DNA of 64,000 nt, from NCBI RefSeq assembly GCF_016757965.1, contig NZ_JAEKIW010000004.1, positions 1-64,000 of the forward strand. Reading direction: 5' to 3'. This DNA is from Archaeoglobus neptunius. Lineage in GTDB: Archaea > Halobacteriota > Archaeoglobi > Archaeoglobales > Archaeoglobaceae. A model generated the notes under the pieces. It saw nothing but the letters and a program-made list of their open reading frames with translations. It ran no database searches and was not told where the DNA came from. Positions within the stretch are counted from its first letter, which is position 1. Every line of letters begins with the position of its first letter. Positions 1 through 64,000 of the stretch are shown here, in pieces. The position numbers and the translations under genes were made by a program.

Positions 1-1
1 T

Positions 2-1528
2 GTCGATCTCATCGTCAGAGTTGGGGAGATGGTCGAGAAAGAGGGTATAGTTGAGATGGACCTGAATCCCGTCTTCGTCTACGAGAATGGATGCGTTGTT
101 GCGGATGCGAGGATTGCTGTTGGGGAGAGAAAGAGGTTTGATTACGTGATCCCTGATCTTGGCAATCTTTTCTACCCAAAAAGTGTTGCGGTAATTGGGG
201 CCTCGAGGACCATAGGCAAGCCGGGCTTTAACATCGTGTGGAATCTGAAGCAGAACGGCTTCTCAGGGAAAATCTATCCGGTAAATCCAAATGCTGAAAA
301 AATACTTGATCTGAATTGTTATCCGTCAATTCTTGATATTCCTGGAGATGTTGATGTGGCAATCATAGCTGTACCTGCAAAGATTGTTCCGGCAGTGATG
401 AGGGAATGTGCGCAGAAAGGTGTTAAGGGTGTCGTGATTGTCAGCTCTGGGTTCAGTGAAGAGGGAGAGAAGGGAGCGGAGTACGAGAGAGAGGTTCTGG
501 AGATAGCTAAAAAACATGGTATAAGGATATTCGGTCCCAACACCACAGGTGTGCTGAACACCGAAAACGGATTCATCACCTCATTCGCCCTTCAGCCAGT
601 AATAAGGAAAGGTTCGATTGGGATAATCGCCCAGACAGGCCTGTTTCTTGGAATAATGATGGATATCGTTGCATCAAATCATCCGAGTATAGGATTTAGC
701 AAAATCGTGGGGATGGGTAACAAGATAGATGTTGAGGATTATGAAGTTCTCGATTTTCTGCTCAGAGATTCTCAGACAGGTGTCGTTGGGATGTATGTGG
801 AGGGAATAAAAAATGGAAGAGCCTTTTATGACGTTGCAAAAAACGCCTCCAAGCCGGTGGTGATTTTTAAGAGTGGCAGGACTGAGTATGGCAAGAAAGC
901 TGCTATGAGTCATACAGCTTCGATAGCTGGAGATGATGATGTGTTTGATGCCGTCTGCAGGCAGGCAAATCTAACGAGGGTTTATAGTTTTGAGGAACTG
1001 TTCAATGTAACCAAAGCCTTCGCTCTTCAACCCCTGCCCAGGGGCGACAGGGTTGCGATAATCCACTACACCGGTTCAGGATGTGTGCAGGGTTCTGATG
1101 CGGCATACTTTGCCGGGCTGAAACTTGCCGAGTTTTCTAACGAAACTGTTGAGAGGATACTTGAGGTTACACCCGAATGGCACAACGTCAACAATCCCAT
1201 TGATATCTGGCCGATGGTGGAATACTATGGTGCATACAAGGCTTATGAAACGGCGATTGAGGCTGTACTTGAGGATGATGGAGTGGATTCAGTGGTGGCC
1301 TGTGTCTGGGCAAGCAGAATAACACATGCAAACTTCCAGCCGGACTACAGGAAGCTTAAAAAGTATGGCAAGCCAGTTTATTTCACAGCAGAGGGGCCCA
1401 GGGATGTGGTTTTCGATCTGAAGAATGACTACGAGCTGAATGGAATTCCAGTATATCCCGACGTGATCACCGCCATAAACGTTCTCGGAAAAGTTACGAA
1501 ATACGCTCGGAGAAAATCAGTTCAGTAG
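2..1528 (+). CDS. Acyl-CoA/acetate-CoA ligase (ADP-forming), C-terminal part, cut by the window start
   Basis: The frame is open from base 2, so the gene begins upstream. The first ~25 residues (EMDLNPV, VADARI) are the end of an ATP-grasp beta domain. Next comes a CoA-binding Rossmann domain (FYPKSVAVIGAS, FGPNTTG) and a succinyl-CoA-ligase-like domain with SHTASIAG, whose His matches the phosphorylated His of the family. This is therefore a beta-alpha fusion of the NDP-forming acyl-CoA synthetase family, which converts acyl-CoA, ADP and phosphate to acid, CoA and ATP (reversible). The substrate (acetate, branched or aryl acids) cannot be read from the sequence. An internal ATG at base 29 is not the real start. 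T-rich sequence follows the stop. Confidence 0.9.
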   Translation, partial: VDLIVRVGEMVEKEGIVEMDLNPVFVYENGCVVADARIAVGERKRFDYVIPDLGNLFYPKSVAVIGASRTIGKPGFNIVWNLKQNGFSGKIYPVNPNAEKILDLNCYPSILDIPGDVDVAIIAVPAKIVPAVMRECAQKGVKGVVIVSSGFSEEGEKGAEYEREVLEIAKKHGIRIFGPNTTGVLNTENGFITSFALQPVIRKGSIGIIAQTGLFLGIMMDIVASNHPSIGFSKIVGMGNKIDVEDYEVLDFLLRDSQTGVVGMYVEGIKNGRAFYDVAKNASKPVVIFKSGRTEYGKKAAMSHTASIAGDDDVFDAVCRQANLTRVYSFEELFNVTKAFALQPLPRGDRVAIIHYTGSGCVQGSDAAYFAGLKLAEFSNETVERILEVTPEWHNVNNPIDIWPMVEYYGAYKAYETAIEAVLEDDGVDSVVACVWASRITHANFQPDYRKLKKYGKPVYFTAEGPRDVVFDLKNDYELNGIPVYPDVITAINVLGKVTKYARRKSVQ

Positions 1529-1635
1529 AATCCTTTTTTAATATTTACCATTTTCAGGATATCCCTTTTTGTCAGATGTTCCGAACCAAGCTTTACCCTT
1601 TCCTTGATCGTTTCGTATTTTCTTGTTTCGATCAT
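1522..1635 (-). CDS. Possible 37-aa small protein
   Basis: A short basic ORF (begins MIETRKYETIKERVK, ends KKGFY) overlaps the tail of the preceding gene by 7 bp, tail to tail. On its own strand a TATA-like TTTTTAAG lies about 25 nt before the ATG, which fits a leaderless archaeal transcript, and codon choice looks natural. No family recognised. The rest of the 268-bp gap to tRNA-Arg shows only AT-rich sequence. It could be a chance ORF. Confidence 0.35.
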   Translation of the reverse strand: MIETRKYETIKERVKLGSEHLTKRDILKMVNIKKGFY

Positions 1636-1796
1636 AAATTATTACTGACCTGGAAACTTAAAAATTTTTTCATTAAATTCTATATAATTGTTGTAATAGT
1701 TATTGTTATCATTATGGTGAAAACGGTCTGTCACGGGATTCCATGCAATGTCTCAGTTTTGGGCTTTCTCAGTTGACTGGTGTGTAAAGAAAGGAG

Positions 1797-1870
1797 CGGA
1801 CCCGGCGGGATTCGAACCCGCGACCTTGGGCTTAGGAGGCCCACGCCCTGTCCTGCTAGGCTACGGGTCC
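1797..1870 (-). tRNA. tRNA-Arg (CCT)
   Basis: Full cloverleaf on the minus strand: acceptor GGACCCG/CGGGTCC with discriminator G, D-arm, anticodon stem TGGGC/GCCCA around loop CTCCTAA (anticodon CCT), T-arm GCGGG-TTCGAAT-CCCGC. CCA is not encoded and no intron is seen. It reads AGG codons. Confidence 0.95.
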
Positions 1871-1907
1871 CTGATAGTAGTGCGGTAAAGGTATTATAAA
1901 TCTTGCT

Positions 1908-2780
1908 CTAAAATGCTCCTGCGAAGAAGCCTATCAATCCAAATATCATTGCTAGCAGTGTAGTCTTTCTGTATTTGCGAATGGATCTCTTACTGCAGTC
2001 TTTGAGAAGTCTAATGGCCACATAGCAGAGGATTACATCAGTGACCATTACCGGAAATGCATACTTCACGTCAAGATAGTATTCCTTAATACCGAGGAAC
2101 GGAATCGGACTGATCGAAACGGCCGAAATGTAAAATACACTTGAGATGACAGCCGCCCTCTTTTCTCCAAAAATCCTTGCAATACTCCTCACGTTTCTAA
2201 GTGCGTCCCCTTCAACATCTTCAATTCCCTTCATTATCTCTCTTCCAATCCCTGTCAGGAAGGCCATTGAAGAAAGCAGCGCTGCGCTTTCCGTAATGCT
2301 ATCTGAAACAATTATGCTGCCGAAGAGAAATGGTGTGGCCATGGTAAAAGCGATGTAAATGTTTCCAGCAAAACCATACTCCTTGAGTTTCAGGTTGTAA
2401 AAATAGCCAGCAAATGTGACTATAACCGCAAAAAAGAATGCAAGTGGAGATACAAGCCAGGCAGCGAAGAATCCCAGAGGCATCATGATGATTCCGAGCT
2501 TCAGTGCAGTACTTCTATCAAGATCTCCCCTTACAAGCGGTCTGTCGGTGCGGTTGTTGGCCAGGTCAACGGCATAATCTGAGTAGTCGTTGAGGGCAAA
2601 ACTCGATGCCTGGAGGAATAACGCTGTGAGATAGCCGTAAAATATTTTCCAGAAATTACCGTAAAAAGGATCAGACACAAATACGCCTATAACAACCCCA
2701 AATCCGTACATCAGGCCGTGTTCAAGCCTGAAGAGATCCCATATAGCTTTAAGGTATCGTTTGCAGGTAGGCATCCACAC
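1908..2780 (-). CDS. UbiA-family prenyltransferase, probable digeranylgeranylglyceryl phosphate synthase
   Basis: Integral membrane protein of ~290 aa with about eight hydrophobic segments. The two Asp-rich UbiA motifs are present: NDYSDYAVD near residue 65 and GIEDVEGD near 185. The gene overlaps the end of the GGGP synthase gene just upstream, so the likely reaction is attachment of the second geranylgeranyl chain to GGGP, forming DGGGP, the archaeal ether-lipid precursor. Start is GTG at 2780; an ATG six bases inside is an alternative. Other UbiA enzymes (quinone or heme prenylation) are less likely given this neighbour. Confidence 0.85.
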
Positions 2781-3438
2781 CTTTCTCGTAGATTACATTT
2801 CCCACAATAATCGTGTCTGCATATTTCAGCATTTCCATTGCCTTTCTCCCGGAATCTATTCCGCCTCCGTAGAACAGTCTTGAATTTGTTAGTGCACTCT
2901 TCACTTCTCTCACAAGCTCGGGATCTCCGTATGTACCGCTGTACTCAATGTAGATCACCGGCAGATTCAGCATTCTTTCACCGACAACAGCGTAGCATGC
3001 AGCGAGTTCTTTGCTGATACTGCAGTTGGCTTTGGTGACCATCCCAACGGCAGATTTTGGATTCAGCACGATATATCCTTCCATAACAACAGATTTGAGC
3101 GTATTGAGAAAATCTCCGAGATTTGAGTAGTGCATGTAAACCCACTTTGCGTGCTTCCCCGTAATCCACTCACCATCCATGGAGTTCAGTACGGTGGGAA
3201 TGAATAGGTACTCTGCATCATATACCACGTTTGTGGGATCTGAGGGCTCCACAACAACTGGGAGCCCGTGATCGATGATCTTCTCTATCAGCTCCCTTGT
3301 CTTTTTATAGGTGACATTCTGGGTTCCGGAGATCATAACGGCATCAGTTCCACTGTCCACTACCGCCCTGATTATTTCGTCGGTGTTTTCTCTATCTGGA
3401 TCGAGCTTGGTTATGTGCTTCCACTTTCTCCAGTCCAT
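2749..3438 (-). CDS. Geranylgeranylglyceryl phosphate synthase (PcrB-like)
   Basis: A soluble TIM-barrel protein of 229 aa that joins glycerol-1-phosphate to geranylgeranyl diphosphate, the first committed step of archaeal membrane lipids. It opens with [13 protein letters not shown] and has the phosphate-binding regions [18 protein letters not shown] and ADTIIVGN; the length fits group I GGGPS/PcrB proteins. It lies between the 4-Cys mini-protein and DGGGP synthase on the same strand and overlaps the latter by about 30 bp, so the two ether-bond steps are probably co-translated. Confidence 0.93.
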
Positions 3439-3478
3439 TGTACCTCCACACCACGTTTAAATAATAAATCTTTTGGGT

Positions 3479-3655
3479 TCAGAACTTCAGGCGTGGGTCT
3501 TTCTTTGCCGCCTCTCTAACGCAGAAAAACTCTCTACCAATTTTGCGAAGGTAAGGACATTTTTTGCCGGTGTATCCTACAATGCATAGCTCACAATCCT
3601 CCTTGTACACCCTTTTGAATCCGAGTTTTTCAGCCATTATTCTTATGTCCATCAT
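3479..3655 (-). CDS. Small 4-cysteine protein (58 aa)
   Basis: Starts ATGATG and reads MMDIRIMAEKLGFKRV, with Cys21-x2-Cys24, Cys33-Pro and Cys45, and ends PRLKF. Four cysteines in 58 residues suggest a zinc or Fe-S knuckle. It starts 15 bp after the PfkB kinase stop and precedes the GGGP synthase gene by about 40 bp on the same strand, so it is probably co-transcribed. Function unknown; small archaeal proteins of this kind exist but I cannot name a family. Confidence 0.7.
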   Translation of the reverse strand: MMDIRIMAEKLGFKRVYKEDCELCIVGYTGKKCPYLRKIGREFFCVREAAKKDPRLKF

Positions 3656-3670
3656 AAATTTATTGAACGT

Positions 3671-4528
3671 TCACCTTAAAACTGTTGCGAGAAAATCTTT
3701 GATGGTTTTTGGGGATGGGAAATTTCTTGCACCAACTCTTTCAACGTTGTAGGCACCACAGAAATTTCCCAGCTTTAAACATACGTCAACGGGGTAATCC
3801 ATAATGAAACCATAAATAAAACCTGCAGCGAATGCATCTCCAGCCCCAGTGGCGTCTACAACTTTGGCCTTGAAAGCATCTGCCCGATAGCTCTCACCTT
3901 TCCTGGTATAACAGACACTGCCAAGCCTGCCCTGTGTGACAATGAGATAGTCAACGTGTTTTAGAAGATCGACAACTTCCACATTCAGCATCGAAAATTC
4001 ATCCGAGGATAAAATGAGCATGTGTGTGCTGTCGAGAAGAGGTTTGAGTGCCTCATACCCCAAATGCACGTATGGGAATCCTGGATTGAGGATTACAAAT
4101 CCGTCAAATTTTTCGGCAGCTTCCCTCTGCAGACCAAAGCTTTTTTCCGATGGAAATGGGTCAAGGTACAGAAACTCACCCCCCTGAACTTTGACGAAAG
4201 GCTTTCCAGCAGCGTTTGGTTCAACAAAAAAAGTCCTTTCTCCATCTTTGTCAACAAAAACATGAACTCTTCCGGTTTTTCTGTCAGTGAATTTCGCAAC
4301 AACCTCGGCGGCTGTATTCCTAATAAAGTACTCCGCATCCTCGTCTCTGCCCAGAGTTGTGTAGATCGAAGCTTTTATTCCAAGAGATGCAATATTGTGT
4401 GCCACATTGCATCCCGCACCTCCCGGTGATTTGCTGGTCTTTTTAATTACGGAGTGTCCTCCTCGGGTGGGATACCTGTCAATCATGTAGATGTAGTCGA
4501 CCAGTGCCGGAGCGTAAGCTGAGAACAC
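3671..4528 (-). CDS. PfkB-family carbohydrate/nucleoside kinase
   Basis: A ribokinase-fold sugar or nucleoside kinase of 285 aa. Visible are the N-terminal GGAGCNVAHNIASLG motif (residues ~35-50) and the second PfkB signature DATGAGDAFAAGF (~226-238), with the catalytic Asp in GAGDA. The substrate cannot be assigned (ribose, adenosine, fructose and ADP-ribose derivatives are all possible). Start is GTG at 4528, with TTAAATAA about 20-25 bases upstream, fitting a near-leaderless mRNA. First gene of the minus-strand lipid operon and divergent from cdrS-ftsZ. Confidence 0.85.
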   Translation of the reverse strand: MFSAYAPALVDYIYMIDRYPTRGGHSVIKKTSKSPGGAGCNVAHNIASLGIKASIYTTLGRDEDAEYFIRNTAAEVVAKFTDRKTGRVHVFVDKDGERTFFVEPNAAGKPFVKVQGGEFLYLDPFPSEKSFGLQREAAEKFDGFVILNPGFPYVHLGYEALKPLLDSTHMLILSSDEFSMLNVEVVDLLKHVDYLIVTQGRLGSVCYTRKGESYRADAFKAKVVDATGAGDAFAAGFIYGFIMDYPVDVCLKLGNFCGAYNVERVGARNFPSPKTIKDFLATVLR

Positions 4529-4606
4529 AGTATGGTTTCAACCCGGGTTTATTTAATGCTTTCATTGGAATTTTTTAAACCTTTTATCATAATAGAAACC
4601 GAAACT

Positions 4607-4616
4607 CTTAAATATT
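4607..4616 (+). promoter_or_regulatory. TATA box of the cdrS-ftsZ operon
   Basis: CTTAAATATT preceded by a BRE-like CGAAACT. A start site 22-27 bases downstream (about 4638) would leave a leader of about 85 nt that contains the inverted repeat at 4651-4696. Most other genes here look leaderless or short-leadered, so this leader is long. Inferred from sequence only. Confidence 0.5.
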
Positions 4617-4650
4617 ATAATGTCGGACAATTGATACCTGATTGAGGTAC

Positions 4651-4696
4651 ATTGGCGGACAGGTGGAGGCTCATGTTATCCACCATGTCCGCCAAT
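4651..4696 (+). repeat. Inverted repeat / leader hairpin before cdrS-ftsZ
   Basis: Arm ATTGGCGGACAGGTGGA (4651-4667) and arm TCCACCATGTCCGCCAAT (4679-4696) pair over 17 bp with one bulged base around an 11-nt loop. A further partial copy, TGTCGGACA, lies at 4621-4629. It lies between the predicted start site and the ribosome binding site, so it could be an RNA hairpin or a DNA operator, for instance for the ribbon-helix-helix protein encoded next. No U-tract follows, so a terminator is unlikely. Confidence 0.7.
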
Positions 4697-4721
4697 AGAG
4701 GGCATCGCTTCCGGTGGAAAT

Positions 4722-4904
4722 ATGCCTCCGACCAGAAAGATAAGCATAAGGCTGACCGAGAAATATTACACGAAACTCGAGCTCCTCGTGGAGAGCGGGG
4801 AGTTCACGTCGGTTAGCGAAGCGATCAGGGAGGCAGTAAAGCTTCTGCTTGAAAAATATAGTGCCCAGCTTGAGAGTATTGCTAAAATGGATAGTTTCAG
4901 GTAG
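4722..4904 (+). CDS. cdrS: Ribbon-helix-helix protein, CdrS-like cell-division regulator
   Basis: A 60-aa protein with a CopG/MetJ-type ribbon-helix-helix fold: beta strand RKISIRLTE, helix [15 protein letters not shown], turn and helix [18 protein letters not shown]. It ends 12 bp before ftsZ. In haloarchaea a short RHH protein, CdrS, is co-transcribed with ftsZ2 and controls division genes; this gene has the same size, fold and position, and that is the basis of the name. DNA binding as a dimer is expected. A GGTGG ribosome binding site lies near 4712. Confidence 0.75.
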
Positions 4905-4916
4905 GAGGTAATGTGA

Positions 4917-6059
4917 ATGAAGAGTATAGTTAGTAAGGCCCAGATGTTTTTGGAGCAGGAAAGGTTGAGCAGAGGAGAGGACGATATAAAGGACTTTGAA
5001 ACGCCAAAGATCGTTGTTGTCGGCTGCGGTGGGAGTGGAAACAACACCGTTAACAGACTTTCAAACATGGGTGTTGAAAGTGCGATGACAGTTGCAATAA
5101 ATACGGACAAGCAGCAGCTTTTGAGGACAAAGGCCGACAAGCGAGTTTTGATTGGCAGAAGTATAACAAGGGGTCTTGGTGCCGGCGGATATCCAGATAT
5201 AGGGCGGAAAGCAGCGGAACTGGCAAGAAATGTACTCGAAGAGCTTCTCTGCGACTCGGATATGGTTTTTGTATGTGCAGGACTTGGTGGCGGTACCGGA
5301 ACCGGTTCAGCGCCTGTTGTTGCTGATGTAGCCAAAAAACAGGGAGCGATAGTTATCGGCTTCGCCCAGATGCCGTTCAAGGTTGAAAGGGCCAGAATTC
5401 AAAAGGCGCTTGACGGTTTGGAGGAGATGAAGGAGGTCTGTGATACTGTCGTCGTTCTTGACAATAACAAACTTCTCGAATACTATCCAAATCTGCCAAT
5501 TGATGCCGCCTTTAGTGTTATGGATCAGCTCATAGCCGAAACAATAAAGGGCATTTCTGACACGATAACAGTCCCATCCCTTGTTAACATCGACTTTGCG
5601 GATGTTAAGGCGATAATGGGTCATGGTGGAGTTGCAGTAATGCTGGTTGGCGAGGCAAAAGCTCAGGACAAGGCAAATGCAGTTGTCAGGGATTGCCTAA
5701 CCCACCCACTGCTCGATGTTGATTACAGAGGTGCAACGGGCTCTCTTGTTCACATCTCGGGAGGGCACGATCTGACTCTAAAAGAGGCAGAGGAAATCAT
5801 CCGGAACCTCACCTTTGAGATTGACGACTACGCCAACGTCATCTGGGGAGCAAGGATAGACAGGGAGTTTGAGGGATTCGTCAGGGTTGTTTCAATAATG
5901 ACCGGGATAAAGGACAGGGACTTTGTCGGTTCACTAAACTATGACATCGTTCCGCAAAAGAAGAAAATCAGGGACTTCAGAGTTGAGGAGAACTTTACCA
6001 GACCGAATGGAAGGGTAAAGTCCAGCAAGGCTGCAGTACCGATAATAGATAGACTCTAA
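4917..6059 (+). CDS. ftsZ: Cell division protein FtsZ (probably FtsZ2 type)
   Basis: Tubulin-family GTPase of 380 aa forming the cytokinetic ring. Features: [13 protein letters not shown] for nucleotide binding (~37-48), the tubulin signature GGGTGTGS (124-131), and the T7-loop NIDFAD (224-229) that completes GTP hydrolysis in the filament. The ~20 N-terminal residues and the basic C-terminal tail ([11 protein letters not shown]) are less conserved. A strong GGAGGT site lies just upstream of the ATG. Pairing with a CdrS-like gene points to FtsZ2, but subtype needs a phylogeny. Confidence 0.95.
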
Positions 6060-6081
6060 TCCAACCACCTCCCATTTTTTT

Positions 6082-6375
6082 ATGATAGTGGAGATTTCTG
6101 TTGTGCCGATTGGTGTTGGCGAATCCTTGAGCAGGTATATTGCTGTGGCAATACAGGTTTTAAGCAAAATGGGGTTGAAATTTGAACTGAACCCAATGGG
6201 TACGGTTTTTGAAGTAGGCGATTTTCAGAAACTGGCAGAGGTGCTTGAAGAAATTGACAGAAGTCTCTTTGAATCGGGATCTCCGAGAAACTACTTTGTC
6301 GTAAAAATCGATCACAGAAAGAAGGGCGGAAAAATGGAGGACAAGGTTAGGTCGGTAATTCAGAAAACGAAGTAG
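6082..6375 (+). CDS. MTH1187/YkoF-type thiamine-binding family protein
   Basis: A 97-aa ferredoxin-like small protein of the UPF0045/DUF77 (MTH1187) family, recognised from MIVEISVVPIG, the segment LNPMGTVFEVG and the C-terminal VVKIDHR. Family members bind thiamine or similar small ligands and form tetramers; the exact role is unclear. It starts 23 bp after ftsZ and could share its transcript. Confidence 0.8.
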   Translation: MIVEISVVPIGVGESLSRYIAVAIQVLSKMGLKFELNPMGTVFEVGDFQKLAEVLEEIDRSLFESGSPRNYFVVKIDHRKKGGKMEDKVRSVIQKTK

Positions 6376-6403
6376 TTTTTAAGCATCAACTCAATTTTTT
6401 TCT

Positions 6404-7006
6404 GTGATCGTAAAGGTCGGTGGTAGCGTAGTGGGAAACCTTGAAGAAGTTTTTGAGGCTCTCGGCTTGACGGACAGGGTTTGTGTTCTGCCAGGAGGAT
6501 GGATTTTTGCAGATACCGTTAGAAAAGTTGACTCGGAATTTGGCCTGTCCCAAAGCGCATCACACTGGATGGCGATAAATGCGATGAACATGTACGGGCA
6601 TGTGCTCGGAGAGGTGGGCAAAAAATATGGATTTTCACTCATCGAACCGGAGAGCTTTGACGAAATTGTGGATGGCAGGTGCATATTGCTTCCATACATT
6701 TTGCTCAGGAGATACGACGAGCTTCCCCATTCCTGGGATGTGACCTCAGACAGCATAGCCGTGTGGATTGCATCAAAATTAAAGGTCGGTGAAGTTGTCA
6801 AGGTAACGGCAGCCGGAGGGGTCATGGGAGAGGCTTCAGTTTTATCCAGAGTCAGAGCTTCGGAACTTTCCACAGATGTTGTTGACAGACTCACTCCCGA
6901 GCTTCTCTGTAGATATGGAATAAACATGTTCGTCTGCTCTCCGAAAGAGCTAAAATATTATATATTGAGAGGAAGAGCGAATGGCACGCTGATAGAAGGG
7001 AGGTGA
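6404..7006 (+). CDS. Amino-acid-kinase-fold kinase, MfnE-like
   Basis: A 200-aa minimal amino acid kinase: N-terminal [12 protein letters not shown] (phosphate-binding Lys and GGS), PGGWIFAD, and [14 protein letters not shown] for nucleotide and substrate contacts. Size and sequence match the archaeal subgroup containing MfnE, which phosphorylates the aminomethylfuran phosphate precursor of methanofuran, a C1 carrier used by Archaeoglobales. GTG start at 6404 follows TTTTTAAGC by ~22 bp, so the mRNA may be leaderless. It heads a row of genes ending at 8335. Another small-molecule kinase remains possible. Confidence 0.65.
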
Positions 7007-7011
7007 TCAGG

Positions 7012-7173
7012 ATGGACATAACAAGATGCATTAGTTGTGGCGCAGTACTTGTGGGTGCTAATTATGTAGCTTTCCCGTGTCCGGAATGTGGTGAGATGAT
7101 CTATCGCTGTAAGAAGTGCAGAAAGCTGTCAAATCCCTATGTTTGTGAGAACTGTGGATTTGAGGGTCCATGA
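7012..7173 (+). CDS. Small zinc-ribbon protein (53 aa, HVO_2753-like)
   Basis: Four CxxC-type pairs in 53 residues: CISC, CPEC, CKKC and CENC, so two zinc-binding knuckles. This composition and the position right before the EF-1-beta gene (10 bp gap) match a widespread archaeal zinc-finger mini-protein that is regularly found beside aEF-1-beta. The ATG has a GGAGGTGATC ribosome binding site, the full anti-SD complement. Role unknown, probably translation- or RNA-related by context. Confidence 0.85.
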
Positions 7174-7182
7174 GGTGATAGA

Positions 7183-7449
7183 ATGGGTAGTGTTGTGATG
7201 AAAATCCGTGTGATGCCGAGCGATGTCGACGTGAATCTTGATGAGGTTCTGGAGAAGATAAAAAACATTCAGATGGAGGGTGTGGAGCTGAGGGATAGTG
7301 CGATTCAGCCGATAGCCTTTGGGTTGAAAGCGCTGGTACTTATGGCGGTGATGCCCGATACCGGGGGAGTCGGAGACAGGTACATAGAGGAGATAGGAAA
7401 GATAGATGGAGTGGAGAGTGTCGAAATAGAGGATATGGAGTTGCTATGA
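7183..7449 (+). CDS. Translation elongation factor EF-1 beta (GDP/GTP exchange factor for EF-1A)
   Basis: An 88-aa archaeal EF-1B guanine-exchange domain. Seen: KIRVMPSDVDVNLDEV at the start, IQPIAFGLKALVLMAVMPD in the centre and GVESVEIEDMELL at the end, the usual archaeal length. It catalyses nucleotide exchange on EF-1A. A GAGGTGAT site precedes the ATG at 7183; the stop overlaps the start of the downstream hydrolase by four bases (ATGA). Confidence 0.95.
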   Translation: MGSVVMKIRVMPSDVDVNLDEVLEKIKNIQMEGVELRDSAIQPIAFGLKALVLMAVMPDTGGVGDRYIEEIGKIDGVESVEIEDMELL

Positions 7450-8075
7450 AACCGATAAGGATTGTTGCTCCACCCCTTGCAGCAAACTGCTATCTTCTTG
7501 CTGATGAGAAGAAGGCCTTGATAGATGTCGGTGGGGATATAGAGTTCATTCTCAGGGCTGTGTCGAAGTATATCGATCCCAAGGAACTTGACTACGTCAT
7601 CTTGACACACTCCCATTATGACCATGCGGCTGCTGCGGGGCACTTTAAGGGTTTGGCGAAGATAGCAATTCACAGGGATGAGTATTCGCTGATAAAGGCT
7701 CAGGGGTTCACATCATTCATGTTCGGTGTCAGCTTCAAACCCTTTGAGCCCGATATTATGCTTGAGGGTGGGGAAAGAATAGAGCTTGGAGAGATAAATC
7801 TGGAGGTCATTCACACTCCCGGACACTCTCCCGGAAGTATCTGCCTTTACGAGCCGGAAAAGAGGTGGCTTTTCAGCGGAGATACGGTTTTTGCCCACGG
7901 TAGTTTTGGCAGGGTTGATCTGCCCGGTGGAAGTGCGAGGGAACTGATAAAATCTCTGGAAATGCTCTCCAAGCTTGACGTTGAAAATCTGTATCCGGGA
8001 CATGAGGACATTGTTGAGGGAAATGCGAGCAGACACATAGCCAACTCTCTCAGAATCGCAAAGATGTTTCTGTGA
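7446..8075 (+). CDS. Metallo-beta-lactamase-fold hydrolase (glyoxalase II-like)
   Basis: A 209-aa soluble MBL-fold enzyme. The metal ligands are visible: THSHYDH (~55-61), HTPGHSPGS with the next His (~123), and FSGDTVFAHG with the bridging Asp (~146), plus a late His in YPGHED (~181). It resembles hydroxyacylglutathione-hydrolase-like thioesterases, but archaea lack glutathione here, so the substrate is unknown. The ATG overlaps the EF-1-beta stop. Confidence 0.85.
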   Translation: MKPIRIVAPPLAANCYLLADEKKALIDVGGDIEFILRAVSKYIDPKELDYVILTHSHYDHAAAAGHFKGLAKIAIHRDEYSLIKAQGFTSFMFGVSFKPFEPDIMLEGGERIELGEINLEVIHTPGHSPGSICLYEPEKRWLFSGDTVFAHGSFGRVDLPGGSARELIKSLEMLSKLDVENLYPGHEDIVEGNASRHIANSLRIAKMFL

Positions 8076-8335
8076 AGTACATACACCTCTTCGGAATGAA
8101 TGCTGAGGAGATAAGGGCTGAAATCAGGAGAGTGCTTGATAGACTTGGATTCGAGATTTTTGAAAAAGATTTTGAAATCGTTGCATCAAGGGATGAAGAA
8201 AAGGTAAGGGTAGAAATGAGGTATATGGGGAAAAGCAACCTCAACCTGCCCCAAACTGAAGTGATTTTTGAATGTGCTGAAGACGTTCACGCCGAAATCA
8301 TCAAAGAGCTCCGAACTTCGAGGATGGGGGGATGA
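8072..8335 (+). CDS. Conserved-looking hypothetical protein (87 aa)
   Basis: GTG start in a GTGA overlap with the preceding hydrolase, indicating coupled translation; an ATG 24 bases inside is an alternative. Charged alpha/beta protein (AEEIRAEIRRVLDRLGFEIF, then strands, ending KELRTSRMGG) with no motif I recognise. It is the last gene before the cassette island. Confidence 0.6.
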   Translation: MKYIHLFGMNAEEIRAEIRRVLDRLGFEIFEKDFEIVASRDEEKVRVEMRYMGKSNLNLPQTEVIFECAEDVHAEIIKELRTSRMGG

Positions 8336-8416
8336 TACTCGTTAGCATCTTTTAGACTTCCGGTTTATCTCTCCGTAAGTTTTCATTCATGGCGATCGCT
8401 CCCGCATTCCCGTGTG

Positions 8417-8497
8417 TGCTAACTTCTGGGGATAGGTGAAGTCCGGCGAAGCCGAATTCGGGAGCGAAGGCTGTGGGAGTGGCCGGTGAAGTTATTT
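8417..8497 (-). repeat. attC-like site 1
   Basis: Ends in TGCTAAC (8417-8423) and GTTATTT (8491-8497); next to these, AACTTC pairs with GAAGTT. The centre holds GGCGAAGCC and GGGAGCGAAGGC. The stop codon of the 2TM gene lies inside the right core. More degenerate than site 5. An extra inverted core, GTTAGCA, lies at 8340-8346. Confidence 0.45.
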
Positions 8498-8782
8498 TTT
8501 AGCCTTCCGTGCTCTGTATTCAGCTTTAGCTTCCCTTTCCTCAAGTGTTCTCTCTAACCAGTGAACACCGAATAGGTAGTGCATCGATATTCCAATTCCC
8601 CAGCCGATAAGCGGGTAAATGAACCAAATCGCTTCTGGAGAATATATCAGGTTGATGACTATCAACATGGCGTTAACCAGTAAGTATACCGCTAAATGGA
8701 CTAAAAACCCTCTTTTCTCCTCCTCCTTTCTTATTTCTCTGTATGCTTTTTTATAATCCTCTAATGTAATTTCCTCTGCCAT
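8492..8782 (-). CDS. 2TM-domain membrane protein (cassette gene)
   Basis: A 96-aa protein with a charged N-terminus (EDYKKAYREIRKEEEKRGF), two adjacent membrane helices (HLAVYLLVNAMLIVINLIY and WFIYPLIGWGIGISMHYLF) and a basic tail (AKAEYRARKAKK). This matches the bacterial and archaeal 2TM-domain family of unknown function. An AGAGGTGA ribosome binding site and a TTTAAAAA TATA-like element lie in the 57 bp between attC-like site 2 and the ATG. Confidence 0.75.
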   Translation of the reverse strand: MAEEITLEDYKKAYREIRKEEEKRGFLVHLAVYLLVNAMLIVINLIYSPEAIWFIYPLIGWGIGISMHYLFGVHWLERTLEEREAKAEYRARKAKK

Positions 8783-8838
8783 TTTATTTTCACCTCTTTT
8801 TATGAATTATTTTTTCTTTTTAAATTTTTTTAGTTGAA

Positions 8839-8915
8839 GTTGAAACTTGGTGGGTGCGACCGAAGGGAGCCGATCCTGGCGTAGCAGAGCGGAGTCAAAT
8901 ATCTGCCCGTTAAGC
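8839..8915 (-). repeat. attC-like site 2
   Basis: Ends in GTTGAAAC (8839-8846) and GTTAAGC (8909-8915; GCTTAAC on the minus strand, a good RYYYAAC). Inner pair GGTGGGTGCGA / ATCTGCCC. It separates the 2TM cassette from the decayed MNT/HEPN unit. Confidence 0.55.
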
Positions 8916-8984
8916 GACATTAGGCGATTTGGGTTCTGTAAGAACCGTGTATCCACTGTCAGATGACTTCTGGAATTCTCTTTT

Positions 8985-9124
8985 TTACAGAGTCCCAACC
9001 ACCTTCAAATCCACCCCAAAATATCCGTGAATAACTTTGTCTTTCATCCCAGCCATTCCTTTCCATGGAACTTCAGGATATATCCATTTATATCTTCAAT
9101 AAAGTCACCAGCTTCTCTTTTCAT
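8985..9124 (-). pseudogene. hepT-like (HEPN) toxin remnant
   Basis: The ATG overlaps the MNT fragment stop (ATGA), as in intact MNT/HEPN pairs, and begins [16 protein letters not shown] frame change then gives [21 protein letters not shown], the HEPN core with K-x4-H in place of R-x4-H, ending VVGTL before a stop. The ~50 residues normally between these parts are deleted, so the toxin cannot be functional. Closely similar in layout to the modules at 12822 and 13654. Confidence 0.65.
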
Positions 9125-9255
9125 ATGTAAACTACCTCTTCCAATATGCGCTTTCCTATTTGCGGCTTTAAAGCGGATTTCATTACCAGATCAACTTTTG
9201 CTCTCAGTAAATCAGACAAATATTCTTCGAGTTCAGCAAATTTTATTAAGTCCAT
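9121..9255 (-). pseudogene. MNT nucleotidyltransferase (antitoxin) C-terminal fragment
   Basis: Forty-four codons reading FAELEEYLSDLLRAKVDLV, then ALKPQIGKRILEEVVYI, equivalent to the last 45% of the intact MntA at 13162. The N-terminal half with GSF-x-R and the D-x-D metal site is missing; the fragment begins 20 bp from attC-like site 3, as if the 5' half was lost at the cassette border. Confidence 0.65.
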
Positions 9256-9274
9256 TATTGTTTTTTAAGGTTTC

Positions 9275-9356
9275 ACTTAATATCCAGTATGCGAAGTCCT
9301 GAGCGTAGCGAAAGATTTGGCTAAAGCATAGCGAAGCCAGATGCCCACTGTTATCT
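9275..9356 (-). repeat. attC-like site 3
   Basis: Ends in ACTTAAT (9275-9281) and GTTATCT (9350-9356). Inner parts CCAGTATGCGAAG and CCAGATGCCCACT; the latter, with the following GTTA, is nearly identical to site 5. The centre has GTAGCGAAAG and AGCGAAGCC. It starts 10 bp after the methyltransferase stop on the minus strand. Confidence 0.6.
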
Positions 9357-9366
9357 GCCGCTACTA

Positions 9367-10158
9367 TCACTCTTTTACCGCTATCAGAAATACCCTGTTG
9401 AATTTTAGTTTCACCATTCCATTTTCATCTGATTGCCGTTCAAATGCTTTTTTCACGATTTCCATGAATGCTGAAATATAGTCTTCTGTCAGCTCCACCT
9501 CATAGCAGTCTTGGTTTAGATATCCGGCTATTGCTCCAGAGGAAAGTATCTTAAACACGTCTTCAGGCGTGTGTTCCGTTGTGATTGAAAACATAACTTT
9601 AAAACCGCATCTCTCGAACAGAGATTTATATTCTTCTGCAGTTTCAAGGAAGAACCATGGTTCTCTAAAGTGAGCGAATATTTTCTCCGTTCTTTTGTCT
9701 CTCTTCATCATTTCAATAGCCTCTATAAAATTGGGACAGTATATTTTCTTCGCAGGCGCCTGAGTCCCGATTCTTCCACTCCTCTTCAATGATCTGTAGC
9801 AGTTTTTTATCGCTTTCTCCGGATCTTTAAACCACTGAAAGGCTGAGTTACAGAAAATAACATCAAAACCTTCTTCATAATCCATGTTTTCTGCACTTTT
9901 AATTTCGTATGTTATGTCCAACCCTTTGCTTTTTTCAATGGCTTCCCTTATCATCCCTTCAGAAGGATCTATTCCCACAACTCTTCCCTTCGTCAGACTC
10001 CTTATCTTTCTCGTTAAATGTCCGGTCCCGCATCCCAAATCTAAAACATCGTCATTCTCTCCGATTTTCAGAAGTTTTAAGAGTATTTCTGATGCTGATT
10101 TTTGAACAGTGGCATATTTTTCATACCCATAGCAATTTTTGAAAAATCCACTTTTCAT
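9367..10158 (-). CDS. Class I SAM-dependent methyltransferase (cassette gene)
   Basis: Rossmann-fold methyltransferase of 263 aa with motif I VLDLGCGTGHLT (~45-55), the acidic ribose-binding residue in GIDPSEGM, and motif IV FDVIFCNSAFQWF (~105), similar to trans-aconitate/ubiquinone-type small-molecule methyltransferases. A longer ORF to 10251 exists, but its 31 extra residues translate attC-like site 4 and are Cys/Pro/Gln-rich, so I place the start at ATG 10158 (MKSGFFKNCYGY). Substrate unknown. Located between attC-like sites 4 and 3. Confidence 0.8.
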   Translation of the reverse strand: MKSGFFKNCYGYEKYATVQKSASEILLKLLKIGENDDVLDLGCGTGHLTRKIRSLTKGRVVGIDPSEGMIREAIEKSKGLDITYEIKSAENMDYEEGFDVIFCNSAFQWFKDPEKAIKNCYRSLKRSGRIGTQAPAKKIYCPNFIEAIEMMKRDKRTEKIFAHFREPWFFLETAEEYKSLFERCGFKVMFSITTEHTPEDVFKILSSGAIAGYLNQDCYEVELTEDYISAFMEIVKKAFERQSDENGMVKLKFNRVFLIAVKE

Positions 10159-10185
10159 ACCCCCGCAATGAGCGTTCTGGGAACA

Positions 10186-10288
10186 TGTAAACTTTGCCGT
10201 AGGTTGAGCCTGAGGGCGAAGACACACATTAACCCCAATGGAGCAAGGCACTGCAGAGTGCCAAGCACAGTCTCATTCCCGCTTAATA
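10186..10288 (-). repeat. Degenerate attC-like site 4
   Basis: Ends approximately at TGTAAAC (10186-10192) and CTTAATA (10282-10288), which contains the stop codon of the DUF6544-like gene as in site 1. The outer stem is weak; GGGCGAAGAC and an internal GGCACTGCAGAGTGCC hairpin occupy the centre. Called mainly because it lies exactly where a site is expected between two cassette genes. Confidence 0.35.
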
Positions 10289-11128
10289 CACTGAAGGCCT
10301 GTTATACTCAATGTCGGTGATCTCAATTTTGTCATAGCAGAAATCTCCGGTTTTTAATTTCCAGACAATATTTACCTTGTTCGGAATGATAACGCCGTTA
10401 AACTCCCTGTATTCGGCGATCAGCCCTTCCCAGTCCTCAAGTACAAATCTGCCATCCACTTCCCTATATCGCTTTGCTGTTATCTTTGTTACCTCTCCTT
10501 TTTCATTAAAATGAAAAATGGCAGAGGCTTCAGTTCCTTTATAATTAATTGTTGCTTTTGCTGAACTGCTATTGATGGCTTCCCACCTGATGTAGTCATT
10601 CAAGAACGCTGAGGGAAACCATATGCACTCAGCAAGAAATCTCAGGATTTCTCCATTATCGACTTCATATCCCTTTGCATCAGCAACCTTGACAAGTCCG
10701 AGCAGTTTCACCTCTAAATTTCCTTTACCATCGATAAATTCGTCCTTTGCGAATATTGACACAAATGGAAGGATTCTAACTTTTGCGATCCAGACAAACT
10801 CAACAGAATCAGCATTGAAGTATTGTTCTGCTTTTATTGGCATCCACTTTTGATTCTCGTTCGTCCGAAAATATCCACCCTGTTTCAACCTCACTGTTTT
10901 GATCTTTTCTTTACCTATAATCTGCGTGTACTTCAAATACCTTTGAACGGGTTCGGGCAATCCTTCTATATCCCTCTCAGTAACGACTTCCAGTTTCTCT
11001 TTGTCCTCTGTAAATAGTGCCTCCGCCTCTTCTTTCGCCTTTTTGGTAAATGCAAAGCTGCCTATAACACAAGCTGATACTATTAGGACAACAGTTAGGC
11101 CTAAAATAATCAGAGTAATTTTTAACAT
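10283..11128 (-). CDS. DUF6544-like membrane-anchored protein (cassette gene)
   Basis: A 281-aa protein with one N-terminal membrane helix (ITLIILGLTVVLIVSACVIGS) and an extracytoplasmic domain. The segments LPEPVQRYLKYTQIIG, RLKQGGYFR and WFPSAFLNDYIRWEAI match the DUF6544 pattern, a family of unknown function found mostly in bacteria. AAAGGAGAT precedes the ATG, and a TATATAGA element near 11160 lies between attC-like site 5 and the gene, so it can be expressed by archaeal machinery. Confidence 0.7.
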   Translation of the reverse strand: MLKITLIILGLTVVLIVSACVIGSFAFTKKAKEEAEALFTEDKEKLEVVTERDIEGLPEPVQRYLKYTQIIGKEKIKTVRLKQGGYFRTNENQKWMPIKAEQYFNADSVEFVWIAKVRILPFVSIFAKDEFIDGKGNLEVKLLGLVKVADAKGYEVDNGEILRFLAECIWFPSAFLNDYIRWEAINSSSAKATINYKGTEASAIFHFNEKGEVTKITAKRYREVDGRFVLEDWEGLIAEYREFNGVIIPNKVNIVWKLKTGDFCYDKIEITDIEYNRPSVY

Positions 11129-11192
11129 TTTATCTCCTTTTTACTGATTTAGTAACTATCTATATAAATGTTTTTCTGAGCTTAGACATCTC

Positions 11193-11284
11193 GTTTAACG
11201 ATCGGCGGGTATGCGAGATGTGAAGCGAAGCCGAGGATTTGGGTGAACACCGTAGGTGCTAAAACTGCATGCCCACTGTTAGAC
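11193..11284 (-). repeat. attC-like site 5 (best example)
   Basis: Plus-strand left end GTTTAAC (11193-11199) pairs with right end GTTAGAC (11278-11284), 6 of 7. On the minus strand these are GTCTAAC (RYYYAAC) and GTTAAAC (GTTRRRY), both fully consensus. The inner arms GGCGGGTATGC and GCATGCCCACT pair, allowing G-U. The variable centre contains GAAGCGAAGCCGAG. Total 92 bp, typical of attC. The membrane-protein stop codon is 9 bp away. Confidence 0.8.
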
Positions 11285-11292
11285 GGAGGAAC

Positions 11293-12177
11293 TTATCCAG
11301 TTTCTTCTGACCACCGAAGTAATTCGCGTAGAGAACCGTGGTGGCGGTTCAATAGCCAGACTACGATCCAGCCGAATATGAAGTTTGAAGATGACACCTC
11401 TACAAAATGGGCAATTCGTATTGTATGGGGCATATAGGGGTTCGGCAGCAAAAGAAGTGATCCCATCAGAACCGAGAAAAGCAGAGCTACTGCCATCCCT
11501 GCCTCCCACCATTCACCCCTCATCATCTGAATTATCGGCAGTGCCAGAGCAGTCCATATCATCGCCCTCACCATCTGAAACGGGAGTATCCACACGGGCA
11601 ACTGGAGGCCAGCATAATACTTCTGGAATGCATTGCCTGCGAGCGGCTTAAAGACAAACATACCAAATGAGATGTAAAGGATGACGTAGATAACTACAAT
11701 CAGTGTCAGTTTCCAAACCCACTCTGTCAAAGGCATGATTAGGCGTTGATTGGCTCCCTGCGATTCCTTAGCCGTTTTCATTCGTCCGTGGATCAGAACG
11801 GCTAATGGCGAAAATAATGCTGCAACGATAGCTCCATGCATAAACAGCATGGGAATGATCTCAGCCGGCACAATGTCCACTAAATATCTGAGAAACACAA
11901 CAGTCTCGATTTGAGACTGAAATGTCATCACTCCATAGAACACGAAGAAGATCGTTAAGACCAGTCGCCAGCCACTCCATCGGGATCGTATGATTGGATA
12001 GCTCAGTACGATGGTCTGAAGAGCGCACACAGTCAGCAGAGCCACTACCGTACCCGTCAGATCGGCAGTTTGTGCTGGCAGTCTAACCGCCATTGAGGCT
12101 ACCGAATAACAAACGAATAGGAGGAAAGTCAGGACAAGTATTTTCAATCCAAGCGTAATTGTTGTTTTGGTGTTCAT
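11293..12177 (-). CDS. Polytopic membrane protein (cassette gene)
   Basis: A 294-aa protein with about eight hydrophobic segments (first KILVLTFLLFVCYSVAS, last FIFGWIVVWLLN) and few charged loops. I recognise no family. Compared with its neighbours the sequence is more GC-balanced and richer in Trp, Gln and Thr codons, which suggests a different, perhaps bacterial, source. No strong ribosome binding site is seen (AAGGCGAG lies near the ATG). Situated between attC-like sites 6 and 5. Confidence 0.7.
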   Translation of the reverse strand: MNTKTTITLGLKILVLTFLLFVCYSVASMAVRLPAQTADLTGTVVALLTVCALQTIVLSYPIIRSRWSGWRLVLTIFFVFYGVMTFQSQIETVVFLRYLVDIVPAEIIPMLFMHGAIVAALFSPLAVLIHGRMKTAKESQGANQRLIMPLTEWVWKLTLIVVIYVILYISFGMFVFKPLAGNAFQKYYAGLQLPVWILPFQMVRAMIWTALALPIIQMMRGEWWEAGMAVALLFSVLMGSLLLLPNPYMPHTIRIAHFVEVSSSNFIFGWIVVWLLNRHHGSLRELLRWSEETG

Positions 12178-12205
12178 TGAATCTCGCCTTACCTCAGGTG
12201 ATTTT

Positions 12206-12276
12206 GCCTAACGTACCGCGGAACATACCCATAGGGAAATTTGGGCAAGCATTAGCGAGTTGCATATCCGTTAGCA
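12206..12276 (-). repeat. attC-like site 6
   Basis: Ends in GCCTAAC (12206-12212, consensus RYYYAAC on the plus strand) and GTTAGCA (12270-12276). Inner parts CGCGGAACATACC and GTTGCATATCC pair weakly. It begins seven bases from the hicA stop codon. The shortest site, at 71 bp. Confidence 0.6.
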
Positions 12277-12282
12277 AAGCTC

Positions 12283-12486
12283 TCATAATAAATCTTTCAA
12301 TTCCTCCTTAGTTATACCCGCCTGTTTCAAAATTTCGAGCAATGTCCCTTTTGGTAAATCCCGTTTATGGAGTCGTGTCTGGGTGATAGTAGATACGGTG
12401 ACTTCCTTTAACTCTATCCAGTACGAATCCTTTCCTTTTAAGAGCCTTGATAACTTTCTCAGGGGTGAGTTTGGAAGCTTAGGCAT
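12283..12486 (-). pseudogene. hicA: hicA toxin, scrambled by two compensating frameshifts
   Basis: The open 67-codon frame has a normal HicA start (MPKLPN) and end (HKRDLPKGTLLEILKQAGI), but the middle is unlike HicA. Another frame of the same bases gives LTPEKVIKALKRKGF, then VKGSHRIYYHPDTT, the true HicA core with its catalytic His in GSH. One base appears lost just after the PN codons, and a second indel near HKRD restores the frame. The encoded protein therefore lacks the RNase active site although the ORF looks full length. Downstream of hicB, overlapping it by 8 bp. Confidence 0.75.
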
Positions 12487-12718
12487 GAGTCTCTACAGTC
12501 AATGTGTATTCCAAGGTTCCTTCATCCGTTGGAATCTCTTCACCATGTTCTCGTAGGCTCTCTATATACAATTCTATGGCTTCTTTTGCCATCTCAATTG
12601 CTTCTTCTATTGTTTCGCCATATGTAATGCATCCCGGGAGGGATGGAACTGTTACTGTGTAACCTCCTTCTGGCTCTTTTCTAAGCAAGATTCTGTAACT
12701 TAACCTCACGTTGATCAC
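12479..12718 (-). CDS. hicB: HicB-family antitoxin (cassette gene)
   Basis: A 79-aa HicB fold: strand YRILLRKEPEGGYTVTVPSLPGC, then TYGETIEEAIEMAKEAIELYIESL, the partial RNase-H-like domain that binds HicA. It appears intact. No DNA-binding tail is present, as in short HicBs. GTG start at 12718 (a second GTG lies 9 bases inside). Partner of the damaged hicA immediately downstream. Confidence 0.88.
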   Translation of the reverse strand: MINVRLSYRILLRKEPEGGYTVTVPSLPGCITYGETIEEAIEMAKEAIELYIESLREHGEEIPTDEGTLEYTLTVETHA

Positions 12719-12744
12719 CTTTCATTTATTAAAATTGGATGCTT

Positions 12745-12825
12745 TTAATCTTTTCTTCCAAGTTGTTTAACAACAGCTATCCTTATTTTATCTTTAATTC
12801 CTGTATCCTCAGCTATTCCATTCAT
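12745..12825 (-). CDS. Possible 26-aa ORF after hepT
   Basis: The ATG overlaps the HEPN gene stop (ATGA) and gives a 26-residue basic peptide ending VVKQLGRKD. It may be a translated cassette tail or a fragment of a lost gene. No attC-like site separates it from hicB. Confidence 0.25.
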   Translation of the reverse strand: MNGIAEDTGIKDKIRIAVVKQLGRKD

Positions 12826-13165
12826 TCCTCCAACTCCTCCAGTATCTTTTCAAATTTGGGTTTGAGAGGTTGAATTTCTTTTTCTATGACCTCCCGTACG
12901 ATTTCTAAATCAACACCGTGATACTCATGAATAAGCTTGTCTCTCATACCTGCAATGTATTTCCACGGAATTTCTGAGTATTTGTTCCTGATTTCTGAAG
13001 GAATTTTCTTCACAGCCTCACCCATCACTTCCAGACTTCTAATAACAGCATTTACAGTTTTTCTATCTTTTACGAACTCTTCAAAGCTCATACTTCCATG
13101 AATTCTTCAATTTCCTGAATAGATGACAAGATGTCCAGTATGTAATCCCTGTATGTTCTTTTCAT
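12822..13165 (-). pseudogene. hepT (HEPN) toxin with a frameshift near its N-terminus
   Basis: The gene starts in an ATGA overlap with mntA (MKRTYRDYILDILSSIQEI) and runs into a stop after FMEV. A one-base change at about 13092 would join it to the frame starting MSFEEFVKD, which continues through GMRDKLIHEYHG (HEPN R-x4-H RNase motif) to the end at 12822. An 89-aa protein could still be made from the internal ATG at 13091, without the first helix. HEPN toxins of MNT/HEPN pairs cleave RNA and are silenced by adenylylation from MntA. Confidence 0.75.
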
Positions 13166-13458
13166 ACTGTTACAACCTCTTCAAGGATATATTTTCCAAT
13201 ATGTGGCTTAAGCGCCTTCTTAGATACAAGGTCTACTTTCCTACCTATCAAATTGCTCAGATATTCCTCCAGTTCGAGGAATTTAAAGAATCCTATCGGT
13301 TTTTCGAATTCAACCAGTATGTCAACATCACGGTCCTCTTTCGCTTCTCCCCTCACAAAAGAGCCGAAGATACCAGTTTCTTTAACACCATATTTTTCTT
13401 TAAGCTCTCCTTTGTGTTTTTCGATAATCTCCTTAATCTCATCAAGTGATTTTTTCAT
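13162..13458 (-). CDS. MntA-like minimal nucleotidyltransferase antitoxin (cassette gene)
   Basis: A 98-aa MNT-domain protein with GIFGSFVRGEA (GSF-x-R) and DRDVDILVEF (D-x-D metal site), features of pol-beta-type nucleotidyltransferases that AMPylate HEPN toxins. Intact, with the stop in an ATGA overlap with hepT. A TATA-like TTTAAAAC about 30 bp upstream of the ATG, inside the cassette and after attC-like site 7, may drive a leaderless transcript. Confidence 0.88.
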   Translation of the reverse strand: MKKSLDEIKEIIEKHKGELKEKYGVKETGIFGSFVRGEAKEDRDVDILVEFEKPIGFFKFLELEEYLSNLIGRKVDLVSKKALKPHIGKYILEEVVTV

Positions 13459-13524
13459 TTTTGCTACCTAATTATTTATTCTACTCTCAGTTTTAAATCT
13501 TTTCACGGCGATGGCTGGCATTTC

Positions 13525-13600
13525 ACTTAACGTTTGGCGGGTATGCGAAGCCTTTAAGGGTTTGAGTGAGCGAAGCGAACTGCATACCTGCATGTTAGCA
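13525..13600 (-). repeat. attC-like site 7
   Basis: Ends in ACTTAAC (13525-13531) and GTTAGCA (13594-13600). The inner arms GGCGGGTATGC and GCATACCTGC pair; the left arm is identical to that of site 5 although the centres differ, as expected for attC sites. The centre has GAGCGAAGCGAAC. About 50 bp beyond it is the restored end of the hepT pseudogene. Confidence 0.75.
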
Positions 13601-13653
13601 GACCCAAAAGGCAGCAACGAAGTTGCGGAGAATTTCGCATGCTACCACAATTT

Positions 13654-14010
13654 TTACTTTTTGCTGTTCCATCCTTCCCTTTGAATTATTTCTTTCATTT
13701 GTTCTCTCAAATGAGGGATGTCTAGGTTTATTATATCCCACACAATATCCCAGATCAACACCAAAATATGAGTGAATGAGTTTGTCTCTTGTTTTAGCGA
13801 TCTCTTTCCATGCTATTTCGGGATATTTTTCTTTTAACGTTTCAGATATATTTTTCACAGCTTCTCCAATTATCTCAATCTAATGATTGCATCCTGTGTT
13901 TTTCTATCGCCTATGAACATCTCATAATCATACCCTTCTTTGTAACACAGTATGTTTTCGCAGGCAGTAAGAATATCCGTTACATACTCCCTGTCCCTTC
14001 TCTTAGACAT
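13654..14010 (-). pseudogene. hepT (HEPN) toxin with two frameshifts
   Basis: Starts in an overlap with mntA (MSKRRDREYVTDILTACEN), reaches a stop after DAIIRLR, where about four bases appear missing, resumes as [19 protein letters not shown] with [13 protein letters not shown] (HEPN R-x4-H), then an extra G after GVDLG shifts it again. Correcting both gives a normal C-terminus ending NSKK at 13654. Uncorrected, the frame runs into attC-like site 7. Confidence 0.75.
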
Positions 14011-14320
14011 ATATAATTCCCTGTTTTATGCTTTTCTTGATCTCATCGCTTCTTATAGACTCTATACCCGTCGGGGTTAAGATATCTACGGATCTGCCAA
14101 AAAGATTCTCGAGATACTCTACTAAACCCCCAAAATTCTTAAATGTGCCTTTTCCTCTTTCAAATTCGACAACAATATCAATATCACTCTCCTCAGATGT
14201 TTCATCACGGGTAAACGAGCCAAATATCCCAATCTTTTTTACACCGAATTTTTCAAGTTCTTTTTTGTGCACCCTTATTAGTTCAATAATTTCTTTACTA
14301 TCCATTTTACTCACACTCAT
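14003..14320 (-). CDS. MntA-like minimal nucleotidyltransferase antitoxin (cassette gene)
   Basis: A 105-aa MNT protein with GIFGSFTRDETSEESDIDIVVEF, i.e. GSF-x-R and a complete SD-x-D metal site, so probably catalytically able. It overlaps the hepT start by eight bases. An internal ATG at 14304 (MDSKEIIELIR) is an alternative start. Paralogous to, but clearly diverged from, the MntA at 13162. Confidence 0.85.
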   Translation of the reverse strand: MSVSKMDSKEIIELIRVHKKELEKFGVKKIGIFGSFTRDETSEESDIDIVVEFERGKGTFKNFGGLVEYLENLFGRSVDILTPTGIESIRSDEIKKSIKQGIIYV

Positions 14321-14342
14321 CAGACTGTATATGCTTCTAAAA

Positions 14343-14840
14343 TTAAAATTTTCCTCCTAAGGCGTATGGAATTTTGCTAATAATAATATCTGCTTCATCT
14401 TTTCCACCTAAATGTTTTGCATCATTGAATCCTAATATCTTAAAGGCTTCTGTTAGTAATTTTTCAAATAATGTTGGGTCGTCGCTATTTCTTTGACTCT
14501 CTCTTAATCTCTCAATTAGAGGCACTTTTATTCCGTTACTATTTTCTGCCGATTTTACAAAGCTTCTCCTTCCTTTTTTGTTTATATATATTTTATTATT
14601 TTGTCTTAATATTTCAACAATATCGCCGTCGTTATATTTCTCTTTTAGTTTCTTTCCTATGGATATTCTCCGCATATTCCAATCTGCTTTTTTACCTCCT
14701 ATATTTTCTCCCTCAAGAATAATTTCTACCTCTTCCTCTTCAGGAAAAATTTCTTTAAATTTTTCATCTTCTTTTTTTAACCATCTGATATATCCGTAAC
14801 TCAATTGCCAACCAGTTAGTTCATGTTCTATCTTTTTCAT
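14343..14840 (-). pseudogene. Truncated PD-(D/E)xK-like nuclease (cassette gene)
   Basis: A 165-codon frame: an N-terminal charged region of unknown fold, then SDDPTLFEKLLTEAFKILGF and HLGGKDEADIII, the start of an Mrr/restriction-endonuclease-like core, ending at ALGGKF. A one-base shift at that point continues KILILEAYTV, which resembles the strand carrying the catalytic E-x-K, before another stop. It therefore looks like a frameshifted nuclease. A GGAGG site lies near its ATG. It is the outermost (right) gene of the island. Confidence 0.5.
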
Positions 14841-15076
14841 TTTTATTCCTCCTTAAAGCGGGGTTCGGGATTTCAGACAACTCGTTCATATACAATTGCA
14901 TATATCTGCATTACGTATATACTCATTCTGGATGCTCCTCATATGACTTGCCTCCCATTAAATCTAATGGGCTTCTAATCCTTTCATAGCAAACGAGTAT
15001 AAATCTCCGTCGTTTTCGAATGTTTATATCCCAGTGGTGAGCCAAAAATATTTATTCGTCAAAGTCAAGAAACTTC

Positions 15077-16696
15077 ATGATTTTACATGACGAAGATTTG
15101 ATTAGAGAGTACACGGAGAGGGGTTTTTGGGGCAAAAGCACTTTGCTTGACAGGTTTTCAAAGAACGTGAGAGATTTTCCTGAGAGAGAGGCTATCGTCG
15201 ATCCCCCCAACAGGAAGGAGCTTGTTGGCAGCGATGCTGAAAGGTTGAATTATAGGGAACTTGGCAGGATTGTAGATTCAGTTGCTGCAGAGCTTCAGGA
15301 TGCGGGGGTAGAGAAGGATAGCGTCGTCCTGGTGCAGCTACCAAATATTTGGGAGCTTGCTATGCTGTATCTTGCAGTTTCAAAGGCTGGAGGAATAATT
15401 TCCCCCATGCCCATGCAGTGGAGGGCAAAGGAGTTAAAATACGTTGCAGAACTGACAAAGGCCGGACAATACATAACTGTTGAGGAATTCAAAGGTTACA
15501 AACATGCAGAAGCCGGGAAAGAAGTTGTTGAGAATGTTATAACGCTTGATGAAATTAGAGAAATGGCAAACAGGAATAGAAGGCCCGAAGAAGTTGAAGT
15601 CAGCGCCAACGATGTGTTTACGATCTGCTGGACTTCTGGTACTGAAGCTGACCCGAAGGGCTGTCCGATGACCCACAACAACTGGTATTACATCTCCAAT
15701 TTCAGAAGTGCAATGAACGTCCCGCCGAATCCACGAATTCTCTGTGTTGCCCCGCTCGTTAACATGACCGGTGTTGGGGTTAACTACATCCCCTGGATAT
15801 TCGAGGCTGGAACTTTTGTCCTCCACCATCCCTTCGATCCCGTTATCTGCCTCAGACAGCTTGTTGACGAGAGGATAGACTTCACAATTCTCGTTCCAGC
15901 AGTTCTGAACATGGCTCTCAAATTTCCGGGAATCGAGAAGTTCGATCTAAGTGTTGTTAAAACAATTACAACAGGAAGCGCTCCTCCGTCAAAGTGGGCG
16001 ATAGATGAGTTCAAGAAGCGGTGGGCGATAGATATCGTCAACATCTGGGGGCAGAACGAGGGGACTGCATTAATAGCCGGTCCGCTTGACGTTCCCGATA
16101 CGGCGAAGAGGGTTGATCACTTTCCGAACTGGGGCAGGGATTGCGGATGGAAGAGTGGAGTTGAGGGTGTTGAGACAGAGATTGTGGATGAAGAAGGAAG
16201 AGAACTTACAGAACCGGGAGAGATCGGAGAACTGCTTTACAGAAGTCCCGGAGTGATTCCATGCTACTTCAACAGGCCTGATCTAACTGAAAAGGCTTTT
16301 GTAGAATACAACGGAAAGAGATTCTTTAGAACCGGAGATCTTTTCGTAATCAAGGATGAGTGCCATATTGGCTTCTACGACAGGAAGAAGGACATAATAA
16401 TCAGGGGAGGGTTCAACATCAGTGCTGCAGAGATAGAAAATGCCCTGCTTGAGCATCCAAAGGTTCTGGAGGTTGCTGCTGTTGGAATGCCGGATGAAAT
16501 TCTCGGTGAGAGAGTTTGCATCTTCGTTGTCCCGAGAGATGAAGAACCGACTCTTGAAGAGTTGCGGGAATATTTAAAGGAAAAGGGATTTGCCGTTTAC
16601 AAGCTGCCTGAGAAGCTAATACTGGCTGATGGAATACCCCGAAACCCCGTTGGCAAGATACTGAAATCTGAACTGAGGAAACGGTACAGGTTTTGA
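15077..16696 (+). CDS. AMP-forming acyl-CoA synthetase
   Basis: A 539-aa ANL-superfamily adenylating enzyme that activates a carboxylic acid with ATP and CoA. Motifs: A3 WTSGTEADPKGCPMTH (~190), A5 NIWGQNEGTA (~320), A8 RTGDLF then DRKKDIIIRGG (~435), and the C-terminal Lys in NPVGKILKSELR (~525). Substrate not evident; medium-chain or cyclic acids are candidates. AATATTTATT about 25 bp upstream of the ATG suggests a leaderless promoter. First chromosomal gene right of the island and followed by a stand-alone Lrp ligand-binding domain. Confidence 0.88.
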   Translation: MILHDEDLIREYTERGFWGKSTLLDRFSKNVRDFPEREAIVDPPNRKELVGSDAERLNYRELGRIVDSVAAELQDAGVEKDSVVLVQLPNIWELAMLYLAVSKAGGIISPMPMQWRAKELKYVAELTKAGQYITVEEFKGYKHAEAGKEVVENVITLDEIREMANRNRRPEEVEVSANDVFTICWTSGTEADPKGCPMTHNNWYYISNFRSAMNVPPNPRILCVAPLVNMTGVGVNYIPWIFEAGTFVLHHPFDPVICLRQLVDERIDFTILVPAVLNMALKFPGIEKFDLSVVKTITTGSAPPSKWAIDEFKKRWAIDIVNIWGQNEGTALIAGPLDVPDTAKRVDHFPNWGRDCGWKSGVEGVETEIVDEEGRELTEPGEIGELLYRSPGVIPCYFNRPDLTEKAFVEYNGKRFFRTGDLFVIKDECHIGFYDRKKDIIIRGGFNISAAEIENALLEHPKVLEVAAVGMPDEILGERVCIFVVPRDEEPTLEELREYLKEKGFAVYKLPEKLILADGIPRNPVGKILKSELRKRYRF

Positions 16697-16731
16697 AATA
16701 TTTTTTTATACTTTTCTGGCCTAGAGAATTT

Positions 16732-16959
16732 ATGCTATATGCCTACGTTTTGATAAACACTGAAGTTGGTGATGAGGAGAAAATCCATGAAGATATGATG
16801 AGGATTGAAGGGATTGAAGAGGTACACATTGTTTACGGGGTTTACGACATTATAGGAAAGATTAAAGCAAAAGATATGGACGAACTGAAGATTATACTGG
16901 AAAGAATCAGAAGGATGAGTGGTCTGAGATCAACGCTAACTCTCATTGTAACGAAGTGA
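16732..16959 (+). CDS. Stand-alone Lrp/AsnC ligand-binding (RAM) domain protein
   Basis: A 75-aa RAM domain without HTH: MLYAYVLINTEVGDEE, IEGIEEVHIVYGVYDIIGKIKA, the classic beta-alpha-beta pattern with the VYGxYD ligand loop. The frame extends upstream to 16693, but a TATA-like TTTTTTTATA at 16701-16710 sits ~25 bp before ATG 16732, so that start (leaderless) is preferred. Such domains sense amino acids or modulate full Lrp proteins. Confidence 0.85.
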   Translation: MLYAYVLINTEVGDEEKIHEDMMRIEGIEEVHIVYGVYDIIGKIKAKDMDELKIILERIRRMSGLRSTLTLIVTK

Positions 16960-16971
16960 TCACAAATGACG

Positions 16972-17070
16972 CAGATGGGACTGAGCCTCGGATTTCCGGT
17001 TTTTCCTTCCCTCCCGGTTTCCCGTGAGGGCTGGAATCACCTTCCATCCGAAGCATGCTCCCCATCTGCA
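16972..17070. ncRNA. Candidate structured RNA or long hairpin, strand unknown
   Basis: A 99-bp GC-rich block in an intergenic space, closed by GCAGATGGG (16972-16980) and CCCATCTGC (17062-17070), with an inner pair CGGAT / ATCCG and several smaller complements. ACA follows the right arm but the spacing does not fit an archaeal H/ACA guide well. It lies between a gene end and the TATA region (AATATTTAAAG, ~17090) of the PAS gene. Could also be a palindromic repeat. Confidence 0.4.
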
Positions 17071-17123
17071 ATTACACATATGTAACTAATAATATTTAAA
17101 GTTATTGGTGGAGGTATCTGGCG

Positions 17124-18050
17124 ATGAGTGTGGGTGATGAGGATTTCAGAATCCTGAAATCTGTGCTTGATTCATTCCCATTTTACGTTATCCTTGTAGA
17201 TGAGGAGCACAAAATAGTCCTGGCGAACAGAAAATTTGAGGAGCTATTTCCGGATGCAATTGGACACTATTGTCCTGGAGTGGTTCATGGTACCGATAGC
17301 CCGGTTCCCGAGTGCCCTCTTGAGGAGGCAGTGGAGAGAGGGTTGGATGCTCTGGAAAAAGAGGTGTACGATCCTGAACATGATCGGTGGTTTATTTCTG
17401 CAGTATACAGAGTTGATCTATCGTACAGGGGCAAACGGCTCTACTGCCACTTTCTTGTGGACATAACAGAGAGGAAAAGGTATCGGGAAAGGCTGGAGAG
17501 AATAAACGAGCTTCTGCTAAAAATTAATGAGGTGAATCGGCATATCGTAAACGCCGAAGATATTGAAAGCCTCGTTTCAGCCGCGGTGAAAAATCTTAGA
17601 GAAATTTTTAGCGGAGTTCGGCTCAGAGTTCAGTTCGGGAATGACGAATGGGTGAAAACGGAGGGAGAGCTGAGAAATCCGACTAAAGTCACTTCCACAT
17701 ATGGTAAACTTTTGGCAGAGATCATGGTGTGTCCGGAAATTTCCGATCAGGAAAAGGAGATACTGAGGACATTTCTGTGCAACTTATGCATTGCGCTTGA
17801 AAAAATCAAGCTGGATGAGGAGAGGAAACGGGCTTTTGAGTCCATTGAAAAGAACGTATATCAAATGGCAGTATTAACGGATCATATCAGAAATCCTCTC
17901 GCCTCAATAGCTCTTCTGGCGGAAGATACAGAGGTGGGTGAGAGGATACTCAAAGAGGTTGACAGAATTAATGAAGTTCTCCGAAAGCTCGATGAGGGAT
18001 GGATTGAATCTGAAAAAATTAGGGAGTACTTAAAAAAGAGCTGGAAGTGA
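17124..18050 (+). CDS. PAS-domain sensor with His-kinase-like dimerisation helix, no ATPase domain
   Basis: A 308-aa soluble protein. PAS domain at ~5-115 with a GHYCPGVVHG...CPLEEA Cys/His pattern common in archaeal PAS domains and possibly redox- or metal-binding; ends with DITERKRYRER. Then a coiled-coil and a region that may be GAF-like (~130-230) and a DHp-like helix with TDHIRNPLASIALLAED (~250-270). The H-box is present, but the chain ends ~40 residues later without a HATPase domain, so it cannot autophosphorylate alone. GGAGGT ribosome binding site. The next gene follows by 4 bp. Confidence 0.75.
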   Translation: MSVGDEDFRILKSVLDSFPFYVILVDEEHKIVLANRKFEELFPDAIGHYCPGVVHGTDSPVPECPLEEAVERGLDALEKEVYDPEHDRWFISAVYRVDLSYRGKRLYCHFLVDITERKRYRERLERINELLLKINEVNRHIVNAEDIESLVSAAVKNLREIFSGVRLRVQFGNDEWVKTEGELRNPTKVTSTYGKLLAEIMVCPEISDQEKEILRTFLCNLCIALEKIKLDEERKRAFESIEKNVYQMAVLTDHIRNPLASIALLAEDTEVGERILKEVDRINEVLRKLDEGWIESEKIREYLKKSWK

Positions 18051-18054
18051 TAGC

Positions 18055-18696
18055 TTGAACGTCGAGGATTTTGTGAGGGATCTGGACACCCTGGTAAAGA
18101 GACTCTGCGAGGGTATGGACGAGGAGAAATGCAGGGAGATTCACAGACTCCGTAACAGGCTGGTTGAGCTGAGGGAAAGAAAGATGGTAAATACCGCACA
18201 CTCTGTGATGGAGCTGATAGTTGCCAAGTACCTTATTTTGAGGGGTTACAGCGTGGAAGTTGAGTATTTGCTTGATTCTCTGAGCTGTGACGTTTACGGT
18301 GTGAAAGGTCTCGGTAATGCTGTCGTCGAGATTGAAACCGGATACGTACCACCCTCACATTCGCTCGACCCCTACAGATATCTCAGGGCCAGAATTGCAA
18401 GCAAAATAGCAAGGTATAGTAGTTACTCATCCAGATTTGTTATCGGCATCCCGAGACAGTATATCATGCCACTCGAAGAGATTTTCCTGCTTCCACCGAG
18501 ACGGAGAAGAAGATCGGACATCATCAGGGTTAAAGAGCTATGCGACATCTACTACAGCAGCCCACCGGTTTCGATGAGTGAGATAAAGAATGCACGTCTC
18601 CACGCCGTCTTTGTGATTGATGTGGATAACATCTCCGTGAATGAACTGGATCCGGAAACCTACTATGAGAAATACGCCGGAGGAATCAAACCCTGA
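18055..18696 (+). CDS. Hypothetical protein, possible PD-(D/E)xK-like fold
   Basis: A 213-aa protein starting at TTG (LNVEDFVRDLDTLVKRL). The segment YLILRGYSVEVEYLLDSLSCDVYG followed by NAVVEIETGYVPP has the spacing of a degenerate D...E-x-E/K nuclease core, but this is a weak inference. A basic PPRRRRRS patch is in the C-terminal half. Directly behind the PAS sensor gene (4 bp), so probably an output partner. Confidence 0.5.
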   Translation: MNVEDFVRDLDTLVKRLCEGMDEEKCREIHRLRNRLVELRERKMVNTAHSVMELIVAKYLILRGYSVEVEYLLDSLSCDVYGVKGLGNAVVEIETGYVPPSHSLDPYRYLRARIASKIARYSSYSSRFVIGIPRQYIMPLEEIFLLPPRRRRRSDIIRVKELCDIYYSSPPVSMSEIKNARLHAVFVIDVDNISVNELDPETYYEKYAGGIKP

Positions 18697-18735
18697 TGCT
18701 TAAGTTTTTTAAGTTAGGAGAAACAATCTTCAGAC

Positions 18736-19509
18736 ATGTTTAAAATAGCAACTTTCAACGTAAATTCCATCAGGAGCAGGTTGCACATTGTAATTCCGTG
18801 GCTTGAGAAAAACAAACCCGATGTTCTGTGCATGCAGGAGACCAAAGTGGAGAACAGGAGGTTTCCGGAAGCTGATTTTCACCGCATTGGATATCATGTG
18901 ATTTTCAGCGGGAGCAAGGGGAGAAACGGTGTCGCCATCGCGTCCCTTGAAGAGCCCAAAAATGTGCACGTTGGCCTTGATTCGGAGCCGAGAGATGAAG
19001 ATAGATTGATCAGGGCAGAAATTGCGGGAGTTGATGTCATCAACACCTATGTTCCTCAGGGATTCAAAATAGATAGCGAAAAGTATCGGTACAAGCTCCA
19101 ATGGCTCGAGAGGCTTAGAGAATACATGGAACGCAACATTGACTTGAGCGGTTATGTTGCATGGTGCGGGGACATGAATGTCGCTCCTGAACCTGTTGAT
19201 GTTCACAGTCCGAACAGGCTTAAGAACCATGTTTGCTTTCATGAAGATGCTAGAAGGGCCTACAGGTCCATTCTCGAGCTGGGCTTCGTTGATGTGCTGA
19301 GAAAGATCCATCCGGACGAGAGGATATACACCTTCTACGACTACAGGGTTAAGGGGGCAATCGAGAGAGGACTGGGATGGAGGGTTGATGCGATACTTGC
19401 CTCACCGCCTCTGGCTGAGAGATGTGCTGACTGCTATGCAGACATTGAGCCCAGACTGGCAGAGAAGCCATCGGATCATCTACCGCTTGTGGCGGAATTT
19501 GACATTTAG
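18736..19509 (+). CDS. xthA: Exodeoxyribonuclease III / AP endonuclease
   Basis: A 257-aa member of the ExoIII/APE1 family, cutting DNA at abasic sites during base-excision repair. Catalytic residues visible: Asn in TFNVNSIR (~7-12), Glu in QETK (~36), Asp and Asn in GDMNVAP (~146), Asp in GLGWRVDAIL (~216) and the final SDHLPL (~247). Full length. TATA-like TTTTTTAAG upstream at about 18706. Confidence 0.95.
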   Translation: MFKIATFNVNSIRSRLHIVIPWLEKNKPDVLCMQETKVENRRFPEADFHRIGYHVIFSGSKGRNGVAIASLEEPKNVHVGLDSEPRDEDRLIRAEIAGVDVINTYVPQGFKIDSEKYRYKLQWLERLREYMERNIDLSGYVAWCGDMNVAPEPVDVHSPNRLKNHVCFHEDARRAYRSILELGFVDVLRKIHPDERIYTFYDYRVKGAIERGLGWRVDAILASPPLAERCADCYADIEPRLAEKPSDHLPLVAEFDI

Positions 19510-19546
19510 GGAAAGGCAAATATTCCATCAAGGTCAGCTTAGTGCA

Positions 19547-21136
19547 ATGAAAGTTAGCATTGTTCTGCCAGCATACAATGAGGCAGGAAGACTGAAACAG
19601 ACCGTTGAGAGGGTGCAGAAGGCAGCCGAGGAAACCGGTTATGACTATGAAATCATAATAGCGGAAGACGGTTCTGAAGATGGAACAGATGCAATAGCCA
19701 GGGAGATTGCTGAGTCAAACCCGAAAGTCATCCATCTTCACTCAGACGAGAGGCTTGGCAGGGGAAAAGCGTTGATGAACGCCTTTGAAAAAGCTGAAGG
19801 AGATATTGTTGTCTATATGGACGTAGACCTTGCCACAGACCTCAGACACCTGAAGGAAATCGTAGATGCAATAGCCAGAGAAGGCTACGACCTGGCAACG
19901 GGTTCCAGATTGATGAAATCAAGCGACACTGACAGACCGGCTAAAAGAGAGATTGCATCAAGGGGGTACAACTTTCTTGTAAGACTCTTTCTAGGCTCTA
20001 AAATCCGCGACCATCAATGCGGGTTCAAGGCATTTAAAAAATCGGTGGTTATGGAGATTGGTAAGAGAGTCAGGGACAACCACTGGTTCTGGGATACTGA
20101 GGTTCTGGTTCTGGCGCAAAAAATGGGGTACAGGGTCAAGGAGATCCCCGTGCGGTGGCGGCATGGTGGTGAGACTAAGGTTGAATTTGGCAGAGATGTC
20201 ACGTACATGTTCTCTCAAATTCTGAGGATGTGGCTCGATGAGAAAAAGAAAAGCAAAAAGTATCTTTTCATAACTACGCTGCTGGCTGTTGCAATACTGG
20301 CGGCCATAGCCCTGAAGGTTGGAGTTGAGAATGTCTACCACAATCTGCTTTCGCTGAATCTCTATTATGTTGTTGCAGCCTCAGCCCTCTACTCTGCATC
20401 TTACCTCCTCAGGGGTTTCAGATTCAAGTACATTATAGACAGGCTGGGTTACAATCACTCCACAGCCTTCTCAACCGCTGCCGTTAGCATAAGTCAAACA
20501 GTAAATGTTCTCACTCCTGTCAGAATCGGTGACTTTGCAAGAGCTTATGTTTTCAGAAGAAAAGAGGTACCGTATTCTGTTTCAATTGGAGGGATAGCTG
20601 CTGAGAGGGTATACGATTTGATTTCTGTAGCTCTGATAGCACTGGTGGCAGCTTTACTTCTTGGATCCGGAATGAGGGAGCCAGTTTATGCTTTCCTGTT
20701 TGCTCTGATAATCTTTCTTGGAATTTTTGGTCTTTCAAGGATGGAAAATGTTTTGGGTAGAGTTTTCAAGAATGCAAGAAGGGTTATGGGGGTGAAAGAG
20801 GGTCTTGTTCTTACCGTGCTGTCTCTGCTTCTATGGTTCTCGGACATAGCCGTTTGCTATATAGTCTCCATGAGCTTTGGAAGCCCGGACATCCTCCTCA
20901 TATCTCTGGCAGTGGCGGTTGGGAACATAGTAAAGGCGCTGCCGGTAACCCCTGGAGGTGTTGGGACGTATGAAGCAGCGCTGACGGCAATTCTGTCCAC
21001 CAGCTATCCAACGGGAACGGCATTCATAATAGCCCTCGTGGATCATGCCGTAAAGAACATAACCACTCTAATTCTCGGAATGATTTCTCTGGGAGCACTC
21101 AATCTCAGTCTCAAAGAGGTGGAGGGTCAGGAGTGA
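19547..21136 (+). CDS. Dolichyl-phosphate-mannose-synthase-like GT2 fused to a flippase-like membrane domain
   Basis: 529 aa. N-terminal GT-A glycosyltransferase (~1-230) with SIVLPAYNEAGRL, AEDGSEDGT, VYMDVDLATD (DxD) and NHWFWDTEVL, typical of Dpm1/DPG synthases that charge dolichyl phosphate. C-terminal ~290 residues carry about seven membrane helices of the LPG-synthase-TM/UPF0104 type, with NVLTPVRIGDFAR and PGGVGTYEA. Such fusions probably make and move polyprenyl-linked sugars for glycosylation. The frame opens earlier (19385), overlapping xthA, but MKVSIVLPAYNE at 19547 is the natural start. The stop overlaps the next start (GTGA). Confidence 0.88.
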   Translation: MKVSIVLPAYNEAGRLKQTVERVQKAAEETGYDYEIIIAEDGSEDGTDAIAREIAESNPKVIHLHSDERLGRGKALMNAFEKAEGDIVVYMDVDLATDLRHLKEIVDAIAREGYDLATGSRLMKSSDTDRPAKREIASRGYNFLVRLFLGSKIRDHQCGFKAFKKSVVMEIGKRVRDNHWFWDTEVLVLAQKMGYRVKEIPVRWRHGGETKVEFGRDVTYMFSQILRMWLDEKKKSKKYLFITTLLAVAILAAIALKVGVENVYHNLLSLNLYYVVAASALYSASYLLRGFRFKYIIDRLGYNHSTAFSTAAVSISQTVNVLTPVRIGDFARAYVFRRKEVPYSVSIGGIAAERVYDLISVALIALVAALLLGSGMREPVYAFLFALIIFLGIFGLSRMENVLGRVFKNARRVMGVKEGLVLTVLSLLLWFSDIAVCYIVSMSFGSPDILLISLAVAVGNIVKALPVTPGGVGTYEAALTAILSTSYPTGTAFIIALVDHAVKNITTLILGMISLGALNLSLKEVEGQE

Positions 21137-23013
21137 CGTACACGCTTGTTTATGCGGTCTGCTTTTACACATCATCATTGCTGATAGCGATACCGTTTCT
21201 CAGATTTTTCAAGTATGGGGAGGCGAGATTTCTTTCTTTGCTGATTTTAACCTCGGTATCTTTTGCCATTGGTTTTTTTGCCCCTTTTAGAGTGGTTTTC
21301 TATTCAGTCTTTGCTCTGACCATTGCTATATCCCTCTACATCATTTATACTGAAAAACCCGAACTTGAATTTTCTGAGGCAATTTTTGTGGCAGTATTCG
21401 CCTTCTTTATCTTTTTGCGATTTTTGAATCCTCATATATTTGATTCGGAGAAATTCATGGACTCTGCTTTCATGAATGCTGTGCTGAAGTCCTCGTCGTT
21501 CCCTCCGAACGACCCCTTCCTTGCAGGAGGTAAACTTGATTTTTACTACTATTTCGGTCATGTTATCTCTGCCGGAATAACTCTGATGTCTTTTTCTCCA
21601 CCAGAAGTCGGGTATAACATTGCAGTTTCCGCCCTCCCTGCCTACACAGCAGCAATCATCTACGAAATTCTGAGGAAGAAAGGGAATGCTGTGGCCTTCT
21701 CCGGGATAGTGCTGGCCATTTTTTCTGGCAACCTCTTTTCCTTCGTCGACTTTTTCAGAAGAATTTTTGAAGGCATTCCGGTGGACGGGAGCTACTACTG
21801 GAACGCCACGAGGGTGATAGAAAACACCATCAACGAATTTCCTTATTTCAGCTTCATACACGCCGACCTTCATGCCCATGTTGTTGCGATTCCGATTTTT
21901 GTTCTGATCCTCTCCCTTCTTTACAGGACGAGGTGGGGAAAGACAGAAGTAATGGCACTCGCTCTTGCACTGTTCGCACTGTTCGCCACGAATTCCTGGG
22001 ATTACCCTCTTGCCGTTTTGATCTGCATTTTTACAGCTATTGCATTGAGAAAAAGGGAAATTGTAATTGCTGTGGCTATCTCCGCTCCGTTTGTGCTTTT
22101 ACTCTTTCATTCCATGAACGCTCCGGCAGCACAGATTAAGTTGGTTGACGAGAGGTCAGATTTGGTACAGTTTCTGATGTATGCTTTCACCCCCCTGTTG
22201 TTTGCATACGTATTCACCGGAAACCGCTACACTATCTACCTTTTACCGGTCTCCTTTCCACTTTACTTTCTCTCTCCAGTCCTCGCCCTTGCAGCTCCTC
22301 TGCTTCTGTCCTCGTTTTACGGTTTGGTCAAAAGAGATCATGTTTCTGCAACAGTTCTTGTTGGATTGCTTGCCTTTATAATTCCCGAGTTTTTCGCAGT
22401 AGAGTCAAGATTGAACACGGTTTTCAAATTTTATCTGATCGGATGGCTTTCTCTGATGATATCTCCTGCAGTGAAGCTTGACTTCTCCGGATCGAAAAAA
22501 TACATTGCCCTCATTCTCCTGGTAATCAGTCTCGTCTACCCTCTGGCCGCCACGCCAGTCAAGTACAGTCTGCGGGAGTATACGCTTGATGGCATGGTCT
22601 TCATGCGAAACTTCGACGGCGATTATGAGGCAGTAAAGTGGCTGCAGAGCAGGGAAGGGGTAATCATTGAGGAGGGATGTACTCATGGTGCTCTGTGCGC
22701 TTACCATTATGGAGGGAGGGTGGCGGCATTTACCGGAAATCCAGCAGTGATAGCCTGGACGAACCACGAGTATGTGTGGAGAAGAAATTACACTCTCGTG
22801 GCATTGAGGGCTGCAGACGTCAGGGATTTTTACAACGCAACATCATGCCGCGAGATGTACAGGATTGTGGAGAAGTACAATGTGAGCTACATCTTTCTGG
22901 GTTACGAGGAAAAGAGAATTTTTTCGGTAAAACCTGAAAAATTTGAGAGGTGTTTTGAAAAGGTCTTTGAAAGCAGGGGCACTTACATTTTTGCAACAAA
23001 AATTTTATCATAA
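21133..23013 (+). CDS. DUF2298 (Chlor_Arch_YYY) polytopic membrane protein, glycosyltransferase-like
   Basis: A 626-aa protein with about 12 membrane helices. DUF2298 features: FDSEKFMDSAFMNAVL, DFYYYFGHVISAGI, and YFSFIHADLHAHV near residue 245. The family resembles GT-C enzymes using lipid-linked sugars. The final ~120 residues form a soluble domain (KWLQSREGVIIEEGCTHGAL). GTG start overlaps the stop of the GT2-flippase gene, so the two are co-translated and probably work on the same lipid-sugar pathway at the membrane. Confidence 0.85.
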   Translation: MTYTLVYAVCFYTSSLLIAIPFLRFFKYGEARFLSLLILTSVSFAIGFFAPFRVVFYSVFALTIAISLYIIYTEKPELEFSEAIFVAVFAFFIFLRFLNPHIFDSEKFMDSAFMNAVLKSSSFPPNDPFLAGGKLDFYYYFGHVISAGITLMSFSPPEVGYNIAVSALPAYTAAIIYEILRKKGNAVAFSGIVLAIFSGNLFSFVDFFRRIFEGIPVDGSYYWNATRVIENTINEFPYFSFIHADLHAHVVAIPIFVLILSLLYRTRWGKTEVMALALALFALFATNSWDYPLAVLICIFTAIALRKREIVIAVAISAPFVLLLFHSMNAPAAQIKLVDERSDLVQFLMYAFTPLLFAYVFTGNRYTIYLLPVSFPLYFLSPVLALAAPLLLSSFYGLVKRDHVSATVLVGLLAFIIPEFFAVESRLNTVFKFYLIGWLSLMISPAVKLDFSGSKKYIALILLVISLVYPLAATPVKYSLREYTLDGMVFMRNFDGDYEAVKWLQSREGVIIEEGCTHGALCAYHYGGRVAAFTGNPAVIAWTNHEYVWRRNYTLVALRAADVRDFYNATSCREMYRIVEKYNVSYIFLGYEEKRIFSVKPEKFERCFEKVFESRGTYIFATKILS

Positions 23014-23032
23014 ACATAACACTTTTTTCGGT

Positions 23033-23473
23033 ATGGATGAAAAGGATTTAAAAATTATTTCAGAGCTCGTAAGAGATGCACGCACAACCCTTTCGGAACT
23101 TTCCGAAATTCTCGGTATGTCAATCTCAAGCGTTCACAAGAGGCTGAAAAAGCTTGAAAGCGAGGGAGTCATAGAGAGGTACACTGCGGTGGTCAATCCG
23201 GATAAGTTTGAATCCGTCACGGCATTTCTGCTTGTGAGTGCCGAAGACACCGAAAGAGTTTATGAGCTTTTCAAGGACGTCAACGATGTTGTGGAAATAT
23301 ACAGAGCTCTGGGAAACTTCAACATGGTTTTAAAGGTGCGAGGAAAAGACTTGGACAGAATTGGAGAGATCACGTCAAAACTCTCGGCCACGGAGGGCGT
23401 GATGATGGTTGAATGCATTGTCACAACGAGGAGACTGAAAGAGGCGATATGGTCTCCAGATGAGGTGATATGA
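23033..23473 (+). CDS. Lrp/AsnC-family transcriptional regulator
   Basis: 146 aa: HTH at ~1-60 (KIISELVRDARTTLSELSEILGMSISSVHKRLKKLE) and a RAM ligand domain at ~65-140. The frame reaches further upstream, but ATG 23033 (MDEKDLKII) is the typical Lrp N-terminus. ATGA overlap with the following membrane gene. Target genes cannot be inferred. Confidence 0.9.
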   Translation: MDEKDLKIISELVRDARTTLSELSEILGMSISSVHKRLKKLESEGVIERYTAVVNPDKFESVTAFLLVSAEDTERVYELFKDVNDVVEIYRALGNFNMVLKVRGKDLDRIGEITSKLSATEGVMMVECIVTTRRLKEAIWSPDEVI

Positions 23474-23742
23474 TGTACTACTATCGGGTGCTGACACTCA
23501 TTCTTACGGCAATATACCTTCTTATCGGAGGTGGATTCATAATTTACATCTACGACTCATACAAGAGGACCAGACAGACGTTTCTTCTGCATATGTCGGT
23601 GGGCTTCTTTTTCCTGATAGTGGGTGCCGCTTTGCCGGTTCTGAGCTACACTGTTCAGATTCTGGATAGCAGCATGGTTGTTGTTGCAATTCTAATGCAG
23701 ATTGCAGGTCTTTCGACAGTGTTTTACTCGATAGTGAGATGA
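23470..23742 (+). CDS. Three-helix membrane protein, hypothetical
   Basis: A 90-aa very hydrophobic protein with three predicted membrane helices (LTLILTAIYLLIGGGFIIYIY; MSVGFFFLIVGAALPVLSY; VVVAILMQIAGLSTVFY) and a KRTR loop. Starts ATGATG in an overlap with the Lrp stop and overlaps the next gene by 4 bp, so it belongs to a three-gene operon. No family recognised. Confidence 0.7.
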   Translation: MMYYYRVLTLILTAIYLLIGGGFIIYIYDSYKRTRQTFLLHMSVGFFFLIVGAALPVLSYTVQILDSSMVVVAILMQIAGLSTVFYSIVR

Positions 23743-24173
23743 TGGATAGGGATAGGGCTCTGAAGGTAACCAAGAAGTGGAGATTGATAAAGCTCTCAAA
23801 AATGCAGAGAAGTGACTTTGCCGCCAAATTCATTGAGAACTGTCTGAACACCGTTGAGGGTATCGACATCCTGCTCCACAGCTTTGCAGTGAAATACGGA
23901 AGAGAAAAAGGTGCGGAAGTGAAAAAAAGCATCCCGATGAAGAGTATTGATGATGTGGCCGAATTTCTTGGCATGATTTCAGGAATAGCCGTGAAAAAAT
24001 TTGAAGGTTATGTTGAATACACGGGTTGTCCGTCTTATTCGATGACAGAGGTGAGGAGAACCGAAGTTTGCAGAGGTTTTCTTGAGGGTTTTTTTAAAGC
24101 CTTCAACCTTTCTGTCGATGTTGAGCTGAATTGTGGGGAAATCTGCACTGTGGTTGTTAGACTTAAAGACTGA
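23739..24173 (+). CDS. Hypothetical protein with V4R-like C-terminal pattern
   Basis: A 144-aa soluble protein. The second half has YTGCPSYSM, VCRGFLEGFFKAF and VELNCGEICTVVVRL; this spacing of Cys and Gly resembles the V4R/4-vinyl-reductase ligand-binding domain. The match is by eye only. Third gene of the Lrp operon; the stop overlaps arcS tail to tail by 11 bp. Confidence 0.5.
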   Translation: MMDRDRALKVTKKWRLIKLSKMQRSDFAAKFIENCLNTVEGIDILLHSFAVKYGREKGAEVKKSIPMKSIDDVAEFLGMISGIAVKKFEGYVEYTGCPSYSMTEVRRTEVCRGFLEGFFKAFNLSVDVELNCGEICTVVVRLKD

Positions 24174-25767
24174 ATTTCCTTTTCACCTTTATCGCAATAC
24201 CCCTCTTGCTCTCGGTCATCTCTCTCCCGTCCATAAAAGCGATTCCGACACCAAAAATACTGCTGTTGTGGAACACCACAATGTCGTTCGGCCTGATTCT
24301 CTCATCTGCATTCACAACCCCTGCTGCGAATACCGTACTCGTCAGATCAAAGTCTCCAATCTCCACGGTGTACTTACCACTCTCAAGCAGGAGCCTTGCC
24401 AGCTTCTCGTATATGTCAAGCATCCCGTATTTCGTGTCGACTCTCGCCACCCTCTCCTTTCCGTCAAGCATTTCTATCTCGGGGTATCTTCCCCTGTAGC
24501 TGTGCTTTTCAGCTTCAATTTCGAACTGGTAGCGCAACATGTGGTCAAATATCTGATGGTAGAGGTCAAACCTGCTGTAGCCGTCAATTTCCTCTTTCAG
24601 CCTTTTAACCGATTTCTCATTAAGAATGCCATTTTCAGCAGTGAAAACGATCTCGGTATCCAGATCCCGCACAGCCTTTTCAACGACCCTTCTGTATCCT
24701 CCCTCTACATGTGCCACCACTTTCCTGAATTTCCCTCTCTCAATGAACTTTTTAAGCCAGAATGCAACGAAAGAGATCTCTTCCTCAGTCCAGTGTCCGG
24801 TTACAGGAGTGTCATAGTTTATTGCCGGGTAGGTGAGCTCGAATTCTCTTGGGACGACAAGAGGGGAGGAGATTATGATTTCGTTCACATTGATCTTCAC
24901 TTTGCTTCTCAAAGCTCTGTGGGTTTTTGATGTGAGGTATGGTTTTCTTGCAGTACATGGAAGCAGCAGAACAGTGTCAGTTACGGGTTTGTAGCACCTC
25001 ACCGCCCTGTTGAGGAAGTAGCTAACTTCAAAACGATTCACACTTTCCACAGCAGAGAAAAGACATCTGGATTTTTTGAATCTTGCGAAGCTCGCCTTTT
25101 CTCCAGTAGCATCGGCGATTCTGAGACTAGCAGTCATTTCAGGGTTGAGCTTAACCCTTGCCTCAACGTAGTTTCTCATCTCCTCGTTGTCAATCAGACG
25201 TCTGCATTTTTCAATCTCAATTCTCAGCAGTTCAGTATTGTGCCCGGCAACAGTTCTGTTCACATCACTCTCATCCATGTTCTCTAAAACCTGATTTTTG
25301 CAGTATCTACAGCTGCAGGGAAATTTTTTGAGCTTTGAAACGGGTATTTCAAGATCACCAAGAAAATAGGTACCGTTGTAGGCCATGGCAACTGCGAGGA
25401 TGTTGTCAACGATATCCGCCCCGAGATACACGAGCAACGCCAGATTCCAGGGTGTTGCAGAAGCAGCAGCATATATCGGGTTTGTTTTGGGGATGCCCTG
25501 AAAAGCCTGAACCAGATGTTTTGGAGAGAGATGCCACAGTCCGGTGAGGACGGTAACTTCTTTGTTGGATGGCCCAAGGCGCTTGAAGAGATCTTCAGAT
25601 ATGAATTTCAGCGGATAAGGAGCCCTACCGAAGTCTATCTTTTTTGCTATTTCTGGAATTCCCGAATCTACATTGAATTCAATCAGGGCTGGAGTTATGA
25701 GCTCCACGTCGTCGATCCTCAACCTTCCTCTTCTTGAGTAGCCATCTCTTTTTTCAGGGTAGAACAT
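24163..25767 (-). CDS. arcS: Archaeosine synthase ArcS
   Basis: 534 aa. N-terminal TGT-like domain that lost the transglycosylase site, with CSCRYC (~150), a central core domain with LLPCTARKPYLTSKTH (~275), and a C-terminal PUA domain (IRPNDIVVF...GVGIAFM). ArcS modifies preQ0 at G15 of tRNA to archaeosine, adding the amidine nitrogen. Its start overlaps the end of tgtA, which inserts preQ0, so consecutive steps are encoded together. Confidence 0.92.
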   Translation of the reverse strand: MFYPEKRDGYSRRGRLRIDDVELITPALIEFNVDSGIPEIAKKIDFGRAPYPLKFISEDLFKRLGPSNKEVTVLTGLWHLSPKHLVQAFQGIPKTNPIYAAASATPWNLALLVYLGADIVDNILAVAMAYNGTYFLGDLEIPVSKLKKFPCSCRYCKNQVLENMDESDVNRTVAGHNTELLRIEIEKCRRLIDNEEMRNYVEARVKLNPEMTASLRIADATGEKASFARFKKSRCLFSAVESVNRFEVSYFLNRAVRCYKPVTDTVLLLPCTARKPYLTSKTHRALRSKVKINVNEIIISSPLVVPREFELTYPAINYDTPVTGHWTEEEISFVAFWLKKFIERGKFRKVVAHVEGGYRRVVEKAVRDLDTEIVFTAENGILNEKSVKRLKEEIDGYSRFDLYHQIFDHMLRYQFEIEAEKHSYRGRYPEIEMLDGKERVARVDTKYGMLDIYEKLARLLLESGKYTVEIGDFDLTSTVFAAGVVNADERIRPNDIVVFHNSSIFGVGIAFMDGREMTESKRGIAIKVKRKFSL

Positions 25768-27199
25768 TCAGGTCACCGTTTGAGGGTAGATTTTTAAGAA
25801 AATCAGCCCAGACTCCTGAAACGTAAATCCTGAATTTTTTGTCCGGATTGGATTTCATCATTCTGATCAGGTTTTCGACTGCTGTTTCAAGGGCTTCTTT
25901 TTCTATCAGATCCTCGTCGGGTATCTCCGCATGCCCGGCAGGATATGTTTCGAGCATCTCTGCAGGAACCGGTCCGAAGACCGGTCTCAGGTAGAGGTCT
26001 GCGAGCATCCCGAGGTCTGAGGAGATCACAAGCTCATCTTTTCCCCATTCCAGATTGAGCAGTGCCTTTCCATGTCTTCTGACAGCAGGTCTGTAGATGC
26101 TGTCAAGGCCTGTATAGAGAAACTTCTTTTTCACTTTCGGGTCTGATCTTTCAATAATGGAAAAGTACTTCTTTATGAGTCTCCACCCCGCCAGCATGCT
26201 GGGATGCGCCCTCACTCTTTTCTCAACTAGCTCGAACAGGGAATTTTCCTTGATTGCCTGCTTTATATTCTCAATTTCCTGAAAGCTTACGTAAAGATTG
26301 TGGCGGGCTATTAGCTCCTCTCTCTCTTTCTTCTCCATTCTTCTCAGTTCCTCTGGTGAGTATGAGGAGCATACGGGGCATTTGCAGGGAAAATAGTTCA
26401 TTTCTGAAAGTTTTTTCGTTCCATAAACTGTCAGATATCGATCATCTTTGGCGTAAAGGGCGTATGCCGCTGAATCAAACAGATCGCAGCCCAGTGCCAC
26501 AGCCATCGCAAAGAGCATTGGGTGCCCGCATCCAAAAAGGTGGATGGGTTCAACCGTGATAATGCTCCTCACCTCTAAAATGATCCTTGCAAGGTCCTTG
26601 AACCGGTATGTGTCCATGAGAGGAACGATGGCACCTATGGGATATATGTCTCCACCAATATTTCTGGCTTCCTTTGCTGCCAACTTCCTCAGTTCGGAGT
26701 GTGTCGATCCCTGGATGGGAATTGCCAGCAGCGAATCCGTGTTAACGATTTTTCTCGCCTCTCTTTCTCTTTGCAGGGTGATGTTCAGGTCTCTGATTGC
26801 CGTATCGAAATCAGCATCCGGTGGTGTGGGTATGTCGAGAGGTACGATGATATCCGATCCTATGGATTTCTGAAATTCGATTATCTCTGCATTTGAGATT
26901 TCGACATCACCATATACCATAAGCTGATAACTTCCGCTGTCAGTCATTACGGGCATATCTGTTCCCAGAATGGCATGAACACCCTTTTCAATCGCCTCAT
27001 CCTTCATTGTGCGGTAGATGATGTATGAGTTCGTAATAACAGCCTGTGCACCGAACTTTTCCATTTCATCGGCTGGAATGAAGGGAATATTCGGATTGAT
27101 TACTGGCAAAATGGTCGGGGTCTCTATTCTGCCGTGAGGTGTATCCAGTCTGCATATCCTTCCCATCGCATCTTTATCCGTTATCTCGAACCTTTGCAT
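25754..27199 (-). CDS. tgtA: tRNA-guanine(15) transglycosylase
   Basis: 481 aa from ATG 27199 (MQRFEITDKDAMGR). Replaces G15 by preQ0 in tRNA. TGT barrel with nucleophile region VMTDSGSYQ (~90), second Asp in IVPLDIPTPP, and a zinc site CKCPVC plus a downstream His (~280). A C-terminal extension follows. The frame extends 36 codons upstream, but those residues lack family resemblance and overlap the divergent prs promoter. Confidence 0.93.
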   Translation of the reverse strand: MQRFEITDKDAMGRICRLDTPHGRIETPTILPVINPNIPFIPADEMEKFGAQAVITNSYIIYRTMKDEAIEKGVHAILGTDMPVMTDSGSYQLMVYGDVEISNAEIIEFQKSIGSDIIVPLDIPTPPDADFDTAIRDLNITLQREREARKIVNTDSLLAIPIQGSTHSELRKLAAKEARNIGGDIYPIGAIVPLMDTYRFKDLARIILEVRSIITVEPIHLFGCGHPMLFAMAVALGCDLFDSAAYALYAKDDRYLTVYGTKKLSEMNYFPCKCPVCSSYSPEELRRMEKKEREELIARHNLYVSFQEIENIKQAIKENSLFELVEKRVRAHPSMLAGWRLIKKYFSIIERSDPKVKKKFLYTGLDSIYRPAVRRHGKALLNLEWGKDELVISSDLGMLADLYLRPVFGPVPAEMLETYPAGHAEIPDEDLIEKEALETAVENLIRMMKSNPDKKFRIYVSGVWADFLKNLPSNGDLNVLP

Positions 27200-27250
27200 T
27201 AGGGATAGGTGTCTGGAGAGATGATAACGTTTCCGATCCTCTCGACCCAA

Positions 27251-27260
27251 ACTATATATT
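27251..27260 (+). promoter_or_regulatory. TATA box of prs
   Basis: ACTATATATT lies ~26 bp upstream of the prs ATG at 27283, the spacing of a leaderless archaeal promoter. It is divergent from tgtA, whose start is only 84 bp from prs. Confidence 0.55.
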
Positions 27261-27282
27261 AACCTGTATATGTACACACTAC

Positions 27283-28140
27283 ATGCCACTGCTGGTTGCA
27301 GGTACAAACGGTGTTATGGCGCTGAAGATCGCAAAGTTAACGGGTTATCCGATATGCTACTCTCAGATCGACAGGTACCCCGACGGTGAGAAATATTTCA
27401 GATTCGCATGCGATGTGGAGGGAGAGGATATCATAATCTTCAACTCCATGCATCCGAATCCCGATGAAATTCTCTTTGAAACTATACTGATAGCCGATAC
27501 CGCCTACCAGAGTGGGGCGAGGACTGTGAGCTGTGTTTTTCCATATTTTGCATATGCCAGAACCGTGGAGAGGGGGAAGGGTGAGGCTTTGCCAATCACA
27601 ACAGTTGTAAAAATGCTGAAAAATGCTGATATCAGGAAGGTCTACACCGTCGATTTCCATTTACAGAAAAACGTTTTTGGGGTGGAGCATATTGACCTCA
27701 CGGGGATGGACAGACTTGCGGAGTACTGCATGGAGGAGTTCTCCGATAGCCTCACCGTCATCGCTCCCGACGAGAAGGCGACCTTCTGGGCAAATAAATT
27801 TGCGGAAAAGTTTGGTGGCGAGGTAATAGCACTTAAGAAGATCAGGATAGATGCAGAAAACGTCATCGTGGATCCGATAAGTCTGAAGCTCGAGGGTGAT
27901 GTTGTGATTGTGGATGACATAATTTCCACGGCTGGTACAGTCTGTCAGGCCGCAAGAATAGCCAGAAAAGCAGGTTGCAGGAAAGTTTTTGCCGCATGCA
28001 CCCATGCCATTATGGCTGGAGATGCGATGATGCGTCTGCTTGAATCTGGGATTGAGGACGTGGTTGCAACTGATACAATTCCAAGCCCTATAAGCCACGT
28101 CAGTGTTGCCGAGACAATAGCTTCTGCACTAAATTTTTAA
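27283..28140 (+). CDS. prs: Ribose-phosphate diphosphokinase (PRPP synthase)
   Basis: A 285-aa archaeal-type PRPP synthase, making PRPP from ribose-5-phosphate and ATP. Seen: IDRYPDGEKYFR (ATP/flag region), PYFAYARTVERGKGE, TVDFHLQ (metal-binding His) and the PRPP loop VIVDDIISTAGT (~205-217). Start at ATG 27283, matching the promoter. Followed 24 bp later by hisG, a PRPP consumer. Confidence 0.95.
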   Translation: MPLLVAGTNGVMALKIAKLTGYPICYSQIDRYPDGEKYFRFACDVEGEDIIIFNSMHPNPDEILFETILIADTAYQSGARTVSCVFPYFAYARTVERGKGEALPITTVVKMLKNADIRKVYTVDFHLQKNVFGVEHIDLTGMDRLAEYCMEEFSDSLTVIAPDEKATFWANKFAEKFGGEVIALKKIRIDAENVIVDPISLKLEGDVVIVDDIISTAGTVCQAARIARKAGCRKVFAACTHAIMAGDAMMRLLESGIEDVVATDTIPSPISHVSVAETIASALNF

Positions 28141-28164
28141 AACCGTGAATTTCATGGCTTAGAG

Positions 28165-29085
28165 ATGATGGAAAACAGCAAGGTTAAGGTTTACTTTCCT
28201 GACGGTCATCTGGAAAAGCCGATCTGGGATGCACTGACGACTGCCGGTTACAGGCTGGGAAAGACGGAGAGAGGCTATCTGATTGATGTGGATCACCCAA
28301 AGCTGGTGTTCAAGCAGGTCCGCCCCCAGATAATGCCGTTCTACATAGAGATGGGTAAGGGCGATGGAGGGATTACTGGAGAGGACATTCTGGAAAACTG
28401 GATGCTAAAATCGAACCTGAGGAATGTGGAGGTACTGGCGGAACTTCCCCTGAGACCCACAAAGCTTGTGGCTGCGGTATCTGAAGAAATTTATCCGAAT
28501 GTGAAGACCATTGAGGATTTCAAGGCTGAAGTTGGTGATAGAAAGGTCTTCATAGCATCGGAATTTCCTGAGATAGCGAGAAGGTATGCCGAAAGCCACG
28601 GACTGAACGCAATAATCTTTGACCCCATCGGGAAAACTGAGGCTTCGCTGCTCCCACCAATGCCTGAAGCAGACCTTATTATCGAGATTACAGAATTTGG
28701 AACGACGCTGAAGGAGAACATGTGCAGAATAATTGATCTTGTGATAGATAAGGTTCACTCCGTCTTTATAGTGAACAAGGACTCCCTGAAGGACGTGGAA
28801 AAGAGGGAGGTTATGGAAAATCTGGTTACAGATCTCAAGGAAGTTATCGAATCTAGAAATCTTGTTAGCTTTTATTTCAACGTCCCGGATGAGGACGATC
28901 TCAAGAGAATAATAGCTTATTTAACTGAAAAAGGTTTCGATCCGACGATATCACCGCTCGCAAAGGGGGGTGCTGCGGTACACATAATAATAGATCGTTC
29001 GGAGGTAAAATTCCTGAAACCGGTAATCAGAAACATGGGAGCGAGAAGGATCGCAACGACGCCCGTAATAACTTTCGGGGATTAG
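28165..29085 (+). CDS. hisG: ATP phosphoribosyltransferase (long form)
   Basis: 306 aa, first enzyme of histidine synthesis. Catalytic periplasmic-binding-like domain: MGKGDGGITGEDIL (~67) and ADLIIEITEFGTTLKENMCR (~170; substrate loop). The last ~75 residues (SPLAKGGAAVHIIID) are the ACT-like regulatory domain of the long form, which mediates His feedback, so no HisZ is needed. No other his genes lie nearby. Confidence 0.93.
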   Translation: MMENSKVKVYFPDGHLEKPIWDALTTAGYRLGKTERGYLIDVDHPKLVFKQVRPQIMPFYIEMGKGDGGITGEDILENWMLKSNLRNVEVLAELPLRPTKLVAAVSEEIYPNVKTIEDFKAEVGDRKVFIASEFPEIARRYAESHGLNAIIFDPIGKTEASLLPPMPEADLIIEITEFGTTLKENMCRIIDLVIDKVHSVFIVNKDSLKDVEKREVMENLVTDLKEVIESRNLVSFYFNVPDEDDLKRIIAYLTEKGFDPTISPLAKGGAAVHIIIDRSEVKFLKPVIRNMGARRIATTPVITFGD

Positions 29086-29450
29086 TCAACCACAACCCTT
29101 CTATTTTTCTTGAGGTAGCCAACGGGTATACTTCTTGCCCTTGCCTTTTTCTTTAGCTCCTTGTCATTGGTAATGAGAACATATCCGTGCTTCTCAGCTC
29201 CCTCAAGAAGCGAGGAATCTCCAGTAGTCTGGGTTTCTATGACTTCGAAGGACTCAACGAGCTTTCTGGCGAATTTTGCTGCACGCCTTTCTTTACCCTT
29301 CAGACTCTTCTCGAGTTTTTCGAGCTCCTTTAAAACACTGCTGGTTACGGCAAATCTGGTGAATCCCTCTTCCCTGAGCTGGGTAATAACGTCTACCCTG
29401 TTCAGAAATACGTACATGAGAATGTTGGTATCCAGTATTGCTCCCCTCAC
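29082..29450 (-). CDS. PIN-domain nuclease (Fcf1/VapC9-like)
   Basis: A 122-aa PIN domain with acidic residues in [11 protein letters not shown] (~6), [11 protein letters not shown] (~38) and [12 protein letters not shown] (~95). GTG start (29450) in a GTGA overlap with the IF2-gamma stop; a longer frame running into IF2-gamma is less likely. The association of this PIN gene with aIF2-gamma is typical of euryarchaea and points to rRNA or RNA processing rather than a toxin. Confidence 0.87.
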
Positions 29451-30670
29451 TTTATTATTCCCGAACCTATCAGCCTCCATCTGCTTCCTACTCTCCTGCT
29501 TATTGCCACTCGTGATCCCTTCTCTGCGCACACAGGTCTTCTGAGGGTTACGTCAACAATATCATCCCTTGCCGAGGTGACAACACCGAGGGTAATCGCA
29601 GTCCCCACCGCAAGCATCAGGGGCTCGTTCATCTTTATCCTTTCCACATCCATCTCCTCGTCAAGTCCCACAACCCTTTCCAGGAGGTTGACTTCCATTG
29701 TGAAGCTTGTGAGTACTTCAGGCAATTCATTGGGGTAGCCTATGACATTTCCTACGAGTGCATCACTTTTGGTAAGAGCCGGATCGAGTTTGGTGGCGAC
29801 ACCTATCAAACCTCCTGGAGTAGCCTCATCAACGAATTTTCCAGATGCGACGATACTCTGAACCTCTGTTGTAAGTGGGGACCAGTTTCCCCTGCCGTCT
29901 TTAATTCCGGGACGTATCTCTATCTCATCTCCGACCCTGATTTTTCCTCTCAGCAAGCTTCCTCCCAGAACACCACCGAGAAGTTTTTCAGGAGGTGTTC
30001 CCGGTTTGTTGACGTCAAAGCTCCTGGCAACGTGCATTAGCGGGGGCGAATCCAGGTCTCTTTCGGGTGTGGGTATCGTCTCCTCTATTGCCTCAATCAA
30101 TGCGTCCATGTTAACCTTCTGCTGTGCTGAGATAGGTATTATGGGAGCATCTTCAGCGACTGTACCCTTAACGAACTCCACGATTTCGGCGTAATTCTCA
30201 ATAACCCTTTCTTTGCTAACTATGTCTATTTTGTTCTGGGCGATTACGATTCTATCAACGCCTATTATCTGCAATGCCATCAGATGTTCTTTTGTCTGCG
30301 GTTTCGGACATTTTTCGTTTGCTGCAATAACCAGAACAGCACCATCCATAATCGCTGCACCGCTGAGCATTGTCGCCATCAGCATTTCGTGACCGGGGCT
30401 GTCAACGAAGCTTACGGTTCGCAAAATCTCGGTTTCTACATTGTGAACGGGACAGACCTCCTCCACTGTGTACGCCTGAGGTGGGCTGCACTCCGGACAT
30501 TTTCGAAATGTTGCGTCCGCATAACCGAGTTTTATGGATATACCTCTTTTTATCTCTTCACTGTGTCTGTCAGTCCACACTCCGCTTAAGGCTGCGACAA
30601 GTGTGGTTTTACCGTGATCAACGTGACCAACAAGACCGATATTAACTTCTGGAAGTGGAACCTCACTCAT
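29447..30670 (-). CDS. Translation initiation factor 2 subunit gamma
   Basis: A 407-aa GTPase subunit of aIF2 that delivers initiator tRNA. G1 [10 protein letters not shown] (~15-24), switch-2 VDSPGHE, G4 NKID, and the zinc knuckle CPEC...CPVH (~58-76), then two beta-barrel domains (to [13 protein letters not shown] and beyond). Full length, with its own short upstream region. GTGA overlap with the PIN gene. Confidence 0.96.
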
Positions 30671-30742
30671 AAACTCAATTTGGGGAGCATGTATTTAAAT
30701 TTTGAGTAAAGTCAAAAAATAAAACGTTTAATCCTAAAAATA

Positions 30743-31366
30743 TTAGGAAAGTGGCAGCACATCCCTGCCGTTCACGGTGTTCACAAGCTCGGCCATCGCA
30801 ATGTACCATGCGAGCAATCCTGTAATGAAGATTTCAAGTCCCATTCCAACTCTGAATCCGGCCATGTCCATACCTTTCGACAGGCCGAAAGTGAAGATTG
30901 TCAGCAGTGCAAAGGCTATGAATAGCAGGAAGAATAAAGCTGAGAGATACTTGCCAACTTTCGGCGATGCTATGAGGAATGCAAAGGTAAACAGTGTCCA
31001 CATCAGGAAAAAGCCGAACTCGTCTGCTGCGGTGACTGTAACTCCCGTACTTGGAAGTAGGTATGCAAGAACAAACACGGCCCACCAGAAGGCACCGTAT
31101 GAGCAAAAAGCAGATCCACCAAAGATGCTCCCCTTTCTGAAGTCAATAACTCCTGCAATAAACTGCGCAGTACCACCAAAAGCAATGGCAAGTGCCAGCG
31201 TAGGCCCTGCACCCCACATACCCATGTGATATAGCCCGGTGGCCATCGTAGTCAGGGCGAATCCCATCAGTCCAACCACTGCAGGGTTTGCCCACCACTC
31301 CTTATACATTCCAACTTCCTCAAAAGCAGATTTCAGCTCGTATTCTCTTTCAGTCATCTCGATCAC
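30743..31366 (-). CDS. GPR1/FUN34/YaaH-family acetate transporter
   Basis: A 207-aa six-helix membrane protein with the family signature [14 protein letters not shown] (~27) and [17 protein letters not shown]. Relatives (SatP/YaaH) move acetate, succinate or ammonium. Its start (GTG 31366, or ATG nine bases inside) overlaps the stop of acetyl-CoA synthetase, so uptake and activation of acetate are encoded in one operon. Confidence 0.9.
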
Positions 31367-33342
31367 CCGTAATATTCTTCACCGGTCACGACTTTCTTAA
31401 CAACCTCAACCGCTTCGGGATTTGCCAGGGTTGAGATGTCGCCGGGATCCTGACCGAGCAGGCACGCTCTGCAAACTCTCCTCATGATCTTTCCACTTCT
31501 GGTTTTCGGCAGATCCGGGACAAAGTAGATCTCATCCGGCCTGGCGATTTTTCCTATCTCCCTGGCAACGTGCTCTCTGAGCTCGTCCTTCAGTTCTTCA
31601 GATGGGCTGTATCCCTCTTTCAGGATAACGAAGGCAACTATCGCCTCACCCTTAACCTCATGCGGCTTCCCCACAACAGCAGCCTCACTCACAGCCGGAT
31701 GACTGACTAAAGCGGATTCAACCTCGCTGTTACCTATTCTGTGTCCCGAAACGTTGAGCACGTCATCAAGCCTGCCCTGAATCCAGAAATAGCCGTCCTC
31801 ATCAACTCTTGCTGCATCTCCGGTGAAGTAAATGTCCTTGTACGTGCTCCAGTAGGTATTGATGTATCTCTCCTCAGCCCTCCACAGTCCACGGAGCATT
31901 GCTGGCCATGGCTTCTTTAAGACAAGAAAACCACCGGTATTCTTCTTGTACAGGGATTGCCCATCAGGGGTTAAAACGTCTGCATCGATTCCCGGAAATG
32001 GCTTTGTGGCCGATCCGGGCTTGAGCGGTGTTGTTGGCAGGGGGGAGATTAGCTGCATTCCCGTCTCCGTCTGCCACCATGTATCCATTATCTGGCATCT
32101 CTCATTTCCAATGTACTTGTAGTACCAGACCCAGGCTTCTGGATTTATTGGTTCACCAACGGTTCCAAGCAGTCTGAGACTGCTCAAATCGTGCTGCTGC
32201 GGCCATTTTTCACCGAGGCGCATGAACATTCTGATCGCAGTTGGTGCGGTGTAGAATATCGTTACCCCGTATTTTTCGATTATCTCCCACCATCTGTCCG
32301 GTTTGGGATAGAGAGGTGCGCCCTCATACATTATCGATGTTGCGCCAAGAATAAGCGGTGCGTAGACTATGTAGCTGTGCCCCGTTATCCACCCTATGTC
32401 TGCGGAACACCACCAGACGTCATCTTCCTTTATATCAAAGATCATCTTCAGTGTTGCGGCAACACCGACAGCATATCCTCCATGGGCGTGCATGACTCCC
32501 TTTGGCTTCCCGGTCGTTCCGGATGTGTACAGAATAAACAGCAGATCGTTGGCGTCCATAACTTCGGTTTCACATTCATCACTCTGCTTTTCTGTTATCT
32601 CGTGCCACCAGAGGTCTCTGCCTTCTTTCATGTTTGTGCCGTTCTCGCATCTCCTGTATACGATAACATGCTCCACGCTTGGGGCCTGGTCTAGGACGGT
32701 GTCGGCCCGGTTCTTCAGCTCTACAACATTACCTCCTCTGTAAAAACCGTCAGCAGTGATTAGAACTTTCGCCTCTGCGTCCTGAATCCTGTCCAGCAAG
32801 GCCTTCTCACTGAAACCTGAGAAAACGACTGAGTGTATAGCTCCGATTTTGGCACAGGCGAGCATTGCGATGGGCAGCTCCGGGATCATGGGAAGCCAGA
32901 TCGAAACCCTGTCTCCTTTTTTAACTCCAAGCTCCTTTAATGCGTTGGCAAACTTGTTAACCTCTCTGTATAGTTCAGCATATGTAATCTTCCTGACATC
33001 TCCCGGCTCTCCCTCCCAGATGTAGGCTATTTTATCTCCTCTCATTTTTGCCTGCTTGTCCAGAGCATCATGAACGATGTTGTACTTCGCACCAACAAAC
33101 CACTTTGCATAGGGTGGATCCCATTCGAGAACCTTTTTCGGTTCTTCGAACCACTCTATGCCCACTTCCTTCGCCATCTCACTCCAGAACCACTCGGGAT
33201 CCTCAAGAGCTCTCTTTCTGAGCTCATCCTCATCCTTGATCCCGAGTCTGTCCATGAATCGCTTGATGTTCGAGTTCTCTACAAGCTCCTTGGGAGGATG
33301 GAATATCCTCCCTTCCTGGAGCAGACTTTCTATCGTCTCCAT
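31363..33342 (-). CDS. acs: Acetyl-CoA synthetase (AMP-forming)
   Basis: 659 aa with complete Acs motifs: [18 protein letters not shown] (~268), [15 protein letters not shown] (~310), DTWWQTETG (~420), [22 protein letters not shown] (~525) and [11 protein letters not shown], whose Lys (~617) is the regulatory acetylation site. Converts acetate to acetyl-CoA. GGTGATC ribosome binding site. First gene of the acs-transporter operon and divergent from an RHH regulator. Confidence 0.96.
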
Positions 33343-33532
33343 TTGATCACCAATAATAGGATTAATTATTGATATTTAATTTTATTTGTTATTCGCAAAT
33401 AAAAAATTGCATATTCTGACATCCAAGTCGGTGATTGACATTAGTTTATTGACAATTAAACGGAAAAACATAAACATGATTAAATTTGTGCAATCGAAAA
33501 AGTAATTAAGCATGTGATATGTAGGAGGTTCA

Positions 33533-34060
33533 ATGGTCGAACGTCTTAGTATCTCGCTTGATGACAGCTCAAGAGAAAAGCTTGAGAAGCTAAAAATTAA
33601 AACCGGAAAGAGTACCAGTGAGATGGTAAGAGATCTGATTGAGCTTGGTTATGAAATCTATCAGAGTGGTGTTGATTTTGAGGCACTTAAAGCGTGGATC
33701 GATTATCTCGCCAAGAGACAGCACATGATTCTGGATATAGAGCACTGGAGGGTTATTTTCAATGAAATAGAGAAGATCAACGGTGGTGAATTCTGGGTTC
33801 AAATGGAGGAAATAGGGTTAAGCCATGCGTTTCAGTACAAGATGAAGGGTCTTGATACCGTTGAGAAGATACTGCGTTATGTGGAGAAGGCGAACTGGTA
33901 TGAAATCAAGGATGAGGGGAATGGTGTTTACACGCTAATTCTTAACGATCTGAAGATAAAGAGGTTTGTCAAAACGTTCCTCGAGAAGGTATTTGAGGGC
34001 CAGGGAATAAAAGCGGAGGTGAATGAGGGTTTTGGAAAGCTGATAGTTGTGGAAAAATAG
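33533..34060 (+). CDS. Ribbon-helix-helix regulator with C-terminal sensor-like domain
   Basis: 175 aa. CopG-type RHH at the N-terminus (ERLSISLDDSSREKLEKL, STSEMVRDLIELGYEIY) and an alpha/beta C-terminal domain of ~110 residues without a recognised family. GTAGGAGGT ribosome binding site. Divergent from acs across a 190-bp AT-rich region in which I see no clear operator or gene, so it may control acetate genes (inference from position). Confidence 0.75.
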   Translation: MVERLSISLDDSSREKLEKLKIKTGKSTSEMVRDLIELGYEIYQSGVDFEALKAWIDYLAKRQHMILDIEHWRVIFNEIEKINGGEFWVQMEEIGLSHAFQYKMKGLDTVEKILRYVEKANWYEIKDEGNGVYTLILNDLKIKRFVKTFLEKVFEGQGIKAEVNEGFGKLIVVEK

Positions 34061-35923
34061 TTAAACTGCGACAGCAAGCTCCCTGAACTTGCTAATCAGT
34101 CTCTCCTTTTTCTCCCCCTCCAAAAGTACATGTTCCAGAACCTCATCAATTCTTGAAACAGGTATTACCTCTATCTTTCCTTCGTGCTCAGCATCAAGCA
34201 GCACGTCGTCTGTGTTGTCCTTCGGAATGACGACCTTCCTGATTCCTGCCTGAATTGCGGCTTCGATTTTTTGAGTAACGCCACCCACCGGCAACACCTC
34301 TCCCTTCACGGACAGGCTTCCTGTCATCGCAACAGACTGGTCTATCGGGATACCCTCTATTGCTGAAATAACGGCTGTTGCCACACTTATACTGGCCGAA
34401 TCACCTTCAACACCCTCGTACGTTCCTACAAACTGGATGTGTACGTCCATGTTTGAGATATCCCTTCCGGTGTACTTTTTAATTATGGCAGAGACGTTTA
34501 TCACAGCCTCCTTTGCAATCTCCTGAAGCCTTCCTGTTGCTATAACCCTGCCCTCTGATTTGCTCATTGATGGTGTCACTTCTGCGATTATTGGCAGAAC
34601 GATTCCTGCAGACTCGCCTATCACCGCAAGCCCGTTCACTCTCCCCACTTCGTATCCCTCTGTCAGGAACAGCTTGTAGTCCTTCCTTCTCTCGATGTAT
34701 TTGTCAGCGAGCTGTTCCTCAATCGTCTTTGCGATCTTTTTTGCCATCAGCACGTGTTCGACTCTGACGGTGTCTGAACCCTCACTTTTGGCAATATCTC
34801 CGGCAGTTCTGATAAGTCCACCAAGCTCTCTCAGTCTTAAGGTCAGATGATTTCTTCTTCCAGCTCTTCTCCTTGCTTCTTTGATTATCTCAGCGACAGC
34901 ATATCTGTCGAAATGTGGAATCTTACCGTCTTTAACGACCTCCTGGGCAACGAATCTCACAAGCTTCCTTCTGTTTTCGGGAGTGTCTGGCATTGTGTCG
35001 TTCATGTAAATCTCGTAGCCATAGCCCTCAATTCTGCTCCTCAACGCCGGATGCATGCCCATCAGAGCATCGAGATTGCCCGCAGCTACGAGAATGAAAT
35101 CACAGAGTACCGGTTCGGTTCTGACCATAGCCCCGCTGCTTCTTTCGCTCTGACCGGTAATTGGAAACTTCTTTTCCTGTAATGCTGTCAGGAGCTTCTG
35201 CTGAGATTCGATAGTCAACGTGTTGATCTCATCGATGTAAAGTACACCTTTGTGGGCCCTGTGAATTGCCCCCGCCTCCACCCTCTCATGTGCTGGAGTT
35301 TCCAGACCACCGCTCTGGAAGGGATCGTGTCTGACGTCTCCAAACAGAGCTCCGGCATGGGCCCCGGTGGCATCCTCAAACGGAGCGGTGACTTTCTCAG
35401 AGTTGTCAACCAGCAGTTTTGGAACGTTTCTGTCTTCTCTGGGGACGAAATAGCGGGACATCATCAGTATTAGCACTGCAGCAATTATACCCCATATCAG
35501 GTTTGCAGGATTTGTGATGATGGTGTAGCCGATTACCAGAAAAACAAGCGTGAATATTATGAAGTTCCTCGCCTGAGCTTTTTTCATTGCCTCCTCCTTG
35601 TAGGCCTCGACGATCTCTCTGCCCTTACCTGCTGGGACAAGCCTTATTTTCGGTTGATTTGGGTCCTGTGGATTTGGGTAAACCAGGATATCTTCCAGCT
35701 CCTCCTTCGGGAGCAGCTCTGCCATCGCCTTTGCCAGCATCGATTTTCCGGTACCTGGTGAGCCTATGAGCATTACATGCCTTTTCTGAACTGCAGCTTT
35801 TCTTATAGCTTCTACTGCGTGATCCTGGCCAATAACCTGATCAATCAGCCTTTCAGGTACCGATACATCCCTGGTCGATTCAAATTCCAACCCACCGAGG
35901 ATTTCAGCTATTTCGTCACTCAT
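34061..35923 (-). CDS. lonB: Archaeal membrane-bound Lon protease (LonB)
   Basis: 620 aa. AAA+ module with Walker A LIGSPGTGKSMLAKAM (~50-60), interrupted by two membrane helices (FIIFTLVFLVIGYTII and IWGIIAAVLILMMSRYF, ~120-160), Walker B GVLYIDEIN, and a C-terminal protease domain with the Ser-Lys dyad: Ser in EGDSASISVATAV (~515) and Lys in GGVTQKIEAA (~558). ATP-driven quality control at the membrane. ATG 35923 (MSDEIAEIL) is preferred to a TTG nine bases upstream. Confidence 0.95.
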   Translation of the reverse strand: MSDEIAEILGGLEFESTRDVSVPERLIDQVIGQDHAVEAIRKAAVQKRHVMLIGSPGTGKSMLAKAMAELLPKEELEDILVYPNPQDPNQPKIRLVPAGKGREIVEAYKEEAMKKAQARNFIIFTLVFLVIGYTIITNPANLIWGIIAAVLILMMSRYFVPREDRNVPKLLVDNSEKVTAPFEDATGAHAGALFGDVRHDPFQSGGLETPAHERVEAGAIHRAHKGVLYIDEINTLTIESQQKLLTALQEKKFPITGQSERSSGAMVRTEPVLCDFILVAAGNLDALMGMHPALRSRIEGYGYEIYMNDTMPDTPENRRKLVRFVAQEVVKDGKIPHFDRYAVAEIIKEARRRAGRRNHLTLRLRELGGLIRTAGDIAKSEGSDTVRVEHVLMAKKIAKTIEEQLADKYIERRKDYKLFLTEGYEVGRVNGLAVIGESAGIVLPIIAEVTPSMSKSEGRVIATGRLQEIAKEAVINVSAIIKKYTGRDISNMDVHIQFVGTYEGVEGDSASISVATAVISAIEGIPIDQSVAMTGSLSVKGEVLPVGGVTQKIEAAIQAGIRKVVIPKDNTDDVLLDAEHEGKIEVIPVSRIDEVLEHVLLEGEKKERLISKFRELAVAV

Positions 35924-35959
35924 CTCAATCAAATCTTTAACCCCAAGGTATTAAAATAA

Positions 35960-36343
35960 CTAACCCAGCATTCTACACCTTCCCAAATACCACACCTCAA
36001 GTTTAATACACTTGGTTGCTTCGCAGTCAGTCTCGGTGCATGCGAAACAGGGAGGGAGTCCTGTGACCTCCTCAACTCTGTCCAGCACCGCCTTGAGGTC
36101 AAATTCTTCTTCCTCTTCCTCTTCCTCTGCACCAGCCGGAACTATTTTGAAGGTTTTGACACCGTCAACAACGACCTCGACTCTCCTTATGAGCCCCTCT
36201 TTTTCCAGTTTTCTCAGAATCCTCGAACATTTGCTGCTGTCAATGTTCAGTTCTTTCCACAGGTCTTTTTGCAGAACTGCTCCTCTCTCTTCGAGAATCT
36301 TCAGTATTTCTTCTCTCGTATCCACTATCTGAAACTCGGTCAT
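35960..36343 (-). CDS. Winged-helix regulator with C-terminal cysteine cluster
   Basis: 127 aa: winged helix at ~8-70 (TREEILKILEERGAVLQKDLW, SSKCSRILRKLEKEGLI), an acidic linker of eight consecutive Glu, and a tail with CFAC, C, C and C (CFACTETDCEATKC...CRMLG). Five or six cysteines in 35 residues suggest an Fe-S or zinc site, so it may be a redox- or metal-sensing repressor. Overlaps the Lsm gene by 4 bp. Confidence 0.75.
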   Translation of the reverse strand: MTEFQIVDTREEILKILEERGAVLQKDLWKELNIDSSKCSRILRKLEKEGLIRRVEVVVDGVKTFKIVPAGAEEEEEEEEFDLKAVLDRVEEVTGLPPCFACTETDCEATKCIKLEVWYLGRCRMLG

Positions 36344-36579
36344 TCTTCTTGTGGCTGGATTAAAACGACGTTATTGCCTCTTAGCACTATCTCGCCAAGG
36401 TTCCTCAGCTTTTCGTCTCCCCTGCACTCGGTGGCATTTGTAAGGTACAGATTCATGTAGTCATCGACCCCTTCAAGTCTGCCTACCAACTGGTTTTCCT
36501 CACCCTTCATTTCGACCCTAATTATTTTTCCTATCAGTGATCTCACCATCTGGTTCGGAAGCACCCTATCACCTCTCAC
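36340..36579 (-). CDS. Sm-like RNA-binding protein (SmAP)
   Basis: A 79-aa Lsm protein with Sm1 (GKIIRVEMKGEENQLVGRL, then DDYMNLYLTNA) and Sm2 (GEIVLRGNNVVLIQP). Forms heptameric or hexameric rings binding U-rich RNA. Co-encoded with the winged-helix Cys-cluster protein; divergent from the epimerase gene. Confidence 0.93.
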   Translation of the reverse strand: MRGDRVLPNQMVRSLIGKIIRVEMKGEENQLVGRLEGVDDYMNLYLTNATECRGDEKLRNLGEIVLRGNNVVLIQPQEE

Positions 36580-36629
36580 TGAGCATTTGCAGAAAAAGTA
36601 TATAACTACTCATTTTAAAATCTTTCCCA

Positions 36630-37532
36630 ATGATCGTGGTAACCGGTGGAGCAGGGTTTATAGGGAGTCATGTGGTCGACAGGCTGGTAGAATCCGACGA
36701 TATAATAATTATAGACAATTTCTCAAGTGGAAAGCCTGTGTTTGTGAACAAGGAGGCACAGTTGGTCAGAGCGGATTTAACCTCTGATGATATAGGGATG
36801 TACTTTAAAGGTGCAGATGAGGTATGGCACATTGCAGCAAACCCGGATGTTAGGGTTGGGGCCGAGAATCCTGACGAAATCTACAGAAATAATGTTCTTG
36901 CAACCTACAGGGTTCTCGAGGCTATGAGGAAGGCGGAGGTGAGCAGGATTATTTTCACGTCAACCTCAACGGTCTATGGTGAGGCAAAGGTAATCCCAAC
37001 ACCTGAAGACTACTCCTGTCATCCCATAAGCATTTATGGGGCATCTAAACTGGCGTGTGAGGCTTTAATAGAATCTTACTGCCATACCTTTGAGATGCAG
37101 GCGTGGATCTACAGATTCGCCAACGTTATTGGAAAGAGGAGCACGCACGGAGTGATATATGATTTCATAATGAAGCTGAGGAGAAATCCAGATGAGCTGG
37201 AGATTCTGGGAAACGGTGAGCAGAATAAATCCTATATCTATATAAGTGACTGCGTTGATGCCATGTTTGCAGGATTAAAGGCCAATGAGAGAGTCAACAT
37301 TTTCAACATAGGCAGTGAGGATCAGGTTAAGGTCAGGAGGATAGCGGAGATCGTTTGTGAGGAGCTGGGATTAACTCCCGTGTTCAGATTTACCGGTGGG
37401 GAGAGGGGATGGAAGGGAGATGTGCCTGTAATGCTTCTGGATATCGGGAGGCTGAAAGCTTTGGGATGGAGACCAAAGTACAGCAGTGAAGAGGCTGTTA
37501 GAATGGCGGTTAGAGATCTGTTAAATGAATAG
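36630..37532 (+). CDS. NAD-dependent sugar epimerase (UDP-glucose 4-epimerase-like)
   Basis: A 300-aa extended SDR: TGGAGFIGSHVVDRL (NAD-binding, ~5-19), HIAANPDVRVG, Ser-Thr in TSTSTVYGEA, and catalytic YGASK (~139). GalE-like enzymes convert UDP-Glc and UDP-Gal or the HexNAc forms; here probably for glycan or lipid sugars. ATG 36630, with the upstream ATAACTACTCATTTTAAAAT region acting as promoter. Tail overlaps the DUF1614 gene by 12 bp. Confidence 0.9.
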   Translation: MIVVTGGAGFIGSHVVDRLVESDDIIIIDNFSSGKPVFVNKEAQLVRADLTSDDIGMYFKGADEVWHIAANPDVRVGAENPDEIYRNNVLATYRVLEAMRKAEVSRIIFTSTSTVYGEAKVIPTPEDYSCHPISIYGASKLACEALIESYCHTFEMQAWIYRFANVIGKRSTHGVIYDFIMKLRRNPDELEILGNGEQNKSYIYISDCVDAMFAGLKANERVNIFNIGSEDQVKVRRIAEIVCEELGLTPVFRFTGGERGWKGDVPVMLLDIGRLKALGWRPKYSSEEAVRMAVRDLLNE

Positions 37533-38219
37533 AACCGAGAAAACGACGGCAAAGATACCTGTCAGGAATATTCCATCGAAGGTTCCAGCTCCACCAATGC
37601 TTACGACGCCCGAACCTATTTTGTCAAGGTCTTTCAGATGGAGTATATCTGCCCCGAAAAGGGCGGATAAAACTCCTGTTGAAAATGCGAGCTTTGGCAG
37701 CAGTATAAGTGGCTTTCCGAAAAGAATCAGTACTAAAAATCCAAAGAACGCTGCTGAGAGTGGAGGAACAAGCATGGGGACGACGATCCCAACACTCGGA
37801 ACGGGTCTGGCAAAGCTGTAGATTATGGCTGTGCTGAGAAGAAAGACGATCAGCCATGCATCAGGAGGTAAATGCCTGAAAAGATCCATCATGGCCTTAA
37901 CTGCAAGAATTGAAGGAAAAACGCACCCTCCCAGATTTACGGCTATAACCATTTTCTGTTTTCTCCTCACTGCATACATCAGGCCGAAAATTCTGTACCT
38001 CGTTTCGTATACAACACCCTCCTTTTCGTAAACGGGGATGTTTATGAAACTGCCAACCAGTATGAAGAAGAATATCGTCATGGCAGTCTGACCATCAACA
38101 CCGAAAACGACCTGAAAAACAGTTGTGCCGGTGAATATGAATAGTACGAGAAAGAGCGGTACCACTATAAGCAGCAGAAACAGGGGAAGAATTAGAGGGG
38201 GAAAGAGGTAATCCCTCAT
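37521..38219 (-). CDS. DUF1614 membrane protein
   Basis: 232 aa, about seven membrane helices, with the family segments GSFINIPVYEKE and VNLGGCVFPSILAVKAM, and IGGAGTFDGIFLTGI near the end. Function unknown. Last gene of the isoprenoid operon; starts in a 4-bp overlap with the PRC-barrel gene. Confidence 0.88.
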   Translation of the reverse strand: MRDYLFPPLILPLFLLLIVVPLFLVLFIFTGTTVFQVVFGVDGQTAMTIFFFILVGSFINIPVYEKEGVVYETRYRIFGLMYAVRRKQKMVIAVNLGGCVFPSILAVKAMMDLFRHLPPDAWLIVFLLSTAIIYSFARPVPSVGIVVPMLVPPLSAAFFGFLVLILFGKPLILLPKLAFSTGVLSALFGADILHLKDLDKIGSGVVSIGGAGTFDGIFLTGIFAVVFSVLFI

Positions 38220-38506
38220 CTGACTCTTCTTCTATCCACCACTATGAAATCCTTAAGGGATCTCACACACTCAAATGGAATTATGTAGAGCCCCTCCTCC
38301 TTTTTAAAGTCCGGTACCTCGTTTTGGGGCTTTACCAGCAGGTTTACAATACTTCCAGTCTTAAAGTCAACCGTTATGTTGTAGAGAGTACCAACCACAG
38401 TTCCATCAGTCAGCACAACTGATTTGCGGGCCAGACTTTTTGCAGGAACGTACATTTTATCACCATTTAAATTTTCAATCAACACATATAAATTTTTGTC
38501 GCTCAC
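38216..38506 (-). CDS. PRC-barrel domain protein
   Basis: A 96-aa single PRC-barrel: SLARKSVVLTDGTVVGTLYNITVDFKTGSI and a closing YIIPFECVRSLKDFIVV. Archaeal PRC-barrels include CdpB-type proteins that link FtsZ to SepF, but others bind RNA; type cannot be set from this alone. GTG start in a GTGA overlap with the prenyl synthase stop. Confidence 0.85.
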   Translation of the reverse strand: MSDKNLYVLIENLNGDKMYVPAKSLARKSVVLTDGTVVGTLYNITVDFKTGSIVNLLVKPQNEVPDFKKEEGLYIIPFECVRSLKDFIVVDRRRVR

Positions 38507-39456
38507 TTCCTTCTTGTGACAAGGTATTCGGTCAGTTCAACAAGCAGATTCTTTGCATCGTTGTCGGGAAGAACATTTAACTTCTCTTTTGCGATATCTG
38601 CTAATTCTCTCGATTTGGTCATTGCGTAGTCAACAGCTCCACACTCTTTCAGCTTGTCGATGTCTTCCCGGATTTCCTCTTCCTCCGCTCTCTCTTTACC
38701 AAATGTCTTCAGCTCCACACCCCTTTCAAAGGCTTTTATTACGATCAGGGTCTTTTTACCCTTCAGAAGGTCGCTTCCCCAATCCTTTCCGGTTTCCTCC
38801 GTTAAGTCCAGCAGATCATCGTGGATCTGAAATGCCATTCCACTCAGTATTCCATAGTCCCACAGGCTGTTAACGACCTCTTCACTTTCTCCGAAAAGAA
38901 TTGCAGGTATGGAAGCCGCAGCAGCAATCAGGACACCCGTTTTGAGTTTTATCATCTGCATGTACTCCTCTTCGGACACTTTATCCCTGCCCTCAAAGCT
39001 CATATCCATATACTGACCTTCACAAATCTTTATGCACACCTCGGACAGCCTCTCCACAGCCCTGACGATATCACGTTTCTCAACATCACACCTGGTGAGC
39101 AGCTTGAAAGCCTCGGCAAAAAGGGTATCACCGGCGAGAATTGCAGTAGCCTCTCCGTAAACCCTGTGGACCGTAGGAACACCCCTCCTCATCTCATCTC
39201 TGTCCATTATGTCGTCGTGGACAAGGGTGAAGTTGTGGATAGTTTCAACACTAACAGCAGCGGGTAGAATTTTCCTGTAATCCTTTCCCAGTGCTTCCGC
39301 TACCAGCAAGCTGATTACAGGTCTCAGCCTCTTTCCTCCCGCCTTTATCAGATGTCTTGCGGCTCTGTAAAGTCCTTCCGGCTCAAGCTCGGGGAGGTAT
39401 TTGGCAATTGCCTCGTTTATGACATCCGCTCTTTTAGCAATTTCATCCTTCAGCAT
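38503..39456 (-). CDS. idsA: Polyprenyl (geranylgeranyl) diphosphate synthase
   Basis: A 317-aa all-alpha trans-prenyltransferase. First Asp-rich motif LVHDDIMDRDEMRRG (~82) and second HDDLLDLTEETGKD (~212), with FQ and KKT motifs conserved. Makes C20 (possibly C25) diphosphate for ether lipids, the substrate of the GGGP synthase at 2749-3438. Directly after the IPP isomerase gene. Confidence 0.93.
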   Translation of the reverse strand: MLKDEIAKRADVINEAIAKYLPELEPEGLYRAARHLIKAGGKRLRPVISLLVAEALGKDYRKILPAAVSVETIHNFTLVHDDIMDRDEMRRGVPTVHRVYGEATAILAGDTLFAEAFKLLTRCDVEKRDIVRAVERLSEVCIKICEGQYMDMSFEGRDKVSEEEYMQMIKLKTGVLIAAAASIPAILFGESEEVVNSLWDYGILSGMAFQIHDDLLDLTEETGKDWGSDLLKGKKTLIVIKAFERGVELKTFGKERAEEEEIREDIDKLKECGAVDYAMTKSRELADIAKEKLNVLPDNDAKNLLVELTEYLVTRRK

Positions 39457-39457
39457 G

Positions 39458-40501
39458 CTATCTACCCTTTCGAAATTCTATCCATTCTCTCAGCCTGCCC
39501 GTTATGAACGTTTTTGCCATTTTCAAATTCTCTGTATCCCGACAACCCGTTAAAAACATTGCCGTTTTTAACCCTTTTCTAAAGTACTCCAGCATGGCCT
39601 TCACTTTCTCAGCCCCTTCAGTTGCTGGCCTGAGGAATGGCAGTGCAGCACTCCCCAAACTTGCTCCCAGGGCCAGACTCTTTGCAATATCGAGACCGCT
39701 TCTTATACCACCGGTCGCTATAAGGGGCAGAATTCCCCTGCAGTCCACTATGCTGAAGGCAGTAGGCAGTCCCCAATCCCAGAAATCGAATCCAACGGCC
39801 TTTGATACATCGTCCTCAACTCTGTATACCTCAACTCCGCTGAAGGTTGTACCGCCCTTACCACCAACGTCAATTGCAGAAACTCCTGCGTCTTTAAGCA
39901 TATTCGCAATTTCCCGGCTTATCCCGGCACCGGTTTCCTTGGCGATTACCGGCACATCTATTTCTCTGCAGACCTCCTCTATCGCTTTAAGGCAGTTCTC
40001 GGCGTTCACATCTCCCTCAGGCTGCACAGCCTCCTGAAGGTAGTTGAGATGGATGGCGACAGCGTCAGCTTCTATCATCTCAACAGCCTTTTCAACGACC
40101 TCAACCCCTTTTTCCAGTACCTGCGGGATGCCAATGTTTGCATAAATAAAAGCAGTCGGTGCCTTGTCCCTTACAACGGTAAAGCTGTCTGCCAGACTTT
40201 CGTCCTCAATTGCAGCTCTCTGACTGCCAACTCCCATTCCAACTCCGACCTCTTCAACAGCTTCAGCAAGATTGGCGTTTATGCTCTTGGTTTCAGGATG
40301 GCCTCCGGTCATTGAAGCGATCAGAAACGGAAAGCTTAGTTTTTTTCCAAAAAACTCTACTTCAGTGTTTATTTTGTAGTAATCTATTTCTGGAAGGGCC
40401 TTGTGTATCAGCATGACATCTTCCAGGCCGCTGTAAAGGGATTCCACCTCTTTATCGAGGCAGATTCGTATATGATCCATCTTTCTTTTTGACGTCATCA
40501 T
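39458..40501 (-). CDS. fni: Isopentenyl-diphosphate delta-isomerase, type 2 (FMN)
   Basis: 347 aa TIM barrel: RKMDHIRICLDKEVE, ASMTGGHPETKSINANLA, GVGSQRAAIED (~95), KETGAGIS (~194) and GGIRSGLDIAKSLALGA (~262). Interconverts IPP and DMAPP using reduced FMN. Start in a 4-bp overlap with the isopentenyl phosphate kinase stop. Confidence 0.95.
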   Translation of the reverse strand: MMTSKRKMDHIRICLDKEVESLYSGLEDVMLIHKALPEIDYYKINTEVEFFGKKLSFPFLIASMTGGHPETKSINANLAEAVEEVGVGMGVGSQRAAIEDESLADSFTVVRDKAPTAFIYANIGIPQVLEKGVEVVEKAVEMIEADAVAIHLNYLQEAVQPEGDVNAENCLKAIEEVCREIDVPVIAKETGAGISREIANMLKDAGVSAIDVGGKGGTTFSGVEVYRVEDDVSKAVGFDFWDWGLPTAFSIVDCRGILPLIATGGIRSGLDIAKSLALGASLGSAALPFLRPATEGAEKVKAMLEYFRKGLKTAMFLTGCRDTENLKMAKTFITGRLREWIEFRKGR

Positions 40502-41226
40502 ACAATCACCTCGGTTCCAATATCTCCCCCATCAAGGAACGTCCTGATGTTCTCATAGCATCCTCGGAAAATGTAAACCTTCTTGTTCTTCATCTCAAAC
40601 ACTCTTTTTACCTTTTTGATCATTCCGCCGGTTACATCTTCCCTTCTGCCCCCTTCTTCTCGAATTCTCTCAATATCTCCCAGCCTCAGCCTTTTAATTA
40701 CTTTTCCCCCGAAAATAACTCCGTCAACGTCGGTTGCAAACCCCACTCTTTTGACGTTCAGTTTTTCTGCGAGATATACAACAATATCGTCTCCGGATAA
40801 GACCTCCACCCCGTCAGCTCCGATGATTACATCCCCATGGAGGACGGGAAGAAAATTGTTTTCCAGGGCTCTCCTGATATGTCCCAGATCACACATCAGA
40901 TCGGTATCTTTCCTGAAGAAGCAGAAAGGGTGGATGGGCATAGCCGGGACATCAAATTCTGTCAGGGTTGAGCAGAACCTCTCACTCAGCCTTAAACATG
41001 CGAGATGTACTTTTGAAGCGCCATGCGAGCTGAGACCGTACCTCCTAACGTGAGGATGCCCAAAGGAGCCTGCACCGTGCACGACAATCAGCCCGCTCCA
41101 GTCTTCTGAGATTGCTCTGCAGACCTCCTCAAGATTGCTCTCATTTAGCTTCTCAAATGCACCTTCTCTCTTGTCGGTTATCACCGATCCACCGATTTTC
41201 AGTATCCTGAGTTCATTCATCTTCAA
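40498..41226 (-). CDS. Isopentenyl phosphate kinase
   Basis: 242 aa, amino acid kinase fold: LKIGGSVITDK and HGAGSFGHPHVRRYG with the diagnostic substrate-binding His of IPK, plus GDVIIGADGVEVLSGDD and TGGMIKKV. Phosphorylates isopentenyl phosphate to IPP, the last step of the archaeal alternative mevalonate route. Overlaps mevalonate kinase by 14 bp. Confidence 0.93.
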   Translation of the reverse strand: MKMNELRILKIGGSVITDKREGAFEKLNESNLEEVCRAISEDWSGLIVVHGAGSFGHPHVRRYGLSSHGASKVHLACLRLSERFCSTLTEFDVPAMPIHPFCFFRKDTDLMCDLGHIRRALENNFLPVLHGDVIIGADGVEVLSGDDIVVYLAEKLNVKRVGFATDVDGVIFGGKVIKRLRLGDIERIREEGGRREDVTGGMIKKVKRVFEMKNKKVYIFRGCYENIRTFLDGGDIGTEVIV

Positions 41227-42073
41227 TCCTGACCCCCTCCTCTCCGCACCTCACCACAATGCTGTTTTCCGGGATAACTCCTTCAAGGATGCCAAACAAA
41301 CATCCTCCACCACCAGCTCCAGTAATCTTTGCATTAAGCCCCCTTCTTTCAAGTTCAGCAATCACCCTGTCAATTTCCGGGGTGCTCACGCCTATCGCTC
41401 TCAGCAGGGACTGGTTGATCGAAATCAATCTTTTTATTGTTTCTTTGTCACCCATATTCCGGCTGGCCTCAATGGAGATGCGATCAATTGCGTCAAAAAT
41501 TTTCTCGGTGATTTCCGGATGCTGTTTTTTCAGCACTGCCACCTTTGAAACCATTTCTGCAGTTGACCGCCTTCCCATGTTGATCACGAAGAATTCAAAA
41601 GGCACATTCAGCTCTCGTCTTTCTGGAAACAGCCATGCACCACCGTATGTGGAGATGAACGGATCTATGCCACTTGCTCTTCCCTGCACATCGATTTCTA
41701 CCTGCTTTGCCATCTCAAAAATTTCCTCTCTGCTCATTTCAATTCCGAATTCGGCACTCAGGGCCTTAATTGTAGCAACGATTACAGCTCCCGAGCTTCC
41801 CAGCCCTGAGCCAATAGGAATATCGCTTTCAATCTCAATCTGGGCTCCGCTCAAATTGAAAACCTCTCCAAACCTTTTTACGGCGAAACTGACGTATGGA
41901 TGAACTCTGAAATCCAGTCCTGTAACTCCGATCTGTGATTTTATTTTGAACTCCCGTGCCCTTCTTACCTTAACTCGGCAACGCAGATTGATGGCAGAAA
42001 CAATAGCATGTCTTCCATATACAACTGCATGTTCGCCGAATAGTATTATCTTGCCTGGGGCGGAAGCAATCAT
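41213..42073 (-). CDS. mvk: Mevalonate kinase
   Basis: A 286-aa GHMP kinase: SAPGKIILFGEHAVVYG (~4-20), SDIPIGSGLGSSGAV (ATP loop, ~90-105), catalytic Asp in ASGIDPFIS, and KITGAGGGGCLFG (~245). Phosphorylates mevalonate. First gene of the six-gene operon mvk, IPK, fni, idsA, PRC-barrel, DUF1614; its upstream TATTTAAAG serves as TATA element. Confidence 0.95.
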   Translation of the reverse strand: MIASAPGKIILFGEHAVVYGRHAIVSAINLRCRVKVRRAREFKIKSQIGVTGLDFRVHPYVSFAVKRFGEVFNLSGAQIEIESDIPIGSGLGSSGAVIVATIKALSAEFGIEMSREEIFEMAKQVEIDVQGRASGIDPFISTYGGAWLFPERRELNVPFEFFVINMGRRSTAEMVSKVAVLKKQHPEITEKIFDAIDRISIEASRNMGDKETIKRLISINQSLLRAIGVSTPEIDRVIAELERRGLNAKITGAGGGGCLFGILEGVIPENSIVVRCGEEGVRIEDE

Positions 42074-42141
42074 TGAGAACTGTAGGCTGATTATTTAAAG
42101 AATTTTGTGATGCTCAAAATTTTTTTTAACTTGGTGGTTAC

Positions 42142-43164
42142 TTGCATGTGTTGTTCATTCTTATACTTACCTCAAGGTGCAACTCAAACTGCAGATACTG
42201 CGGTGGTTATGATCCGCACCTGATGCCCGAAGAACCGGAGTACTCGATAGCTGATCTGCAAAACTTTATCTCACAGTACGACAGGCCGTCAATAGCTTTT
42301 TACGGCGGAGAACCCCTTTTGAGAACAGATCTGATAATGAAAATAATCGATTGCGTAGATGCCGAACACTTCATACTTCAGACTAATGGTTTGTTGCTGA
42401 ACAGACTTCCCGGGGAGTACATAAGGGAATTCTCAACAATTCTGATCTCCTTTGACGGAAGGAAGGATGTTCATAACTACTACAGAAGAGGTACTTACGA
42501 CAGGGTTCTGGAAAATGCCAGAAATGTGAGCAGACAGTTTGACGGAGAGCTAATCGCCAGAATGGTGGCCAGCTCGGAAACCGACATTTACCTGGATGTG
42601 ATGCACATTCTGTCTCTGGATGTTTTTACACACGTTCACTGGCAGATAGATGCAGTCTGGAGCCGTTACAGGTGGAACTTCGAGGAATGGGTAGGCAGGT
42701 ATAATGCAGGTGTTAGAAAACTTGTGAATTTCTGGATTGACGAGCTGCAGAGGGATAGGCTGCATAACATTGTTCCGTTTCTCGGCGTTGTGTCAGCGTT
42801 AAGGAGAGGGTATCAGAGTCCGCCTTGCGCTTCAGGCTATGAGTCATTTGCGATAACTACCGATGGCAGGATTTTAGCCTGTCCGGTATGCCCCGATCTG
42901 GAATGGAACAACCTGGGTGACATTTTCTCCGGGTTTAGGAGGGGCGTTAATATTCTTGAACCCTGCCCGAACTGCAATTACTTCAGATTTTGCGGTGGAA
43001 GGTGCCTCTTCTTTAATAGGGAAAGGCTCTGGGGTCAGAGAGGATTTGAACTGGTTTGCTCAACGGTCAGAAACCTCGTGGATTCCATACTTGCCAGGAA
43101 GGATGAGATCTCATGTGAAATAGCATATCCTGAATTCCTCAACACCACGGAGATCATTCCATGA
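42142..43164 (+). CDS. Radical SAM/SPASM-like enzyme, putative peptide modifier (AF1357 type)
   Basis: 340 aa. Radical SAM cluster CNSNCRYC (~13-20), AFYGGEPLL (~52), and a C-terminal SPASM-like region with C at ~230, CPVC (~252) and CPNC...CGGRC (~280-292) for auxiliary Fe-S clusters. The layout fits the archaeal family annotated as putative peptide-modifying rSAM, AF1357 family. Start is TTG 42142 or GTG 42148 after GGTGG. No obvious precursor peptide is seen next to it. The stop overlaps an ATGA and leads into the HDAC-like gene. Confidence 0.82.
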   Translation: MHVLFILILTSRCNSNCRYCGGYDPHLMPEEPEYSIADLQNFISQYDRPSIAFYGGEPLLRTDLIMKIIDCVDAEHFILQTNGLLLNRLPGEYIREFSTILISFDGRKDVHNYYRRGTYDRVLENARNVSRQFDGELIARMVASSETDIYLDVMHILSLDVFTHVHWQIDAVWSRYRWNFEEWVGRYNAGVRKLVNFWIDELQRDRLHNIVPFLGVVSALRRGYQSPPCASGYESFAITTDGRILACPVCPDLEWNNLGDIFSGFRRGVNILEPCPNCNYFRFCGGRCLFFNRERLWGQRGFELVCSTVRNLVDSILARKDEISCEIAYPEFLNTTEIIP

Positions 43165-43196
43165 AGTATATATTGAAGAAAGGCGGAAAGAGAAAT

Positions 43197-43928
43197 ATGA
43201 AAATTGTATTTCATCCGAAATTTTACACCGTTTACACAACCGATCCTGCAGCAGAATCTGGTAGAATGGAAGCAATAGTTGAAGAATTACAGGATTTTGA
43301 ATTTGTTGAGCCAGAGCCTGCGAGAAAGGAAGATATACTGCTCGTGCACACGCCCGAGCACTACGCATACGTTAAAAGCGATGAGAAGGTGTATGAGGTT
43401 GCAGCACTGGCGGTTGGCGGGGCAATTATGGCCTCAAGGATCGCATTTGATGAACCCTCGTTTGCCGCAGTAAGACCCCCCGGTCATCATGCAAGTCCTG
43501 ATAGTAGCTGGGGCTTTTGTTATTTTAACAACATCGCAATAGCGGTGAAAAAGCTACTTGAAGAAGGTAGAATCGGCAGAGCGGTGATCGTTGATTTTGA
43601 TCTCCATTTTGGCGATGGCACATCCAACACCTTTGCAGGGGATGACAGGGTGAAGTACTTTCACATGCAGGGAGGGGATCTCGCTGGAATTGATGACTTT
43701 CTGGCCGGAGAAGAGTATGACATCATAGCAGTTTCAGCCGGTTTTGACAGACACAAAGCCGATTGGGGTGGTATCCTGGAAACTGAAGATTACAGAGAGA
43801 TCGGGAAGATAGTTAAAGAGAATGCGGAGGAAAAGTGTGGGGGAAGGAGATTTGCAGTACTTGAGGGTGGTTACAATCATTCAGTCCTGGGGAAAAACGT
43901 AAAAGCGTTTGTGGAAGGAATGGAGTAG
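43197..43928 (+). CDS. Histone-deacetylase-family amidohydrolase
   Basis: 243 aa from ATG 43197 (MKIVFHPKFYTVY); a 12-residue longer form from the ATGA overlap at 43161 is possible. Zinc amidohydrolase fold: AVRPPGHHASPD (~90), VDFDLHFGDGT (~135; metal Asp and His), SAGFDRHKAD (~185) and LEGGYN. The class removes acyl groups from lysines or polyamines. Adjacent to the radical SAM enzyme with possible translational coupling. Confidence 0.88.
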   Translation: MKIVFHPKFYTVYTTDPAAESGRMEAIVEELQDFEFVEPEPARKEDILLVHTPEHYAYVKSDEKVYEVAALAVGGAIMASRIAFDEPSFAAVRPPGHHASPDSSWGFCYFNNIAIAVKKLLEEGRIGRAVIVDFDLHFGDGTSNTFAGDDRVKYFHMQGGDLAGIDDFLAGEEYDIIAVSAGFDRHKADWGGILETEDYREIGKIVKENAEEKCGGRRFAVLEGGYNHSVLGKNVKAFVEGME

Positions 43929-43945
43929 CCTGCATAATCCAGATT

Positions 43946-44803
43946 TTATTTTTTACTGTCAGTTAGAAAAGACCCCACAGCTTTTCTGAATTCCTCCTCG
44001 CTCTCGCACTCCTCCGCAATACCCCTGGTGAATAGTTCGATGTATCGCCTTTTATCCACACCGAAATAGTCCCTTTCGCATGTTCCCCTGAAGTACATCC
44101 TGTTCACAGGGTTTTGAGGATCTTTAAGCACATCTGGAGGGCAGAAAGGGGCGCCATAGTAAAACTGGAAAAAGCAATCGTCACTCACTTTTTCAAACCT
44201 CGTTACGTCGAGAAGAATCAGTCTGCCGTCCTTGTACATCACCTCGTAGTCTTCCCATGGTGTATATACGTAACCGTCCCTCCACAGTCTGTATAGCAGC
44301 CTTGCGGTGAGATAGATGGACTCCTCGATTATCTCAATACTCTCAGCATCGTTTTTCATGATGTCTCCTTCTTTGAGTTCTGAGAGGGGCAGGCCGTCAT
44401 ACCACTCCTGAAGCATGAACTCGTCTGTGTAGGCTACAGGAACTGCTATATTTTCTTTGTAGTTTCTGAACAGGCTCTTTAGAGGGTCAAGAATCGTGCA
44501 AAAACTTTCAATCGGGGAGTTGGGAGACAGGATATTTAAAACGAAGCTTTTGTCGCCAGCTTCGATTTTAAAAACGTAATACCTCACCCACGCAGAGATA
44601 AGTGAAATCCTGAACTCGTCTGAAATCTCATCAAGTCCCAACTCCTCTATTGCCTCGGTCACCTTCCTCTTGATGACCTCTGTCCTTTCTTCCGGGGTTT
44701 TTCCGAAGAGGGACTTCTTCAACAGTGCTACTGTAATACCCCAGCAAACAACGTGGTCTGCGGTGACATTACTCGAAAGTTCAATCCTCAAACGGGAACT
44801 CAT
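43946..44803 (-). CDS. Protein-kinase-fold-like protein with degenerate catalytic loop
   Basis: 285 aa from ATG 44803 (MSSRLRIELSS); the longer frame upstream is the shadow of the zinc-protein gene. AVPVAYTDEFMLQEWYDGLPLSEL resembles a kinase hinge, and LWRDGYVYTPWEDYEVMYKDGRLILLDVTRFEKV resembles HxD...N and DFG strands with altered residues. So perhaps a pseudokinase or phosphotransferase relative; low certainty on function. Overlaps the 71-aa zinc protein by 23 bp. Another kinase-like gene lies at 49927. Confidence 0.55.
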   Translation of the reverse strand: MSSRLRIELSSNVTADHVVCWGITVALLKKSLFGKTPEERTEVIKRKVTEAIEELGLDEISDEFRISLISAWVRYYVFKIEAGDKSFVLNILSPNSPIESFCTILDPLKSLFRNYKENIAVPVAYTDEFMLQEWYDGLPLSELKEGDIMKNDAESIEIIEESIYLTARLLYRLWRDGYVYTPWEDYEVMYKDGRLILLDVTRFEKVSDDCFFQFYYGAPFCPPDVLKDPQNPVNRMYFRGTCERDYFGVDKRRYIELFTRGIAEECESEEEFRKAVGSFLTDSKK

Positions 44804-44996
44804 AACTCTCCATGTTGATTTGCTCCACCCTCCGAACAATCCCCTTCGTTTTGCAGTCTTCGCAGAGCACAATGAAAACCGTCGCATCAAACTCGGATGT
44901 TCTCCTCTTGAATTTTCCCTTTTTCGTCTCCAGAATTCTGGCTCTGTGGGTTTTCCCATCATCACATATCGGACAGTCAATCTCGATGAACTCCAT
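44781..44996 (-). CDS. Small zinc-binding protein (71 aa)
   Basis: CPIC near the start and CEDC at ~45-48 form a likely zinc ribbon; the segment between is basic (KKGKFKRRTSEF). Overlaps the following kinase-fold-like gene and is probably co-translated. No family name recognised; may bind nucleic acid or act as an adaptor. Confidence 0.75.
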   Translation of the reverse strand: MEFIEIDCPICDDGKTHRARILETKKGKFKRRTSEFDATVFIVLCEDCKTKGIVRRVEQINMESYEFPFED

Positions 44997-45037
44997 GTGG
45001 CCAGACCTGCAGAAGTTAATAAAGCTTTTTTGAAAAT

Positions 45038-45979
45038 TTATGTCCTGAATATCCTCTCTCCGGCGAGTTTTTTCAGCCTGTCCATCACACCTTCATGCTC
45101 TTCCAGTCCCTCGATCACAATCAGGTTCGGCCTCATTGATTCAGCTTTTCGGATTGCAGAGAAGAGATTGGATGTGTACTCTTCTGGCGAGCTTCCTATG
45201 GTTATGACATTTTCACCCTCCAACTTTTTGGCTATAATCGCAACGCTTAACCCCCTGCTTCTGGCCTTTTCAGCAAACTCCCGGACTTTTTCCTCAGCTC
45301 TCCTGCCGATAAATACGTAGACAGGGCATGAGATATGATAAGTACCTTCCCTCTCCTTGCCGACAATCAGATCAACGTGCTTTTTAAGCTCGGCCAGTCC
45401 TATGGCGCCGGTTCTTACGACCCTTGCGGGTTTCTCCGTTACGTCGACTATGGTTGATTCGATGCCGACAGAACACTCCCCTACAACTATCGCTTCAATG
45501 TTGTCCCCCAGATCCTCAATCACGTGTCTGTACGTCATCGGGCTCGGTCTTCCGGAGATGTTGGCTGATGGAACGACGATTGGATTTCCAAGCCCTTTCA
45601 TGAGTTTTAGCGGTATTTCATGGTCCGGCATCCTCACTGCAACCTTACTCCCCCCTCCGGTAACTATGTCCGGGACGGATGATTTTTTCCGGAGGACGAT
45701 GGTCAGTGGGCCGGGAAAAAATGCGTCGATCAGTTTTTCAGCATCCTCAGGAACTTCGGCAAGGGAATACACCTCGTCTTTGCTTGAAACCCCCACTATC
45801 AGTGGCTTTGAGAGCGGTCTTTTTTTTATCTCAAATACCTTCCAGACAGCCCTCTCGTTCAGAGCATCGCATCCCAAACCGTATACGGTCTCTGTGGGAA
45901 ACGCAACAAGTCCACCGCTGGCAAGAATTTCGACTGCTCTTTTTATTCCTTTCCCGTTGCTTTTGAGTATCTCAACCAC
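45038..45979 (-). CDS. sua5: Threonylcarbamoyl-AMP synthase (Sua5/YrdC with C-terminal domain)
   Basis: 313 aa. YrdC domain (1-~200): KSNGKGIKRAVEIL, PTETVYGLGCDA, KKRPLSKPL, SANISGRPSP and GIESTIVDV, then a linker and a Sua5 C-terminal Rossmann-like domain (~225-313). Forms threonylcarbamoyl-AMP for t6A37 of tRNA. GTG start. Divergent from the RPA operon. Confidence 0.95.
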   Translation of the reverse strand: MVEILKSNGKGIKRAVEILASGGLVAFPTETVYGLGCDALNERAVWKVFEIKKRPLSKPLIVGVSSKDEVYSLAEVPEDAEKLIDAFFPGPLTIVLRKKSSVPDIVTGGGSKVAVRMPDHEIPLKLMKGLGNPIVVPSANISGRPSPMTYRHVIEDLGDNIEAIVVGECSVGIESTIVDVTEKPARVVRTGAIGLAELKKHVDLIVGKEREGTYHISCPVYVFIGRRAEEKVREFAEKARSRGLSVAIIAKKLEGENVITIGSSPEEYTSNLFSAIRKAESMRPNLIVIEGLEEHEGVMDRLKKLAGERIFRT

Positions 45980-46085
45980 ACAGAAAACCTGCCGGAAGGT
46001 TAATTTAATTTACGTTGGATTTCTGCATCTTTAAATGGTAAAAAAAGTTTTAAGATTTCGTCCCTTAACCATGTTGGGTGATCTG

Positions 46086-47015
46086 ATGGACAGAGTTGAT
46101 GCAATTGCAAAGGAATTACTGGAAAAATACGAGGGGGTTGACAGGAAAGAAATTATTGAAAAATTGAAAAAACTGCTCATTGAATTTAAGGTTCCTGAAA
46201 ACGAAGCCAGAAGGACAATGGAGAACTATATAATGAGGGAGTACGGTATTCCGAGAGAGAGTGTTAGAGAGACTTTTACGAGAATAGGCGATATAACGGA
46301 GGCAGGTAAGTGGGTAAATGTAAAGGCGAAGGTAATTCAGATCTGGGAGTCCAGCAGCCCGTCAATTGCTCAAACTGGCCTGATTGGAGATGAAAGTGGT
46401 GTGATTAGATTTTTAATGTGGACCAAAGCCAATAAACCCCCGCTTGTCGAAGGTAAGAGTTACATTTTCCGGAATGTTGTTGTGGACGATTTTGGGAATG
46501 TATTGAGACTGAACATTAACAGAACAAGCGAGATTGTTGAGGTAAATGAAGATATTGAGGTGAAACCGCTTGAAAACCTGAGAGAGGACATAGAAGTTGT
46601 TGGTGCCCTCGTGGCAATTCAGCAGAACAGCGGTTTAATTCAGAGATGCAGTGTTGAAGGATGTAATCGAGTTGTGAAGTCTGGAAAATGCCCTATTCAC
46701 GGTAAGGTCAGGCCAGTGGAGGATTTGAGGATAAAGGGTGTGATTGACGATGGTGAGAGAACTTACGAGGTCATAATAAATGAAGATGGAGTAAAAGAGC
46801 TTACTGGGATAGACATTGAGAAGGCAATAAAGATGGCTGAAGAACACTTTGACAGGGGAGTGGTTCTCGCAGAGCTGAAGACGCTTTTGCTTGGTAAGTA
46901 TCTGAAGGTTACTGGCAGTCTGACCCCAAGGTATCTCATTGCAAGAAAGGTGGAGTTTTACAGACCGCAGATAAGGGATGAGGTGGATAAACTTCTGGCT
47001 GAGCTGGAGGGATAA
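46086..47015 (+). CDS. Replication protein A-like single-stranded DNA-binding protein
   Basis: 309 aa: N-terminal helical part, OB fold (EAGKWVNVKAKVIQIWES...GLIGDESGVIRFLMW), a zinc finger CSVEGC...CPIHG (~195-210) and a second OB-like region to the end. Binds ssDNA in replication and repair. The frame extends to 46035, but ATG 46086 has a GGTGATC site just upstream. Followed 1 bp later by its partner. Confidence 0.9.
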   Translation: MDRVDAIAKELLEKYEGVDRKEIIEKLKKLLIEFKVPENEARRTMENYIMREYGIPRESVRETFTRIGDITEAGKWVNVKAKVIQIWESSSPSIAQTGLIGDESGVIRFLMWTKANKPPLVEGKSYIFRNVVVDDFGNVLRLNINRTSEIVEVNEDIEVKPLENLREDIEVVGALVAIQQNSGLIQRCSVEGCNRVVKSGKCPIHGKVRPVEDLRIKGVIDDGERTYEVIINEDGVKELTGIDIEKAIKMAEEHFDRGVVLAELKTLLLGKYLKVTGSLTPRYLIARKVEFYRPQIRDEVDKLLAELEG

Positions 47016-47016
47016 A

Positions 47017-47697
47017 ATGACCGTGTTTATGAAGAGAGAGGTGGCAAGAAGGGTTTTTGCGAAGGAACTGATGAGTTCAACCTATGCCATGCGTGATGAG
47101 GGTGAGAAAAGTCCCGTGTACGTTCTGACACCGCTCGGGCTTAAATGCAACAGAGTTTTTATAATTGGGGCACTTACCGAGAAAACGGATGTTGGAGAGG
47201 ATTCAAGCATTTACAGAATTCGTATAGCTGATCAGACTGGTTCTTTTATAGGATACATCGGCAGGTATCAGCCAGAGGCATATGATGCCATTGCAGAAAT
47301 AAACGAACTCAGTCTGGTTGCTGTGACAGCGAAGGTAAGACTGTTCGAAGGGGAGACGAGAACGTTTGTGTCCATAAGGCCCGAGACCATCAGCATGGCA
47401 GAGCCGGAGTCGAGAGACTACTGGGTTGTCGAAACGGCAAGATCAACGATAAAAAGGATAAAGGAGATGGAGAGGGGAGAAGGAGAGAACGTTAAACTTG
47501 CAAGGGAGATATATGGTACAGATCTCAATGAGTACAGGAGAATGGTAAGAGAGGCGCTTTTAAGGTTGAAAGAGGAGTACGTTGAAGAAACGGAGGAAGA
47601 AGAGGTGGAACTCGAAGATGTGGAGGAAGAGGGGGAGCTTGACCTTATGCTGGTTGAAGAGGAGGAAATCGACCTTACAAAGCTTTTGGAGGATTAA
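47017..47697 (+). CDS. RPA-associated protein (COG3390-like)
   Basis: 226 aa from ATG 47017 (MTVFMKREVARRVFAKEL). N-terminal OB fold (KCNRVFIIGALTEKT, IRIADQTGSFIGYIGRY) and an acidic C-terminal tail (EETEEEEVELEDVEEEG) that may bind partners. Regular neighbour of archaeal RPA41-type genes, with which it forms a complex. Confidence 0.9.
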   Translation: MTVFMKREVARRVFAKELMSSTYAMRDEGEKSPVYVLTPLGLKCNRVFIIGALTEKTDVGEDSSIYRIRIADQTGSFIGYIGRYQPEAYDAIAEINELSLVAVTAKVRLFEGETRTFVSIRPETISMAEPESRDYWVVETARSTIKRIKEMERGEGENVKLAREIYGTDLNEYRRMVREALLRLKEEYVEETEEEEVELEDVEEEGELDLMLVEEEEIDLTKLLED

Positions 47698-47700
47698 CAG

Positions 47701-48621
47701 CTAGAATTCTCCACTCACCGCCCTTTCAAAGTCGTATTCGGTCAGAATTCCTTCGGAGTGAAGTAGTCTGTTTGCTTCGAAGATGTCACCTGCATTTTCA
47801 ACAATTTTTGCCGCTTCGTTCAGCTCAAAAACAGCATCGGCCGTAAAGTAAAATATCAGAGTGGATAGGGGAGTAATCAGAGCGGTTCTTCCTTTTCTGA
47901 GCTTTTTGAGTCCAAATTCGCCTTCATATGCAAGAACCGGTATCAAACTGGCTTCGGTGGTTACCTCCTCTGTAATCTTTCTCATCCGGGCGTAATCAAT
48001 CCGGCTCATTGATGTGCAGCCAAGAAAACCGCCCTTTGTCAGAATGCTTGAAATGTTCAGCAGAAGCTCTTCGACTCTGAGTTCACCATCGCTTCCAAAT
48101 CCTGTAACTGCCACAATGCCCCCAACCCTTTTCAAAGCCGCAACACACATCGCATCTGCAAGGGGACTTCTCACTCCAGATTCAAAGCCTACAGAAATTG
48201 CGTCTCCTCCAGCATCCACCCCTATTATCAGAGAAACGTCAAACTTTTCTGCGAAATCAGAAAGGCCCTGAACCATTTTTTCCACGCCTTTAGTGATGTC
48301 TATGGAAACAACCCTGCCAAACACCTTCGCCGCTCTCGCAATGTTGGGGGTAACTCCATCGACAGTCCTGGTATTTTCGCTTGCAATCCCGACTGTTTCG
48401 TTGATGATCTCAACATTCCTGAGCTCTTCAAGACTTCTCGGTCCGGGTTTCGGATCCACAACGATTCTATCCCAGATTACACTTCCGTGATACACCTCAA
48501 ATCCAAAATGGCCGAGAAAATTTGCAACAGGGATTGTACTTACGATATCTCCTCCCCCACCAATCCCGAAGGCAAGAGCCCTCCTGCTTTTCGCCTTTTT
48601 GAGAATATCGATTATCTCCAT
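47701..48621 (-). CDS. DUF1152 family protein
   Basis: 306 aa. GIGGGGDIVSTIPVANFLG near the start and LIIGVDAGGDAIS (~130) are DUF1152 hallmarks, suggesting a nucleotide- or phosphate-binding Rossmann-like fold; the function is unknown. Lies 1 bp after IF1A on the same strand, so it is the last gene of the tyrS-IF1A unit; convergent to the RPA operon. Confidence 0.85.
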   Translation of the reverse strand: MEIIDILKKAKSRRALAFGIGGGGDIVSTIPVANFLGHFGFEVYHGSVIWDRIVVDPKPGPRSLEELRNVEIINETVGIASENTRTVDGVTPNIARAAKVFGRVVSIDITKGVEKMVQGLSDFAEKFDVSLIIGVDAGGDAISVGFESGVRSPLADAMCVAALKRVGGIVAVTGFGSDGELRVEELLLNISSILTKGGFLGCTSMSRIDYARMRKITEEVTTEASLIPVLAYEGEFGLKKLRKGRTALITPLSTLIFYFTADAVFELNEAAKIVENAGDIFEANRLLHSEGILTEYDFERAVSGEF

Positions 48622-48622
48622 G

Positions 48623-48916
48623 TTAGAACTTCAGATATCCCTTCCTCTCCAGCCATTCGACCTGCGGATTAGTATATCTCCAGATTATATCGCCCCTATC
48701 CTTCTGGAATGACCATGGGACAACGATCACAACATCGCCCTCTCTTATCCAGATCCTCTTTCTCATTTTACCGGGTATTCTTGCCAGTCGCTCCACGCCA
48801 TCCTCGCATCTAACCTTTATGTGGCCAGCTCCAAGCATGGAGGTAACTACTCCGAAGAGTTCTCCCTTCTTTCTGTCTGGCAGCCTTACCCTAATAACAT
48901 CGTCCTCATTACTCAG
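48623..48916 (-). CDS. Translation initiation factor 1A, apparent CTG start
   Basis: 97 aa S1/OB-fold factor: [54 protein letters not shown] and a C-terminal [15 protein letters not shown]. The first ATG in frame (48838) would remove the first OB strands. Reading the frame upstream there is no ATG, GTG or TTG before it merges with tyrS; a CTG at 48916 forms a CTGA overlap with the tyrS stop and has AGGGGTG five bases upstream. I take CTG as the start ([10 protein letters not shown]). Confidence 0.8.
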
Positions 48917-49884
48917 ACAGACACCCCTAATCTTTTTCTTGCATCTTTGAGAAGCTTGTTTAAATATTTTGCCACTGCTAATTTTAAATCGAGAGGATGG
49001 AGACTTCCAGAGATAAAGTCTTCGGCCAGAGCATCAAAAGAAGTGTACTCGACATCTCCTCCAAACTTTGCATCCCTCTCAACTCTTAAAACCCCGAATC
49101 TGGGGAGGAGATGATACTTGGCTATGTCAAGTACAGGATTGTCCTCAATGACTCCAGCAGGACAGTAAGCCTTTCTGATCTTTTTTTCTACCTCTTCGGG
49201 TGGGTCCCTGACTGATATATAGTTTCCCTTCGAACTGCTCATTTTCTGGCCGTCAAGACCTACTAGGATTGGGGTGTGGAGACAGACAGGAGACCTGTAG
49301 CCGAGTCTCGGCAGATTCTCTCTTGCGAGCATGTGTATTTTCCTCTGGTCAATGCCACCCACTGCCAGATCAACACCCAGGTGAGCTATATCTAGGGCCT
49401 GCATGAGAGGGTAGATCATTTGCGAGACCATCGGATCCTCTTTCCTTCTGCTTACCTCATCCATACTCCTTCTTGCCCTGTTCAGGGTTGTTATTCTGGC
49501 CATTTTCAGTACATCAAGCATGTAATCCTGAGAAAGCTGATAGCTACTCCCGAACACGAACTTTGCTCTGCTCTCGTCAAGACCGAGAGCTATGAAAACT
49601 CTTTTATTGTAATCTGCAATTTGCTCAATCTCCTCAAAGCTTCCCTTCTCATTTAGATAAGCATGAATATCGGCAAGGAGGATGATTACCTTAAATCCAA
49701 CCTTCTGCAGGTCCATGAGTTTCTGGACAGTCATCATGTGGCCCAGATGTATCTCACCGCTTGGTTCGTATCCAACATAGGCCGTGGGCTTCTCTGAGCT
49801 CTCGAGTAGCTGTCTCAGCTCATGCTCAGTAACAACCTCTTCCGTATTCCTTGTTACAAGCCTCAGTTTTTCGCTGATATCCAT
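48913..49884 (-). CDS. tyrS: Tyrosyl-tRNA synthetase
   Basis: 323 aa class I synthetase of archaeal type: [16 protein letters not shown] (HIGH-like, ~37-52), [20 protein letters not shown] (~160-178), and [10 protein letters not shown] (~220). Charges tRNA-Tyr. The stop overlaps the IF1A start. No C-terminal S4 domain, as is usual in archaea. Confidence 0.96.
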
Positions 49885-49926
49885 GTCCGCAAGATTTCAG
49901 AACGACTTTTAAAGTTGTCCTTTCTG

Positions 49927-50832
49927 CTACCTCTTTATCTTTCCGGGGAGGATGAATTCGTATCTGCCGAAAAGGAGCCTGGTAACTATAAAGCGATGGA
50001 TTTTTCTCAGGTTGAGGTAAAGGCTCCATATAAACGCATCTTCTCTATAGTACTTTTCAACTTCCTTCATTACTATGGGCTCGAATGTGTATCCCTCTCC
50101 TGCGAAAAACTCATTTGCTAACTCAATAAAGTCGGAAATCAAATCTTTTCTTCCCTCCTTGAACAGATTGGCTATCAGGTCGAGGACCACCAGTCTGAAA
50201 TTGTAGTATCTGTCCAGAATTCCCGGAAGAAATACTTTCTCGAGCAAAATTCTTATTCCCGGTGGACACGCACGCAGGAATATATCTGTGTCAAGCTGGT
50301 CAGCTCCGTTCCTCCTTATCATCGGCGTACTGGTGTCGAAGTAGTAGATGTCCCCGTTGATTATTGCCCAGTTTGAAATCTGCCCATCCAGACCTATTTC
50401 CAGCCCTTCACTCCTCTTTTCTTCGTTAAAGTCCCATACTTTTTTCATTTCAGCAAGAATACTACTGAAAATTCCGATTGCCTCCTCTTTTCTGGCTCTG
50501 TGGATTATACTGTGGCATATCTGCTCAAGTTTTTTCTGCATTATGAACAGCACTATCCTACCATCACCCGTAATAACGTACTCTGCACCGCTCTCCGGTA
50601 TTTTTAGTCCCGCCTCGCTGAGGAGGTTAATGTACTCGTAGTAGGTATCAATGTACATCTTCACCTGTTCTTCAGATTTGAACATGGGAATCCTCTTAAA
50701 GGCAATGCCCGGGTATTCTGGAAGCTCGAAAACTGTGCTTATCTCGCCGTATCCGAGAATTCTGATGTTTTCCGGCCTTGCCGGGTTTAGCCTTTCCTCA
50801 AGGTCTAATAAAACTTCTTTGTCGACCATCAT
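49927..50832 (-). CDS. Protein-kinase-like fold protein, hypothetical
   Basis: 301 aa. RILGYGEISTVFELPEYPGIAFKRIP resembles a Gly-rich loop and the ATP-binding Lys; LEIGLDGQISNWAIINGDIYYFDTSTPM resembles a catalytic D-x4-N and a metal-binding D strand. It may be a small-molecule or protein kinase. ATG in a 4-bp overlap with the aminotransferase upstream, suggesting a shared substrate pathway. No family named with confidence. Confidence 0.6.
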   Translation of the reverse strand: MMVDKEVLLDLEERLNPARPENIRILGYGEISTVFELPEYPGIAFKRIPMFKSEEQVKMYIDTYYEYINLLSEAGLKIPESGAEYVITGDGRIVLFIMQKKLEQICHSIIHRARKEEAIGIFSSILAEMKKVWDFNEEKRSEGLEIGLDGQISNWAIINGDIYYFDTSTPMIRRNGADQLDTDIFLRACPPGIRILLEKVFLPGILDRYYNFRLVVLDLIANLFKEGRKDLISDFIELANEFFAGEGYTFEPIVMKEVEKYYREDAFIWSLYLNLRKIHRFIVTRLLFGRYEFILPGKIKR

Positions 50833-52085
50833 AACATTGCCCTTATTAATTTCAGCATGTCTTTTCTCTTACTTGCGATCTCAAACGCCTTCCTGAGGTT
50901 CTCTGAAATGTACGCCACATGCTCTTTATGTATGATGAGTGGTGGCAGGAACTGCAGGACTGAGGTGTCGTTGTTGGCGTACACAGCAAGGATCCCGCTA
51001 TGGTAGCAGGAAATGGATAGCAAAGGACCATAACCTTCGTCATTCATTTTTATCCCCATGAAAAGACCCTTCTGTCTTATTTCTTCCACAAATTCAAATT
51101 CTTCCTTTGTTGCATTGAGATCACGGGAAATTAAAGACGCCGTGGTGTTTACATTCTCAAGAAATGAGTTATCCGACACAATTTCCAGAACCTTTTGTGC
51201 GACCACACAGCCGATTTCTGCTCCGCCAAAAGTGGAAACATGGATAAAGGGATCTTCTGCCATAAAGTCATCAAGACCTGCCCTGAAACATGTTGCGGAG
51301 ATCGGATACATCCCACCAGAAAGCCCCTTTGCGGTGACTATAACGTCGGGAACAACACCATAGTGCTCAATTCCCCACATCCTGCCAGTTCTTCCGAGTC
51401 CGGTCTGCACTTCATCCATAATCATCAGACAGTCTTTTTCGTCGCATATTTCTCTCACCCTTTTGTAGAACTCCTCTGAAGGAATCGGCATGCCCAGGGT
51501 TGCGGGAATCGTCTCGAAAAGAACTGCTGCTGTATCTGAATCAACGGCCTTTTCAAGTGCTGCTGTATCTCCGAATGGTACCGCAACGAATCCAGGTGCA
51601 ACAGGTTCAAATGGTTTTCTGTACTTTTCATCCCCTGCAGCAAGTGCAAATCCTGTATGGCCGTGATATCCTCCTCTGGCATACACTATTTTCTTCTTCC
51701 CGGTGTGACCTCTTGCGAGCTTTATTGAGAAATCAATTGCCTCTCCGCCACCTACACCGAAAACGACTCTTTCAACATCACCGGGCATAGTCTTTGTCAG
51801 CTTTTCTGCGAGAATCGCTCTGTGCTCGCTCATCAGGTGGTGATTACCAATGTCGAGCTCTTCCAGGGCATCTTTCAAAACCCGGGTTATTTCGGGATGT
51901 CTGTGACCGAGATTGAAAACACCTCCATTACAGTGACAGTCCATGAGCTTTCTCCCGTTTAAATCCCAGTACCAAACACCTTCTCTTTTTCCGGGAACAA
52001 AATCTATTCCAACTGCTGTGAAGAACCTTGCTTTGGCCGGAGAGACGTGCTTGGAGAACAACTCGGTAACTGCCTGCTTGTCCAT
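50829..52085 (-). CDS. Class III PLP-dependent aminotransferase
   Basis: 418 aa from ATG 52085 (MDKQAVTELFSKH). GGGEAIDFSIKLAR (phosphate binding), GGYHGHTG, IMDEVQTGLGRTG (~215; PLP-Asp) and VTAKGLSGGMYP (~247; Schiff-base Lys). Resembles ornithine/acetylornithine/GABA-type enzymes, but the substrate is not clear. An upstream ATG (52103) sits on the TTTTTAAA TATA box ~25 bp before 52085, so the shorter leaderless form is preferred. Confidence 0.88.
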   Translation of the reverse strand: MDKQAVTELFSKHVSPAKARFFTAVGIDFVPGKREGVWYWDLNGRKLMDCHCNGGVFNLGHRHPEITRVLKDALEELDIGNHHLMSEHRAILAEKLTKTMPGDVERVVFGVGGGEAIDFSIKLARGHTGKKKIVYARGGYHGHTGFALAAGDEKYRKPFEPVAPGFVAVPFGDTAALEKAVDSDTAAVLFETIPATLGMPIPSEEFYKRVREICDEKDCLMIMDEVQTGLGRTGRMWGIEHYGVVPDVIVTAKGLSGGMYPISATCFRAGLDDFMAEDPFIHVSTFGGAEIGCVVAQKVLEIVSDNSFLENVNTTASLISRDLNATKEEFEFVEEIRQKGLFMGIKMNDEGYGPLLSISCYHSGILAVYANNDTSVLQFLPPLIIHKEHVAYISENLRKAFEIASKRKDMLKLIRAML

Positions 52086-52192
52086 ACGTCTCACAAATAC
52101 CATGTTTAAAAATTTGCATTGAAATTAGATATAGTTTTTGAGAATTATCCTGTACACCCAAAAAGTTGTCTTAATCCGAAATAGGTCTCGGA

Positions 52193-52266
52193 GGGCCCGG
52201 ACCGGGATTCGAACCCGGCTCCTGGGATCCACAGTCCCAGAGGATAACCACTACCCCATCCGGGCC
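52193..52266 (-). tRNA. tRNA-His (GTG), no encoded G-1
   Basis: Acceptor GGCCCGG/CCGGGCC with discriminator C73, anticodon stem TGGGA/TCCCA around CTGTGGA (anticodon GTG), T-arm CCGGG-TTCGAAT-CCCGG. The base before position 1 is T, so the G-1 identity base of tRNA-His is not templated and would have to be added after transcription. CCA not encoded. Confidence 0.93.
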
Positions 52267-52335
52267 ATTTCAAAGGTTCAGTCCATCCTGATACATTACG
52301 ATTTAAATCTCTTTTCTTTAACTTCAGAAACCGAG

Positions 52336-52416
52336 CGCCGGGGGTGGGATTCGAACCCACGCGGGCAACGCCCAACGGCTTAGCAGGCCGTCGCCTTACC
52401 GCTCGGCAACCCCGGC
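52336..52416 (-). tRNA. tRNA-Ser (GCT)
   Basis: Acceptor GCCGGGG/CCCCGGC, discriminator G, anticodon stem ACGGC/GCCGT around CTGCTAA (anticodon GCT), a long variable arm (GGGCGTTGCCC) typical of tRNA-Ser, and T-arm GTGGG-TTCGAAT-CCCAC. Same strand as tRNA-His, 69 bp apart. Confidence 0.95.
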
Positions 52417-52533
52417 ACTTAAGTAAGTTTCTCCAAAGCAATTTAAGAATTTTGCTCATGGTTGTGAACTGGTAGTTCATTAGTGGGAAACAGTTAAATT
52501 AAATGTTGGGGGATAATTAAATGAGGTGATAAT

Positions 52534-52788
52534 GTGGGAGAAAAGGTGAGGGATAGAGAACATCATGAAAGACTCTTCAAAGCATCAATGAGTCCGGTGA
52601 GACGAAAAATTGTTGCGGCAATTGGAGTTCAGGGCAAAACCAGGGAGGAACTTAAAAAGGAGCTTGATCTCTCCGACTTTCAGCTTAAGTTTAACCTCGA
52701 CTGGTTGCTGAGGGAGGGATTTTTAAAAGAGGAAGATGGAAAGCTAAAGCTCACTGATGATGGGATCGAACTCCTTGAAGCTGGTTAA
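52534..52788 (+). CDS. Winged-helix DNA-binding protein (84 aa)
   Basis: A single wHTH domain: SPVRRKIVAAIGVQGKTREELKKELDLSDFQLKFNLDWLLREGFL and a beta wing KEEDGKLKLTDDG. GTG start at 52534 with GAGGTGAT upstream (the nearby ATG is out of frame). Probable transcription regulator of ArsR-like size without a sensor domain. Convergent with purP (4-bp overlap). Confidence 0.8.
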   Translation: MGEKVRDREHHERLFKASMSPVRRKIVAAIGVQGKTREELKKELDLSDFQLKFNLDWLLREGFLKEEDGKLKLTDDGIELLEAG

Positions 52789-53906
52789 GTTACGATATCA
52801 CCAACTTTCTCGAGTTCCATAGCCTTTTTTATTTCCATCATAGTGAGATCGAGAGGATCATCGATCTTTACTCCGTGTTTCAGGCTGAGATTCCTCATTT
52901 CAGGTGATGTGGGTCCAATCGCCGGATCTCCGGGAACTCTGAAAGATACATCGAAGATAACAAACTCCAACTTTGTCTCGTCTTCGGGAGAGTAGGCCAT
53001 AGCACCCTGGAGACCAAACATTCCTATTATGCCTGGCGGAATCTCTCTCTCACACGTTTCGATAAACCTTTCCGCTGCCTCATATACTTCTTGCTGTTTA
53101 CTTTCCCGCATTGTGACTCCAAAGTGTCCGATTTCTTCATTCTTTACAGGAACATTGATTTTTAGCTGATCTTTTGCCGGAAGATTGAGAAATCCCTGTA
53201 GATTAACCTGTCTCCTGTCGCTGAATCCCACGAAGTCAAAATTGCCAAAAACGTCTTTAAGAGCGTAGCTGTGGAAGTTTGCGTTGAATCTTGCTCCAAG
53301 CACATATTCCTCTATTCTGGCTTTTTTCAGACCTTCTTCGTCAATTACACCAGCTTTCAGGAGTTCTTCGGCCTGTCGGTAGTAATCCTCGGGTGAAGAT
53401 GCGTAGAAAAACGCCCTTTCAAGCGGATTTTTTGCCTGCTGAACCTTCACAACAACAAGTCTGTCTATGTCTTCCGGGGATTTGAACTCCTTTGGAAATC
53501 TCAGACCTGCCTTCTCCAGCAGATAATACTGTCCCTTTTCGTAATCTCTTTCTTCAGCCCTCAGCATGAATCTGTTTCCGTATATTGGGACCCTGAATTC
53601 TCTCTCAATTCCATCATAGCCAACGTAGACAGCAAAGCTTCTGTTTGGAATGAAGATGGTGTTCATTTCCACAAGCTTTTCCTGAACATCCTCCTCAAGA
53701 AGATCTCTGAACCTTTCGAGCATTATCACCTCATCGTAAAGGTGTCTGTTGTATCTGGTGTAGAGCCTGTCCCTCCCCTTTTGAACAACGACAACTGTTC
53801 TGAAGCCCCAGGCTTTTGCAGCCATTCCAACTTCTTTTGCAGAATGAGAGCCAAAAATGCCGATGGTGACGTCGTCGTAGCTTTCAGCAATTTTTTTGAC
53901 GTTCAT
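52785..53906 (-). CDS. purP: Formate-dependent AICAR ligase
   Basis: 373 aa ATP-grasp enzyme, N-terminus TIGIFGSHSAKEVGMAAKAWGFRT, central NRSFAVYVGY and IYGNRFMLRAEERDYEKGQYYLLE, and late GMFGLQGAMAY and VFDVSFRVPGDPAIGPTSPEM. PurP converts AICAR, formate and ATP to FAICAR, replacing bacterial PurH/AICAR transformylase. Stand-alone gene with its own promoter region next to tRNA-Ala. Confidence 0.94.
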   Translation of the reverse strand: MNVKKIAESYDDVTIGIFGSHSAKEVGMAAKAWGFRTVVVVQKGRDRLYTRYNRHLYDEVIMLERFRDLLEEDVQEKLVEMNTIFIPNRSFAVYVGYDGIEREFRVPIYGNRFMLRAEERDYEKGQYYLLEKAGLRFPKEFKSPEDIDRLVVVKVQQAKNPLERAFFYASSPEDYYRQAEELLKAGVIDEEGLKKARIEEYVLGARFNANFHSYALKDVFGNFDFVGFSDRRQVNLQGFLNLPAKDQLKINVPVKNEEIGHFGVTMRESKQQEVYEAAERFIETCEREIPPGIIGMFGLQGAMAYSPEDETKLEFVIFDVSFRVPGDPAIGPTSPEMRNLSLKHGVKIDDPLDLTMMEIKKAMELEKVGDIVT

Positions 53907-53969
53907 GTAGTAGGTTTTACCCCACTTTTAAAATTTGTTTTCCCATAACCCGGTCATCTCTACAGTAAA

Positions 53970-53977
53970 CTTTAAAT
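53970..53977 (+). promoter_or_regulatory. TATA box of tRNA-Ala
   Basis: CTTTAAAT lies ~28 bp before the tRNA 5' end at 54001, normal archaeal spacing. Confidence 0.45.
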
Positions 53978-54000
53978 CCCTCTTTGTTTAATACGATTCA

Positions 54001-54072
54001 GGGCTCGTAGCTCAGCGGGAGAGCGCCGCCTTCGCGAGGCGGAGGCCGCGGGTTCAAATCCCGCCGAGTCCA
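54001..54072 (+). tRNA. tRNA-Ala (CGC)
   Basis: Acceptor GGGCTCG/CGAGTCC (with the G3-type wobble region), discriminator A, anticodon stem CCGCC/GGCGG around TTCGCGA (anticodon CGC), T-arm GCGGG-TTCAAAT-CCCGC. Reads GCG codons. No intron and no CCA. Confidence 0.94.
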
Positions 54073-54073
54073 C

Positions 54074-55144
54074 TTAATCCTTTCGTATCATCTTCAGAAA
54101 TCGCAAAGGATATCTCAGAGGGAACAGTTTGGATCCCAGATACTTTCCGTTTACACCATCAATCAGTTTCATGAATTTTACAAAGCGGTCAAAGCTACTT
54201 CTTCTCAACAGTGAGGCCTCCATATTTCTGGCCAGAAACTTGTTATTCCTGAGAAGTTTCGATGGATAAGTCTCACAGCGTGAATCGGTCAAACTGTATG
54301 AGAGCAATTTTGCTGAAAGAATTGCGCCGCTCATTCCCTCGCCCGTAAACGGATCAACAAGACCCGCAGCATCTCCAATGCGAATAATCGTGGTATCATC
54401 TGTATGCTCGACAACCTTCTTTTCCTTTTTGAAGTACAGGCATGCTGCGTAACTGTAGTCAAGAAGTCCCGCTCCGGTTTTCTCATCATGAAAAATTTTC
54501 AGCTTTTCATGGATATTGTCAATGTAACTTTTCAAATTCTTCATTTTTACCTTCTCTCCTCCACATCCGATGTTGGCCCTGTTTTTACCGAGAGGAAATA
54601 TCCAGTAAAGAGTACCCGGCTCCTCTGCACTCATCTCGCAGATGTTCGTTTTCTGAATTGCCGAGAAATCTCCACATACTATTTTGTAAATCCCCACGCC
54701 GCAGTATTCATTTTTCATTGATCCTCTTGCGTCTATCACAATGTCGTAATCGGAAAGATCGTGTGGATCCCTTTTCTCGCCAAAATGGATTTCAACACCC
54801 ATTGATGATATCCTGTCAATTAGGCTTTTCTGCCATGCAATCCTGTCGATCATCCAGCAAAACTCTTCCGAGTAGTGAATGGTGGATGTCACCGTTTCAT
54901 CGCCGATGTTGAATTTCCACACTATGTTCGTCAGCCTGTTTTTTACGAAAGGTTTTACCATATGGCCAACCAGCTTGAAAGAATTGCGCTGGTTAATCAG
55001 GGCCTCCGCACAGTCAATTCTGTACTTGTCAATGCTCATTTTTTCAAAAACATCTATCTCTGCGTCGGCGATCTTCTTCTTTATCCAGAAAGCGGCTAAA
55101 AGTCCGGCCAGACCTCCACCCACGATTCCTGTTTTGAGTTTCAT
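54074..55144 (-). CDS. Geranylgeranyl-reductase-family FAD-dependent oxidoreductase
   Basis: 356 aa from ATG 55144 (MKLKTGIVGGGLAG). FAD-binding GIVGGGLAGLLAAFWI (~5-20), YDIVIDARGS (~150), and IRIGDAAGLVDPFTGEGMSGAI (~265-286). Members reduce isoprenoid chains of archaeal lipids or act as related flavin monooxygenase-fold enzymes. The frame upstream of 55144 is basic and unlikely to be coding. A reductase role for ether lipids is probable but not proven. Confidence 0.8.
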   Translation of the reverse strand: MKLKTGIVGGGLAGLLAAFWIKKKIADAEIDVFEKMSIDKYRIDCAEALINQRNSFKLVGHMVKPFVKNRLTNIVWKFNIGDETVTSTIHYSEEFCWMIDRIAWQKSLIDRISSMGVEIHFGEKRDPHDLSDYDIVIDARGSMKNEYCGVGIYKIVCGDFSAIQKTNICEMSAEEPGTLYWIFPLGKNRANIGCGGEKVKMKNLKSYIDNIHEKLKIFHDEKTGAGLLDYSYAACLYFKKEKKVVEHTDDTTIIRIGDAAGLVDPFTGEGMSGAILSAKLLSYSLTDSRCETYPSKLLRNNKFLARNMEASLLRRSSFDRFVKFMKLIDGVNGKYLGSKLFPLRYPLRFLKMIRKD

Positions 55145-55245
55145 TTTTCTCAATTCAACAATCTGCACATATATAATTTTTCGTATTTTATTTACTGCCA
55201 AATTCAAGCGGAAAAAATAAAAATAACCGCAAATGAGTAGATGTG

Positions 55246-56745
55246 ATGAAAGGAGCGGTTGGCAAAATTTACGGTGAGGCCTCATCATTTGAATTCAACT
55301 TTGTGGTATTCAACCAAAAGCAGGTTAAAAGAGGGGATTATGTTAAGGTGTGGAACGATGTTGATGGCTGGGTTGTGGCCTATGTTGAGGATATCGTTGC
55401 CAGATCAAATGTCAGGAACAGGGAAATAAAGGAAATTGTAAATGGTTCGAACGAGGTTTTTATCGCCAAGGCCGTAGTTTTAGGCAAAAGGGAAGACGGC
55501 AGACTTAGAGTTCCACGAAGCCCTTTTGTTCCAGGCGAAAGCGTGTTTCTTGCAGAAGAGAAACTAATTGCTGAAGTACTCGGCCTGAGTAATGAGGGGG
55601 TGTACATAGGTCTTCTGGGAGATACTGGAGTAAAGGTTAAGCTCAACCCCAACAGTCTCGTTCAGAAGCATGTTTGCATTCTTGCAAAAACTGGGAGTGG
55701 TAAGAGCTACACGGCCGGAGTTATTATAGAAGAGTTGCTTGATCATAACGTTCCTCTACTGATCGTAGATCCGCATGGCGAATATCGCTCAATGAAGTAT
55801 CCTAACGAGCAAATTAGCGGTGAGTTCGGGATAAAACCGAAAGCTTATGCTGATAAAATCAGAATTATCGTCCCACCGATTTCACCCTTTACAGACAGAG
55901 CTGATGGCGTTCTCGTTCTCGATGGGGTAAATCTGTCTGCCGAGGAGCTGATCGAACTTACTGGTTTGAAGAACCCAACTGCTCAGGCGCTGCTCTATCA
56001 GGCTCTCAAAGAGCTTAAGGGTGATGACTACACCATAGCGGACATAATTGAAGAGGTGGAAAAGATCAGACATAACGGCAAGTGGACTTTGCTGGGGGCG
56101 CTGACAAAGGTCGAGGAATCAGGACTTTTTGGAGATAGGCCGACGGACTTAAGCAAGCTGCTTCAGAGAGGTAAGGCAACGATACTTGACCTCAGGGGTG
56201 TGGAGCCCTCGTTTCAGGATCTGATAGTTTCAAGAATCTGCACAAAGCTGTTTGAACTCAGGAAACTCGGTAAGGTGGAGCCGGGAATGATCGTCATTGA
56301 GGAGGCGCACAACTTCATCCCCGAAAGGGGTTTCGATAGGGCTGTCTCCACAGGGATTTTGAGGACGATTGCGAGTGAGGGGAGAAAGTTCGGTCTGGGG
56401 TTGATGGTCATAAGCCAGAGGCCAGCGAGGGTTGACAAAAACGTGATCAGCCAGTGCAACACCCAGATCATACTGAGAGTTACGAATCCGAACGATATCA
56501 ACGCAATAAAGAACGGAGTTGAGGGGATTACTGCCGAGATGGTTGAGGAAATCAAGAGATTACCGCCAGGAAACGCCATGATAGTAAGTCCAGAGCTTGA
56601 GAGACCCGTCATCGTAAGGGTCAGGTGCAGGAAAAGCATGCATGGTGAGGCAGTAAATGTTACAGAGTCAAAAAGAGAGGTCAAAAAGAAGAAACGGGAA
56701 AAGAAGCAGGAGAAAAAAGGATTCCTCAGGAGACTTTTTGGCTAA
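55246..56745 (+). CDS. herA: HerA-like DNA translocase/helicase
   Basis: 499 aa. N-terminal HAS-barrel (~1-130), FtsK/HerA RecA-like ATPase with Walker A ILAKTGSGKSYTAG (~145), LLIVDPHGEY (Walker B region, ~172), VIEEAHNFIP (~355) and the sensor/Arg-finger region VISQRPARVDKNVISQCN. Works with NurA and Mre11-Rad50 in end resection; nurA, mre11 and rad50 are not in the window. The tail is very basic (KKKKREKKQEKKGF). Confidence 0.93.
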   Translation: MKGAVGKIYGEASSFEFNFVVFNQKQVKRGDYVKVWNDVDGWVVAYVEDIVARSNVRNREIKEIVNGSNEVFIAKAVVLGKREDGRLRVPRSPFVPGESVFLAEEKLIAEVLGLSNEGVYIGLLGDTGVKVKLNPNSLVQKHVCILAKTGSGKSYTAGVIIEELLDHNVPLLIVDPHGEYRSMKYPNEQISGEFGIKPKAYADKIRIIVPPISPFTDRADGVLVLDGVNLSAEELIELTGLKNPTAQALLYQALKELKGDDYTIADIIEEVEKIRHNGKWTLLGALTKVEESGLFGDRPTDLSKLLQRGKATILDLRGVEPSFQDLIVSRICTKLFELRKLGKVEPGMIVIEEAHNFIPERGFDRAVSTGILRTIASEGRKFGLGLMVISQRPARVDKNVISQCNTQIILRVTNPNDINAIKNGVEGITAEMVEEIKRLPPGNAMIVSPELERPVIVRVRCRKSMHGEAVNVTESKREVKKKKREKKQEKKGFLRRLFG

Positions 56746-57656
56746 AAATCTGATATCTGGAGGCAGTAATTCCCAGACCTGACGAAAAAACCATTCAGAT
56801 TTACGCCTTTTCTTATTATCTGCCTCTTTTTGAATTTCGGGCGTGCTCCATAAAGGTAATCTGCTACTGTAATACCGTATGCCCTTTCAAAGGCCGCAAC
56901 CGGTGTCGTGAGTCTGGCGTTTATCTCTATAATGTAGGGCATGTCGGAATAAACGACATCCACACCAACGTATCCGTTAAGACCTCTGATGCACTCAACA
57001 GCCTTCAGAGCCTCGTTTATAACCTCTTTTCTGGTTTTATCATCCAATCTTGCTGGAACCACAGAACCTATGTACTTAAAGCCATCAAGAATCTGCTCAT
57101 TCACGCTTGCAGCCCTGATATCCTCACCGGCGATCACACTGACGCTTAGATTTTTACCTTCAATGTACTCCTGGGCTATATATCCCTGCGGAACAGCTTC
57201 GCTGAACCGTATACCTTCACCAGCGCATGAAGTTCTTGGTTTAATCACGAATGTCCCATCAAGTGGCCTTTTGGAGGTTTTGGGCAGGTTGACCTTCATT
57301 TTAAGTTTTTTGTATAGCACCCATTTGTCCGAGGTAATTGATATGGCCTTGCTTGATGATCCAAGGTTTTCCGCATATCGTTCACCAATTTTCGTCAGCT
57401 CAAGCAACAGCCCCTCGTCCTCAGGAGCCACGATTAGAAAGGCATCGCTTTTTTCAAGATACCCTTCAAGGTTTTTCAGAGACCCCTCGGGAAGGCCAAA
57501 CTGACTGGTATAGGGCCTCCTGACGAAGCTGTTTATTTCATAAAATTTTCCGAATCCATTAAGAGCCGCTTTGAACATTGCAAGACCTTCAACGGCGATA
57601 CTGTCGTCTATTTCTTCTCCACATGTTGCAAACTCAAATAGAAATAGCTTCTTCAT
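56742..57656 (-). CDS. ATP-grasp ligase, MfnD-like (tyramine-glutamate ligase)
   Basis: 304 aa. Begins KKLFLFEFATCGEE, a characteristic MfnD/ATP-grasp start; TFVIKPRTSCAGEGI (~135) binds ATP, AQEYIEGKNLSVSVIAG (~165) and YIIEINARLTTPVAAFERAYG (~245) bind metal and substrate. MfnD adds glutamate to tyramine in methanofuran synthesis, fitting an Archaeoglobales host. Overlaps the NYN gene by 4 bp, a pairing without an obvious functional reason. Confidence 0.75.
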   Translation of the reverse strand: MKKLFLFEFATCGEEIDDSIAVEGLAMFKAALNGFGKFYEINSFVRRPYTSQFGLPEGSLKNLEGYLEKSDAFLIVAPEDEGLLLELTKIGERYAENLGSSSKAISITSDKWVLYKKLKMKVNLPKTSKRPLDGTFVIKPRTSCAGEGIRFSEAVPQGYIAQEYIEGKNLSVSVIAGEDIRAASVNEQILDGFKYIGSVVPARLDDKTRKEVINEALKAVECIRGLNGYVGVDVVYSDMPYIIEINARLTTPVAAFERAYGITVADYLYGARPKFKKRQIIRKGVNLNGFFVRSGNYCLQISDF

Positions 57657-58177
57657 ACCTCTATAATTTCCTCGGCCTCATCTTGCGATTTGTTGTCCTC
57701 GCCTTCCTCATTAAGGACAATGGCAATGTCGGCCGAATTTTTGAGAGCCGTTGAGAATCCGGGTTCGGCACCGATAATTATAGTTTCCTTACCCATCTCC
57801 ATCGCCTTCATAAGGACAGCTTTGAAATCAGCATCCCTGGTAACGATGGCAATTGCATCTATCGAGTCGTTGTAGATCAGTTCCATGGCCTCCACTGCCA
57901 GTCTCACATCAACGTCACCGGACGTCACTATCGGTTCAAATCCCTGATTTTCTATCGCCTCGACCAGTTTTTCAGTTGCATACTGGTTCACGAACACCTT
58001 TGCGATTTTTATGTCGCCGTATTCCGTTAGTATTTCCCTGATTTCCTTTAGGTTTATATTGAACTCCTTTCTCAGCATGTTAGGACCGTCCACGAGCACC
58101 CCTACCTTTTTTCGTTGCGACAATCTTCTTTTAGAAAGGTACTCCTTAATTCTCTGGATACGGGATATTGTTGGCAT
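57653..58177 (-). CDS. NYN-domain RNase-like protein (TIGR00288 type)
   Basis: 174 aa from ATG 58177 (MPTISRIQRIKEYLSKRR). PIN-like NYN fold: VGVLVDGPNML with the first Asp (~27), VDVRLAVEAME (~90), AIVTRDADFKAVL (~108) with the acidic site, and TIIIGAEPGFSTALKNSAD. Probable RNA nuclease of unknown target. The frame runs to 58231, but a CTTTTTAAAC TATA element at about 58205 fits a leaderless start at 58177. Confidence 0.85.
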   Translation of the reverse strand: MPTISRIQRIKEYLSKRRLSQRKKVGVLVDGPNMLRKEFNINLKEIREILTEYGDIKIAKVFVNQYATEKLVEAIENQGFEPIVTSGDVDVRLAVEAMELIYNDSIDAIAIVTRDADFKAVLMKAMEMGKETIIIGAEPGFSTALKNSADIAIVLNEEGEDNKSQDEAEEIIEV

Positions 58178-58307
58178 GCTCTTTTTACTTTCCAAACCAA
58201 AGTTTAAAAAGCTTTTGTCAATGTAAGGCATAAAACTAGTGCATTTGCAAATCTCAACTTCTGCATAACCAAAATTTTGATAAATCCTGAATGTGAGATG
58301 AATATGA

Positions 58308-58380
58308 AGCCCCGTGGGGTAGCGGTCAATCCTGCCGGACTCTGGATCCGGCGACGCCGGTTCGAATCCGGCCGGGGCTA
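58308..58380 (+). tRNA. tRNA-Gln (CTG)
   Basis: Acceptor AGCCCCG/CGGGGCT, discriminator A, anticodon stem CCGGA/TCCGG around CTCTGGA (anticodon CTG), T-arm GCCGG-TTCGAAT-CCGGC. Convergent with the pilin-like operon whose last gene ends 5 bp away. Confidence 0.94.
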
Positions 58381-58384
58381 CTTA

Positions 58385-59299
58385 TTACTGCGTGAATATC
58401 GCTTCTCTAAACATGGCAATGAGTTCAGATACTCTGGATCGTTCGATCCTTACCTCAGGGCTTGTTGCAGAATTGCAGTTGCCATATCCCGTTTTCAGAG
58501 GATCGAGAGTCAGGTTGAAGTAGTCGGGGAACTTCTCAAAAAACCTGCACCAGGCATCACCGTGATCGGTCCCTCTTATTATTATGTAGATATCGTCGAA
58601 TTTATTTCCCGTGTCGGCCAGTTTTATGTACGAAAACCTGTAGTTACCCTCATTCACAACGAACCTGTATCTGCCAGTTCCAGAAACGGACAGGTTGCCC
58701 TCCAAATCCGGGATTGTTATCACGAGATAAGACAGACTTCCGGCTGTGGTATTCAGGAGTATTCTTGGCTCGTAGAGTATTTTCGAATAACTCTGTTCAG
58801 TGTATTTGGAAAAAACACTTCCGGCTTCCAGAGAAAGCTGCCAGTCTTTGTATTTGTAAATCAGTTCTCCGACAGTCTGGTTGAATGTGCAGGATGTATA
58901 GTTGTACGACCCCAGACATCCGGCACTCGAGTTGAAAATCTGCCCGGTGGAGAGATTCACGCAGAAGAGTCTGAAATTATCCAATCCGCCACAGTCTGAA
59001 AGTGTATTGGTGTAATTAACAAAGGCAATGATAAATTCAGGATGGTCTTTTTCGAGAATTAAACTTCCTCCCTGCAGTTCAATCTCCACAGCTTGAGAGG
59101 GAACATCACCAAAGGCAACAGAATGGATAATGTACTGTATTTTCTTGAAACTCTGTTCAAGACTTTGGGACATCACACTTCTCTTCATATCTTCCACCAT
59201 TGTGTTGACCTGGACGAAAACGATGGCCAGCACAGTCATTACTATCCCAAAAATGTATATGTATCCCAGGATTTCTGAAACTGCTCTCTCTCCGTTCAT
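58385..59299 (-). CDS. Type-IV-pilin-like secreted protein (DUF7289-like)
   Basis: 304 aa. N-terminal class-III-type signal ERAVSEILGYIYIFGIVMTVLAIVF: charged residues, a processing region and one hydrophobic helix, as in archaeal pilins. The remaining ~260 residues are extracellular, with several N-x-S/T sequons and Cys pairs (DCGGL, FCVN, GCLG, SCTF). Last gene of a six-gene minus-strand operon. Similar to haloarchaeal DUF7289 proteins; role probably cell-surface pilus or adhesion. Confidence 0.75.
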   Translation of the reverse strand: MNGERAVSEILGYIYIFGIVMTVLAIVFVQVNTMVEDMKRSVMSQSLEQSFKKIQYIIHSVAFGDVPSQAVEIELQGGSLILEKDHPEFIIAFVNYTNTLSDCGGLDNFRLFCVNLSTGQIFNSSAGCLGSYNYTSCTFNQTVGELIYKYKDWQLSLEAGSVFSKYTEQSYSKILYEPRILLNTTAGSLSYLVITIPDLEGNLSVSGTGRYRFVVNEGNYRFSYIKLADTGNKFDDIYIIIRGTDHGDAWCRFFEKFPDYFNLTLDPLKTGYGNCNSATSPEVRIERSRVSELIAMFREAIFTQ

Positions 59300-59300
59300 G

Positions 59301-60098
59301 CTAGGTAACCTCTATGTCTGTTACAATTATGGTTATATTCCCCCCAGCTTTTGATATTTCCATATTATTGTCTGAACAGTCACTGTCCGTAAAAACTGCT
59401 GGTTTGTTCACGACATTGTTGAGTTCGGATTCTATTTTGTTTTTCCACAACTTACAAAACTCGGAATCAATTTTAAAGCTGTTCACGTCATCAAAAATTA
59501 CCGTATTGATATATTTCAAGTTTATTGTTGCTCTATTACCCCCCGCAGAGTAGTTTCCGAAAAAACTGTAAAGTGAGATGTAAATTGTGTCATTGGTAGC
59601 CGTCACATCTGGATCGGAAATGGGGATGGGTATTACCTTTCCTCCCACCTTGGCGAATATTCCCGACTCGAAGACGATATTTCTTGATGGCAGATCGATG
59701 CTTAGGTCAGACATCCTCCACTGTACCTCTATGTCATGGGCTGCATGGATTATTGCATTGATATTTGGAGGGGCGTGAGCAATTGCTACAGATAGTCCTG
59801 GTGGCAACTCTGAAACCCTGAATGTAGCATTGAAACTCTTTAAATTGGATATACTCCCACCATTGAGCTGTACAGATTTTGTAGTGGCGATCTCTCCTTC
59901 ATACTTCATTCTTTGTACGATCTCTTTGATCTCGGCCATTGTTTTAACGGCATTTCTATAGTCCAGATTGTCAATACTGTTCGATATCACCGGGTGAGAT
60001 ATAACATAGATAAGCCCTGAGGCTGACAGAATAACTACAACAGTTAGCAGCGCTCCAACGACTTCTGATGCAGCTTTTTTACCCATTATGTCAGTCAA
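59301..60098 (-). CDS. Type-IV-pilin-like protein
   Basis: 265 aa with signal GKKAASEVVGALLTVVVILSASGLIYVI near the start, then a heptad-containing helix (NAVKTMAEIKEIVQRMKYE) typical of a pilin stalk, and a beta-rich globular part with two Cys near the C-terminus. Overlaps the vWA gene by 8 bp and lies 1 bp from the next gene, so translation is coupled. Confidence 0.75.
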   Translation of the reverse strand: MTDIMGKKAASEVVGALLTVVVILSASGLIYVISHPVISNSIDNLDYRNAVKTMAEIKEIVQRMKYEGEIATTKSVQLNGGSISNLKSFNATFRVSELPPGLSVAIAHAPPNINAIIHAAHDIEVQWRMSDLSIDLPSRNIVFESGIFAKVGGKVIPIPISDPDVTATNDTIYISLYSFFGNYSAGGNRATINLKYINTVIFDDVNSFKIDSEFCKLWKNKIESELNNVVNKPAVFTDSDCSDNNMEISKAGGNITIIVTDIEVT

Positions 60099-62874
60099 GT
60101 TTTATCTCCCCTCCAGAACTTGTTACTATCCTTACTGTATCTCTGTCAGACTGAATGGGGACTTTTTTAATTCCGGTCTCCTTTCCCAGGTAGTCCAGGG
60201 CGGTGTATTCTATATAGGAGTCGTTGATGCCGTCAACATTGACTCCATAAGTTCCCTCCGGGGCGTCCTCCCTGACCCTCAGCTTAACAACTATTTCAAC
60301 CGTTTCATCTTTCTGGATTGAGGTTATGTTGACTTTTAGAATCGTTTTATTGTTCAGTTTGTCCACCTGAAGGCTAATGGGGGTTCCCTTGTTCGAAGTT
60401 GCGGTGGCACTTATGAATTCAAAGGGACCGCCGATTGATACATTTAAGGTATCCTTAATGAATATATTTTTGGCTGCGATCTGGAATATATTGAATATGG
60501 TCCTGTATGCATTTAGAAGCTCATCGGATGTGGTGGCAAAGAAATAGCATGGCTCGCCGTTGTCAGGTCTTGTAGATGCGATATCGCGGAGCAGATTCTG
60601 ACCGTTGCTGCTCAGATCTGTTCCAAAACCGATCGTGCATATGGAGACGTTAAATCCGTTTATCTGTACGTTGTTTTTGAGATAATTGGCTATACAGCGA
60701 GTCTGGTCTGCTCCAGACTGGCACCAGCTACTCCCATCACAGGATCCCGAACACAGGTTGCATCCAAAGTAATTGTTGGTATCACAAATTGTTGTTTCAC
60801 CGTCAGTTAGCAGTATGATGAGCGGTCTGGTGCCGTTAATACAGTTTGTGCAGTTGTTTCCTGCTTCATTCCAGATTGGAAAAACATAAGCACCGTAGTA
60901 TAATGCATCGGGATGATCTGTTGCACCGTAGGGCGATAGGCTTAAAATATCGTTATTGACTACATCTTTGTCTTTCGTCATGAACTTTAGCGGAGAGTTG
61001 TTAACCACGAAGCGTTCGGCATCAGTCGAGAACTTTGTCAGCCCTACAAAGTCATCGTCACCCAGCATGTTGTTGAATTCAATAGCTGCCAGCTTGGCGG
61101 CGTCAATTCTTTTGACGTAGACAGTGGCTTTAAAGTTTACAGCCTCTTTGGTTGTGGGAACCACCACTATCCTGTATACGCCGCTTGCCGGGTTGTTCTG
61201 CAGGTATCTGTATTCTGTATCCCAGGTCCAGGACCTGACAATGTTGTAGGCAAAGTCCTTGTTTCCGGATGGGCTCACTATCCATACGTTCATTTTGACG
61301 TTGTTATCGTTGTGATTGTCCATGTAATCGCAGTAATAGGTGGCCCACCACCACCAGCCGCTCACGTCAATGTACCAGTATGGTATCGAATCGGGGAGAT
61401 CAGTCACCTTGACGTAATCGAAGTTTACTGTGGGCGGTAACTCAAAGGTCATTTCCTGTTTGTTTTCGTAAGGGACAGTTTCGTTTATAATCTCCGTTCC
61501 GTTGAACTTTACAACAATGGTCAGATTGATTTTTTCAGGCGCTCTTGCTACAAATTCAATATCATAAGTTCCCTGCGCGTTATTTTCGATGTATGATTTC
61601 CCAATTTTGCTCCCGTCGACATAGTCCGAACCAACGTCATTGTTGTTTACATATATCTTTATGAATGACGTATCGAAACCCTCACCGTTCCATGGTGGGG
61701 GTGTGCAGTGGTCGCAGTAGCTGAAACAGTTAATGTCCTGGTACCAGTCTGATAGTCTGTCTGTTGTATATGCGTATATCTCGAGTTTACCGGCATTGGG
61801 GGAGTAGTCTGTGGTGTTTACGGTTTTTCTGATCACATTCGGTACAACACTTAAGTTGAATTGTTTGTAAATTGAATCCCAGTCCATACTTCCAGAAACA
61901 TCTATTATCTGCGACACAGATAGGTTTATCGCCTGATTGACGAACCCCCTTCCTTCCAGCTTAAGGTGGACTTCAAAGGTCTCTCCTGGTGAAACATCTT
62001 TAGGTTCAACCCACTTGTCGTACACCAGGTATGGGTTGGATAGCTGCGGCTTCTCTGATACGAACAGGGATTGAGTGTAAGATCCATTACATATCGGAAC
62101 TCCGTTATCCATCCATTCGGAGTCGTTAATCCAGGCTGTGATTTCAGCTATGCATTCGTAGTCGTATGTACCCACACTCTTGCAGTTGGTTAAGTCGGAA
62201 ACCGTAAGATGTCTGGAATCCGTTATGCTGTCACCTTTAATTTCCGTACCGTTCCACAGAGTTACATTCCACGAGACGCGATCTGTAATTTCTGAAGGAT
62301 TGGCGAAATAGATTGACAGTGTTGTTTCTCCTCCCTTCTCAATGCTGTTCGGGTCGAACTCAATTCTCGGCTTTACCTCGAAGGGGCACTTCTCCTTTCT
62401 TGTGTATTCTATCTGCGGTTTCTTCTGTTCAGATTCAGCTTCAATACTGAGAATGTCTCCGGATGTTGCAATCTTTATAACCTCTCCAGTTCCTGGGAGT
62501 ACGAATTTATCGAGTCCCAGTCCACTGTAAGATACGAAATTGCCACTGTTGCTTCGGATTTTTATGAAAACTCTGTCCGATATCTCCTGAAATTGAATTT
62601 TGTAGTCGTAGTCTCCTATTTTCGGTACAACAGATATTTTCGTCTTTATGTATCCGGAAGACGGTCGCAGGAGTATGTAGTCTGTGTAGTAAGCCGAAAT
62701 TTGGGATGCTGCATCAGCAAATTGATTCTCAACAACTCTTGAAACCTGTGTTTCGGTGAGGACATCGTGAATGGACAGACCCAAAATAACAACGAATACA
62801 CTTAAAATTGCAGTGAGGATGAGATATTCCATCAGCAGTGAGACACCTTTTTCTTCAACAACCAGGTCCGCCAC
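60091..62874 (-). CDS. Large vWA-domain surface protein with pilin-like anchor
   Basis: 927 aa from GTG 62874 (VADLVVEEKGVSLL). N-terminal pilin-like helix LLMEYLILTAILSVFVVILG; beta-rich region to ~320; the vWA MIDAS motif IIDVSGSM at ~323-330; then ~255 residues of Cys/Trp-rich insertion (SYCDHC, SGWWWWATYYCDY, ending GVYRIVVVP, PPC-like); then the rest of the vWA fold, AAKLAAIEFNNMLGDDDFVGLTKFS, GATDHPDAL and IILLTDGET (~690). A final beta domain (VEIVVKLRVREDAPEG) closes it. Probable metal-dependent adhesion or assembly factor at the cell surface. A longer upstream frame is the shadow of the 104-aa gene. Confidence 0.8.
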   Translation of the reverse strand: MADLVVEEKGVSLLMEYLILTAILSVFVVILGLSIHDVLTETQVSRVVENQFADAASQISAYYTDYILLRPSSGYIKTKISVVPKIGDYDYKIQFQEISDRVFIKIRSNSGNFVSYSGLGLDKFVLPGTGEVIKIATSGDILSIEAESEQKKPQIEYTRKEKCPFEVKPRIEFDPNSIEKGGETTLSIYFANPSEITDRVSWNVTLWNGTEIKGDSITDSRHLTVSDLTNCKSVGTYDYECIAEITAWINDSEWMDNGVPICNGSYTQSLFVSEKPQLSNPYLVYDKWVEPKDVSPGETFEVHLKLEGRGFVNQAINLSVSQIIDVSGSMDWDSIYKQFNLSVVPNVIRKTVNTTDYSPNAGKLEIYAYTTDRLSDWYQDINCFSYCDHCTPPPWNGEGFDTSFIKIYVNNNDVGSDYVDGSKIGKSYIENNAQGTYDIEFVARAPEKINLTIVVKFNGTEIINETVPYENKQEMTFELPPTVNFDYVKVTDLPDSIPYWYIDVSGWWWWATYYCDYMDNHNDNNVKMNVWIVSPSGNKDFAYNIVRSWTWDTEYRYLQNNPASGVYRIVVVPTTKEAVNFKATVYVKRIDAAKLAAIEFNNMLGDDDFVGLTKFSTDAERFVVNNSPLKFMTKDKDVVNNDILSLSPYGATDHPDALYYGAYVFPIWNEAGNNCTNCINGTRPLIILLTDGETTICDTNNYFGCNLCSGSCDGSSWCQSGADQTRCIANYLKNNVQINGFNVSICTIGFGTDLSSNGQNLLRDIASTRPDNGEPCYFFATTSDELLNAYRTIFNIFQIAAKNIFIKDTLNVSIGGPFEFISATATSNKGTPISLQVDKLNNKTILKVNITSIQKDETVEIVVKLRVREDAPEGTYGVNVDGINDSYIEYTALDYLGKETGIKKVPIQSDRDTVRIVTSSGGEIKLD

Positions 62875-63169
62875 AATAATCCACCTCCACATTTTTGAAT
62901 TCAACCTTATCAATCCCAATATAACACACCCATCCGTTTATGGCGCATAGTTTCTGGATATCCGGGTTTATGGAGGTACCGTATTTTTGCTGAATTTCAA
63001 CCAGATTTCTGATTTCTTCTTTTGGAAACACCATCAATGCTCTCGAACTTTCAATTCCTGCGATTACGTTTTGAGCATAGATATAAGACAGAGTAAGTAT
63101 TACAACGACAGTCACGAATGCAAATAGCAGAATCATCTGCCCTTTGCTGTCACCACTCAGGTCCGCCAT
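62855..63169 (-). CDS. Small pilin-like protein
   Basis: 104 aa with an N-terminal hydrophobic helix (KGQMILLFAFVTVVVILTLSYIY) after SGDS, and Cys residues near the C-terminus (LCAINGWVCYIG, YCGGPGC). Overlaps genes on both sides (13 and 20 bp). Its MADLSGDSKGQ start parallels the VADLVVEEKG start of the vWA protein, hinting at related signal regions. Minor pilin candidate. Confidence 0.7.
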   Translation of the reverse strand: MADLSGDSKGQMILLFAFVTVVVILTLSYIYAQNVIAGIESSRALMVFPKEEIRNLVEIQQKYGTSINPDIQKLCAINGWVCYIGIDKVEFKNVEVDYCGGPGC

Positions 63170-63654
63170 AATGTTAACCTCACCTCGAGAACTTTTGGTT
63201 TTGTCGTGTTGATACCCAGACAGGTGTTATTAAGTTCGGGAACCACGACAAATCTGCTCACTCTAACCGCATCCGGTGTGGATGTTTTGTTGAAGTCTGA
63301 AAGAACGGCCTTCTCTATTTTGGAACCGTTAACCCATAAAATTTCCAGCTTTCCAAAAGCTTTGATATCATCCAGAATTTTGGTCAGATTGGAGCTAAAT
63401 TCCGGTGGTGTGTACAGATATCCACCGCTGCAGGTGGTATTTTCGATCATCCCAATCAACGAGCTGTTACCTCCGTTTGAATTGTCCAGAACTCTCAGGA
63501 TATCATACCCGAGCTGTTTGAGCTGGATGTTGGCGTAGTCACTCCATGAAGGTGCTATCACGACGGTACTCTGGAACATCGTGTAAACTGCTACGAGCAG
63601 GAGTAGTGAGGCTGCAACTCCTTCGAGGGTGAAAGTCTGGGCTCTCAGATCCAT
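63157..63654 (-). CDS. Type-IV-pilin-like protein (DUF7288-like)
   Basis: 165 aa beginning MDLRAQTFTLEGVAASLLLLVAVYTMFQSTVV, a pilin-like signal and helix close to the haloarchaeal DUF7288 N-terminus, then an extracellular domain with N-x-S/T sites and Cys residues (TTCSGGY, NNTCLGI). Overlaps the next gene by 13 bp and the previous one by 10 bp. Confidence 0.75.
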   Translation of the reverse strand: MDLRAQTFTLEGVAASLLLLVAVYTMFQSTVVIAPSWSDYANIQLKQLGYDILRVLDNSNGGNSSLIGMIENTTCSGGYLYTPPEFSSNLTKILDDIKAFGKLEILWVNGSKIEKAVLSDFNKTSTPDAVRVSRFVVVPELNNTCLGINTTKPKVLEVRLTLWRT

Positions 63655-64000
63655 ACTTTCACCTCAAGTTTGCATACACATCTGTCTGCGATCAAATCGC
63701 AGCTCAAACCTGTGCAGTTATCCAGATAGACGAGTCTCTCGAACATCACTATCTGTCCCGATTCGGGAATCTTATCTCCACCCTGAAAAACAATGGCATC
63801 TGACAGGTTCTGCAGGCTTACATTAAATTTGTATTTCTCCCATGAAACATTAGAAAGATCCAGTCCCAGATATTTTCTGGTTTCTTCTCTGCATGTATTG
63901 TTGGCAATTAACTCAAAAAATTTTTCCACCTTCGTCCTGTTAAGGTTGTTGTATCTGGTGGTTGTGTCAAACCTGGCCAGACCCGGACGAAATTCCTTAC
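63645..64000 (-). CDS. Partial surface-protein gene, 5' end outside the window
   Basis: The frame is open to the window end; an internal Met-like GTG at 63929 is not taken as the start. It reads KEFRPGLARFDTTTRYNNL, then a globular part with TCREETRKY, DNCTGLSC and DRCVCKLEVKVWI. The C-terminal Cys pattern and the 10-bp overlap with the next gene place it in the same pilin-like operon. Confidence 0.65.
   Translation of the reverse strand, partial: KEFRPGLARFDTTTRYNNLNRTKVEKFFELIANNTCREETRKYLGLDLSNVSWEKYKFNVSLQNLSDAIVFQGGDKIPESGQIVMFERLVYLDNCTGLSCDLIADRCVCKLEVKVWI

Follow-up and report, generated by a model that had tools for sequence, protein, structure and literature searches.

Site 5 (92 bp) of the analyzed window, a stretch of 64,000 nucleotides from the Archaeoglobus neptunius genome, is, judging from its sequence, a genuine attC-like gene-cassette recombination site; it is not a textbook attC. 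Very probably, it is the 3′ recombination site of a cassette carrying the ORF at 11293-12177, within a now decayed chromosomal integron array whose enzyme would be a tyrosine recombinase with a HARP-like N-terminal domain (HARP-integrase). This reading is based, on the one hand, on a family of sites that share a covarying stem, show strand asymmetry, and lie after co-directed genes and, on the other, on a conserved attI-like block downstream of the integrase, the co-location of integrases and sites, and the cassette-wise turnover between relatives. On the minus strand, the array would extend from about 15.0-14.87 kb, where an integrase remnant and attI lie, down to about 8.4 kb. Pairing of R''/R' and L''/L' would fold a cassette's bottom (+) strand in the cell; the HARP-domain recombinase would then bind the arms and cut in R', by analogy probably at G|TTRRRY, and the cassette would thereby be joined to attI or a further site.

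Layout and model scores of site 5

In gene sense, site 5 consists of R'' (GTCTAAC), the spacer A, L'' (GTGGGCATGC), and a loop with CCCAAAT, followed by its second half, L' (GCATACCCGC), the spacer CGATC, and R' (GTTAAAC). A sequence-only reading of the window had placed both consensus cores within these 92 bp, and there they are: on the + strand, GTTTAAC occupies 11193-11199 and GTTAGAC 11278-11284, both matching RYYYAAC / GTTRRRY. The same holds for the G-U tolerant inner stem, the 10-bp arms of which (GGGTATGC / GCATGCCC) are complementary, one pair being a G.T wobble when read on the + strand and a C.A mismatch when read on the minus strand, and for the orientation, which is that expected for minus-strand cassettes. 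A gene stop does lie close by, that of the minus-strand ORF 11293-12177, with a gap of 8 nt to the site. The label "near-textbook" had to be dropped: the spacers are asymmetric instead of 5/5 and the fold of the site itself is weak (see below).

When the 64 kb were scanned for cores plus inner stem, site 5 was the sole match. Two covariance models were used. R1, built from seven sites of the A. neptunius genome and of a same-genus relative (G007), gave 76.8 bits, a value partly owed to site 5 having been among its training sites. R3, which replaced a first model trained with window sites, was built from 58 sites of other genomes, none of them from A. neptunius or G007; these sites had been collected via R1, which had seen site 5. 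With the held-out R3, site 5 scored 59.7 bits (E 1.3e-9) and ranked first across the 2.1-Mb genome, which supports the attC-type cassette site claimed for 11193-11284. A search against Rfam yielded tRNAs only.

The site family

With R1, sites were found in 19 of 60 relatives and in 64 of 247 genomes of the phylum; the family set used here comprises 89 sites, phylum-wide. Read in gene sense, they have the consensus GTATAAC-A(g)-GCGGATATGC-GGCT...CCCAAAT...GAACTTC-GCATAYCCGC-CAAAAC-GTTATGC. The spacers are asymmetric throughout the family, with 1-2 nt after R'' and 5-6 nt before R' (1 and 5 nt in site 5), and an unpaired central spacer of ∼5 nt on both sides is absent from site 5 and family alike. 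The center of the site, which had been described as variable, is in fact conserved in parts (apical GGCT/ACTTC, loop CCCAAAT). The fifth base of R' is T in 41 of the 89 sites; because R' often reads GTTATGC, strict palindrome or core scans miss most members. In 66 of 77 cases, the ORF preceding a site runs in the same direction as the site, and the median distance from stop to R'' is 36 bp.

The inner stem covaries. Compensatory changes occur at nine of its 10 pairs, 218 cells are changed on both sides (96.7 ± 12.2 when shuffled), and the covariation score is 0.343, compared with at most 0.12 for slid controls. These changes could alternatively reflect a double-stranded inverted binding site. 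An alternative to be weighed, which we consider unlikely yet by no means negligible, is that the HARP-integrase recombines the sites in an Xer-like manner as double-stranded inverted binding sites and not in folded single-stranded form; lacking the IntI-specific insertion, the enzyme could not read extrahelical bases. In line with this alternative, the integrase does lack the insertion, the attI repeats are double-strand palindromes (both described below), and the stem of the sites melts at the probable growth temperature (computed at 80°C with a DNA parameter set). On the other hand, in 86 of the 89 sites the bottom strand gives the more stable computed attC-like fold, and apical-stem mismatches appear as G.T 32 times on the bottom strand versus nine times on the top strand (a feature picked post hoc), neither of which is expected for a purely double-stranded site; in addition, the spacing of the arms varies. 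Apical GGCT/ACTTC, which scarcely varies among the sites, may provide bulged bases as candidates for the extrahelical bases behind strand choice.

For site 5 itself, the bottom-strand fold that had been suggested as a check gave a divided answer. The attC-like shape is present, 0.7 kcal/mol above the minimum free energy, and the inner-stem probability is 0.36 on the bottom strand versus 0.09 on the top strand; the overall, unconstrained single-stranded fold, in contrast, is no better than that of shuffled sequences on either strand, for which reason the fold of this single site does not count as proof here. The energy of the attC-like fold is −6.1 kcal/mol, compared with −18.8 kcal/mol for the aadA1 attC.

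Sites and cassettes of the array

The features of the array, all on the minus strand, are as follows:

14926..15034, minus, integrase C-terminus remnant in two frames, LGYKHSKTTEIYTRL and RIRSPLDLMGGKSYEEHPE* (tblastn E 5.7e-5)
14870..14924, minus, attI-like block GAGTATATACGTAATGCAGATATATGCAATTGTATATGAACGAGTTGTCTGAAAT with GTT core (R2 13.2 bits at 14870-14908)
14343..14840, minus, gene of the first cassette past attI, without Pfam family
14003..14320, minus, nucleotidyltransferase (MNT-type) cassette gene (Pfam PF01909)
13525..13600, minus, attC-like site 7, TGCTAAC-AT-GCAGGTATGC...GCATACCCGC-CAAAC-GTTAAGT (held-out R3 41.7 bits, E 1.7e-5)
13162..13458, minus, nucleotidyltransferase (MNT-type) cassette gene (Pfam PF01909)
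12822..13091, minus, HepT-like cassette gene (Pfam PF01934)
12282..12715, minus, HicB antitoxin / HicA toxin-like genes (Pfam PF15919, PF07927)
12206..12276, minus, attC-like site 6, partly deleted (R3 15.3 bits, marginal)
11293..12177, minus, membrane-protein-like gene, no Pfam family, upstream of site 5
11193..11284, minus, attC-like site 5 (cores, inner arms, and models)
10283..11128, minus, DUF6544 gene, single-gene cassette (common to G007; G052 at 76.5% identity)
9367..10251, minus, methyltransferase cassette gene (actual start probably lies downstream of 10251)
9275..9356, minus, attC-like site 3 with partly decayed cores (held-out R3 34.1 bits, E 9e-4)
8840..8967, minus, decayed or truncated site(s) (8922-8967 matches site r3 of G007; the models find none)
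8492..8782, minus, 2TM-domain gene, last array cassette (Pfam PF13239)

Site 5 is the best preserved of the seven sites originally listed, and only those at 11193, 13525, and 9275 pass either model. The site at 12206 is marginal across models (13-15 bits), and the remaining ones are decayed or truncated and stay below both.

The window is part of contig C4 of a 32-contig genome, and the array is surrounded by FtsZ, tRNAs, and an acyl-CoA synthetase. At the G007 locus, these flanks are retained and enclose a different array; contamination is, thus, implausible. The DUF6544 gene is the only cassette common to both genomes at this locus, and the cassettes around it differ; it also follows a family site in G052, which belongs to another family (76.5% identity). 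In the cassette common to G045 and G071 (87%), homology begins at R' in both. The window and G015 have a HicAB stretch in common, where homology ends at 12281; the cassette edges in this pair, and in the pair G061-G052, are blurred and serve as evidence of co-location only, not of boundaries. No clean empty chromosomal site was found, the loci L006 and L008 diverging past the MBL gene.

The head of the array

The array begins with the integrase remnant, directly followed by the attI-like block. Taken alone, this block is degenerate and weak (E 0.165 genome-wide) when scored with R2, a sequence-only model made from nine attI-like blocks. R2 recovers held-out blocks of G004 (1e-14), G007 (3e-10), and the A. 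neptunius copy on contig C1 (1.4e-8). Each HARP-integrase is followed downstream by two or three palindromic repeats (GATATACGCAATATTGCGGATATACC type, with GAAGTTATATGAAAT at the end) that precede the first cassette gene, and the conserved block lies 14-172 bp past the integrase stop. The repeats are double-strand palindromes, and the similarity of the repeat half to the L' arm of the sites suggests that one enzyme serves both. At the same locus of G007, the order is likewise integrase remnant, attI, and first cassette. Remnant and attI-like block at the array head thus point to an integron from which the integrase gene was lost, and indicate that the site 5 array did not arise as an integrase-less cluster.

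This arrangement also bears on a quite different explanation, namely that the sites are dispersed inverted repeats or miniature transposons (REP/MITE-like) that came to lie at gene ends by chance, with no cassette recombination. In its favor, several copies in the window are decayed and the family is scattered over many contigs. However, the orientation after genes is fixed (66/77), the tandem arrays start at integrase and attI, and cassettes common to different families have their edge at R', so that we regard this explanation as very improbable.

The HARP-domain integrase

A second integrase copy of A. neptunius (G000), a frameshifted tyrosine recombinase gene, lies at C1:124712-125518. Downstream of it come an attI-like block, a radical-SAM/EVE gene, a site, a ParE/RelE-type toxin gene with a small gene upstream of it, and a second site, which was matched though absent from the first training set. 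Relatives of this integrase have an N-terminal HARP-like domain, SAM-like and catalytic domains, and an IntI-like IKSPLD end. The Pfam cut-off for HARP is passed by a spirochaete member; the archaeal members are weaker. Compared with IntI1 and IntI4, HARP-integrases lack the IntI-specific insertion around patch III (∼41 residues). They score 228-253 bits with NF040815 (cut-off 220) and 207-237 bits with TIGR02249, which is under the cut-off of 265 and above the XerC/XerD models. In the tree, they form one clade with Bacteroidota proteins (99/98), apart from IntI (100/99). TIGR02249 had been tried as a detector of the enzyme and was dropped, as it matches Xer in all 14 controls; the enzyme assignment rests on domain structure, score order, and context.

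Both copies in A. neptunius are broken, the one on C1 by frameshifts and that of the window by being reduced to a C-terminal remnant, so that, barring an enzyme that acts in trans, the array has probably stopped exchanging cassettes. Genes of HARP-integrases with stops or frameshifts were seen at G000:C1:124712-125518, G004:C14, G044:C1, and G023:C49, as if the gene were often lost once an array is built. Directly upstream of archaeal HARP-integrases, a gene for a PRiA4_ORF3-like zinc-finger protein was observed in two genomes (L004 8039-8689, L137 3812-4348), which may be part of the element. Among viral contigs, no close integrase was found.

Association of integrase and sites across genomes

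Within the phylum, sites occur in 19 of 20 genomes with a HARP-integrase, compared with 64 of 247 overall (Fisher p 1.2e-11, without correction for kinship). In G000, G044, G061, G062, G063, G186, G198, and G213, the distance from the integrase to the first site downstream, on the same strand, is 0.1-2.1 kb. No HARP-integrase was detectable in 45 of the 64 site-bearing archaeal genomes. In Spirochaetota, sites and integrase each occur, and their co-occurrence in a genome is at chance level (4/33 vs 3.8 expected).

Comparison with known integrons

Site 5 has in common with attC of class 1 and chromosomal integrons (aadA, cmlA, and VIM-2 cassettes) the RYYYAAC / GTTRRRY cores and L''/L' arms, a computed bottom-strand bias, the position after a co-directed cassette gene, and the occurrence in tandem arrays. 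It differs in the spacers (∼5 / 5-6 nt in the canonical attC of class 1 controls, 1-2 / 5-6 nt in the family) and, again unlike canonical attC, the family conserves apical GGCT/ACTTC and loop CCCAAAT. Neither R1 nor R3 found any class 1 attC, and a scan for the asymmetric form matched sites 5 and 7 in the window and none in a class 1 array. Canonical bacterial chromosomal integrons, which had been named as the comparison to make, are likewise not the best match, as the integrase linked to the sites is one without the IntI-specific insertion. HARP-integrases and IntI (TIGR02249; IntI4 structure 2a3v) have SAM-like N-terminal and catalytic domains and the (I/V)(K/R)SPLD C-terminus in common; unlike IntI, the former stay below 265 bits, lack the ∼41-residue insertion, and form a separate clade. 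They score above the cut-off of NF040815 (recomb_XerA_Arch, "site-specific tyrosine recombinase/integron integrase"), and unlike its description, they have an extra HARP-like N-terminal domain and lie beside attI and cassettes.

Integrons have been reported in archaea, with 539 attCs and with integrases that carry the IntI-specific domain (Ghaly et al, 2022, PMC9668308). The elements described here are alike in the archaeal host, the attC arrays, the attI beside the integrase, and the integrase being mostly missing, whereas HARP-integrases lack that domain; some of the 539 attCs may belong to the site 5 family. In the literature searched, subscription journals and preprints being outside its scope, no paper on attC in Archaeoglobus or on HARP-domain integrases was found.

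It is conceivable, if improbable, that a canonical IntI with the IntI-specific domain, acting in trans or since lost, built the cluster as a CALIN and that the HARP-integrase is an unrelated neighbor. CALINs have been described in archaea and archaeal attCs can serve as substrates of IntI1 (PMC9668308), the cores fit RYYYAAC/GTTRRRY, and two spirochaete genomes with R3 sites also have canonical IntI. Yet no canonical IntI exceeded the cut-off in the 60 relatives, nor in 24 of the 26 site-bearing genomes tested, and the site models match no class 1 attC. The head of the window array consists of a HARP-integrase C-terminus and an attI-like block, and in archaea the sites co-occur strongly with HARP-integrase. 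A HARP-integrase as the enzyme remains the preferred reading.

A possible second lineage of integrons

On sequence grounds, site 5 likely belongs to a little-noticed second kind of integron, with the HARP-integrase as its enzyme. The wider notion of a second integron lineage, represented among Archaea by Archaeoglobi and further families of their phylum and also present in Spirochaetota and Bacteroidota, with HARP-domain recombinases devoid of the IntI-specific insertion, its own attI, and asymmetric attC, and with tet(X3) as a cassette from one such integron, is somewhat less certain, and we consider it rather plausible. Integron recombination is held to require the IntI-specific domain. If the notion is correct, a plainer enzyme sufficed for cassette capture to arise, or suffices for it to persist, the role of the IntI-specific domain becomes directly testable, and chromosomal integrons extend to relatives of Archaeoglobus. 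Such arrays would then have been reported as integrase-less clusters because the usual search demands the very domain that is missing.

Further loci in Spirochaetota and Bacteroidota

HARP-integrases of Spirochaetota were seen at loci L224-L232, several of them followed by attI-like palindromes with a GTT core. On G291:C127, two spirochaete HARP-integrases are arranged in tandem, and on G391:C22 one lies upstream of two R3 sites on the same contig. Contigs C167, C201, and C232 (L220) of the spirochaete genome G308 contain at least eight R3 sites of up to 79 bits; neither kind of integrase was detected in this genome.

The mobile tetracycline-inactivation gene tet(X3) has long been seen beside an "xerD". 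On an Acinetobacter plasmid (L212, NZ_CP104735.1, 2967-5117), the "xerD" beside tet(X3) is placed within the HARP-integrase clade, on its Bacteroidota branch (52% identity). Between the two genes lies a palindrome with a GTT core, GTGGATATATACGCCATTTGGCGTATAGCCACTTGTTATGTGCC, and TACTAACAAGCAGTTTTGCA... follows tet(X3). The locus looks like an integrase-attI-cassette-attC arrangement, with a weak model match (17.6 bits, E 0.5). On a Chryseobacterium plasmid (L210, NZ_CP041688.1, 4968-8218), a HARP-type integrase is followed by a palindrome and, after co-directed genes, by two sites with spacers of the family's asymmetric type at 7369-7501 and 8085-8218, where shuffled sequences average 0.14.
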